Of a stretch of 35,421 bases of DNA, positions 1 to 35,421 are shown piece after piece (positions within the stretch are counted from its first letter, which is position 1; every line of letters starts with the position of its first letter). The stretch is from an uncultured Bacilli bacterium (GTDB taxonomy: Bacteria > Bacillota_I > Bacilli_A > RF39 > UBA660). The stretch is from the NCBI GenBank assembly GCA_944358795.1, contig CALVRW010000035.1, forward strand, positions 1 to 35,421, written 5' to 3'. The notes beneath the pieces are model-generated. The model saw only the letters and a list, made by a program, of their open reading frames with translations, was not told the origin of the DNA and did not search any database. A program made the position numbers and the translations under genes.

Positions 1-41
1 AAACTAAGTATTTGTCTAAAAAATAAAAACAAGAGTGAAAC

Positions 42-1003
42 TTATCTTAACCCTTGCTTTTTACTTGTATAAATTCAAGTTTACTTACAGCTTTTTTCTA
101 CCTGACGTACTTTTTCAATCTCATAATCTAATAAATTTGCTATCTCTTCCGGCGTCATATTCTTCTTTAATAATGTTTTAATAATTTCTATTTTCCCTTG
201 TTCAATTCCTTCTTTTTTCAACTCTTTCTTCTCCATTTCATGAAAGACATCATCAGGAAATCTCTCTAAAATAAAATCTTCGTTATTTAACTTTTTCTGC
301 ATCTCATATACCTCCCTTAGAAGAATACTAGTTCCGATTTTTTGTTCTATTTTTCTTCTTGAATTACTTTCAAATATCTGCATTAATGTTACAAAATCTT
401 CATCATATCTTCTACTATCAGTATAACATTTTTCTTTAAATACACCAATACTTACATCATATATTTTCAAGTCCTCAAACCGGTCAAGACCACTTTCTTC
501 TTCCTTCATCTTGGATAGATAGATTTCTTTTCCTCGTTTAAAGATATCGAAATCATTTAAATTAATTTGACATAATTCTGCTTCATAGTAATTTTTTAAC
601 ATATCACCAATATAACTCATATTTTTTCTGTCCATACTATTTGTTTTCTTTTTATTAATTTCAATATTAATTACCTTTTCTCCTACTTCAACAAAGACAT
701 CACATTCTCTTTGCTTCTCTCGGTATCGTTCTTTCTTAATTCGTCCATCTTTTAGAATAATTTCATCTTCTTTAAAATTCGTTTGTAAAATATTATTAAT
801 CATAAGTAATAATACTTGTTTATTGTTCTTTAATATATTTCTTCCAACACTATCATAAATTAAAGGAATAATAAAATCAGGATGTTCTTTACGAAATCGC
901 ATAAATGATTCTTTATCTTTGATTGCATAATAATTCATACAATCACCTCCAAGATAAACTTAACAAATAGAATAAAGATAAGCAAATGACAGTTTTGTTA
1001 AAT
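42..1003 (-). repeat. Rpn nuclease repeat unit, copy 1
   Basis: This stretch is nearly the same as 25007-25961. The similarity covers the whole nuclease gene, about 40 bases beyond its stop, and about 65 bases upstream including the ribosome binding site. Outside these limits the two loci share nothing visible. No terminal inverted repeats or target duplications were found, so it is called a dispersed repeat rather than an insertion sequence. Copy 1 carries about 20 extra bases after the stop codon (near 66-85), flanked by short TTTACTT repeats. Confidence 0.8.
81..938 (-). CDS. Rpn-family PD-(D/E)XK nuclease / putative transposase
   Basis: A 285-residue protein of the PD-(D/E)XK nuclease superfamily, in the group usually annotated as Rpn-family recombination-promoting nuclease or PDDEXK-family transposase. 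The likely active site is the stretch ECDVFVEVGEKVINIEINKK near residues 78-97, with an Asp, then Glu-x-Asn in place of the usual Glu-x-Lys, followed by lysines. The C-terminus is a charged helix ending in a small segment (TPEEIANLLDYE) that looks like a helix-turn-helix or oligomerisation motif common in this family. ATG is preceded by a strong GGAGGTGATT site. A close paralogue lies at 25026-25895. Rpn proteins are DNA endonucleases linked to horizontal transfer; here the target and role are unknown. The gene stands alone next to ftsZ and shares no operon with it. Confidence 0.8.
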   Translation of the reverse strand: MNYYAIKDKESFMRFRKEHPDFIIPLIYDSVGRNILKNNKQVLLLMINNILQTNFKEDEIILKDGRIKKERYREKQRECDVFVEVGEKVINIEINKKKTNSMDRKNMSYIGDMLKNYYEAELCQINLNDFDIFKRGKEIYLSKMKEEESGLDRFEDLKIYDVSIGVFKEKCYTDSRRYDEDFVTLMQIFESNSRRKIEQKIGTSILLREVYEMQKKLNNEDFILERFPDDVFHEMEKKELKKEGIEQGKIEIIKTLLKKNMTPEEIANLLDYEIEKVRQVEKSCK

Positions 1004-1145
1004 TTATAGGATAATTATGAAAAAAATGATAAAAGATATCATGATCACAAGTTTATTGATAGGAATCATTTATATTAGAAATTAAATTTCTCACAAAAAA
1101 ATAAAAACGGAACATTTCTAAAAAGTTTAATAAAAAAAGAATTCC

Positions 1146-2237
1146 TTAGAATCCTCTATTTTTTAAAAATGGTGGAATATCAAAATCACTATCGTCATCA
1201 TCACTTGTGATATCATCCATACCACTTGTTACTTGTGATCTAGAATAAGAATGATATTCTGGTTCACTATTTCTTACTTTGTTTCTTTCTTCATCTTCAA
1301 ATCCTGTTGCGATAACTGTAACGATAATTTCATCATTTAAGTTTTCGTTAATAACAGCTCCAAAAATGGTGTTAATATCTGTATTTGCACTTTGGCGAAT
1401 TACTTCAGCAGCTTCTTCTACTTCAAATAATGTTAAGTTAGCTCCTCCAGTTACGTTAATAATCGCATCTGTTGCTCCACTAATACTTGTTTCAAGTAAT
1501 GGACTTTCTACAGCTTGACGAGCAGCTTCTGCAGCTCTATCTTCTCCAACACCCATACCAATACCAATTAAAGCATTTCCACGGTTTTCCATAACTGTTT
1601 TAACATCGGCAAAGTCCAAATTGATTAACCCAGCTACAGCAATCAAATCAGAGATAGATTGAACTCCTCTACGAAGTACATTATCTACTTCTTTAAATGA
1701 TTCTAATAGTGGTGTTGACTTATCAATAATTTCTCTTAATCGATCATTTGGAATTACAATTAACGTATCAACATGTTTTTTTAATTGTTCCATTCCAAGT
1801 AGAGCTTGTTCCATTCTTTTCTTTCCTTCAAAAGAGAATGGTTTTGTAACAATACCAACGGTTAATGCACCTAATTCTTGTGAAATTTCAGCAATAACTG
1901 GAGCAGCACCTGTTCCAGTACCTCCACCCATTCCACAAGTAACAAACACCATATCAGCGCCTTCTAAAGCAGCTTGTATTTCTTGTTTTGATTCTAAAGC
2001 AGCATCTTTTCCAATTTCTGGATTTGCTCCTGCTCCAAGACCATTTGTAAGTTTCGCCCCAATTTGGATTTTTATATCAGCTTTTGAATTGTTTAATACT
2101 TGTAAATCAGTATTCGCAACAATAAAATCTACCCCTTTTACTCCTGATTCTATCATTCGATTAACGGCGTTGTTTCCTCCACCGCCAACTCCAATTACTT
2201 TTATTTTTGCAAGTTGATCCATTTGTAAACCAAACAT
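1146..2237 (-). CDS. ftsZ: cell division GTPase FtsZ
   Basis: Tubulin-like GTPase that polymerises into the cytokinetic Z-ring; 363 residues, slightly short for the family. Visible motifs: the N-terminal glycine-rich nucleotide loop [13 protein letters not shown], the tubulin signature [10 protein letters not shown] near residue 105, and the T7 synergy loop NLDFADV that completes the active site of the next subunit. The C-terminus carries an acidic linker of only about 45 residues followed by the conserved tail [11 protein letters not shown], which binds FtsA. ATG has a GGGAGGAAAATT ribosome site. It follows ftsA by 12 bases in one transcript. Confidence 0.98.
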
Positions 2238-2249
2238 AATTTTCCTCCC

Positions 2250-3506
2250 TTATTCATTAAAAAAGTATCCGAATACTTTTCCTAGCATCGATTCATTTGT
2301 TCCATAATGATCATTTTCATTTGATAAAATAGAACTGTCATCTTCACTAATCATTGTATCACGAATCCCTAGTAATTTCAATTTACTTATGTAATAAACA
2401 ATGTTTCCTACACTAGAAGAATAACGATTATTCCTTACTCCTATTAACTTCATATTCCCTACAATCGCACGTTTCCCTAGTACAGATGTAACCATTTGAG
2501 GAAAATTTGTCATATTAGAAACCCCACCAGTTACTAAGATATAATCAACTTCTCTACTCGTTAAAGCATGAATTTCTTTTCTAGCAAGCTCTAAAATTTC
2601 TTCTAAACGTGCCATCACAATTTCCGATGCTTCTAATTGATTAATCTTAATGATTGTTTTTTCATTGTTTGCTACTTCATATACTTCACTTGCTTTCGCA
2701 AATCGTTTATGAGCAAGGGCAAACTTCTCTTTGATATTCACAGCAACACTATGATTTAGTTTATAAATATAAGATAAATCATTATCAATATTCTTTCCCC
2801 CTAAACCAATCACACTATTTTTTACAATAATACCTTTATTATAGATAGAGACTGTTGTTGTTTCACTACCAATATTAATAATAGCACCTATCTTTTGATC
2901 CATATCTTTGTTTTTAAAAGCATACATATCTCCGATTCCATTAATCGAAATATCTTTTACTGAAATTCCAATTCCTTCAATTAATGATACAACAGAATAA
3001 ACATTTTTCTTTGGAACAGTTACCATAACTCCTCTTACTTCTAATAGAGAAGCAGGTAATCCAAGTGGATATTTTACAACTGATTTTCCATCAATTTTAA
3101 AATCAATTGGTAATGTTGTAACAAATTCTTCATTGGGATTTCTTTTTGAGTAAGATGCTTTCTTTAACAATATCGAAATATCGTTCCCTTCAATATGGCC
3201 AATTTCACCATCTATTGTAGGTTCTATTTTAATTGCACTAGATACTAAGTTAAAATTTGCATAATAACTAGGAACGGATGCGATCACTTGCTTGATTCGT
3301 ATCCCTAACATTGCTTCTATTTCATTCATTGCTTCCCGAAGTGATATTTTACAAGCATCTACATCAGTAATAAGCCCTTTTTTTATTCCTTTTGATTTTA
3401 CACTTGTAGCAGCAAGTAAATTAAGCTTATTTTGATATAATTCACACACAACAACCTTAATTGCGTCTGTTCCAATATCAACACTGGAATAAATCTGCTT
3501 CATCAT
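2250..3506 (-). CDS. ftsA: cell division protein FtsA
   Basis: Actin-fold ATPase that anchors FtsZ filaments to the membrane and recruits later divisome proteins; 418 residues, normal length. Visible: N-terminal phosphate-1 loop SVDIGTDAIKVVV, a second phosphate loop around GAIINIGSETTTVSIY, and the adenosine-binding VDYILVTGGVSNM. The protein ends in an amphipathic helix (SMLGKVFGYFF) that fits the family's membrane-targeting tail. Two adjacent ATG codons follow GGAGATGAT and either could serve; the first is given. The gene has its own promoter at 3531-3559 and is co-transcribed with ftsZ. Confidence 0.97.
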   Translation of the reverse strand: MMKQIYSSVDIGTDAIKVVVCELYQNKLNLLAATSVKSKGIKKGLITDVDACKISLREAMNEIEAMLGIRIKQVIASVPSYYANFNLVSSAIKIEPTIDGEIGHIEGNDISILLKKASYSKRNPNEEFVTTLPIDFKIDGKSVVKYPLGLPASLLEVRGVMVTVPKKNVYSVVSLIEGIGISVKDISINGIGDMYAFKNKDMDQKIGAIINIGSETTTVSIYNKGIIVKNSVIGLGGKNIDNDLSYIYKLNHSVAVNIKEKFALAHKRFAKASEVYEVANNEKTIIKINQLEASEIVMARLEEILELARKEIHALTSREVDYILVTGGVSNMTNFPQMVTSVLGKRAIVGNMKLIGVRNNRYSSSVGNIVYYISKLKLLGIRDTMISEDDSSILSNENDHYGTNESMLGKVFGYFFNE

Positions 3507-3530
3507 ATCATCTCCTACAATTCATTATTC

Positions 3531-3559
3531 ATTATACTATATATTTTCTAAAATGGGAA
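3531..3559 (-). promoter_or_regulatory. sigma-A-type promoter of ftsA-ftsZ
   Basis: On the minus strand TTCCCA (3554-3559), 17 bases, then TATAAT (3531-3536), about 25 bases before the ftsA start codon. It lies just after the tagD terminator, so ftsA-ftsZ can be expressed independently of the upstream wall genes. Confidence 0.7.
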
Positions 3560-3596
3560 GAGAAATTCAACAGGAAATATTATTTTATTGCATACC

Positions 3597-3649
3597 AAAA
3601 AAAGGAAAAACGACGTTTTTTTATTTTAACGTTTTCGTTTTTCCTTTTT
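3597..3649 (-). terminator. intrinsic terminator of tagD
   Basis: Inverted repeat with arms of about 14 bases (3599-3612 and 3636-3649, GGAAAAACG against CGTTTTTCC), followed on the minus strand by a T run. The upstream arm is made of the last codons of tagD. Confidence 0.75.
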
Positions 3650-4028
3650 GAATTTGGTCTTTGATATCAGTTGTAGAAATTCCCTCAGTTCTAGGTAAAT
3701 AAACAACATCACAATATTCTTTCAATTCATCAAACTTACCTTCCCAGTCATCACCCATTACAAAAGTATCAATTTGATAACGAAGAATATCTTCTTTTTT
3801 TTGATCCCAACTCGTTTCTAAAATTACTTCATCAACATATTTAATTGCTGACACAATTTCCATTCTCTCATAATCAGGTATCATACATACTTTTCCTTTT
3901 TCTAGATTAAAGTCATCACTAGAAACACCAACGATGAGATAATCACCTAACTCTTTCGCTCTTTTTAATATATTTAAATGCCCAATATGGAATAAATCAA
4001 ATGTTCCATATGTAATTACTTTTTTCAT
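3621..4028 (-). CDS. tagD: glycerol-3-phosphate cytidylyltransferase (TagD-like)
   Basis: Nucleotidyltransferase expected to convert sn-glycerol 3-phosphate and CTP to CDP-glycerol, the donor for glycerol-type teichoic acids. The 135 residues match the length of B. subtilis TagD. Visible: YGTFDLFHIGHLNILKRAK with the HIGH nucleotide-binding motif at the N-terminus, and RTEGISTTDIK near the C-terminus, the RTxGISTT signature of the family. It sits between divIB and ftsA, where Bacillus carries ylxW/ylxX/sbp. It has its own extended -10 promoter and a terminator, so it is a single-gene unit. No other teichoic acid gene is in the window, so the final polymer is unknown. Confidence 0.9.
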   Translation of the reverse strand: MKKVITYGTFDLFHIGHLNILKRAKELGDYLIVGVSSDDFNLEKGKVCMIPDYERMEIVSAIKYVDEVILETSWDQKKEDILRYQIDTFVMGDDWEGKFDELKEYCDVVYLPRTEGISTTDIKDQIQKGKTKTLK

Positions 4029-4059
4029 ACTATCCCGTTCTTTCTATTTCGTAATGCAT

Positions 4060-4068
4060 ATTATACCA
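4060..4068 (-). promoter_or_regulatory. extended -10 promoter of tagD
   Basis: TGGTATAAT on the minus strand, an extended -10 element, 31 bases before the tagD start. No good -35 is present. It follows directly on the terminator of the murG-murB-divIB unit. Confidence 0.6.
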
Positions 4069-4080
4069 CAATTTTACAAG

Positions 4081-4115
4081 AAAAAAAGTATATAAATTTA
4101 TTCTTCATATACTTT
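4081..4115 (-). terminator. intrinsic terminator after divIB
   Basis: Arms AAAGTATAT and ATATACTTT (4107-4115 and 4085-4093 on plus) with a 13-base loop, followed on the minus strand by seven Ts. The upstream arm lies in the last codons of divIB. Confidence 0.7.
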
Positions 4116-4820
4116 AAAATATTCACCTGAATCCAAATATAAAATTCCTTTTTTATTTTCAAACTTACGAACAATTTCAATATAATTATTAATATTTTCA
4201 AATTTATAAATCGTAAGATAAACATAGTTTCCATCTTGCATTGATAATAAGAAACGATTTTTATCTACATCATTTGGTTTATATTCAATTTCCGATATTC
4301 GTGCTAGAATATCAGGTTTTACTTTTCCCATCTTCTCAATTAATTCTTGATAAATTTTATCTGGTACATAGTTAATTAAAATAGGAACGTCATATTGTTT
4401 CGATACTTCTGTTTTATCTTCTAACACTGTTTTATTTGTTGGTTTATTATAAAAGAGCGGTTTATTTTCATCAATTTCGATGGTTACTTGTAGTAACCCT
4501 TTCTTTCGTACTTTCGCTCGTTCGATTAATTCACTGTTTTCTAATCGTTTTTTGATTGATAAAGAAGAATTGGTAAGACTAGATGGATACCCTTCTAATC
4601 CGGATAAACGAATCACTTCTTGATCTGTTAAATAGGTATTTCCTTTAATTAAAATTGATCGAATATTAAAATGAAAAAAATGAAAAAACAAGTAAACGAT
4701 AAGAACAAAAACGAATATCGCAAGTAAAATTCTTCCATAGCGAAGTTTTCTTCGTTTTTTCTTCGTTTTTTTTGTTGTTTTTTCTGATTGTTGTTTTTTC
4801 TTTTTTCCTTGTTTTCCCAT
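4098..4820 (-). CDS. divIB: cell division protein DivIB/FtsQ
   Basis: Bitopic divisome protein that works with FtsL/DivIC to regulate septal wall synthesis. 240 residues: a very basic cytoplasmic tail of about 28 residues, one membrane segment (about 29-50), then an extracellular POTRA domain starting at IRSILIKGNTYLTDQEV. The following beta domain contains the family's INYVPDKIYQEL region. There is no long C-terminal gamma tail, so it is slightly shorter than B. subtilis DivIB. ATG follows GGGTGAAACA. It is the last gene of murG-murB-divIB, 12 bases after murB, the same order as in Bacillus. Confidence 0.93.
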   Translation of the reverse strand: MGKQGKKKKQQSEKTTKKTKKKRRKLRYGRILLAIFVFVLIVYLFFHFFHFNIRSILIKGNTYLTDQEVIRLSGLEGYPSSLTNSSLSIKKRLENSELIERAKVRKKGLLQVTIEIDENKPLFYNKPTNKTVLEDKTEVSKQYDVPILINYVPDKIYQELIEKMGKVKPDILARISEIEYKPNDVDKNRFLLSMQDGNYVYLTIYKFENINNYIEIVRKFENKKGILYLDSGEYFKVYEE

Positions 4821-4832
4821 TGTTTCACCCTT

Positions 4833-5720
4833 CTATTCTACAAATTCTTGTTCTACTTTTAATTCGATTCCTGTTTTTTCTTTTACTACTTTTTGAACGT
4901 ATAAAATAAGTTCTTTTATTTCTTCTCCAGTCGCATCCCCGATATTAATAATAAAATTCGCATGTTTTTCACTTACCATTGCCCCACCAATTTTCGTTCC
5001 TTTTAATCCGACACTTTCGATCAGTCTTCCAGCACTATCTCCTTCTGGATTACGAAAAACACTTCCGGCAGATGGATATTCCAAAGGTTGCGAACTCACT
5101 CTTCTTTTCTTTCGATCCTGAATCACTTCCATAATCGCATCCTTAGCACCATGTTTTAATACAATATGTGCTTCTAAACAAATATAATCTGGATGCTCTT
5201 TTAAGAAACTTGTACGATAATGAAAATTCAATTCTTCATTCTTCATTTCAATTACTTCATATTCTGGTGTTAACACTTTAATACTTTTTACAATATATCC
5301 CATATCACTTAAATAGGCACCGGCATTCATGAAAACTGCACCACCAACTGTACCAGGAATCCCCGTTGCAAATTCCATTCCAGTCAGTCCAGCTAAACTA
5401 ACTTTCATTGCTAAACGCATCAAAGAATAACCAGCTCCAACAATTACTTCACGACCAATCATCTCTAAATTTTGAAATTCATCCAATTTAATAATCACAC
5501 CATGATAAGGGGCATTATTAAAAATAACATTGGACCCATTTCCTAATATTTTATATTTCATTTGATGACTTCTTACATATTTTAATACAGAAATTAATTC
5601 TTCTACATTTTTAGGTGTGATTATAAAGTCGGCTTTTCCACCAACTTTGTAAGTCGTATAGTTACTTAATATGATATCTTTTTTTACACCATTACTTACC
5701 AGTGTTTCTAGTTGTTCCAT
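4833..5720 (-). CDS. murB: UDP-N-acetylenolpyruvoylglucosamine reductase MurB
   Basis: FAD-dependent reductase that makes UDP-N-acetylmuramic acid using NADPH, in the cytosol. 295 residues, typical of the shorter type II MurB of Gram-positives. Visible: the FAD site NGSNVIFNN, GMEFATGIPGTVGGAVFMNAGAY, the Tyr-Arg-x-Ser motif in HYRTSFLK, and the proton-donating Ser in SAGSVFRNP. ATG follows AAGGGGTAAAATT. Starts 4 bases after murG. Confidence 0.97.
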   Translation of the reverse strand: MEQLETLVSNGVKKDIILSNYTTYKVGGKADFIITPKNVEELISVLKYVRSHQMKYKILGNGSNVIFNNAPYHGVIIKLDEFQNLEMIGREVIVGAGYSLMRLAMKVSLAGLTGMEFATGIPGTVGGAVFMNAGAYLSDMGYIVKSIKVLTPEYEVIEMKNEELNFHYRTSFLKEHPDYICLEAHIVLKHGAKDAIMEVIQDRKKRRVSSQPLEYPSAGSVFRNPEGDSAGRLIESVGLKGTKIGGAMVSEKHANFIINIGDATGEEIKELILYVQKVVKEKTGIELKVEQEFVE

Positions 5721-5724
5721 AATT

Positions 5725-6807
5725 TTACCCCTTACTTATCAATGCCTTGATTTCTCTATAAATTACTTCGGCACTATCTGGTTTTCCTAAACGACGTAAA
5801 TTTGTTCTCATCTGTCTTATTTTATGGTCATCATGAATTAAGGCATCAATTTCTCTTACTAATTTATCACCATGTAATTCTTTTTCTTCTACTAAGATAG
5901 CAGCATCTACTTTTACTAAATCCATCGCATTTTTATATTGATGATTGTTTGGTACATATGGACTTGGTACTAAAATACTAGGCAGTTCTAATGCGATAAT
6001 TTCACTAATCGTACTAGCACCAGCTCTTGTTACCATCACATCCGTTTTTTTCATCACTCTTGGTAAATTTTCAACATAAGGAACAACCTTAATATTACTT
6101 GGAAATGATTGATCTTTTATATTTTCATAATCACTGCGACCAGTAATAAATAAAACATCGTATTCCTTATTTTTAAATAAAGACATCATTTTACACAAAA
6201 TTTCATTCATTTTACTAGAACCAAGTGACCCCATCACAAAAAGAACTAATTTTTTCTTTGGATCTAATCCTAATTCTACTTTATTGATTGCTGGTGCATT
6301 TAGTGCACTTTCTCCACAAGGATTTCCCGTAAATACCGTTTTTTCTTTTGGAAATTCTTTCATCGTTGACTCTAAAGAAATCCCAATTTTATCAACAATC
6401 TTACTTAAATATAGATTGGATGCACCGGGAACACTATTTTGCTCATGAATAAAGGTTTTAACCCCAAGCTTATGAGCAGCACGAATGACAGGGGCTGTTA
6501 CGTATCCCCCAACTCCAATTACAATATCAGGTTGAAATTCTTGTATTAATTTCTTACATTTCTTATAACTTTTCATAAGACAACGAACTGTTTTAACATT
6601 CTTATGTAATGCTTTACGATAGAATCCATACATTTCAATTGCTTCAAATGGAATACCAGCAGCTGGAACAATATCTTTTTCCATACGATTATGTGTTCCA
6701 ATATATAAAAATTTACTATCTGGTTCTTTTTCTTTTATTTTATTGATGATTGCTAAAGCAGGATAAATATGTCCACCAGTTCCTCCTGCACTAATGATTA
6801 CTCTCAA
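5725..6807 (-). CDS. murG: UDP-GlcNAc:lipid I transferase MurG (TTG start)
   Basis: Peripheral membrane glycosyltransferase (GT28) that adds GlcNAc to lipid I to form lipid II. Visible: N-terminal GGTGGHIYPALAI, HEQNSVPGASN in the acceptor half, and the donor-site TRAGASTISEIIALELPSI followed by NNHQYKNA. An ATG at 6828 is in frame, but the ribosome site AGAGGTGATGG overlaps those first codons and sits 8 bases before TTG at 6805-6807. A TTG start gives a protein beginning MRVIISAGG, the normal MurG N-terminus (360 residues). First gene of murG-murB-divIB. Confidence 0.96.
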   Translation of the reverse strand: MRVIISAGGTGGHIYPALAIINKIKEKEPDSKFLYIGTHNRMEKDIVPAAGIPFEAIEMYGFYRKALHKNVKTVRCLMKSYKKCKKLIQEFQPDIVIGVGGYVTAPVIRAAHKLGVKTFIHEQNSVPGASNLYLSKIVDKIGISLESTMKEFPKEKTVFTGNPCGESALNAPAINKVELGLDPKKKLVLFVMGSLGSSKMNEILCKMMSLFKNKEYDVLFITGRSDYENIKDQSFPSNIKVVPYVENLPRVMKKTDVMVTRAGASTISEIIALELPSILVPSPYVPNNHQYKNAMDLVKVDAAILVEEKELHGDKLVREIDALIHDDHKIRQMRTNLRRLGKPDSAEVIYREIKALISKG

Positions 6808-6860
6808 AACCATCACCTCTACTATCATTATATCATAATTCTATGCATTTCATTAAAATT

Positions 6861-7496
6861 TTATTTTACAACCAGACCAAATAAAGAAATCATTGCTACT
6901 GCTTGTTCTTCACTAATAATACTTCCTACTAAGGAATCAGGTGATATTTTAATCTCTTTCATTTGGCAAGTAGATAGATCAATATTTTTTAATTTTGTGT
7001 GTAAAAACTCTGATCTAGTAAAATCATTTTCTTCTAACAATACTTTTTTTAAATGAACATCATTGAAAGATGACTCCTGAAAATCACAGTTTTTCATGAT
7101 AGAATGTTCAATGGTTGCGAAATTAAAATTCGTATAACGAGCAATACAATGTTCTAAATTGATATCGCGAATGGAAGACTTACTCATATCTATACCAACT
7201 AATTTACAATCTTTCATTTCAATTGTATGAAATGTTGATGCACTAAGATCTAGATTCGATAAATCGGAGTGTTCAAATACAACATGAAGAAATTGTAAAT
7301 TACTACTATTAGAATTAGAAAAATCGACACCGATAAACTTACAATGACGAAATTCTACTCCATATAATGGCTTTGAAAACGTAATATTTTCAAATACCAT
7401 ATTTTCAATCACATCGTAATCTTCTATATCTAAAACATCGATTGGTTCTTCAAATACCGTTGGCAAAATCGGTTTTAAAATTTTATTCTGTTCCAT
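6861..7496 (-). CDS. pentapeptide-repeat protein
   Basis: 211 residues, mostly tandem five-residue units of the A(D/N)LxX type from about residue 35 to 180 (for example VDFSN, SNLDL, VGIDM, KNCDF, ENDFT), which should fold into a right-handed quadrilateral beta helix. The C-terminal helix GSIISEEQAVAMISLFGL resembles the cap seen in many YjbI-like proteins. Some pentapeptide proteins protect DNA gyrase from quinolones (Qnr, MfpA), but most have no known role and nothing here shows a gyrase link. The ATG at 7494-7496 is preferred over an upstream TTG. It has its own extended -10 promoter. Confidence 0.85.
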   Translation of the reverse strand: MEQNKILKPILPTVFEEPIDVLDIEDYDVIENMVFENITFSKPLYGVEFRHCKFIGVDFSNSNSSNLQFLHVVFEHSDLSNLDLSASTFHTIEMKDCKLVGIDMSKSSIRDINLEHCIARYTNFNFATIEHSIMKNCDFQESSFNDVHLKKVLLEENDFTRSEFLHTKLKNIDLSTCQMKEIKISPDSLVGSIISEEQAVAMISLFGLVVK

Positions 7497-7519
7497 CAAT
7501 CATCCCTACTTTCTTTCCT

Positions 7520-7528
7520 ATTATAGCA
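7520..7528 (-). promoter_or_regulatory. extended -10 promoter of the pentapeptide gene
   Basis: TGCTATAAT on the minus strand, 24 bases before the start codon, with no clear -35. Confidence 0.6.
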
Positions 7529-7551
7529 CGTATCTTATTTTTTTTACCAAC

Positions 7552-7576
7552 AAAAAAAGTGCATTAGCACTTTTTT
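7552..7576 (-). terminator. intrinsic terminator of the sufU unit
   Basis: AAAAAAGTGC, loop TAAT, GCACTTTTTT on the minus strand, one base after the stop codon of the 7578-8012 gene. A T run follows. Confidence 0.85.
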
Positions 7577-7577
7577 C

Positions 7578-8012
7578 TTAACGTTTTAATTGATAAGTTT
7601 TACCGTGTTCCATTTCTCCTCTAGCTTTATATGTTTGATATAAATCGTAAATATATACAATATCTTTTTTATCTAAAGCTTCATAATCAATTTCTTTTGC
7701 AAATCCAAGAACTGAATCATTTTCTTTTAAATCACTACGATATGGTTGATAAGCATTTACCATATAAGTATCACTAAGTGGAACTAAAAACTCTCCTTCT
7801 TTTACAGAAAAAGCTTCAGAAAAGGCAAAATTATCAATAAGATCGTGAAAGTAAGTGTCACCAGAGCGTCTCACTACTTCACTTGCTAATTCATAAGCAT
7901 TTGCTTCATCTGGTGTCATAATGTCTAATACATTACTATACATATATTTTCCAACTACAACATTTCCTTGTTTTAACTCTTCAATCATTTTCTTTTTTCT
8001 TCTTAAATCCAT
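7578..8012 (-). CDS. hypothetical protein coupled to sufU
   Basis: 144 residues, not recognised. No signal peptide, membrane segment or known motif; mixed charged composition with a basic N-terminus (MDLRRKKKMIEELK) and several aromatic residues (KDIVYIYDLYQTYKAR). The open frame extends upstream into sufU, but the start is most likely ATG 8010-8012: its A is shared with the sufU stop (TAATG) and a GGAGATG site lies at the right distance, so translation should be coupled. Conserved coupling to sufU would suggest a link to Fe-S or sulfur metabolism, but that is inference from position only. Confidence 0.75.
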   Translation of the reverse strand: MDLRRKKKMIEELKQGNVVVGKYMYSNVLDIMTPDEANAYELASEVVRRSGDTYFHDLIDNFAFSEAFSVKEGEFLVPLSDTYMVNAYQPYRSDLKENDSVLGFAKEIDYEALDKKDIVYIYDLYQTYKARGEMEHGKTYQLKR

Positions 8013-8434
8013 TATTTTTTCATCTCCAATATCTTTTCTATTCCCCACCAAGATAGTAAGGCACATTTCTTTCTATTTGGTTGTTTATAAATATCATCAT
8101 AAACAATCGCATTTTCTAGTATCTCTTCATTATATTCTTTTTCATCAATCATATTCTCAAAATTGGTACAAATTTCTTTTGCTTCTTCTACGGTCTTCCC
8201 TATCAATGTTTCAATCATAATTGAAGTAGAACTCGTACAAATCGCACAAGCTTCTCCATCAAATCGAATATCTTGAATCTTATTATCTTTTATTTTTACC
8301 ATTAAATTTACTTCATCAATACAAGATTCATTATTCATATTCTGTTTGATATAGCTTTCATCTTCAATTAATCCTTTATGAATAGGGTTTTGATAATGTT
8401 CTAATATGATACTTCTTCTAAGTCCATCATTCAT
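8012..8434 (-). CDS. sufU: Fe-S cluster assembly protein SufU
   Basis: Zinc-dependent sulfurtransferase/scaffold that receives sulfur from the cysteine desulfurase SufS. 140 residues. The conserved metal and sulfur-accepting residues are visible: Cys38 and Asp40 (ESCIDEVNL), Cys63 (GEACAICTSS) and Cys124 (RKKCALLSWW). The segment between the second and third cysteines is long, as in SufU rather than IscU. The sufS, sufB, sufC and sufD genes are not in the window. Promoter at 8457-8485. Confidence 0.9.
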   Translation of the reverse strand: MNDGLRRSIILEHYQNPIHKGLIEDESYIKQNMNNESCIDEVNLMVKIKDNKIQDIRFDGEACAICTSSTSIMIETLIGKTVEEAKEICTNFENMIDEKEYNEEILENAIVYDDIYKQPNRKKCALLSWWGIEKILEMKK

Positions 8435-8456
8435 CTAATCACCCACTTAGATTGCT

Positions 8457-8485
8457 ATTATAACGCAGAATGTTATGAAATTCAA
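8457..8485 (-). promoter_or_regulatory. sigma-A-type promoter of sufU
   Basis: TTGAAT (8480-8485), 17 bases, TATAAT (8457-8462) on the minus strand, 23 bases upstream of the start. The -35 overlaps the stop codon of the preceding gene. Confidence 0.75.
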
Positions 8486-8958
8486 CTTTCTTTTTCAAAA
8501 TGTCGATACTTTTTCACCTTTTGTTTTTCTACACCCATCTCTATTTCCAATCTTCTAACCATTTGGAAAGTTTCATCATCAAAATCAGTCCATAAATCAC
8601 GTGAAACTAAAATCCAATCTAATGGTTTTACATCATTTGTAGGATGAATAATCACACATTGGAAAATATTAGGATGTTTTAATAAATAGGTTGCGATTGC
8701 TTTTCCCATGCTTTCTTTTTTATTTTCTTTTGAATAAGATATTAGATAATCAACAATTGGAATTTCTATAAGACCTACTTGATAAAATAATTCTTTCATA
8801 CTTTCAAATTGTTCAGAATTCATTTTTATACTACTAATTAATACAAGTTGGAAAGGATATTCCTGATAAAGTTGGTTTAGCCAATTTACCCCTTTTTCTA
8901 TTTCTTCATTCTTTGGACATAATAATAAATAATCAATATTTAAAAAAATCGTATTCAA
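8482..8958 (-). CDS. HAD-fold paralogue lacking catalytic residues (TTG start)
   Basis: 158 residues that parallel the neighbouring HAD gene at 8955-9500: same opening strand, same WLNQLY helix (WLNELY next door) and same LKHPN.F..VII region (LKEHPEITSFVIL next door). The catalytic positions have changed: FLDIDGVIN reads FLNIDYLLL, so the nucleophile Asp is Asn and the following Gly is Tyr; TGTWK reads SSIKM; LDDNSD reads HPTND. It is therefore likely a non-catalytic partner or a diverging duplicate. It starts at TTG 8956-8958, overlapping the upstream TGA stop (TTGA), with GGAG 8 bases before, so it should be translationally coupled. Function unknown. Confidence 0.75.
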   Translation of the reverse strand: MNTIFLNIDYLLLCPKNEEIEKGVNWLNQLYQEYPFQLVLISSIKMNSEQFESMKELFYQVGLIEIPIVDYLISYSKENKKESMGKAIATYLLKHPNIFQCVIIHPTNDVKPLDWILVSRDLWTDFDDETFQMVRRLEIEMGVEKQKVKKYRHFEKES

Positions 8959-9500
8959 CGAATCATCTCCTTCTTCTTTATATAAGGAAGTGTAACATTC
9001 CTTTCTTTTACTCCTTGTAATGTAAATAACTCACAAGTTTGTTTCCATTCTTGTATTCCATATCCAACATAAGTATTACATAAAACCAAATAAGAAGTTA
9101 ATTCTTCCATATCAGAATTATCATCTAGAATCACAAATGAAGTAATTTCTGGATGTTCTTTCAAATAGTTTTTTATTTCTCGTCCTCGTGGAAATAATTT
9201 TTTCTTTTCTTCATCATACTCCGTTTTCGTAACTCCAATGACAGGAATCGGTCGCATTCCACTATCTTCTAATATTTTTTGTAGTTTTTCAACAGAAGAA
9301 ACCTCGTTTTTCCAAGTACCAGTAATTACAATGGAAAAATCATACAAACGATATAGTTCATTTAACCAACAAATCGCTTGAAAGTTATTTACCGTTCCAG
9401 AGGTAGAACGATTAACCGAGCATTTTAATTCTCCTCGTTCATTATAATCCCAAATATAAGTATTGATGACACCATCAATATCTAAAAAAACAACATTCAT
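8955..9500 (-). CDS. HAD-superfamily protein, Swiss-Army-knife RNA-repair-type
   Basis: 181 residues of the haloacid dehalogenase fold. Motif I is FLDIDGVINT with the nucleophile and acid/base Asp pair; motif II is the Thr in VITGTWK; a lysine/arginine follows in FPRGREIKNYL; motif IV is VILDDNSDM. This arrangement resembles the HAD domain of Swiss Army Knife RNA repair proteins (HAD_SAK_2), whose stand-alone members have no established substrate. A phosphatase activity is likely; RNA repair is only a family-name link. The ATG at 9498-9500, 7 bases after GGAGG, is chosen over an upstream TTG. Overlaps the next gene by 4 bases. Confidence 0.8.
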   Translation of the reverse strand: MNVVFLDIDGVINTYIWDYNERGELKCSVNRSTSGTVNNFQAICWLNELYRLYDFSIVITGTWKNEVSSVEKLQKILEDSGMRPIPVIGVTKTEYDEEKKKLFPRGREIKNYLKEHPEITSFVILDDNSDMEELTSYLVLCNTYVGYGIQEWKQTCELFTLQGVKERNVTLPYIKKKEMIR

Positions 9501-9537
9501 TTTCTTTCCTCCCAACTTTTAGATAGTAAAAAGCAGT

Positions 9538-10725
9538 TTACTTTTGTACTGCTTTTGCTTCTTTCAAAAGATCTCGTTTTGTTTCTATATATACACGTTG
9601 TACAACTGCAAGTGTTAAAATTAAAGAGATGGTAAAAGAACCTCCATAACTTAAAAATGGTAATGGAACACCCGTTAATGGAATAATTCCAAAAAGTCCC
9701 CCTAGATTAATTAAAATATGCATAAAAATATAAGTAGCTGTTCCAATACAAATATAACGACCACGAATGGTACTTGCTACACAAGCAAGATCTAAAATTC
9801 TTTTTAGAATAATGTAATATCCAATAAAAATAAGTGTCGATAATACAAGTCCCATTTCTTCTACAATAATCGCAAAAACGCTATCCGTATGTGGTTCTGG
9901 AATATAAGAGTATTTTTGTCTACTCTTACCAGGCCCTAGTCCAAGTAATCCCCCATCATTGATGGCGATAAATCCATTACAAACTTGATATCCACCATCT
10001 TCATAATTACTACATGGGTTAAAAAAGTTAAAACGATCTTTCTGCTCCTCTGATAGAATGTAACCTTTTACATTCCACATAATAAGTCCTCCTATTACAG
10101 CCAGTAATAAAATTCGACCAATCCATAATAATTTTTCTTTTCGTAAAATAGGACTAGTAAGAAACATAACACCAAAAATCATTGATAAAATGATTGCTGT
10201 TCCTAAGTCCTTTTGTGTAAAGACAATCATCGGAAAAGCAAGACCTACAAAAAAGATAATTCCTAGCATATCGAGATGATTGATTTTAGGATTCTTTAAT
10301 TTACGATAAAATTTTTCAAATAATATAGATAGACAGATGATAACAACAGGCTTCGCAATTTCACTTGGCTGAAATGTTCCGATTACTGGTAAAGCAATCC
10401 AGTTCATACTACCACGATGGGCAGTTCCGTATAAACTTAAATATATTAAAATACCAAAAACTGCGATAAAAGCGAATAAGGCGGGCCATGTATATTTTTT
10501 CGTATCAATACCTAAAATAACGATTGTACCGACAAAGGCAACAAATAACATTTTTAATTGTTGATAAAAGTAATGATATAAAGGAGCTTCACTAGTAACT
10601 GCTTCACTACTCGATGCCGTTACGATATTAAGAAGTCCATAAAAAATAAGTGCTACCATTGTCCATAATAAAACTTTGTCCATATCTCGGTAAGTATTAC
10701 CGATTGCCTTTATCGCCCGTTTCAT
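9538..10725 (-). CDS. ftsW: septal peptidoglycan polymerase FtsW
   Basis: SEDS-family glycosyltransferase that polymerises lipid II with a class B penicillin-binding protein. About 395 residues with some ten hydrophobic segments. Visible: GTFQPSEIAKPVVI, FTQKDLGTA with the catalytic-region Asp, GLLGLGPGKSRQKYSYIPEPHTDSVFA in the large outer loop, and PLTGVPLPFLSYGGS near the end. The GLGxGxSRQKxxYxPExHTD pattern favours FtsW over RodA. ATG at 10725 follows AGGTGATAAT; an ATG 15 bases earlier overlaps that site. It lies away from the other division genes, with its own promoter. Confidence 0.93.
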   Translation of the reverse strand: MKRAIKAIGNTYRDMDKVLLWTMVALIFYGLLNIVTASSSEAVTSEAPLYHYFYQQLKMLFVAFVGTIVILGIDTKKYTWPALFAFIAVFGILIYLSLYGTAHRGSMNWIALPVIGTFQPSEIAKPVVIICLSILFEKFYRKLKNPKINHLDMLGIIFFVGLAFPMIVFTQKDLGTAIILSMIFGVMFLTSPILRKEKLLWIGRILLLAVIGGLIMWNVKGYILSEEQKDRFNFFNPCSNYEDGGYQVCNGFIAINDGGLLGLGPGKSRQKYSYIPEPHTDSVFAIIVEEMGLVLSTLIFIGYYIILKRILDLACVASTIRGRYICIGTATYIFMHILINLGGLFGIIPLTGVPLPFLSYGGSFTISLILTLAVVQRVYIETKRDLLKEAKAVQK

Positions 10726-10742
10726 ATTATCACCTATCATTA

Positions 10743-10771
10743 ATCATACCATAGATTTTAAAATATGAAAA
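10743..10771 (-). promoter_or_regulatory. promoter of ftsW
   Basis: TTTTCA (10766-10771), 17 bases, extended -10 TGGTATGAT (-10 at 10743-10748) on the minus strand. The ABC-F promoter at 16014-16042 has the same two hexamers and spacing. Confidence 0.6.
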
Positions 10772-10930
10772 TAATATTTTTATGGTAACGTACCATTTTC
10801 TTATATGAATGATCAACCAATAAAAGTGATTTAGTAGCTCCCCTGTTCATCTATCCTATAAAATTTTTAGGACGTACGTATACACACAAAAACTAACAGA
10901 TACATATATTACATTGAAGGAGGTTATACT

Positions 10931-11101
10931 ATGTATTACTATGGTGGATACCAAGGTTACGGATGTGGCTGCGGTGGTGGTTACCCTTATGCTGGTGGTT
11001 GCGGATGTGGCGCTGGATACGGAGCAGCAATCGTATTAGTATTATTTATTTTATTAGTAATTGTCATCGGTGCTCGTTCATTTGGACCATGTGGCAGATA
11101 A
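10931..11101 (+). CDS. YjcZ-like Gly/Tyr/Cys-rich tiny membrane protein
   Basis: 56 residues. The first half is almost only Gly, Tyr and Cys (MYYYGGYQGYGCGCGGGYPY), followed by one membrane helix GAAIVLVLFILLVIVIGA and a short tail ending FGPCGR. The helix closely resembles the core of the YjcZ family of tiny Bacillus membrane proteins (IVVLFILLIIVGA), several of which are spore-coat associated. The frame is supported by a very strong AAGGAGG site 8 bases before the ATG and a terminator directly after the stop. Five cysteines are unusual for the family, whose members are usually Cys-poor. It is flanked by its own regulatory sequences and is divergent from ftsW. Whether this organism sporulates cannot be told from the window. 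Confidence 0.8.
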   Translation: MYYYGGYQGYGCGCGGGYPYAGGCGCGAGYGAAIVLVLFILLVIVIGARSFGPCGR

Positions 11102-11102
11102 C

Positions 11103-11131
11103 AAAAGAAGCAGGTTTTGCTTCTTTTTTTT
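11103..11131 (+). terminator. intrinsic terminator of the tiny membrane protein gene
   Basis: AAAAGAAGCA, loop GGTTT, TGCTTCTTTT, then Ts, two bases after the stop codon. Confidence 0.9.
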
Positions 11132-11159
11132 ATCTTTTCACGTCAAATAAAGGATTTTA

Positions 11160-11168
11160 TGGTAAAAT
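11160..11168 (+). promoter_or_regulatory. extended -10 promoter of def
   Basis: TGGTAAAAT, an extended -10, 18 bases before the def start; no good -35. The GGAG ribosome site follows. Confidence 0.5.
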
Positions 11169-11186
11169 AGAATTGGAGTTGATTTT

Positions 11187-11738
11187 ATGAAATTTAAAGC
11201 ATTAGACATATTAGATGAAAAAGATAAACATCTTAGAAAAAAAAGTGTAGAAGTAACATTTCCATTATCAAAAGAAGATAAAAAACTAATTCAAAGAGCA
11301 ATTGATCATTTAACATATAGTCAAATTGAAGAATATGAAAAAAAATATGAGTTGCGACCTGGAATGGGACTTGCCTTTCCACAATTAGGACTCAATAAAA
11401 GAATCATTGTAATTGTTCATGAAGTAGAAGATGGTGTATTCGATAATTATGTCTTCATTAATCCAACGATTGTCAGTGAATCTACAGAAATGATTGCTGC
11501 CGAAGCTGGTGAAGGTTGTTTAAGTGTTAACCGTGATGTGGAAGGACATGTTCCAAGACATGCTCGCGTTACAGTAGAAGGATATGATGAAGATGGAAAT
11601 AAAATTCGTGTTCGAGCTAGAGAAGAACTTGCGATTGCATTCCAACACGAAATCGATCATTTAAATGGAATTTTATTTTACGATAGAATTAATAAGAAAA
11701 AACCATTTTTTACGGAAGATGAAATGAGATTAATTTAG
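11187..11738 (+). CDS. def: peptide deformylase
   Basis: Metal-dependent hydrolase that removes the formyl group from the N-terminal methionine of new proteins. 183 residues, with the insertions typical of type 2 (Gram-positive) deformylases. All three motifs are visible: GMGLAFPQ (usual GxGLAAPQ, with Phe for the second Ala), EGCLSV with the metal-binding Cys, and FQHEIDHLNG with the two metal-binding His and catalytic Glu. ATG follows GGAG at 8 bases. First gene of a two-gene unit with the arylsulfotransferase. Confidence 0.96.
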   Translation: MKFKALDILDEKDKHLRKKSVEVTFPLSKEDKKLIQRAIDHLTYSQIEEYEKKYELRPGMGLAFPQLGLNKRIIVIVHEVEDGVFDNYVFINPTIVSESTEMIAAEAGEGCLSVNRDVEGHVPRHARVTVEGYDEDGNKIRVRAREELAIAFQHEIDHLNGILFYDRINKKKPFFTEDEMRLI

Positions 11739-11748
11739 GAGGAACAAA

Positions 11749-13686
11749 ATGAAAACATTATATAAATTTTTAATATTAATTACCCTTGCTTGTCTTGCTT
11801 CTATTTTTATTTATTATAAAGTAGATAGAGCAAAACCAATAAAAGAAATTAAAGATACACTGGTATTACAAGAAGAATTAGAAAAAGAGTTTTTGAAGAA
11901 AACCAATTATTCTTTTGAAGAACCAAAAGTAGTAGTAGATCCATATGGGATTTCTCCTTTAACAGCACTTGTTATTTTTGAAACAAAAGATTTAACTACC
12001 CCTACTGTTACAATTAAAGGAGAAGACGAACTTACAACGTTTACTCATACTTTTACACCAAATAAAAAACATATCTTACCAATTTATGGATTATATCCAA
12101 ATAAAGATAATGAAGTAGAAATTAAAATTAATGATAAAACAACAACCGTTCATATTAAAACGGGAGAATTACCAAAAGATTTTATTTTACCTACGAATGT
12201 AGAAGCTGATAAAGAAGAATTAGATAATCAATTATATTTCTTTACTCCATCTAGTGAAGGATATACTTGTGCTTATGATGTAAATGGAGATGTTCGCTGG
12301 TATCTTACAAAAAATCATGTATGGGATATTAAAAGATTAGAAAATGGAAATTTATTATTAAGTAGCGAACGTTTGGTCAATCCTCCCTACTACACAACTG
12401 GTTTAGTAGAAATGGGATTAACAGGTAAAATCTATTATGAATATTCTCTACCTGGTGGATATCACCATGACGTAGTAGAAATGCCAAATGGAAATTTTCT
12501 TGTTGCGAGTGATGACTTTGCTAGTGGAAATGGTACGGTAGAAGATTATATTGTTGAAGTAGATCGTAAAACAGGAGAAATTGTAAAAGAAATCGATCTT
12601 AAAAATATCTTACCAACAGATGAAGGAAAAAGTGAGAATTGGACAGAATATGATTGGTTCCATAACAACTCTGTTTGGTATGATGAAAAAACAAATTCTA
12701 TTACATTATCAGGAAGACATCAAGATGCAGTTGTTAATATTAACTATGATACCGAAGAAATAAACTGGATTATTGGAGATCCAGAAGGATGGGATAAAAA
12801 ATATCAAAAATACTTCTTTACAGTAGAAGGTGATGATGAATTTGATTGGCAATATGCCCAACATGCAGCCATGATATTACCAAATGGGAATGTATTTATC
12901 TTTGATAACGGAAACAACCGTTCTAAAAAGAAAGAAAATTATATAAAAGCAGAAGATAACTTTAGTCGTGGTGTTATCTATGATATTAATCAAGAAGATA
13001 TGACGATTAAACAAGTATGGGAATATGGAAAAGACTTAGGTAGTGACTTCTACTCTCCTTATATTTCTGATGTTGATTATTTTAGTGATGGACACTATTT
13101 AATCCATTCTGGAGGAATTAGTACTACCAATGGAAAGCCAAATAATACACCTGCTAGTTTTAATAAAAATGTAAAATTAAATAGTATTACTGTAGAAGTA
13201 ATAGATGATGAAGAAATCTTTATAATTGAACTTCCAACGAATAATTACCGTAGTGAAAAAATGCCATTATATGCAAATGGGGTCTATAAAACAGGAAAAG
13301 CAACTCGTCTTGGAAGTCTTGGAACAACTGAAGCAACCGGAAAAAATAAATTAATTCTTTTCCCAAATCGTATTGATAAAGATTATAAAAGTCATGATAT
13401 ATCAATTACAAAAGAAGTAGATCGTATCGTATTTACTGGTACATTTAAAAAGAGTGATAAAGTAGAAATTATTTTGGATAACTTAGTTGATAAGAGAACC
13501 TATCCACTTGTTATTTCTAAAAAACCTTATACTGCTATGTGTATTGATGTATTTAATGAAGAAGAAAAGAAAAATGGTATTCAAGTTACAAAATATATCA
13601 ATGATGAAGGAATGCATGGTAAATACTATATTTATGTTAGAATTAATGGGAAAACATACGATATTGATAAATATGTATCATATTAA
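11749..13686 (+). CDS. membrane-anchored arylsulfotransferase (ASST-like)
   Basis: 645 residues. An N-terminal membrane anchor or signal (residues about 4-24, with a Cys at 15) is followed by an Ig-like segment and a beta-propeller domain. The propeller has the family-typical tryptophan- and glycine-rich blades, including GGYHHDVVEMPNGNFLVASDD, YDWFHNNSVWYD and QHAAMILPNGNVFIFDNGNNR; the His in HHDVVEMPNGN, WFHNN and QHAA are the likely active-site histidines. Arylsulfate sulfotransferases move sulfate between phenolic compounds without PAPS; gut Firmicutes are known to carry them. Substrate unknown. The TAG stop of def overlaps its ribosome site (TAGGAGGAACAAA). Confidence 0.88.
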   Translation: MKTLYKFLILITLACLASIFIYYKVDRAKPIKEIKDTLVLQEELEKEFLKKTNYSFEEPKVVVDPYGISPLTALVIFETKDLTTPTVTIKGEDELTTFTHTFTPNKKHILPIYGLYPNKDNEVEIKINDKTTTVHIKTGELPKDFILPTNVEADKEELDNQLYFFTPSSEGYTCAYDVNGDVRWYLTKNHVWDIKRLENGNLLLSSERLVNPPYYTTGLVEMGLTGKIYYEYSLPGGYHHDVVEMPNGNFLVASDDFASGNGTVEDYIVEVDRKTGEIVKEIDLKNILPTDEGKSENWTEYDWFHNNSVWYDEKTNSITLSGRHQDAVVNINYDTEEINWIIGDPEGWDKKYQKYFFTVEGDDEFDWQYAQHAAMILPNGNVFIFDNGNNRSKKKENYIKAEDNFSRGVIYDINQEDMTIKQVWEYGKDLGSDFYSPYISDVDYFSDGHYLIHSGGISTTNGKPNNTPASFNKNVKLNSITVEVIDDEEIFIIELPTNNYRSEKMPLYANGVYKTGKATRLGSLGTTEATGKNKLILFPNRIDKDYKSHDISITKEVDRIVFTGTFKKSDKVEIILDNLVDKRTYPLVISKKPYTAMCIDVFNEEEKKNGIQVTKYINDEGMHGKYYIYVRINGKTYDIDKYVSY

Positions 13687-13716
13687 AAAAATATTGCGCT
13701 TTAGCAATATTTTTTT
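13685..13716. terminator. bidirectional terminator between convergent genes
   Basis: AAAAAATATTGC, loop GCTTTA, GCAATATTTTTT, with T runs on both strands. It serves the arylsulfotransferase on plus and ylmH on minus; the ylmH stop codon (13701-13703) lies inside the loop. Confidence 0.85.
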
Positions 13717-14405
13717 ATTACAACAATATTATTTCCCTTTTTTGTAATTCCTTCTATTTTATCAATACGATATTTACCATACTTTCGAATGGATAACGTG
13801 TCCCCTTCTTTCAATTCTAACGCTTTATTTTTTACAATCTCATAATTTCTAACAACTTCATTTACTTTCATTTTTTCAATAACAATTCTTCTACTTGTAC
13901 CTAATAGTTTAGCTAATACAACATCAATTCGCATACTAGGAACCATAATCTTTTTATTGGTAAATTGATATTGATAAGAAGAAACAGTCTCAAGAGGTAC
14001 TTCTTTTAACGTAATCCTTTGATTTCCTATTGTAGTAAAAAAAGAAGTAAAATAATCGTTCATACTAGATAATATTGTAATATAAAAGTTTCCTTCTAAT
14101 ACTACAATATCTCCAAATAAATTCTTACTAATTTGATGAGAAAAAATACTACCTAAAAGATCTTGATGTCGAAAAGGAACTTTTGATACTACTTGATAGC
14201 AAGTTAGATTAGGCTGTTGTGTATGATACAAAATTACTTTTTCACTTTCAGGAAATAAATGAAAAATTTGATATGGTGTATTCGTTTTATTTAAAAAAGG
14301 AATGACAATTTTTAATTCATGGGGTTCTAAGAACTCTGATGCCACTCCCTTTTTTAATTGTTCTCTTACATGTTCTTTTAAATATTTTAACTCTTTATTT
14401 TCCAT
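13701..14405 (-). CDS. ylmH: S4-domain RNA-binding protein YlmH
   Basis: 234 residues. The N-terminal two thirds match the YlmH-specific region (LKEHVREQLKKGVASEFLEPHE), and the C-terminus is an S4 RNA-binding domain (about 157-225, SMRIDVVLAKLLGTSRR ... VNEVVRNYE). In B. subtilis YlmH binds peptidyl-tRNA-obstructed large ribosomal subunits and acts in ribosome-associated quality control. There it lies by divIVA and ftsZ in the ylm cluster; here it is coupled to an ABC-F gene, overlapping it by 11 bases. That pairing fits a shared role on stalled ribosomes, which is inference. Confidence 0.88.
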   Translation of the reverse strand: MENKELKYLKEHVREQLKKGVASEFLEPHELKIVIPFLNKTNTPYQIFHLFPESEKVILYHTQQPNLTCYQVVSKVPFRHQDLLGSIFSHQISKNLFGDIVVLEGNFYITILSSMNDYFTSFFTTIGNQRITLKEVPLETVSSYQYQFTNKKIMVPSMRIDVVLAKLLGTSRRIVIEKMKVNEVVRNYEIVKNKALELKEGDTLSIRKYGKYRIDKIEGITKKGNNIVVIKKYC

Positions 14406-15990
14406 CTTCTAATGTTTCTAAATATTGTTCATATGTTAACTGCATATCTTTATAAGTACCATCACTTTTAATATCAATCAAACGATTAGCTACTGTTTCA
14501 GTTAATTGTTGATCTAAAGAAGACATGATAACAGGTCCATTAAATTTTTGTAATCCTTTATTTAATGAGGTAATCGATTCAATATCTAAATGATTGGTTG
14601 GTTCATCAAGGAGTAACATGTTAGGATGTTCTAACATCATTTTTGCCATCATACTTCGTACTTTTTCGCCTCCAGATAATACCGTAACACTTTTTAAAGC
14701 TTCTTCCCCACTAAATAACATTCTACCTAAGAACCCTCTTACAAAAGCATCTTCCTTATTTGCTGAAAAACGACGTAACCAATCTACTAAACTAATCTCT
14801 TCTTTAAAATATTCACTATGATCTTTTTTAAAGTACCCTAAATTGACATTTTTACCAACATGAATCATACCACTATCTGGTTTGATATTTCCACTAATCA
14901 ATTCAAATAAAGCTGTTTTAGCTTTTTCGTTGTCTCCGATTAATGCGATTTTATCTTCTAAACGAACGGTTAAATTAAAGTCTTTCAAAAGAACTTCTCC
15001 ATTTAATGTCAAATTAACATTTTCCATTACCAAAATATCTTTTCCTAATACTACCTCTGGTTCAAAATTAATAAATGGATATTTACGACTAGATGGAATC
15101 ATTTCATCTAGTTTAATCTTATCCAATGACTTTTTACGAGAAGTAGCCTGTTTACTTTTACTAGCATTGGCTTTAAAGCGATCGATAAAGTTTTGTAATT
15201 CTTTGATTTTTTCTTCTTTTCGTTTATTAGAATCACGCATTTGTTTTTGAATTAATTCACTTGATTCAAACCAGAAATCATAGTTTCCCGCAAATAACGT
15301 TAATTTATTGTAATCGATATCAACCATATGAGTACATACTTTATTTAAGAAATGACGATCATGGGATACAACAATGACAGTATTTTTAAAGTTAATTAAA
15401 AATTCTTCTAACCACATCTTACTTTTAATATCAAGACCATTGGTTGGTTCATCTAACAGTAAAATATCAGGATTACCAAATAAAGCACGTGCAAGTAATA
15501 CTTTTACCTTATCTTTATCTGTTAATTCACCCATTTGTTTCTCTTGAAGCTGTGTTGCAAGACCTAATCCAGATAATAATACTTTCGCATCACTTTCTGC
15601 TTGCCATCCATTCTTTGCTTCAAACATTGCTTCTAATTCTCCAGCACGAATACCATCTTCTTCACTAAAATCTGCTTTCATATAAAGCGCATCTTTTTCT
15701 TGTTGAATCGCATATAATTCCTGATCACCCATAATAACTGTTTCTACGACACTATATTCATCAAATTCATTATGATCCTGCTTTAATACAGAAATACGTT
15801 CTTTATTTGGTGTTACAATCGAACCAGTAGTAGATTCTACATCACCACTTAATATCTTTAAAAAAGTTGATTTCCCTGCTCCATTCGCACCAATTAATCC
15901 ATAACAATTTCCATCTTGAAATTCCATATTAACATTTTCAAATAACGTTCTCTTCCCAAATCTTAAACTGACATTATTTACTTTTAACAT
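14395..15990 (-). CDS. ABC-F translation factor ATPase (YkpA/YbiT type)
   Basis: 531 residues with two ATP-binding domains and no membrane segments. Domain 1: Walker A GANGAGKST near residue 36, Walker B PDILLLDEPTNGLD. Domain 2: a degenerate Walker A (GDNEKAKTALF), full signature LSGGEKVRSMMAK, Walker B NMLLLDEPTNHLD. The first signature is replaced by LTDKDKVKVLL, a feature of the YkpA/YbiT subgroup rather than damage. The two are joined by a basic coiled linker (about 240-300) that reaches into the ribosome in this family. No antibiotic-resistance subgroup marker is evident. Co-transcribed with ylmH. Confidence 0.9.
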   Translation of the reverse strand: MLKVNNVSLRFGKRTLFENVNMEFQDGNCYGLIGANGAGKSTFLKILSGDVESTTGSIVTPNKERISVLKQDHNEFDEYSVVETVIMGDQELYAIQQEKDALYMKADFSEEDGIRAGELEAMFEAKNGWQAESDAKVLLSGLGLATQLQEKQMGELTDKDKVKVLLARALFGNPDILLLDEPTNGLDIKSKMWLEEFLINFKNTVIVVSHDRHFLNKVCTHMVDIDYNKLTLFAGNYDFWFESSELIQKQMRDSNKRKEEKIKELQNFIDRFKANASKSKQATSRKKSLDKIKLDEMIPSSRKYPFINFEPEVVLGKDILVMENVNLTLNGEVLLKDFNLTVRLEDKIALIGDNEKAKTALFELISGNIKPDSGMIHVGKNVNLGYFKKDHSEYFKEEISLVDWLRRFSANKEDAFVRGFLGRMLFSGEEALKSVTVLSGGEKVRSMMAKMMLEHPNMLLLDEPTNHLDIESITSLNKGLQKFNGPVIMSSLDQQLTETVANRLIDIKSDGTYKDMQLTYEQYLETLEDGK

Positions 15991-16013
15991 CGTTTCACCT
16001 CTTTCGCTAGATA

Positions 16014-16042
16014 ATCATACCATATTTTAAATAAAATGAAAA
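16014..16042 (-). promoter_or_regulatory. promoter of the ABC-F/ylmH unit
   Basis: TTTTCA (16037-16042), 17 bases, extended -10 TGGTATGAT (-10 at 16014-16019) on the minus strand. The -35 overlaps the tail of the preceding terminator. Confidence 0.6.
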
Positions 16043-16063
16043 GAACTAGCGTTCTAGTTCTTT
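16040..16063 (-). terminator. intrinsic terminator of the prepilin-like gene
   Basis: AAAGAACTAG, loop AACG, CTAGTTCTTT followed by TCATTTTATTT on the minus strand; overlaps the stop codon. Confidence 0.85.
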
Positions 16064-17285
16064 ACTCTGCTACTTCACGGATTACGATATCTTTAATTTC
16101 GGTTGTAACATTAGGGTCTTTATTGTAATTATCTAACAATACAAATTGAATATATTTTGTCGCTGGTCGAAACTTTGTATCATCAAATTCTGAAGTAAAT
16201 TTTCCATTATCTGTTTGAATTCCATGAACCATATTTTGAAATGTTTGAAACGACGTAGAAACTTTTGAACCATATTTTGAAGAATTTAATAATCCATAGT
16301 TATAATAATTTCCACCCATTGATTGACTTACTTTGGTATCTTTTTTTATCGTTCCCTTATCCCATGGTTCATTTAATGTTATTGTATGATTCTGTTTATT
16401 GATATTAGAAAACTCATATAGATTAAGCCATGTATTTCTAGAATAAGTTTCAGGTTCATACGTCTTGCCTGTATTATCTTTATAATTCCAAAAGATAAAT
16501 CCTCGATTAATTCCAGTTGTCATCGAATATTCTTGCAAAGTCCAGTTTGTAATATTATCTAAATATACAACCGTATCTCCATTTTTTAAATCTTGTTTTA
16601 ATGTTGTAAGTGTATTATCAATATATTTTACATAATGTGCTAAAATAAATTTTTTATCAACATCATATTCCGCAATTCCCATATAATATCTTGCATTTGG
16701 ATCAGATGTTTTTATTGTTGCTTTTATTTCATATTTTTTATTTATATCAATTGGAATTAGTTCATCACTAAATAATGTTTTAGAAGAGGAACCTGTTCTC
16801 TTAAAAACTCCATCTTGGTATGTAAAACTTTTAAAATTGGTATTATCTCCATACTCTCCATATCCATTTTTAATCATATTATTTGCCATATCCAAATCAC
16901 ATTTTAATAGTCCTTTGGTCATATGTACCTTACTTTCATGAACTCCTTTATAATAACAATATCCATCTTCATTAATGGCGATTGCAGAATCTCCATTCGC
17001 ATTCACCATAACTTTTCCTGAATAACGAGTTCCTTTTAGTGCTAACTTTTTGTCAGTCATAATATCGAAGGTTTCCCCTTTATATGTTGGATCATCAATC
17101 TGTTCTTGCGCAAAATAAGTTTCTGCTGCTCTTAAAATTCCATAAGCACTATCTCGAATCGAACTTCTTTTCGCATCATTAATTACATTCATAATTAATG
17201 GAGTTGCGATTAACGCGATAACTGCTAGTATGACAATGACTGCTAATAATTCAATTAAAGTAAATCCCTTTTTATTCTGTTTCAT
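16062..17285 (-). CDS. large prepilin-like surface protein
   Basis: 407 residues. The N-terminus has a full type IV prepilin signal: MKQNKKG then FTLIELLAVIVILAVIAL, with cleavage expected after Gly7 and the essential Glu at position 5 of the mature protein. After the long helix (to about residue 60) comes a large C-terminal region of about 340 residues, far bigger than a normal pilin, rich in aromatic and Asn/Thr residues and looking like beta-sandwich or carbohydrate-binding folds (FILAHYVKYIDNT, WNYKDNTGKTYEPETY, TKYIQFVLLDNYNKD). No pilus ATPase, prepilin peptidase or platform gene is in the window. It could be a pseudopilin-type adhesin. Its leader carries a terminator hairpin (17321-17354). 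Confidence 0.85.
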   Translation of the reverse strand: MKQNKKGFTLIELLAVIVILAVIALIATPLIMNVINDAKRSSIRDSAYGILRAAETYFAQEQIDDPTYKGETFDIMTDKKLALKGTRYSGKVMVNANGDSAIAINEDGYCYYKGVHESKVHMTKGLLKCDLDMANNMIKNGYGEYGDNTNFKSFTYQDGVFKRTGSSSKTLFSDELIPIDINKKYEIKATIKTSDPNARYYMGIAEYDVDKKFILAHYVKYIDNTLTTLKQDLKNGDTVVYLDNITNWTLQEYSMTTGINRGFIFWNYKDNTGKTYEPETYSRNTWLNLYEFSNINKQNHTITLNEPWDKGTIKKDTKVSQSMGGNYYNYGLLNSSKYGSKVSTSFQTFQNMVHGIQTDNGKFTSEFDDTKFRPATKYIQFVLLDNYNKDPNVTTEIKDIVIREVAE

Positions 17286-17320
17286 TTTTACACCTCTTCT
17301 AATTCTCTTTTAAACAAAAT

Positions 17321-17354
17321 AAAATGGAGGGAGGCTAAATCGCCCCCCCATTTT
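17321..17354 (-). terminator. terminator or attenuator before the prepilin-like gene
   Basis: A very GC-rich stem for this genome: seven Cs (17343-17349) pair with seven Gs (17326-17334, with two single bulged bases), extended by an AAAATG/CATTTT stem, loop of 6, then TTTATTTTG on the minus strand. It lies 120 bases after smc and 35 bases before the prepilin start. A good promoter lies between smc and the hairpin, so it may act as an attenuator for the prepilin gene as well as a terminator for smc. Confidence 0.75.
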
Positions 17355-17426
17355 TGCATTTTGCTTCCATATTCTAATGATTTTTCAATATCAATTTATA
17401 AAATTGTACTTTGATATCTCAAATTT

Positions 17427-17455
17427 ATTATATAATTTTTATAAACATATTTCAA
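17427..17455 (-). promoter_or_regulatory. promoter between smc and the prepilin-like gene
   Basis: TTGAAA (17450-17455), 17 bases, TATAAT (17427-17432) on the minus strand. It predicts a leader of about 135 bases for the prepilin gene. Confidence 0.7.
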
Positions 17456-17472
17456 CTCTTTATAGATTGTAA

Positions 17473-20418
17473 TTACTCTATTTCATCTAATTTTACACTA
17501 ACAAGTTTACTAACTCCAGATTCTTGCATTGTGATTCCATATAATACATCCGCATACTCCATCGTTTTCTTTTTATGTGTAATTAAGATAAACTGTGTTT
17601 TTTCTTTCATACGTGTTAAATATTCACCAAAACTATTAACATTTGCTTCATCTAAGGCAGCTTCTACTTCATCTAAAATACAGAACGGAACTGGACGTGA
17701 TTTTAGAATCGCAAATAATAATGAAATAGCAGTAAATGTTTTTTCTCCTCCTGAAAGAAGGGAAATACTTGTTAATTTCTTTCCTGGAGGACTAGCTACA
17801 ATTTCTACTCCTGTTTCAAGTAAATTATCTGGATCTGTTAATCGAAGTTCTCCATGTCCCCCACGGAATAATTCTGTAAATGTTTCTTTAAAGTTTTCAT
17901 TGATTACATCAAATGTTTCTTTCCATTCTTTTTTCATTACTTCATCCATCTCTTTAATAATTTCAAGTAATGTATCTTCTGCTTTCAATAAATCATCTTT
18001 TTGTTTTAATAAAAATTCATAGCGAACACTGACGCGATCATATTCCTCGATTGCTCCAAGATTCACAATACCAAATTCTTTGATTGTTCTTTTTAAATTA
18101 GAAAGTTGTTGCCTTGCCTCTGTAATATCTAGTTCTAATGGATAATTTTGATATGCTTTTTCATAGGTCATACTATATGTTTCACTTAATTGATTTAATA
18201 GATTATCTAATTTAACATCTTTTCTATTTACTTCAATTTCTAGTGCCATCAATTCTTTATTTTTATTATTAACTAAACTATTTTCTCTTCGTAGTTTAAA
18301 ATCATATTCTTCTAATTCACTAGAAATTTGTTCTTTTTCTTTTGCTTTTTCTTTGATTTGTTGTTCTAATTCATTTTTTTCATTTACTTTTTCATAATAC
18401 AAATCTAAAATACTTTCTTCTTCTTCACTTAAACGATTTGTAAGTAAATAATCAGTCCCTTTTAATTCTAATTCAATTTGTTCTTGTTTTTCTTCTAGTT
18501 GTTTTAAATTTCTATCTTTTTGATTACGATTTTCAATTCGTAATAATTGTTCTTTTTTTAATAAGTAAATTTGATCTTCATGACCTTTTAATTGTTGATC
18601 TAGTAAATTGATTTGATCTTCTATTTTACTTCTTTTTTCTTCATTTTCCTTTTGTAATTTCATCGCATGTTCTAATTCATACTTATCTTGAATGACCGTT
18701 CTAATTGTTTTATTTGCTCCACCAGTAAAAGAACCTCCAATATTGATGACATCTCCATCTAAAGTCACAATTTTTCGACTATTTTGAATTAATTTACTAA
18801 TTTTATTAGCAGTATCTAAATGATCTACTACGATGACGCTTCCTAAATGGTGATTAATAATATTGTGATAAATTGGATTTGTTTTTACTAAGTTCGCAGC
18901 AATATCAATGAACCCTTCGATGTCTTTAATTTTATGGTAAGTTGCTTCATCTAAATATCTACCTTTAATGACGTTGAGTGGAAAAAAGGTTGCTCTTCCA
19001 ATATTATTTTCTTTTAAATACGTGATTGCTTCTTTCGCAGCTTTCTCATTTTCTACAACAACATAACTACTAGCTCCTCCTAAACTAATGGAAATTGCTT
19101 TACTATATTGTTCTTCTACTTCAATTAAAGAACCAATTGCATTATGGATTCCTGTTAGTTTGGGATTATTCAATACTTGTTTTACAGCATATGGTAAGCT
19201 ACTATTATGTTCAATTGTATCTTGTAAATGTTCTACTTGGTTTTTAAGTGCTAGCTCTTCTTTTAATAACTGACTTAATCCTTGTTCTAACGTAAAACGT
19301 TTTTGTTTTGTATTTTCTAATACAGATTGGATCCGATTTGCTTGTTCTTCTGCAATAGAAATTTCATTTGTTAAAGCTTCTAGTTCTCTTTTTTGTGTCA
19401 ATAAATCATTTTGTACTTGTAACTTTTCTTCTTTTAAAAGTAATAAATTCTGATGTAATTTCGTATCTTCAACTTGATATTTTTTACGTTCTAAAATAAT
19501 TTGTTTTTGACTATTAATTTTTTCTACTTCTTTTGTTTTTTCTAATAGTTCTTTTGATAACGTATGATATTCTTGTTCTACTTTTGATAAATCTAACTTA
19601 TACTTACTAATCACTGCTTCATGATTAGAGTTTGTATTTGTTAGTGTCATAATTTCTTCATTTAACTTTTGCATTTGTTCTTTTTGTTTCTGATATTCAA
19701 AATTAATATCGGTAATATCTTTTGTAATAACGGCAATCTCTATTTTCTCTAACGCATCTTTCTTTTCTTGATATAAAAGAGCTTGTTCTTTTTGTTTACG
19801 AAGCGGTTCTACTTGTTCTTTTAAATCTAAGATAATATCTTCTACTCGTTCCATGTTTTCATGAGTACGTTCTAATTTTCTTAAGGCATCTTCTTTTCTT
19901 TTCTTATACTTTAATACTCCTGCTGCTTCTTCAAACATGACTCTTCGATCTGTTGGTTTACTACTAATGATTTCTTCTACTTTTCCTTGTGAAATAATAT
20001 TAAAACTTTCTTTGGCAATTCCAGTATCTAATAAAATCGAAGTAATATCTTTTAAACGACATTTTTCGCCATTGAAGTAATATTCTTGTGTACCATCTTT
20101 ATATACTTGTCTTTTAATGGATACTTCTGTAAAATCAACCGGTAAATAATGATCACTATTATCAAATACAAGGGTAATACTAGCTTGATTAGAAGCTTTT
20201 CTAGAACTACTACCTGAGAATATAACATCTGTCATTGTTCCATCACCACGAAGTGATTTTACTGATTGTTCTCCAAGTACCCAACGTACTGCATCTACAA
20301 CATTACTTTTTCCACTACCATTTGGACCAACAATTCCTGATACTCCATCAGTAAATTCAATCACTAATTTATCAGCAAATGATTTAAAACCATGCGCTAT
20401 CATTCTTTTTAAATACAT
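17473..20418 (-). CDS. smc: chromosome condensation ATPase SMC (short arms)
   Basis: Chromosome-organising ATPase that loops and segregates DNA with ScpA/ScpB. All parts are present: Walker A GPNGSGKSNVVDAVRW near residue 34, a Q-loop region after it, N-terminal coil to about 420, hinge about 424-572 with GGSFTGGANK, return coil to about 785, signature LSGGEKTFTA near 891, Walker B FCILDEVEAALDEAN near 916. At 981 residues from the ATG at 20418 it is some 200 shorter than B. subtilis Smc (about 1186), and the loss is in the coiled-coil arms. ATG follows TTGGAG at 8 bases; an upstream GTG overlaps that site. Own promoter; not with rnc or ftsY as is common. Confidence 0.96.
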   Translation of the reverse strand: MYLKRMIAHGFKSFADKLVIEFTDGVSGIVGPNGSGKSNVVDAVRWVLGEQSVKSLRGDGTMTDVIFSGSSSRKASNQASITLVFDNSDHYLPVDFTEVSIKRQVYKDGTQEYYFNGEKCRLKDITSILLDTGIAKESFNIISQGKVEEIISSKPTDRRVMFEEAAGVLKYKKRKEDALRKLERTHENMERVEDIILDLKEQVEPLRKQKEQALLYQEKKDALEKIEIAVITKDITDINFEYQKQKEQMQKLNEEIMTLTNTNSNHEAVISKYKLDLSKVEQEYHTLSKELLEKTKEVEKINSQKQIILERKKYQVEDTKLHQNLLLLKEEKLQVQNDLLTQKRELEALTNEISIAEEQANRIQSVLENTKQKRFTLEQGLSQLLKEELALKNQVEHLQDTIEHNSSLPYAVKQVLNNPKLTGIHNAIGSLIEVEEQYSKAISISLGGASSYVVVENEKAAKEAITYLKENNIGRATFFPLNVIKGRYLDEATYHKIKDIEGFIDIAANLVKTNPIYHNIINHHLGSVIVVDHLDTANKISKLIQNSRKIVTLDGDVINIGGSFTGGANKTIRTVIQDKYELEHAMKLQKENEEKRSKIEDQINLLDQQLKGHEDQIYLLKKEQLLRIENRNQKDRNLKQLEEKQEQIELELKGTDYLLTNRLSEEEESILDLYYEKVNEKNELEQQIKEKAKEKEQISSELEEYDFKLRRENSLVNNKNKELMALEIEVNRKDVKLDNLLNQLSETYSMTYEKAYQNYPLELDITEARQQLSNLKRTIKEFGIVNLGAIEEYDRVSVRYEFLLKQKDDLLKAEDTLLEIIKEMDEVMKKEWKETFDVINENFKETFTELFRGGHGELRLTDPDNLLETGVEIVASPPGKKLTSISLLSGGEKTFTAISLLFAILKSRPVPFCILDEVEAALDEANVNSFGEYLTRMKEKTQFILITHKKKTMEYADVLYGITMQESGVSKLVSVKLDEIE

Positions 20419-20442
20419 GTTATCCACTCCAATTACTATCTT

Positions 20443-20472
20443 ATTATACTATAAAATAAGTTGCATTCGCAA
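20443..20472 (-). promoter_or_regulatory. promoter of smc
   Basis: TTGCGA (20467-20472), 18 bases, TATAAT (20443-20448) on the minus strand, 25 bases upstream of the start. Confidence 0.65.
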
Positions 20473-20485
20473 GGTAATTACTGAC

Positions 20486-20510
20486 AAAAAACAGTATGAT
20501 AACTCATACC
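20486..20510 (-). terminator. intrinsic terminator of the tcdA unit
   Basis: GTATGA, loop GTTA, TCATAC, then TGTTTTTTG on the minus strand, about 25 bases after the stop codon of the 20532-21083 gene. Confidence 0.75.
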
Positions 20511-20531
20511 ATTTTCCTTTTTTTCTAATGA

Positions 20532-21083
20532 TTAATTTACTAAAAAATCACCAATTAAATCAGTTGCTCTACCAATTGCATCATGAACTGTATAATACCA
20601 TTCTTTGTACCATCTTGTTTTCGCTTTTGATAAATCAATTACTAAAACATAACTATTTTCTAATTCTACTTCTTCAAATGAAACTTGATAACGTTGATAA
20701 CGTTCTTTTAAATTAGAATTTTGAATTCTTCTTTTAGATCCATAATAATATAATTTTCCCTTACAGATATAAACGCTATCTTTTACAAAACGATTTAAAT
20801 ATTGTTCCATATCTTTTAAATTACAAATAATAGTATCTGTTTTTTTCTTTTTAAATGTTTTTCGAAACTTCTTTACTGGTATATTCTTATCTTTTCCTAA
20901 TCGATAAGTTTTCTTTTCTTTCTTTGATTTTTTTTCTTTTACATTAGAATCTAGAAAATAGCATTGATTTAATTTTGTACTATGTAATATCATATCATTT
21001 ATTTCACTATCTTCTAATCCAATGACAATTAGATTTCCTTGTAAAGTTGGAATTAATTTTTTTAAATATTCTTTTAACTTCAT
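20532..21083 (-). CDS. hypothetical protein downstream of tcdA
   Basis: 183 residues, not recognised. The order of elements (hydrophobic strand GNLIVIGLED, then CYFLDSN, a lysine-rich patch from about 48 to 80, then TDTIICNL) resembles a degenerate Rossmann or methyltransferase-like fold, but no cofactor motif is intact. The C-terminal part is aromatic (KTRWYKEWYYTVHDAIGRATDLIGD). ATG has a strong AAGGAGG site and lies one base after the tcdA stop, so the two genes are co-expressed. The high basic content would allow RNA binding; this is a guess. Confidence 0.75.
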   Translation of the reverse strand: MKLKEYLKKLIPTLQGNLIVIGLEDSEINDMILHSTKLNQCYFLDSNVKEKKSKKEKKTYRLGKDKNIPVKKFRKTFKKKKTDTIICNLKDMEQYLNRFVKDSVYICKGKLYYYGSKRRIQNSNLKERYQRYQVSFEEVELENSYVLVIDLSKAKTRWYKEWYYTVHDAIGRATDLIGDFLVN

Positions 21084-21084
21084 C

Positions 21085-21771
21085 TTAGTCCTCCTTTACT
21101 ATTTCTTGAAAAATATAATTTGTACATAATAATCCAGCAAAACTTGGTACAATCGCATTAGAAGCAATCGTCTTAGTATTTGTTTTAACAGGTTGTTCTG
21201 TGCTACAAACAGTCATTACTTTTTCTTTTATTTTTTCTTCTTTCACCATTTTACGAATTGTTTTCGCAATCGGATCATAGCTGGTTTTTCGAATATCAAT
21301 ACATGCGATTTTGGTAGGATCTACTTTGTTACCCATACCCATAGAACTAATAAAAGGAATCTTTTTTTGTACACACATTCGAATAAATGCTTTCTTCGTA
21401 GAAATTGTATCACATGCATCAATCGCATAATCTACTGGTTCTTGAAATAAGCAATCGATATTGTCTGGCGTAATAAATTCTGATATAAGTGATACTTCAA
21501 TCGTTGGATTAATTTCTTTTACTCGTTCTTTCCAAGCATCTGTTTTCTTTTTTCCAATTGTCGATGTTGTTGCGATTAACTGACGATTGATATTAGATTG
21601 TTCTATGATATCACCATCTACTAAGATTAATTTTCCAATTCCTAATCTTGCAAGTGATTCTACTGCATAACCACCAACTCCACCAAGACCAATTACTAAT
21701 ACTGTCGTATTCTTTATTTTTTCTACTTTATCCCCAATTAATAATTCTAAACGATTGAAACGATTTTCCAT
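21085..21771 (-). CDS. tcdA: tRNA threonylcarbamoyladenosine dehydratase TcdA
   Basis: E1/ThiF-like enzyme that uses ATP to cyclise t6A37 to ct6A in ANN-decoding tRNAs. 228 residues from the ATG at 21771, which follows AAAGGATTT; an in-frame upstream extension has no ribosome site. Visible: nucleotide loop VIGLGGVGGYAVESLARLG, DGDIIEQSNINRQ with the Arg finger, DACDTISTK, and the late MTVCSTEQP with a conserved Cys. Length and motifs fit TcdA (CsdL/YgdL) better than MoeB or ThiF, which have C-terminal zinc CxxC pairs absent here. Confidence 0.9.
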   Translation of the reverse strand: MENRFNRLELLIGDKVEKIKNTTVLVIGLGGVGGYAVESLARLGIGKLILVDGDIIEQSNINRQLIATTSTIGKKKTDAWKERVKEINPTIEVSLISEFITPDNIDCLFQEPVDYAIDACDTISTKKAFIRMCVQKKIPFISSMGMGNKVDPTKIACIDIRKTSYDPIAKTIRKMVKEEKIKEKVMTVCSTEQPVKTNTKTIASNAIVPSFAGLLCTNYIFQEIVKED

Positions 21772-21823
21772 ACTATAAATCCTTTCTTTAATAAAATCAC
21801 TAGTTCCATTATAACACAATTTC

Positions 21824-21851
21824 AAAAAAAATAAGATATTGCTATCTTATT
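21824..21851 (-). terminator. intrinsic terminator of the 348-residue gene
   Basis: AATAAGATA, loop GCAA, TATCTTATT and a run of Ts on the minus strand; the stem begins in the stop codon. Confidence 0.85.
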
Positions 21852-22896
21852 AAAATCTTTTTTTCTCTTTTTCATAAGTCTGACTAGCATTTACTACCGT
21901 ATCAGCAAATGTTTCCAATACATTCATTTTATTAATTAGTTCATTAGTTAGAGAAACTAATTCACAATGTTTCGCATCAAATGTTTGACATTCTTCACCA
22001 AAAATTTCTTCTCTTTTCGTGATCTTTTCTTTTAGAAAATTAACAAATTCATAAGTATTCGTTTTAAACTCTTTTAATTTTATGATTTCATTTAATTGTC
22101 TTTCTGTTTCGGCAGTGGTATCAATCTTGATATTTAATCGTTCTTGATAATAACGCAATACATCTAATTTTACTAATTTCTCTTTTTCTTGTAAATAAAC
22201 CATTTTTGGATCATCTACTTCGCTATTATAATTATAGATCTTTGCATAATTTGCATAAGTCAAAGTTTGGTTAGAAATAAATTCTCCTAATTCTTTAAAA
22301 TAATTTATTCCATTTAAAACTAATAGATTAGAATTAATATGGAATTTACCTGTTTCTTTATTTTGAATCAAGCCAAACAATGACATATCATTCTCTTCAT
22401 TACGGATTCCAACTACATAATCAGATTGAATTGGTTTTTTGTTAGAATCAAGATGTGATTTCTGATCATATGGACAAACAAAGACAATTTGATTTAATAT
22501 TTGATTTTCTAAAAGTGGAGTTCGTTCGATTGCTAAATTTTTTCGCTCAAATTCATGTGAAAACATTTCTTTTACTACTAAATTCCCACTAATAATCTCT
22601 TCAATAACCTCTACAGAATGATTCATAATATATTCTAAACATTGATAAGACGATAAGTTTTCAAACAATGGATGTTCTACTAAATAACTATATTTTAATC
22701 CTAAAAAATGGGCAATAATATGTTTTGTAAAAGCTAGCTGAATTCGCTCTCCATTTGCTAAACTAAGACTAAAACGTTTTCCAGCAAATTTAGATTGATA
22801 TAATTCTAATGAATGTTCCATTCGTTTTAAATTCTCACGAAATAATATAATTTCTGCTAATTTTTGGTCTGTCAAAGCTAATTTTTTCTTTGCCAT
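21850..22896 (-). CDS. hypothetical protein, possibly PBECR4-like
   Basis: 348 residues, soluble, no signal or membrane segment. The N-terminal region (about 38-75) reads RFSLSLANGERIQLAF then AHFLGLKYSYL, which recalls the PBECR4 family of predicted barnase/EndoU/colicin-like nucleases (a strand-rich region followed by H-x-LGL). That match is from memory and weak. The C-terminal third is helical (ERQLNEIIKLKEF ... NELINKMNVLETFADTVV). It could be a nuclease-like housekeeping or conflict protein, or an unrelated family. It stands alone, with a terminator after it and a 90-base gap before it. Confidence 0.7.
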   Translation of the reverse strand: MAKKKLALTDQKLAEIILFRENLKRMEHSLELYQSKFAGKRFSLSLANGERIQLAFTKHIIAHFLGLKYSYLVEHPLFENLSSYQCLEYIMNHSVEVIEEIISGNLVVKEMFSHEFERKNLAIERTPLLENQILNQIVFVCPYDQKSHLDSNKKPIQSDYVVGIRNEENDMSLFGLIQNKETGKFHINSNLLVLNGINYFKELGEFISNQTLTYANYAKIYNYNSEVDDPKMVYLQEKEKLVKLDVLRYYQERLNIKIDTTAETERQLNEIIKLKEFKTNTYEFVNFLKEKITKREEIFGEECQTFDAKHCELVSLTNELINKMNVLETFADTVVNASQTYEKEKKRF

Positions 22897-22988
22897 AAAT
22901 ACCCACTCTTTTTCTCATATCAATTTCGTAAGTGTTATACTAACACAAAGAAAAGAATTTGTCAAACAAAAATAGAACAAATATTGTT

Positions 22989-23588
22989 CTATCTCTTTTT
23001 CGTATATACTTTTTCTTTTTCTTCTAAATAACATTTACGACATAATGAAACATAGGCAACTTCATCTGTACCATCAATTGCAATCTGCTTTCCATCAAAG
23101 ACAAATTCATGATTGAGTTTGCGCGTATTAAAGATGGCCTTTTCTCCACAACGACATAAAGTTCGTAACTCTTCTATTTCATCAGCAATTTCTAATAATC
23201 GCTTGCTACCTTCAAATAATTCTGTTTTAAAATCAGTTCTAAGGCCATAACACATCACTGTAATATTCATTTTATCTACAATCATACCAAGTTCATCAAT
23301 TTGACTCTCTGTTAAAAATTGTGCTTCATCTACAAAAATACATTTAATATTGTTTCGAATTAAATCTCCTGCAATAAGATCAAAAATACTATCCTCTTTT
23401 TCAATTAAGTAATTAACTTGTAACGTTGAACCATTCCTTGATACAATTTTTGTTTCTCCTTTTGTATCTAATTTTGGTTTCATTAAAACTGTATTTAACC
23501 CTAATTCTTCATAATTATAATGAGTTTTAATAATATCTAATGTTTTCCCAGAATTCATTGCTCCATATCGAAAATATAATTTTGCCAT
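22989..23588 (-). CDS. tdk: thymidine kinase (type II)
   Basis: Phosphorylates thymidine with ATP in the salvage pathway. 199 residues. Visible: P-loop GAMNSGKT at residues 9-16, Walker B and catalytic Glu in FVDEAQFL, lasso-region YGLRTDF, and zinc ligands CRCGEKA ... CRKCY in the lid domain. Follows the TM2 gene by 7 bases. Confidence 0.96.
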   Translation of the reverse strand: MAKLYFRYGAMNSGKTLDIIKTHYNYEELGLNTVLMKPKLDTKGETKIVSRNGSTLQVNYLIEKEDSIFDLIAGDLIRNNIKCIFVDEAQFLTESQIDELGMIVDKMNITVMCYGLRTDFKTELFEGSKRLLEIADEIEELRTLCRCGEKAIFNTRKLNHEFVFDGKQIAIDGTDEVAYVSLCRKCYLEEKEKVYTKKR

Positions 23589-23595
23589 ACGACAC

Positions 23596-23982
23596 CTACC
23601 CTATAAATGGAATTCTAGATATATAGTAATATTTTGGTTGTCCTATTAATTTAATCAAATCTAGGATAATTCCAATTCCCCAAAATCCAAATGTAATCAC
23701 ATAAAATGCTCCCATGATATATTTTCTTTCATAAAATTTATGCGCTCCTAACCATCCTAATAAAACACAAAGAACAATGGAAATCCATTTATGAAATGGT
23801 CCTCTTATAATTCCATTATCCATGTATGGTCTTTTTTGATTATCATATTTTTTAAAATCATTCTCTTCTTTCACTGTATCTTCTATAATTACTTCTTTTC
23901 TATTTGTAAATGCTTCACCACAGTATGGACAAATTGTAGCATTATCCTTTACTTCTTTCGCACAGTTTTTACATAATTTCAT
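23596..23982 (-). CDS. zinc-ribbon TM2-domain membrane protein
   Basis: 128 residues. The N-terminus is a zinc ribbon (CKNCAKEVKDNATICPYCGEAF, two CxxC pairs at residues 4-22), then a charged linker of about 40 residues, then a TM2 domain: a membrane helix, GWLGAHKFYERKYIMGAFY, and a second helix ending in DLIKL. TM2 proteins are small two-helix membrane proteins of unknown function. Own extended -10 promoter; probably co-transcribed with tdk, though the functions have no obvious link. Confidence 0.9.
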   Translation of the reverse strand: MKLCKNCAKEVKDNATICPYCGEAFTNRKEVIIEDTVKEENDFKKYDNQKRPYMDNGIIRGPFHKWISIVLCVLLGWLGAHKFYERKYIMGAFYVITFGFWGIGIILDLIKLIGQPKYYYISRIPFIG

Positions 23983-23998
23983 CTTATCACCTTTTCTT

Positions 23999-24007
23999 AT
24001 TATAACA
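23999..24007 (-). promoter_or_regulatory. extended -10 promoter of the TM2-tdk unit
   Basis: TGTTATAAT on the minus strand, 17 bases before the start codon; -35 not clear. Confidence 0.55.
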
Positions 24008-24015
24008 TGTTAACA

Positions 24016-24048
24016 AAAAAAGAAAAAGTACTTACTTTTGGTAAGCAC
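24016..24048 (-). terminator. intrinsic terminator of the helicase-associated-domain gene
   Basis: GTGCTTAC, loop CAAAA, GTAAGTAC (one G-U pair), followed by a T-rich tract on the minus strand, 12 bases after the stop codon. Confidence 0.75.
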
Positions 24049-24060
24049 GAATAAAAAACA

Positions 24061-24783
24061 TTATCTTTTTTTCACTTTTTCTATTTTCTTTTCTTCTTGT
24101 TTTTCCTCTTTAATAGTTTTACTTCTAGGATAAATCGTTAAATTTTTAACTTTATTCACTTGCCACTTCATACCAATTGCTTCTAAAGCTTCTATCTGTT
24201 CCTCGGTTAATTTCAAGGCATTCTTTCCACGATAAGCCATTCGTAAATTATGAATCCAAGTCCCTAACTGGATTGGTCCAATTTGATAGTTAATGGGAAC
24301 TAATAAATTTCCATGCTCTAAGTAATAAGATTTCGCAAGCTCATAATAGTTATTCCATGATAAACGACGATAACGATTCCAGATAATCCCAATCGATTCT
24401 AATAATGTTACTTTTTCTTCTGATAACTCATTTCTACGATATAAATAACGTTGCATATTCAACCATTTTCCAACCTTAATACCATTTACTTGATAAGAAA
24501 GTGGTATCGTTAAATCTCCATGCTCCTCATAATAGAAACGACACAAATCATAATATGTCATCCAAGATAAATTAGGATTCCAAACAATTCCTAATTGCTC
24601 TAATTTATCAATACGTACTTGTGATAATGTATGATTTCGATAGTTTTGCCGTTGTTCCCGTAACCAAAGTCCTAGACGACAATCTCCTACTTTATAAGAT
24701 CTTGGTATCGTTAAATCTCCATGTTCTTTTTGATAAGTTTTGGCTAGTTCATACCACTTATTCCATCTTTCATCATGTTTCAT
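24061..24783 (-). CDS. triple helicase-associated (HA) domain protein
   Basis: 240 residues with three tandem repeats of about 66 residues. Each follows the pattern W-x2-x-Y-x-LA-x2-Y-x2-EHG(D/N)L-x-(I/V)P, then L-G-x-W-(L/I)-x2-(Q/L)R and a closing LE-x-(I/L)G-I/M-x-W. This is the helicase-associated domain, a winged-helix-like module often found as arrays after bacterial helicases; here there is no helicase portion. It may bind nucleic acid, but its function is unknown. The C-terminus is a lysine/glutamate tail. ATG at 24783 follows AAGGTGAG; a GTG 12 bases earlier overlaps that site. Confidence 0.88.
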   Translation of the reverse strand: MKHDERWNKWYELAKTYQKEHGDLTIPRSYKVGDCRLGLWLREQRQNYRNHTLSQVRIDKLEQLGIVWNPNLSWMTYYDLCRFYYEEHGDLTIPLSYQVNGIKVGKWLNMQRYLYRRNELSEEKVTLLESIGIIWNRYRRLSWNNYYELAKSYYLEHGNLLVPINYQIGPIQLGTWIHNLRMAYRGKNALKLTEEQIEALEAIGMKWQVNKVKNLTIYPRSKTIKEEKQEEKKIEKVKKR

Positions 24784-24837
24784 TTTATCACTCACCTTTT
24801 TTGTTCTACTAAAATATCACAATCAAAAAAAGATGTC

Positions 24838-24864
24838 AATAAAACCAACTTGTAAATAAGTTGG
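24838..24864 (-). terminator. intrinsic terminator-like hairpin
   Basis: CCAACTT, loop ATTTAC, AAGTTGG, then TTTTATT on the minus strand. It follows the decayed reading frame at 24874-25011 and probably was the terminator of that lost gene. Confidence 0.7.
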
Positions 24865-24873
24865 CTTTTATGG

Positions 24874-25011
24874 TCATGTTTTCATATATAACAAATCATT
24901 AACTAAGACACTACGAGATGAAACAAACTTATCTCCAGCACCATTCACATTAAGTGAAAAAAAAGTACCGGCATTTATATTATTCTCACTACCATCACCC
25001 GGACGTTTATC
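24874..25011 (-). pseudogene. 3' remnant of an unidentified gene
   Basis: On the minus strand an open frame of 45 codons ends in TGA and is followed by a terminator. It encodes a tail rich in Gly, Asn, Ser and Val (RPGDGSENNINAGTFFSL ... SSRSVLVNDLLYMKT) with no start codon. Its upstream end coincides with the boundary of the Rpn repeat unit at about 25007, where an in-frame TAA appears. The composition suggests the end of a surface or phage-like beta-rich protein. The rest of the gene is not visible on the far side of the unit, so part was lost, or the frame is fortuitous. Confidence 0.5.
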
Positions 25012-25961
25012 TTAGCCCCTGCTTTTTACTTACAACTATTTTTTACTTCACGAATTTTTCCAATGTCATAATCTAATAAATCGGCAATTTCTTCTGGTGT
25101 CATATTTTTCTTTAATAATGTTTTAATAACCTCTGCTTTTTCCTGTTCGATTCCTTGTTCTATTCCCTCTTTTTTTAATTCTTTCTTCTCCATTTCATGA
25201 AAAACATCATCAGGGAATCTCTCTAAAATAAAATCCTCGTTATTTAATTTTTTCTGCATCTCATATACCTCCCTTAGAAGAATACTAGTCCCGATTTTTT
25301 GTTCTATTCCTCTTCTTGAATGACTTTCAAATATCTGCATTAATGTTACAAAATCTTCATCATATCTTCTACTATCAGTATAACATTTTTCTTTGAATAC
25401 ACCAATACTTACGTCATATATTTTTAAATCTTCAAACCGATCAAGCCCACTTTCTTCTTCCTTCATCTTGGATAGATAAATTTCTTTTCCTCGTTTAAAG
25501 ATATCAAAATCATTTAAATTAATCTGACATAATTCAGCTTCATAATAATTTTTAAGCATATCACCAATATAACTCATATTCTTCCTGTCCATACTATTTG
25601 TTTTCTTTTTATTAATTTCAATATTAATAACTTTTTCTCCTACCTCGACAAAGACGTCACATTCTCTTTGCTTCTCTCGGTATCGCTCTTTTTTTATTCG
25701 ACCATCTTTTAAAATAATTTCATCTTCTGTAAAATGAGTCTGTAAGATATTATTAATCATGAGTATTAATACTTGTTTATTGTTCTTTAATATGTTTCTA
25801 CCAATACTATCATAGATTAAGGGAATAATAAAATCAGGATGTTCTCTTTGAAACTGTCTAAATGATTCTTTATCTTTGATTGCGTAATAATTCATGCAAT
25901 CACCTCCAAGATAAACTTAACAAATAGAATAAAGAGAAGCAAATGACTATTTTGTAAAATT
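25007..25961 (-). repeat. Rpn nuclease repeat unit, copy 2
   Basis: Second copy of the unit at 42-1003, with the same limits relative to the gene. It lacks about 20 bases downstream of the stop and has a 12-base insertion within the coding region (four extra residues IEQE). Between 25961 and the terminator at 26092 nothing recognisable is seen. Confidence 0.8.
25026..25895 (-). CDS. Rpn-family PD-(D/E)XK nuclease / putative transposase
   Basis: 289-residue paralogue of the protein at 81-938. Residues from about 57 to 190, including the putative active site ECDVFVEVGEKVINIEINKK, are identical in the two copies. The differences lie in the first 56 residues (for example FRQFQRE for FMRFRKE, THFTED for TNFKED) and in the C-terminal tail, which has an extra IEQE and an altered end. 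ATG follows GGAGGTGATTGC. The frame is intact, so it is probably functional. Confidence 0.8.
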   Translation of the reverse strand: MNYYAIKDKESFRQFQREHPDFIIPLIYDSIGRNILKNNKQVLILMINNILQTHFTEDEIILKDGRIKKERYREKQRECDVFVEVGEKVINIEINKKKTNSMDRKNMSYIGDMLKNYYEAELCQINLNDFDIFKRGKEIYLSKMKEEESGLDRFEDLKIYDVSIGVFKEKCYTDSRRYDEDFVTLMQIFESHSRRGIEQKIGTSILLREVYEMQKKLNNEDFILERFPDDVFHEMEKKELKKEGIEQGIEQEKAEVIKTLLKKNMTPEEIADLLDYDIGKIREVKNSCK

Positions 25962-26091
25962 CATTGAAGGTTTACGAAAAAAACAGAAAAAAATCCTGTT
26001 ACCACATTGTTTTTAATAAGTACCATTTCAAGAACCAAAGAAAGTTTGTTTCAAAAAAGAAACATTAGATATTTTAAAATTTTAATACAAA

Positions 26092-26111
26092 AAAAGAACT
26101 TTCGTTCTTTT
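26092..26111 (-). terminator. intrinsic terminator of the 26110-27288 gene
   Basis: AAAAGAAC, loop GAAA, GTTCTTTT then more Ts on the minus strand; the stem starts in the stop codon. Confidence 0.85.
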
Positions 26112-27288
26112 ATGACACTGTATAAGGGCTAGAACTTCGTCCGCTTCCTGTAAGGGTTACCGTATTTTTTAAATATAATACTGGACGAATTCCACCTTCT
26201 GTAGTAGTAGATTTTAATCTAATACTACCATCTTTTTGTAATTGATAAGCATGTTTTTGATAATTTGGAATCTCTGTTGTATTGAAAAACCATGTTTTAT
26301 TACCATCATATAAGTAATTATCAATCATACATTCTTCTTTTGTAGTTTTATTTAATCCATTACAAGCAATATTACTACTTGCTTTTAAGTAATCACTTAC
26401 ATTTAATAATCCTATATAATAAGAATCTTTCGCAATCGCACTACGTTCTAAAGCTACTAATTCTTTTAATGTAAGATCCTTATTTTCTTTTGTCTTACCA
26501 ATATACCAATTTGGTTTTACTAATTTTTCTACATCTAAAGTTTGAATGACATTATTCACATTTTTATCTGTATCCCAGATTTCAATCATATTCTTCAATG
26601 TAGCAGGCTTATTCCAATCATTACTTCCTGTTTCATCCCAAACAAGTTCCGCAATCACACCTTTATCTGATGCTGGTGTACAAGTATCATTGTCAGATAC
26701 TGGCCCATCATAAATAATTTTAATAGAATTATTTGATGTAATACCAATGATTCTATAACATGAACGATTGAAAATTAAATAATTACTTGGATTTTTACCA
26801 ACATAGTATTTTTTTGTTGCCCATGGATTATTTAAATCCAATCCTGTTTTTTCTGTATCATTTACAAGTTCAAAATTAGTTAGTAAATCCTCAACTGTAT
26901 TTTCTTTTGTAAGACATGTTTGTTCTGATGTTTTAGTATCATCTATATTAAAGTCTGTATCTGTTACTTTCTTTGTTACACAATATTTAGAATCTACCCA
27001 CATTTCCATACTAGAATTTCCATATTTATCAAGTGTTAAAAGAAATGGGCCATGACTACGATCATTTCCATCAAAATAAGACTCTTCTGTATATGTAATC
27101 GTTTCTTTCTTATCCATATTCATATGAGTTAATTTAGCTGCTTCTAAAATCGAATAAGCAACATTTTTTACCTCTTTACGATTCTCTTTTTCTTTCCAAT
27201 CAACAACTAAAGAAATAACCCAAATTACTCCAATCACAAAAATGACAATAATTGAAATAATTTCCGCTGGTGATAGTTTCATTTTCAT
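26110..27288 (-). CDS. membrane-anchored pseudopilin-like surface protein
   Basis: 392 residues. A short basic N-terminus is followed by one long hydrophobic helix (about 8-30, IISIIVIFVIGVIWVISLVV) and then an extracellular region of about 360 residues. The layout and the following NVAYSILEAAKLTHMNM resemble pilin-like proteins (compare AYGILRAAETYFAQE in the 16062-17285 protein), but the GFTLIE cleavage motif is missing, so it may remain an uncleaved anchor. The external part has several cysteines (for example CYRIIGI, ACNGLNKTTKEECM) likely in disulfides. It ends in GGIRPVLYLKNTVTLTGSG, a C-terminal motif common in surface proteins of gut Firmicutes. Role unknown; adhesion is plausible. 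Confidence 0.78.
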   Translation of the reverse strand: MKMKLSPAEIISIIVIFVIGVIWVISLVVDWKEKENRKEVKNVAYSILEAAKLTHMNMDKKETITYTEESYFDGNDRSHGPFLLTLDKYGNSSMEMWVDSKYCVTKKVTDTDFNIDDTKTSEQTCLTKENTVEDLLTNFELVNDTEKTGLDLNNPWATKKYYVGKNPSNYLIFNRSCYRIIGITSNNSIKIIYDGPVSDNDTCTPASDKGVIAELVWDETGSNDWNKPATLKNMIEIWDTDKNVNNVIQTLDVEKLVKPNWYIGKTKENKDLTLKELVALERSAIAKDSYYIGLLNVSDYLKASSNIACNGLNKTTKEECMIDNYLYDGNKTWFFNTTEIPNYQKHAYQLQKDGSIRLKSTTTEGGIRPVLYLKNTVTLTGSGRSSSPYTVS

Positions 27289-27315
27289 AGTATCATTCCT
27301 ATCTATTCATATAAC

Positions 27316-27473
27316 AAAAAAAGTCTAAAGAGCATTATTGGAAACCGGATCTCCCAGGTGGGCATCACATACAAAGTTTTAGGATTCTTATTTAAAAATA
27401 AGTATTCAACACCACTTTGTAATTAGATTCCCAATTAATAACTTGTAGGTTTTATAAATTGCTATCTTTAGAC
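27316..27473 (-). ncRNA. 6S-like small RNA (candidate ssrS)
   Basis: About 151 bases plus a T tail, with a promoter at 27480-27508 placing the start at or next to 27473. The first eight bases, GUCUAAAG, pair with the last eight, CUUUAGAC, directly before seven Ts, so the whole transcript folds as one closed rod. Inward: AGCA/UGCU, AAACC/GGUUU, a 16-base one-sided bubble, GG(A)AUCU/AGAUCC, UACAAAGU/ACUUUGUA and an apical CUUAUU/AAUAAG hairpin. On the 3' side of the middle region CCC-ACCU-GGG can form a small alternative hairpin. A long closing stem, central bubble and terminal arm are the hallmarks of 6S RNA, which mimics an open promoter and binds RNA polymerase. No sequence search was possible; a leader RNA for the next gene is the main alternative. 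Confidence 0.6.
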
Positions 27474-27479
27474 AATTAC

Positions 27480-27508
27480 ATTATATCATATTCTAACGCA
27501 TTTGAGAA
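27480..27508 (-). promoter_or_regulatory. promoter of the 6S-like RNA
   Basis: TTCTCA (27503-27508), 17 bases, TATAAT (27480-27485) on the minus strand, 7 bases before the predicted RNA start. Confidence 0.7.
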
Positions 27509-27527
27509 TATTTTATCAGTTAAATTT

Positions 27528-29078
27528 TTATTTTTCAGTATACCGTTTCATCTTTTTTATATAATATTGTTTTCTCTTCTCTTTCATTTGTTGAAAATTA
27601 AAATGATTTTCTAAATAACATTCATTTAATATATTATTGATTTCATAATAATCTTGAAATGAAAATTCTTGAAATAATTTTTGCATCTTCTCTATATCAT
27701 GAAATTTTACATCATGTAATTGTTCTTTATATTTTTGATAGAACAGTTTAAGAAGAATGTAATAATTTTGATAGGAAGTAGCCTGTGGGCGATTACCATA
27801 ATCTAAGTTTCCAAATAAAGTAATTTTTTCTTCTAATAGTTTCTGATATAATTCTTCAGTCGAAAGTTGATGGAACACTTCATTTACCAAATCATAATGT
27901 AACATACAAGTTTTATCGTTTTTTTGTTCTAACGATAAACCACACTTTATTTTTTTCTCATTTGATAAATCCTGATATTCAGATACTTCTAATGCGTGCA
28001 AAAACTCATGAAGGGCAATCATGGAAGGATTCGTTGTTTTCAGTGGTTTTACAAAAAAGAATACTTGTATATCAGAAGCTTCGATATCACAAAATCCATC
28101 TACTTTCGGATTTAAAAATAAATCATTAACAGAAGTTGCTTTAAACGTATGCTTTCTTAATTCATCAATGATATAAGGTTTAAACGATTTAATATAAGGA
28201 TCAATTAAAAAACGTTGAATTTGATAATTATCATTGCAATCATTTAATAATGATTTTATTTCTAATACTACATTCCTTGATGGTGTATAAGCCAAATAAA
28301 TTGGATTATCAAGATACTCATCAATCGAATTAATATCCAAATGGTAACATGTATTTAAATATTTAATTCTTTCTTGAATGATAGTTCCTTTTATAGCTCC
28401 TTCCGGCATATATTCTATTTCTTCACAAAATCCATTTATCATAGTAGATATAACTTGATTAGGATCTATTTTAGAAACCAAGTTTTCATCATTCCAATAT
28501 TGCTTCTTTGCATACTCCATATGAAGTGATTGGCAAAATGGTTGATCAGGATATTCGTTTACTAACTCTTTATAAAAACGACTCATAAACTTGTTATAAA
28601 TCCATATGTTTTTTCGTACAAAAGAAGTTATTTTTTGAAAATCATCACGATAAACATCCATTACTTTACTATATTCTAATCCTTTATTTTCATGAAGCGT
28701 TACAATCTCTTCATCATCAACTTTTTCAATATGATCAATTAATTTTTTAGCCTTATCCCATTCTACAACGTAACGTTCGAAAAATTTAGCGTGATCATAA
28801 TACAATACTTTTTGTTTTATGATATCCGTTTGAAATAAATCTTGTTTTACTGTAAATCCTATTTCCAAAAGAAACTCTAGTAAGAAGTGGGATTTCCATA
28901 CTTTACTTTGCTGATATAAAAACTCATCGACATCGTCTATTGGAGTATAAACATAACCTTTTATTTTCTTCAGTCTCTCTTTTATCTCATCTGGATTTGT
29001 TTGATAAAAGTCAGCCAACTTTTGAATTGCTTCTTCAGATATATCATTTAATTGTAATTTTTCTTGAAAATCAATCAT
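27528..29078 (-). CDS. uncharacterised HEFLH zinc-protease-like protein
   Basis: 516 residues, soluble, no signal peptide. The region near residues 353-363 reads MIALHEFLHALE, an HExxH zinc-binding and catalytic motif in a helix. About 40 residues later LVNEVFHQLSTEEL offers a Glu as a possible third zinc ligand, the gluzincin arrangement. The first 340 residues are helical and aromatic with no known domain; the C-terminus is lysine-rich (MKEKRKQYYIKKMKR). It resembles no named peptidase I can recall. It starts 8 bases after the ttcA-like gene with a good AAGGTG site, so it is co-expressed with it. It could be a cytosolic peptidase or a conflict-type effector; both are inference. Confidence 0.75.
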   Translation of the reverse strand: MIDFQEKLQLNDISEEAIQKLADFYQTNPDEIKERLKKIKGYVYTPIDDVDEFLYQQSKVWKSHFLLEFLLEIGFTVKQDLFQTDIIKQKVLYYDHAKFFERYVVEWDKAKKLIDHIEKVDDEEIVTLHENKGLEYSKVMDVYRDDFQKITSFVRKNIWIYNKFMSRFYKELVNEYPDQPFCQSLHMEYAKKQYWNDENLVSKIDPNQVISTMINGFCEEIEYMPEGAIKGTIIQERIKYLNTCYHLDINSIDEYLDNPIYLAYTPSRNVVLEIKSLLNDCNDNYQIQRFLIDPYIKSFKPYIIDELRKHTFKATSVNDLFLNPKVDGFCDIEASDIQVFFFVKPLKTTNPSMIALHEFLHALEVSEYQDLSNEKKIKCGLSLEQKNDKTCMLHYDLVNEVFHQLSTEELYQKLLEEKITLFGNLDYGNRPQATSYQNYYILLKLFYQKYKEQLHDVKFHDIEKMQKLFQEFSFQDYYEINNILNECYLENHFNFQQMKEKRKQYYIKKMKRYTEK

Positions 29079-29086
29079 GGCACACC

Positions 29087-29905
29087 TTACTTATCATATG
29101 TATCTAAAAAGTGATACTTCTTTCCATCCTTTTTATAAGCAATTAAAGCATCTAAATTAACATTCATAGTACTATTCAAAATATTGATGTCACTATCTTC
29201 ATAAATTTCTAACAACTCTTCTGCTAATTGTTTTACAACTGCTCTCTTCCCTATTCCTTTTTTTGTTACGCTACAAGCGCAATCAATAAAGGTTAATTCA
29301 TTGTAATTTGCCCAAGCTTTAATATAATTTTCTTTTACAAAGTATAATGGTCGAATGAGTTCCATTCCTTCAAAATTATCACTATGTAATTTTGGCATCA
29401 TACTACTATACTGTCCATTAAAAATCATATTCATCAGTACCGTTTCAATCACATCATTCATATGATGACCCAAAGCAATTTTATTACATCCTAATTTTTT
29501 TGCCTCACTATATAAATGTCCTCTTCTCATTCTTGCACATAAATAACATGGATTATCATTTCTTTCTTTACTAGTCATATCAGCAACTTGAAAAATGTTG
29601 CTTTGAAAAATGTGAGCATCTAAGTTTAATATTGCCAAATTTTCCTTTATTTTATTTAAATTTTCTTCTTGATATCCTGGATCCATGACAATAAATTCTA
29701 AAGAAAAATCTATTTTACCATGTCTTTTTAATTCTTCTAAGCATTTTGCTAGTAACATGGAATCTTTTCCACCACTAATACATACGGCAATTTTATCACC
29801 ATCTTCAACCATATGAAACTCATTAATTGCTTTAATAAATTTAGACCATATTTTAGTACGATATCGTTTAATAATACTTTTTTCTATCTCTTTATATCTT
29901 TCCAT
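29087..29905 (-). CDS. TtcA-family tRNA 2-thiolation PP-loop ATPase
   Basis: 272 residues. The ATP-pyrophosphatase loop CISGGKDSMLL lies near residue 43. CYLCARMRRG gives a CxxC pair and DCACSV a third conserved cysteine, the three [4Fe-4S] ligands of TtcA, which thiolates cytidine 32 in tRNA. GHHMNDVIETVLMN is the conserved family motif after the second domain strand. The ATG at 29905 follows GAGGTGGCGT; an upstream TTG overlaps that site. An exact TtcA role is likely but other PP-loop thiolases are close. Expressed from an extended -10 promoter together with the zinc-protease-like gene. Confidence 0.88.
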   Translation of the reverse strand: MERYKEIEKSIIKRYRTKIWSKFIKAINEFHMVEDGDKIAVCISGGKDSMLLAKCLEELKRHGKIDFSLEFIVMDPGYQEENLNKIKENLAILNLDAHIFQSNIFQVADMTSKERNDNPCYLCARMRRGHLYSEAKKLGCNKIALGHHMNDVIETVLMNMIFNGQYSSMMPKLHSDNFEGMELIRPLYFVKENYIKAWANYNELTFIDCACSVTKKGIGKRAVVKQLAEELLEIYEDSDINILNSTMNVNLDALIAYKKDGKKYHFLDTYDK

Positions 29906-29926
29906 ACGCCACCTCAAAACAGTTTT

Positions 29927-29935
29927 ATTATAACA
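29927..29935 (-). promoter_or_regulatory. extended -10 promoter of the ttcA-like unit
   Basis: TGTTATAAT on the minus strand, 22 bases before the ATG; no clear -35. Confidence 0.55.
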
Positions 29936-29956
29936 AACTTTTATCTAAAATACTAT

Positions 29957-29991
29957 AAAACGACATATACAAATGATACATATGTCGTTTT
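29957..29991. terminator. terminator of the ABC exporter operon
   Basis: AAAACGACATAT and ATATGTCGTTTT with an 11-base loop. T tracts flank it on both strands; on minus it follows the exporter operon at 30021. Confidence 0.85.
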
Positions 29992-30020
29992 TTTATTTTA
30001 ATCTTACAAAAAGAAGTAGC

Positions 30021-31832
30021 TTATTCTTCTACTTCTTCAAATTGTGAATTATATAGTTTTGCATATGCACCATTTTTAGCAAGTAAGTTATCATGTGTAC
30101 CAGTTTCTACGATATCTCCATCTTGCATAACGATGATCATATCCGCATTTTTAATTGTTGATAAACGATGGGCAATAATGAAACTTGTTCTTCCTTCCAT
30201 TAATTTATCCATCGCATCTTGGATTAATAATTCTGTTCTCGTATCAACGCTACTTGTAGCTTCATCTAAAATTAAGATTTTTGGATTTGCTAAAATCACT
30301 CTGGCAATCGTTAATAATTGTTTTTGACCACCAGAAATATTATCTGCTTCTTCATTGATGATCATATCGTATCCGTCAGGAAGTGTTCTAATAAAGTGAT
30401 CAACACTAGCTGTTTTACAAGCTTCTCTTACTTCATCTAACGTTGCATCTAATTTTCCATAACGAATATTATCAGCTACGGTACCACTAAATAACCATGT
30501 ATCTTGAAGTACCATTCCAAATAAAGAACGTAATTCTGAACGTTTGAAATCACGAATATCGATTCCATCTACTTTGATAGAACCACTATTAACGTCATAG
30601 AAACGCATTAGTAATTTAATCATCGTACTTTTTCCTGCTCCAGTAGGTCCTACAATGGCAATTTTAGAACCTTTCTTCACTTTCGCACTAAAGTCATTGA
30701 TAATAATTTTATCAGGATTATATCCGAAGTGAACATGATCAAATTCAATATTTCCTTCAATATGATCTACTGTAACACCTTTCTTGGCTGTTTCTACTTC
30801 TTCTGGTTCTGCTAAGAATTCAAATACTCTTTCACTCGCTGCAATAGCAAGTTGCACCATATTCATAATTTGGGCAATTTGACTAATTTGTTGCATAAAT
30901 GTTCGCGCATATTGTGTAAATGATAAAATATCTCCTACTTCAATCCTATCTTTAATAACCATGTATCCACCAAGTAAAGAGACTACAACATAACTTAAGT
31001 TACCAATAAAAGTCATAATTGGATGCATCATTGTTGATAAGAATTGACTCTTCCATGCTGTTTCATATAATTCATGGTTAATATCATTAAATGCTGCAGT
31101 TGCTTTTTCTTCACCATTAAATGCTTTTACAATATCATGTCCACCATAAATTTCTTCTACATGACCATTCATAACTCCTAAGTATTTTTGTTGATTTGTA
31201 AAGAATATTTGACTCTTCTTTACTACTTTACCAAGTACTAACATACATAATGGTACAATGAGTAATACAACTATTGCCATCGGTATATTAATCGATACCA
31301 TCATGATAAAAATACCAATTAATGTTGCAACACTCATAATAATTTGGGTAATACTTTGATTCAAACTTTGTGTTAGTGTATCAACATCATTTGTAATACG
31401 TGATAATACTTCTCCATGTGTTTTTGAATCAAAGAATTTCATTGGTAAACGATTTATTTTTTCAATTAAATCTTTTCGTAATTGATATGAGATTTTAGCT
31501 GAGACATTACTCATAATGTATCCTTGTAAGAATGAGAATAATAAACTGACTAAATAAATTAAAACTAAGATTATAATAATTTGATTAATTTTATTAAAAT
31601 CAATACCACCTGTTCCACTAATCTTTGCCATTAATCCATTGAAAATTTCAGTTGTAATATTTCCTAAAATTTTAGGACCAATAATAGTAAAGACAGTTGA
31701 ACCAATTGCAAATAATAGAACGAAGAACAATGAAATTTTATATTGTTTTAATAAATTTAATAATTTTAAAGAGGTTCCTTTGATGTCTTTTGCTTTTTCA
31801 AATGAAGCATTTTTTCCACCACGATTATTCAT
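30021..31832 (-). CDS. heterodimeric ABC exporter, catalytic-site subunit
   Basis: 603 residues: six membrane segments (about 35-330) then an ATPase domain. Walker A GPTGAGKST at 395-403, signature NISGGQKQ at 498-505, Walker B ILILDEATSS with the catalytic Glu at 524, H-loop AHRLS at 554-558. All catalytic residues are intact. Half of a MdlAB/BmrCD-type multidrug or lipid exporter; the partner is the gene before it, overlapping by 8 bases. Substrate unknown. Confidence 0.93.
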   Translation of the reverse strand: MNNRGGKNASFEKAKDIKGTSLKLLNLLKQYKISLFFVLLFAIGSTVFTIIGPKILGNITTEIFNGLMAKISGTGGIDFNKINQIIIILVLIYLVSLLFSFLQGYIMSNVSAKISYQLRKDLIEKINRLPMKFFDSKTHGEVLSRITNDVDTLTQSLNQSITQIIMSVATLIGIFIMMVSINIPMAIVVLLIVPLCMLVLGKVVKKSQIFFTNQQKYLGVMNGHVEEIYGGHDIVKAFNGEEKATAAFNDINHELYETAWKSQFLSTMMHPIMTFIGNLSYVVVSLLGGYMVIKDRIEVGDILSFTQYARTFMQQISQIAQIMNMVQLAIAASERVFEFLAEPEEVETAKKGVTVDHIEGNIEFDHVHFGYNPDKIIINDFSAKVKKGSKIAIVGPTGAGKSTMIKLLMRFYDVNSGSIKVDGIDIRDFKRSELRSLFGMVLQDTWLFSGTVADNIRYGKLDATLDEVREACKTASVDHFIRTLPDGYDMIINEEADNISGGQKQLLTIARVILANPKILILDEATSSVDTRTELLIQDAMDKLMEGRTSFIIAHRLSTIKNADMIIVMQDGDIVETGTHDNLLAKNGAYAKLYNSQFEEVEE

Positions 31833-33984
31833 AATCTAATTCCTCCTTACTAAGTTGTGATAGTGCAATTTCTTTATAAACTTCGCATGTTTTCATTAAT
31901 TCTTGATGTGTTCCAATTCCTGCAATATCACCTTCATCTAATACAACAATTTGATCTGCGTTCATAATCGTACTAATACGTTGCGCTACAATTAGTACTG
32001 TTTTATCTTTTGTTATTTTTTGTAGTTCTCCTCTTAGTTTTGCATCTGTTTTGAAATCTAATGCAGAGAAACTATCATCGAATACATAAATGTCTGGATT
32101 TTTCGCAAGTGCTCTTGCAATCGCAAGACGTTGTTTTTGTCCACCACTGACATTGGTTCCACCTTGACTAATTGGTGCTTGATATTTTTTATCAAGTCCA
32201 TTAATAAATTCAGTTGCTTGTGCAATATCTGCAGCTTCCTTCATTGCTTTATCTGTAATCGCATCATTTCCATATTTAATATTCGATTCTACTGTACCGC
32301 TAAATAAAACTCCTTTTTGTGGAACAAATCCAATTTTATCTCTTAAATCTTTGGTACATACATCTTTGATATCAACACCATCAATTAAGATTTCTCCTTT
32401 GGTAACATCAAAGAATCTTGGAATTAAGTTAACAATCGTCGATTTTCCACTACCAGTAGATCCAATAAAGGCTGTCGTTTTTCCAGGTTCCGCTATAAAA
32501 TTGATATCTGTTAAAACATCATAATCAGCATCTGGATAACGGAAACAAACATTTCTAAATTCTACAATTCCCTTTTTCTTTGGATCAAATGGTTTCGGTT
32601 GTTTTGGATCTTTAATCACTGTATCATGTTCTAATACTTCGTTAATACGTTTTGCACTAACACTAGCACGTGGTAACATGATACTCATCATCGAAATCAT
32701 TAAGAATGCCATAATAATTTGCATTGTATATTGAATGTATGCCATGATATCTCCAACTTGCATTATACCAGTATCAACACCATTTGCACCTTTCCATACA
32801 ATTAATAAACAAATCATATTCATAATAAACATCATTGCTGGCATCATAAATGACATCACTCTTCCAATAAAACGATTGACTTTTGTTAAATGATCATTTA
32901 CGCCATCAAAACGTTCTTCTTCATGCTTTTCATTGGCAAAAGCACGAACTACTGGAAGTCCTGTCAAGATTTCTCTTGTAACTTGATTTAATCGGTCTAC
33001 GATTTTCTGCATTAATTTCATCTTTGGCATTGCAACACCAAATAATACAATAACTAATACAGAAATGGCTAACACAGCAATTCCAATAATATAAGTCATA
33101 CTAGCATTCGTACTCATGGCTTTCATAAGACCACCAATCGCAATAATTGGGGCATAGAATACAACACGAAGTAAGAATACAATAACACTTTGTACTTGTT
33201 GAATATCATTCGTTGTTCTTGTAATTAATGAAGAAGAACCAAGTTCTTTCATTTCTGTTTTAGAGAAACCTACTACTTTAGCAAATACTTTTTCACGTAA
33301 TGTTTTTGCTAATTTAGCAGCCATTCTAGAACCAATGAATGTAATTAAAATACCAATTACCATAATGATTAATGCTAGACCTAACATCTTAAGTCCTGCC
33401 ATAAAAATGTATTCAGTTTGCATCTTATCTGTATCAACACCAATACGTTGATATTCTGCTTTCACACTAGAAATAGCACCCTGTTCAATAATACTATCAG
33501 GTATATCTTTCATTTTTTCATGAATACCACGAACCATCTCTTGACGATTTTCCTCTGGCATCATACTTAATGTTTGAAATAAATCAACCCCTTCTGGAAT
33601 TTGTAACATTTCTTTTGACTCTTCATTAGAAGCAAACGAAATAATTAACATCGATGGAGCTAAAATATCACTTACTTTTTCTTTATCACTATTGTCTTTT
33701 AACTTATAAATTGCTTCCCCTTTATAAGTACCATCTTTTTCATATTGATTTAAGATATAATCTTTCTCTTTTTCTGTTAAAAATAGTTCAATCTTATTTA
33801 AGGTTGTTTCCCCTACTTCTTCAATAGCTGCATTTTCAATTCCACTTTGTTGTACCCCTACATTAACAATACGAGAAGTATAATCAGGTAGTGTTAAATC
33901 ACAAGCAGCTTGCACAAATAATAGAAGAATAATACATAAGATAGATACAATAGAACTTTTTAAATAATGAAATATTTTAATCAT
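31825..33984 (-). CDS. heterodimeric ABC exporter, degenerate-site subunit
   Basis: 719 residues. Between the first two membrane helices (about 12-30 and 195-218) there is a large extracellular domain of about 160 residues, as in some clostridial exporters of this family. Walker A GSTGSGKST at 508-516 and signature NVSGGQKQR at 611-619 are intact. The Walker B reads YVFDDS, with Asp where the catalytic Glu belongs, and the H-loop reads AQRIS, with Gln for His. This is the usual non-hydrolysing site of heterodimeric exporters. Its intact signature completes the active site of the 603-residue partner. The TetR gene overlaps its start by 8 bases; a strong AAGGAGG site precedes the ATG. Confidence 0.93.
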   Translation of the reverse strand: MIKIFHYLKSSIVSILCIILLLFVQAACDLTLPDYTSRIVNVGVQQSGIENAAIEEVGETTLNKIELFLTEKEKDYILNQYEKDGTYKGEAIYKLKDNSDKEKVSDILAPSMLIISFASNEESKEMLQIPEGVDLFQTLSMMPEENRQEMVRGIHEKMKDIPDSIIEQGAISSVKAEYQRIGVDTDKMQTEYIFMAGLKMLGLALIIMVIGILITFIGSRMAAKLAKTLREKVFAKVVGFSKTEMKELGSSSLITRTTNDIQQVQSVIVFLLRVVFYAPIIAIGGLMKAMSTNASMTYIIGIAVLAISVLVIVLFGVAMPKMKLMQKIVDRLNQVTREILTGLPVVRAFANEKHEEERFDGVNDHLTKVNRFIGRVMSFMMPAMMFIMNMICLLIVWKGANGVDTGIMQVGDIMAYIQYTMQIIMAFLMISMMSIMLPRASVSAKRINEVLEHDTVIKDPKQPKPFDPKKKGIVEFRNVCFRYPDADYDVLTDINFIAEPGKTTAFIGSTGSGKSTIVNLIPRFFDVTKGEILIDGVDIKDVCTKDLRDKIGFVPQKGVLFSGTVESNIKYGNDAITDKAMKEAADIAQATEFINGLDKKYQAPISQGGTNVSGGQKQRLAIARALAKNPDIYVFDDSFSALDFKTDAKLRGELQKITKDKTVLIVAQRISTIMNADQIVVLDEGDIAGIGTHQELMKTCEVYKEIALSQLSKEELDYE

Positions 33985-34600
33985 GTGATTCCTCCTTATA
34001 TAATCCTTTCTTTAACAATAATAATTGGTGTTCAAACTTGTGGTATACACTCTCTACATCCTCATTAAACTTAATAATTTTAATGAGAGAATGAATCAAA
34101 CACATATTACATAAATCAACAATATCATATAACTCTTCTTCTTTTGTAATATTTAACTTCTCTTTATCAATATAAGAAATTAAACGTTCCATTCGTTTCT
34201 TTTCTGCTGCAACATTTCTCTCTGACAAAACAGAAACATTTTTAAAATTAGTATTTAATACAATGTTTTGAAAGAATTTTTTACGTCGATTATGATTTAT
34301 TTTTTTAACAAATCTTAAAAATAATGCCTGATAAGATTTTAATAAATCACCATCGTTTTCTTCAAAAATCTGTTTCTCAATCTCAGAGAATTTTTTCTTA
34401 TGTATCGAAAGTAAATAATCATATAAATCTTCTTTATCTTCAAAATACATATAGAAACTACCACGAGAAATATTGGCATTATGAATAATTTGATTAATCG
34501 ATGCTTCATCAAAAGAAACACGACTAAACTCTTTAATTGCTGATTCATAAATCAATTTTTGCTTTTCTTTTGGTAAATTAAAAAAAGTTTGACTTGGCAT
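33977..34600 (-). CDS. TetR-family repressor of the ABC exporter
   Basis: 207 residues. The N-terminal helix-turn-helix (about 15-58) has the family pattern: EKQKLIYESAIKEFS, INQIIHNANISRGSFYMYF then EDKEDLYDYLL. The C-terminal ligand domain has no recognised inducer pocket. It is the first gene of a three-gene operon with the exporter, and its promoter carries a palindrome suited to a TetR dimer, so it most likely represses its own operon and is released by an exporter substrate. Confidence 0.92.
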   Translation of the reverse strand: MPSQTFFNLPKEKQKLIYESAIKEFSRVSFDEASINQIIHNANISRGSFYMYFEDKEDLYDYLLSIHKKKFSEIEKQIFEENDGDLLKSYQALFLRFVKKINHNRRKKFFQNIVLNTNFKNVSVLSERNVAAEKKRMERLISYIDKEKLNITKEEELYDIVDLCNMCLIHSLIKIIKFNEDVESVYHKFEHQLLLLKKGLYKEESHD

Positions 34601-34643
34601 ATACCCACCTCTTCATTATATGTGTTTTCTAGCCACATGTTCC

Positions 34644-34672
34644 ATTATATATGACAAGTTGTCATATGTCAA
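34644..34672 (-). promoter_or_regulatory. consensus promoter with a 17-bp palindromic operator as spacer
   Basis: On the minus strand the -35 is TTGACA (34667-34672) and the -10 is TATAAT (34644-34649), both perfect consensus. The spacer between them, 34650-34666, is exactly 17 bases and reads TATGACAACTTGTCATA, a perfect palindrome around one central base; flanking bases extend it to 19. It lies 44 bases upstream of the TetR start. A bound dimer would block RNA polymerase completely. Confidence 0.85.
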
Positions 34673-34710
34673 TCAAATTTCATATCAATCCCATAATTTT
34701 ACATAATCAT

Positions 34711-34780
34711 AACCACGCCTAAAAGACGTGGTTTGAACTAGCCCTATAAGGGCATATTACTAGCCAACACCTAAAAGGTG
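34711..34780. repeat. hairpin cluster at the 3' end of the IS200-like element
   Basis: Three palindromes in 70 bases: AACCACG/CGTGGTT, GCCCT/AGGGC (loop ATA) and CACC/GGTG (loop TAAAA). Probably include the right-end hairpin that TnpA recognises. Confidence 0.6.
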
Positions 34781-34823
34781 CAGGCTTTCACTTTGTTCAA
34801 GCCTCTATGCAAACTACTCCTCG

Positions 34824-35270
34824 CTACCCTTTGAAAGGGTTTTTATATTCTTTTTTAGTTAATTTATCTTTCATAATATCTTCTTTTTCTTGATCTTGTA
34901 TATATTTCCTTATCGTTGCCTCATTCAATCCCACCGTGCTTACATAATATCCTGTTGCCCAAAAATTTCTATTACCAAACTTATATTTTAAATTTGCATG
35001 TTTTTCAAACAACATTACTGTACTTTTTCCTTTTAAATATCCCATAAAACTTGACACACTGTATTTCGGTGGGATTGAAAGTAGTAAATGTACGTGGTCT
35101 GGCATAAGATGTCCTTCTTCTATTTTTACTCCTTTATATCTACATAAATTCGATATTATTTCACTTAAATCTTTTCTTAATTTATTATATATTACTTTCC
35201 TACGATACTTAGGTATAAATACTATATGATATTTGCACATCCATTTTGAATGTGATAAACTATTTGCCAG
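34824..35270 (-). CDS. tnpA: IS200-type Y1 transposase TnpA (probable CTG start)
   Basis: HUH/Y1 single-strand transposase. Visible: CKYHIVFIPKYRRKV at the first strand, the metal-binding HUH motif PDHVHLLL, and the catalytic-tyrosine helix IRKYIQDQ. The first ATG (35240) would cut off the start of the fold. In the same frame upstream the codons read LANSLSHSKW, matching the usual IS200 N-terminus MANSLSHTKW, with CTG at 35268-35270 in place of ATG and GGAG 9 bases before. A CTG start is therefore the best reading (148 residues); starting at 35240 gives 138. Minus strand; downstream the stop lies in a CCCTTT/AAAGGG palindrome. Confidence 0.85.
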   Translation of the reverse strand: MANSLSHSKWMCKYHIVFIPKYRRKVIYNKLRKDLSEIISNLCRYKGVKIEEGHLMPDHVHLLLSIPPKYSVSSFMGYLKGKSTVMLFEKHANLKYKFGNRNFWATGYYVSTVGLNEATIRKYIQDQEKEDIMKDKLTKKEYKNPFKG

Positions 35271-35338
35271 AGGGCATCGCTCCTTTCTTGGTATAATTCG
35301 GCTTGAACAACCTCATTATACCACGTCGCGATACCCTC
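35270..35338 (-). promoter_or_regulatory. tnpA promoter and start-occluding leader stem
   Basis: An extended -10, TGGTATAAT (-10 at 35315-35320), precedes tnpA. An inverted repeat, 35328-35338 (GAGGGTATCGC on minus) against 35270-35280 (GCGATGCCCTC), would form an 11-pair RNA stem with one G-U, covering the end of the ribosome site and the first base of the CTG start. The distal arm lies upstream of the internal promoter's start point, so only transcripts entering from outside would contain it. A second inverted repeat, GGTATAAT/ATTATACC, lies inside. Confidence 0.6.
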
Positions 35339-35359
35339 GTTTTACTTAAGTATTAATCT

Positions 35360-35404
35360 CACTCGCATAGCGAGTGGTTTTTTGTATCACCGCAGAGGTG
35401 ATAC
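35360..35404. repeat. hairpin pair at the 5' end of the IS200-like element
   Basis: CACTCGC, loop ATA, GCGAGTG at 35360-35376, and GTATCACC, loop GCAGA, GGTGATAC at 35384-35404. Probably the left-end structures of the element. Confidence 0.65.
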
Positions 35405-35421
35405 ATCCTAAAGGTTAATAA

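What the first reader, a model, noticed from the sequence alone, without database searches (positions are those of the whole stretch)
27316..27508. Self-closing 6S-like RNA with its own promoter and terminator
Seen directly: a promoter (TTCTCA-17-TATAAT) starts a transcript whose first eight bases pair perfectly with its last eight, right before seven Ts. The interior folds into a rod with a one-sided 16-base bubble. Established: 6S RNA has this shape, and its 3' closing strand doubles as the terminator stem. At about 151 bases it is short for 6S, and it may be missed by automatic searches. Inference: it regulates RNA polymerase in stationary phase.
Basis: partly seen in the sequence, partly recalled or inferred. 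Interest (0 to 1): 0.6.

Follow-up and report, generated by a model that had tools for sequence, protein, structure and literature searches.

The report
Ordinary 6S RNA gene, short version
This is the single 6S RNA gene of an uncultured Bacilli bacterium, a known small RNA that imitates an opened promoter to hold RNA polymerase back; the find is real but ordinary, apart from comparative evidence that its central bubble can collapse into a second, conserved fold.

Summary
On the minus strand, an extended -10 promoter (TG-N-TATAAT, -35-like TTCTCA) starts a ~151-158 base RNA whose ends pair (GUCUAAAGA/UCUUUAGAC, 9 bp) directly before seven Ts. Rfam finds 6S (RF00013) at window 27318-27477 (-), 62.2 bits against a gathering score of 46.4; it is the only copy in the genome, so automatic searches do not miss it. 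Of 36 other genomes of the family, 35 carry a 6S match. The -10, closing stem, apical stems and T-run are kept, and the arms co-vary (own arms pair far better than swapped arms, 0 of 2000-3000 permutations). Between the window and its genus relative the RNA is 99.4% identical, the flanking genes 79-86%. Synteny with a tcdA-like gene (and rarA in relatives) fits the 6S-1 locus of Bacilli. Extra result: a helix matching the 'central bubble collapse helix' of B. subtilis 6S-1 co-varies in this family (z 8) and in other Bacilli families (z 6), while control segments do not; in the window's own copy it is weak. Polymerase binding, pRNA synthesis and expression are inferred, not shown. Verdict: new member of a known kind, at the short end of the size range.

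The parts
27316..27473 (-). 6S RNA transcript (predicted 5' end G27473 to end of T-run)
   Evidence: Rfam RF00013 62.2 bits at 27318-27477; promoter and closing stem
27503..27508 (-). -35-like hexamer TTCTCA (little conserved in the family)
27480..27488 (-). extended -10, TG-A-TATAAT
   Evidence: TG and TATAAT conserved in the 35 aligned family members
27465..27473 (-). closing stem P1, 5' strand GUCUAAAGA
27323..27331 (-). closing stem P1, 3' strand UCUUUAGAC
27316..27322 (-). T7 run, predicted terminator tail
   Evidence: T-run after the stem in most relatives
27448..27452 (-). P2 5' strand AAACC, also predicted pRNA template (nearly invariant in the family)
27342..27346 (-). P2 3' strand GGUUU
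27433..27447 (-). 5' strand of the central bubble; pRNA predicted to start opposite C27445 (5'-GUAGGUUUUAU...)
   Evidence: Rfam alignment; start site inferred from the pRNA rules in PMC8414754
27426..27432 (-). apical stem 5' arm GGGAAUC (pairs with 27366-27360)
27360..27366 (-). apical stem 3' arm GAUGCCC
27414..27421 (-). apical stem, UACAAAGU arm (pairs with 27377-27370)
   Evidence: co-varying, 0 of 2000 permutations
27370..27377 (-). apical stem, ACUUUGUA arm
27387..27402 (-). terminal hairpin CUUAUUU-UU-AAAUAAG
   Evidence: co-varying, 0 of 2000 permutations
27344..27359 (-). 3'-central-bubble hairpin ACCUGGGAGAUCCGGU (GAGA loop; one U-C mismatch here, perfect in many relatives)
   Evidence: family z 6.8
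27437..27442 (-). central bubble collapse helix, 5' strand GUUAUU (weak in this copy)
27334..27339 (-). central bubble collapse helix, 3' strand AAUAAU
26110..27288 (-). downstream ORF, 392 aa, no family match; starts 28 bases after the T-run
27528..29078 (-). upstream ORF, 516 aa, no family match; ends 20 bases before the -35
21085..21825 (-). ThiF-family gene (best NCBIfam match tRNA TcdA, below cut-off), syntenic neighbour of 6S in relatives

Best explanation
A single-copy 6S RNA gene of the 6S-1 type, transcribed on the minus strand from its own extended -10 promoter and ending at its closing stem plus T-run. Shown here: family membership by covariance model, conserved and co-varying structure, conserved promoter, synteny. 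Inferred from the family: the rod with its central bubble mimics an open promoter, occupies sigma-A RNA polymerase when NTPs are low, and is released when the polymerase copies the 5' bubble strand (about 5'-GUAGGUUUUAU...) into a short pRNA. The pRNA unwinds P2 (AAACC:GGUUU), and the freed 3' strand pairs with the distal part of the 5' bubble strand (collapse helix).
For: RF00013 62.2 bits over the full model, gathering 46.4; only match in the genome; 35 of 36 other family genomes match at E <= 0.001. Own arms pair better than swapped arms in P1, apical stem, terminal hairpin (0 of 2000), inner closing stem z 12.1, 3' bubble hairpin z 6.8, collapse helix z 8.2, control segment z -1.0. Collapse helix also co-varies in 21 sequences outside the family, z 6.2, control -0.7. 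RNA 99.4% identical between the two genus members against 79-86% in flanking genes. tcdA-like gene near 6S in 25 genomes and rarA in 11; rarA is the known 6S neighbour in lactic acid bacteria and B. subtilis (PMC8414754). Collapse helix known from B. subtilis 6S-1 probing and mutants (PMC8876501).
Against: No transcript, binding or pRNA data. In the window's own copy the collapse helix is short and A+U-rich (GUUAUU:AAUAAU), with predicted probability near 0 free and 0.02 with the pRNA site blocked, and the 3' hairpin has a mismatch; so the refolding step is weakly supported for this copy. P2 is nearly invariant, so it gives no covariation either way.
Confidence: 0.95

Rival explanations
1. The element is mainly a 5' leader or attenuator of the downstream gene (26110-27288): its closing stem plus T-run stops most transcripts and read-through expresses the gene.
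For: The next ORF starts 28 bases after the T-run, too close for a promoter of its own; the first same-strand ORF lies within 60 bases of the 6S match in 26 of 38 cases, counted.
Against: The downstream gene differs between relatives (tcdA-like in most, others elsewhere) while the RNA stays the same; in some relatives no gene follows closely or it is on the other strand. Full 6S features are not needed for a leader. Read-through may well occur in addition.
Confidence: 0.04
2. A decayed 6S relic: short, with a weakened 3' hairpin and collapse helix.
For: Shortest stem-to-stem length in the aligned set (151), U-C mismatch in the 3' hairpin, weak collapse helix.
Against: 99.4% identity to the genus relative, against 79-86% in flanking genes, with an unchanged -10 and closing stem; the single change (27363) is at an unpaired position.
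Confidence: 0.02
3. Chance hairpin-like structure, not a functional RNA.
For: Promoter-like matches in this A+T-rich region are at chance level.
Against: Covariance model score, family-wide conservation and co-variation.
Confidence: 0.01

Closest known systems
6S RNA family, Rfam RF00013 (SsrS / BsrA)
   Same: Full-length model match, rod with central bubble, closing stem, conserved CC(G/T)AC 5' bubble strand and GAUGCCCACCU 3' strand
   Different: 151 bases stem to stem, while typical 6S RNAs are about 200 (PMC8876501): shortened closing arm
Bacillus subtilis 6S-1 RNA (PMC8876501; PMC8414754)
   Same: 3' bubble hairpin, P2 and a competing collapse helix between distal 5' bubble and the 3' strand of P2; locus near rarA (and a tcdA-like gene) in relatives
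   Different: Predicted pRNA has GG at positions 4/5 rather than 5/6; the 3' hairpin here overlaps the P2 3' strand; collapse helix weak in the window copy
E. coli 6S RNA (ssrS)
   Same: Same general fold, GG at pRNA positions 4/5, RNA followed closely by a gene (E. coli ssrS-ygfA, from my own knowledge)
   Different: E. coli release uses a 9-bp 3' bubble hairpin rather than a collapse helix (PMC8876501)

Membership tests
6S RNA (RF00013) | Covariance model score above the curated gathering score | tested here: met
   62.2 against 46.4 bits, model positions 1-187
6S RNA (RF00013) | Rod: closing stem, large central bubble, apical stem with small internal loops, terminal hairpin | tested here: met
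   Rfam alignment and fold; arms co-vary in relatives
6S RNA (RF00013) | pRNA template in the 5' bubble strand with conserved GG in the pRNA and an adenine next to the start | tested here: met
   AAAACC nearly invariant in the family; window gives GUAGGUUUU with A27444 beside the start; rules from PMC8414754. Sequence match only
6S RNA (RF00013) | Own promoter, discrete transcript | tested here: inconclusive
   Conserved extended -10 and T-run; no expression data
6S RNA (RF00013) | Binds sigma-70/A RNA polymerase holoenzyme | not testable with these tools
   needs a binding assay or RIP-seq
6S RNA (RF00013) | Templates pRNA synthesis, pRNA-induced release | not testable with these tools
   needs in vitro transcription or small-RNA sequencing
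6S-1 type (Bacilli) | Collapse helix competing with P2 | tested here: inconclusive
   Co-varies in the family (z 8.2) and outside (z 6.2), but probability near 0 in the window copy
6S-1 type (Bacilli) | Locus next to rarA | tested here: inconclusive
   rarA near 6S in 11 relatives, tcdA-like gene in 25 genomes including this one; rarA not seen among the window genes scanned

The most novel reading that the evidence does not exclude
In this family of uncultured Bacilli, 6S RNA is a selected two-state switch: the collapsed fold (3' bubble hairpin plus collapse helix) is often predicted to be as stable as the polymerase-binding fold even without pRNA, so the lineage may tune how easily polymerase is released. 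Compensatory changes for the collapse helix across Bacilli families would be comparative evidence for a step so far known mainly from probing and mutants of B. subtilis and A. aeolicus RNAs.
Probability: 0.35. Interest if true: 0.45.

Novelty: new member of a known kind. Interest (0 to 1): 0.25.

Why it matters
It places a standard 6S RNA, at the small end of its size range, in a family of small-genome uncultured Bacilli (about 1 Mb) where nearly every genome keeps one, so this RNA survives strong genome reduction. The set of relatives also gives compensatory-change evidence for the collapse helix that is thought to help eject 6S-1 RNA from polymerase.

Tried and rejected
A plain MAFFT alignment of whole RNAs misaligned the 3' arms, so covariation was tested with anchored arms and own-versus-swapped permutations instead. 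The P1 permutation test cut off part of the window's own 3' arm; the window's P1 is taken. The automatic stem finder misplaced L023 and L041 and the outgroups. The first parser for class-wide loci failed on most of them because of a distance limit, and the repaired one still parsed only 21 of 52 non-family and 10 of 11 further family loci, so the class-wide test rests on a subset picked by sequence anchors. An alignment of the genus relative in the wrong orientation was discarded. No paper on 6S RNA in this lineage was found. Promoter and terminator scans alone were uninformative.

Full report
Observation. The finding lies on the minus strand. Reading that strand: TTCTCA at 27508-27503, 17 bases, TATAAT at 27485-27480 with TG in front, then G27473 seven bases further on. 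GUCUAAAGA (27473-27465) pairs with UCUUUAGAC (27331-27323), and TTTTTTT (27322-27316) follows. Stem to stem is 151 bases. Only 1 of 200 shuffles folds as well (z -2.57). The simple promoter scan is at chance level and the terminator scan finds nothing, so the case does not rest on those.

What it is. Rfam reports 6S RNA, RF00013, at 27318-27477 (-), 62.2 bits against a gathering score of 46.4, over the whole model. A search of the whole genome (1.17 Mb, 57 contigs, 94% complete) finds this copy and no other.

Organism. The SMC protein of the window is 96% identical to that of an uncultured Bacilli metagenome assembly (CALVJW010000011.1); most other hits are uncultured Bacilli, Erysipelotrichaceae and Tenericutes assemblies.

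Relatives. Of 36 other genomes of the same family, 35 have a 6S match at E <= 0.001 (counted from the table; the exception is G019). In a sample of 149 genomes of the class, 71 match, and several families have none (strict filters lose weak matches). In the 35 aligned family members the extended -10 is nearly constant (TG before it in 32 or more, TATAAT almost throughout, though -10 sites were picked by best match), while the -35 is not. A T-rich tail follows the closing stem in 31 of 35 by my count. Stem-to-stem length runs from 151 to 184 where the stem was placed well; the window and its genus relative are the shortest.

Covariation. For each helix I asked whether a sequence's own two arms pair better than arms swapped between sequences. 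P1, the apical stem and the terminal hairpin: 0 of 2000 permutations reach the observed value. Inner closing stem z 12.1, 3' bubble hairpin z 6.8. This test keeps composition but not relatedness, so the z-values overstate significance; a control segment next to the collapse helix gives z -1.0. Between the window and its genus relative the transcript differs at one base in 158 (27363, an unpaired position), the -10 to start region at none, the flanking genes at 14-21% of bases.

A second fold. The distal 5' bubble strand and the 3' strand just after the 3' bubble hairpin pair in the family through many different sequences (TAACGA:TCGTTA, GTGAT:ATCAC, AGGATA:TATCCT, AAGATAA:TTATCTT, AATCGA:TCGATT in DNA letters), z 8.2. 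This helix competes with P2 (AAAACC:GGUUUU plus flanks). [quoted passage not shown] subtilis 6S-1 RNA from structure probing and mutants, formed by the distal 5' bubble and the 3' strand of P2 (PMC8876501). The same helix co-varies in 21 sequences from other families of the class (z 6.2, control -0.7). When the pRNA-binding stretch is blocked in silico, its mean predicted probability rises from 0.39 to 0.71, going up in 31 of 35 sequences; part of that rise is expected simply because P2 is prevented. In the window's own copy the helix is only GUUAUU:AAUAAU and its predicted probability stays near zero. I could not establish whether covariation for this helix has been reported before; the library holds one paper with the term.

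Surroundings. The upstream ORF (27528-29078) ends 20 bases before the -35, and the downstream ORF (26110-27288) starts 28 bases after the T-run. In 26 of 38 cases the next same-strand ORF begins within 60 bases of the 6S match (counted), most often a ThiF-family gene closest to tcdA; that gene lies near 6S in 25 genomes, in the window at 21085-21825, and rarA lies near it in 11 (rarA named from its sequence by my own reading, not by a family search). rarA is the standing neighbour of 6S in lactic acid bacteria and of 6S-1 in B. subtilis (PMC8414754), so the locus is probably orthologous to 6S-1. Read-through into the downstream gene is possible, as in the E. coli ssrS-ygfA arrangement (own knowledge), but the downstream gene is not constant, so the RNA is best seen as an independent unit.

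Mechanism. Shown: a conserved, structured RNA with the family's defining fold and a conserved promoter. Inferred from the family: it binds sigma-A RNA polymerase as a promoter mimic and is released by pRNA synthesis. The pRNA should start opposite C27445 (5'-GUAGGUUUUAU...), with GG at 4/5 and the conserved adenine (A27444) beside the start (rules from PMC8414754). The stationary-phase role is not testable here.

Verdict. Interest is low, raised a little by the comparative support for the collapse helix.

Noticed in passing
L002, L003, L005, L092, L102 (genomes G057, G046, G043, G078, G084): Other families of the class carry two to four 6S copies in tandem within about 1.6 kb, unlike the single copy here.
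   Followed up: no
G014 (L027, L040) and G026 (L009, L053): Two genomes of the window's own family have two 6S copies on different contigs.
   Followed up: partly
window 26110-27288; G023 neighbours of 6S: 392-aa protein with a hydrophobic N-terminus and no family match; two related proteins sit side by side upstream of 6S in genome G023.
   Followed up: no
window 27528-29078: 516-aa protein without a family match, shared only with the genus relative in this set, and less conserved (79% DNA identity) than the gene on the other side of 6S.
   Followed up: no
window 30021-34600 and 34824-35240: Pair of MsbA-like ABC transporters with a TetR-type regulator, next to an IS200-type transposase.
   Followed up: no
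window 24061-24795: Protein made of three helicase-associated (HA) domains without a helicase domain found.
   Followed up: no
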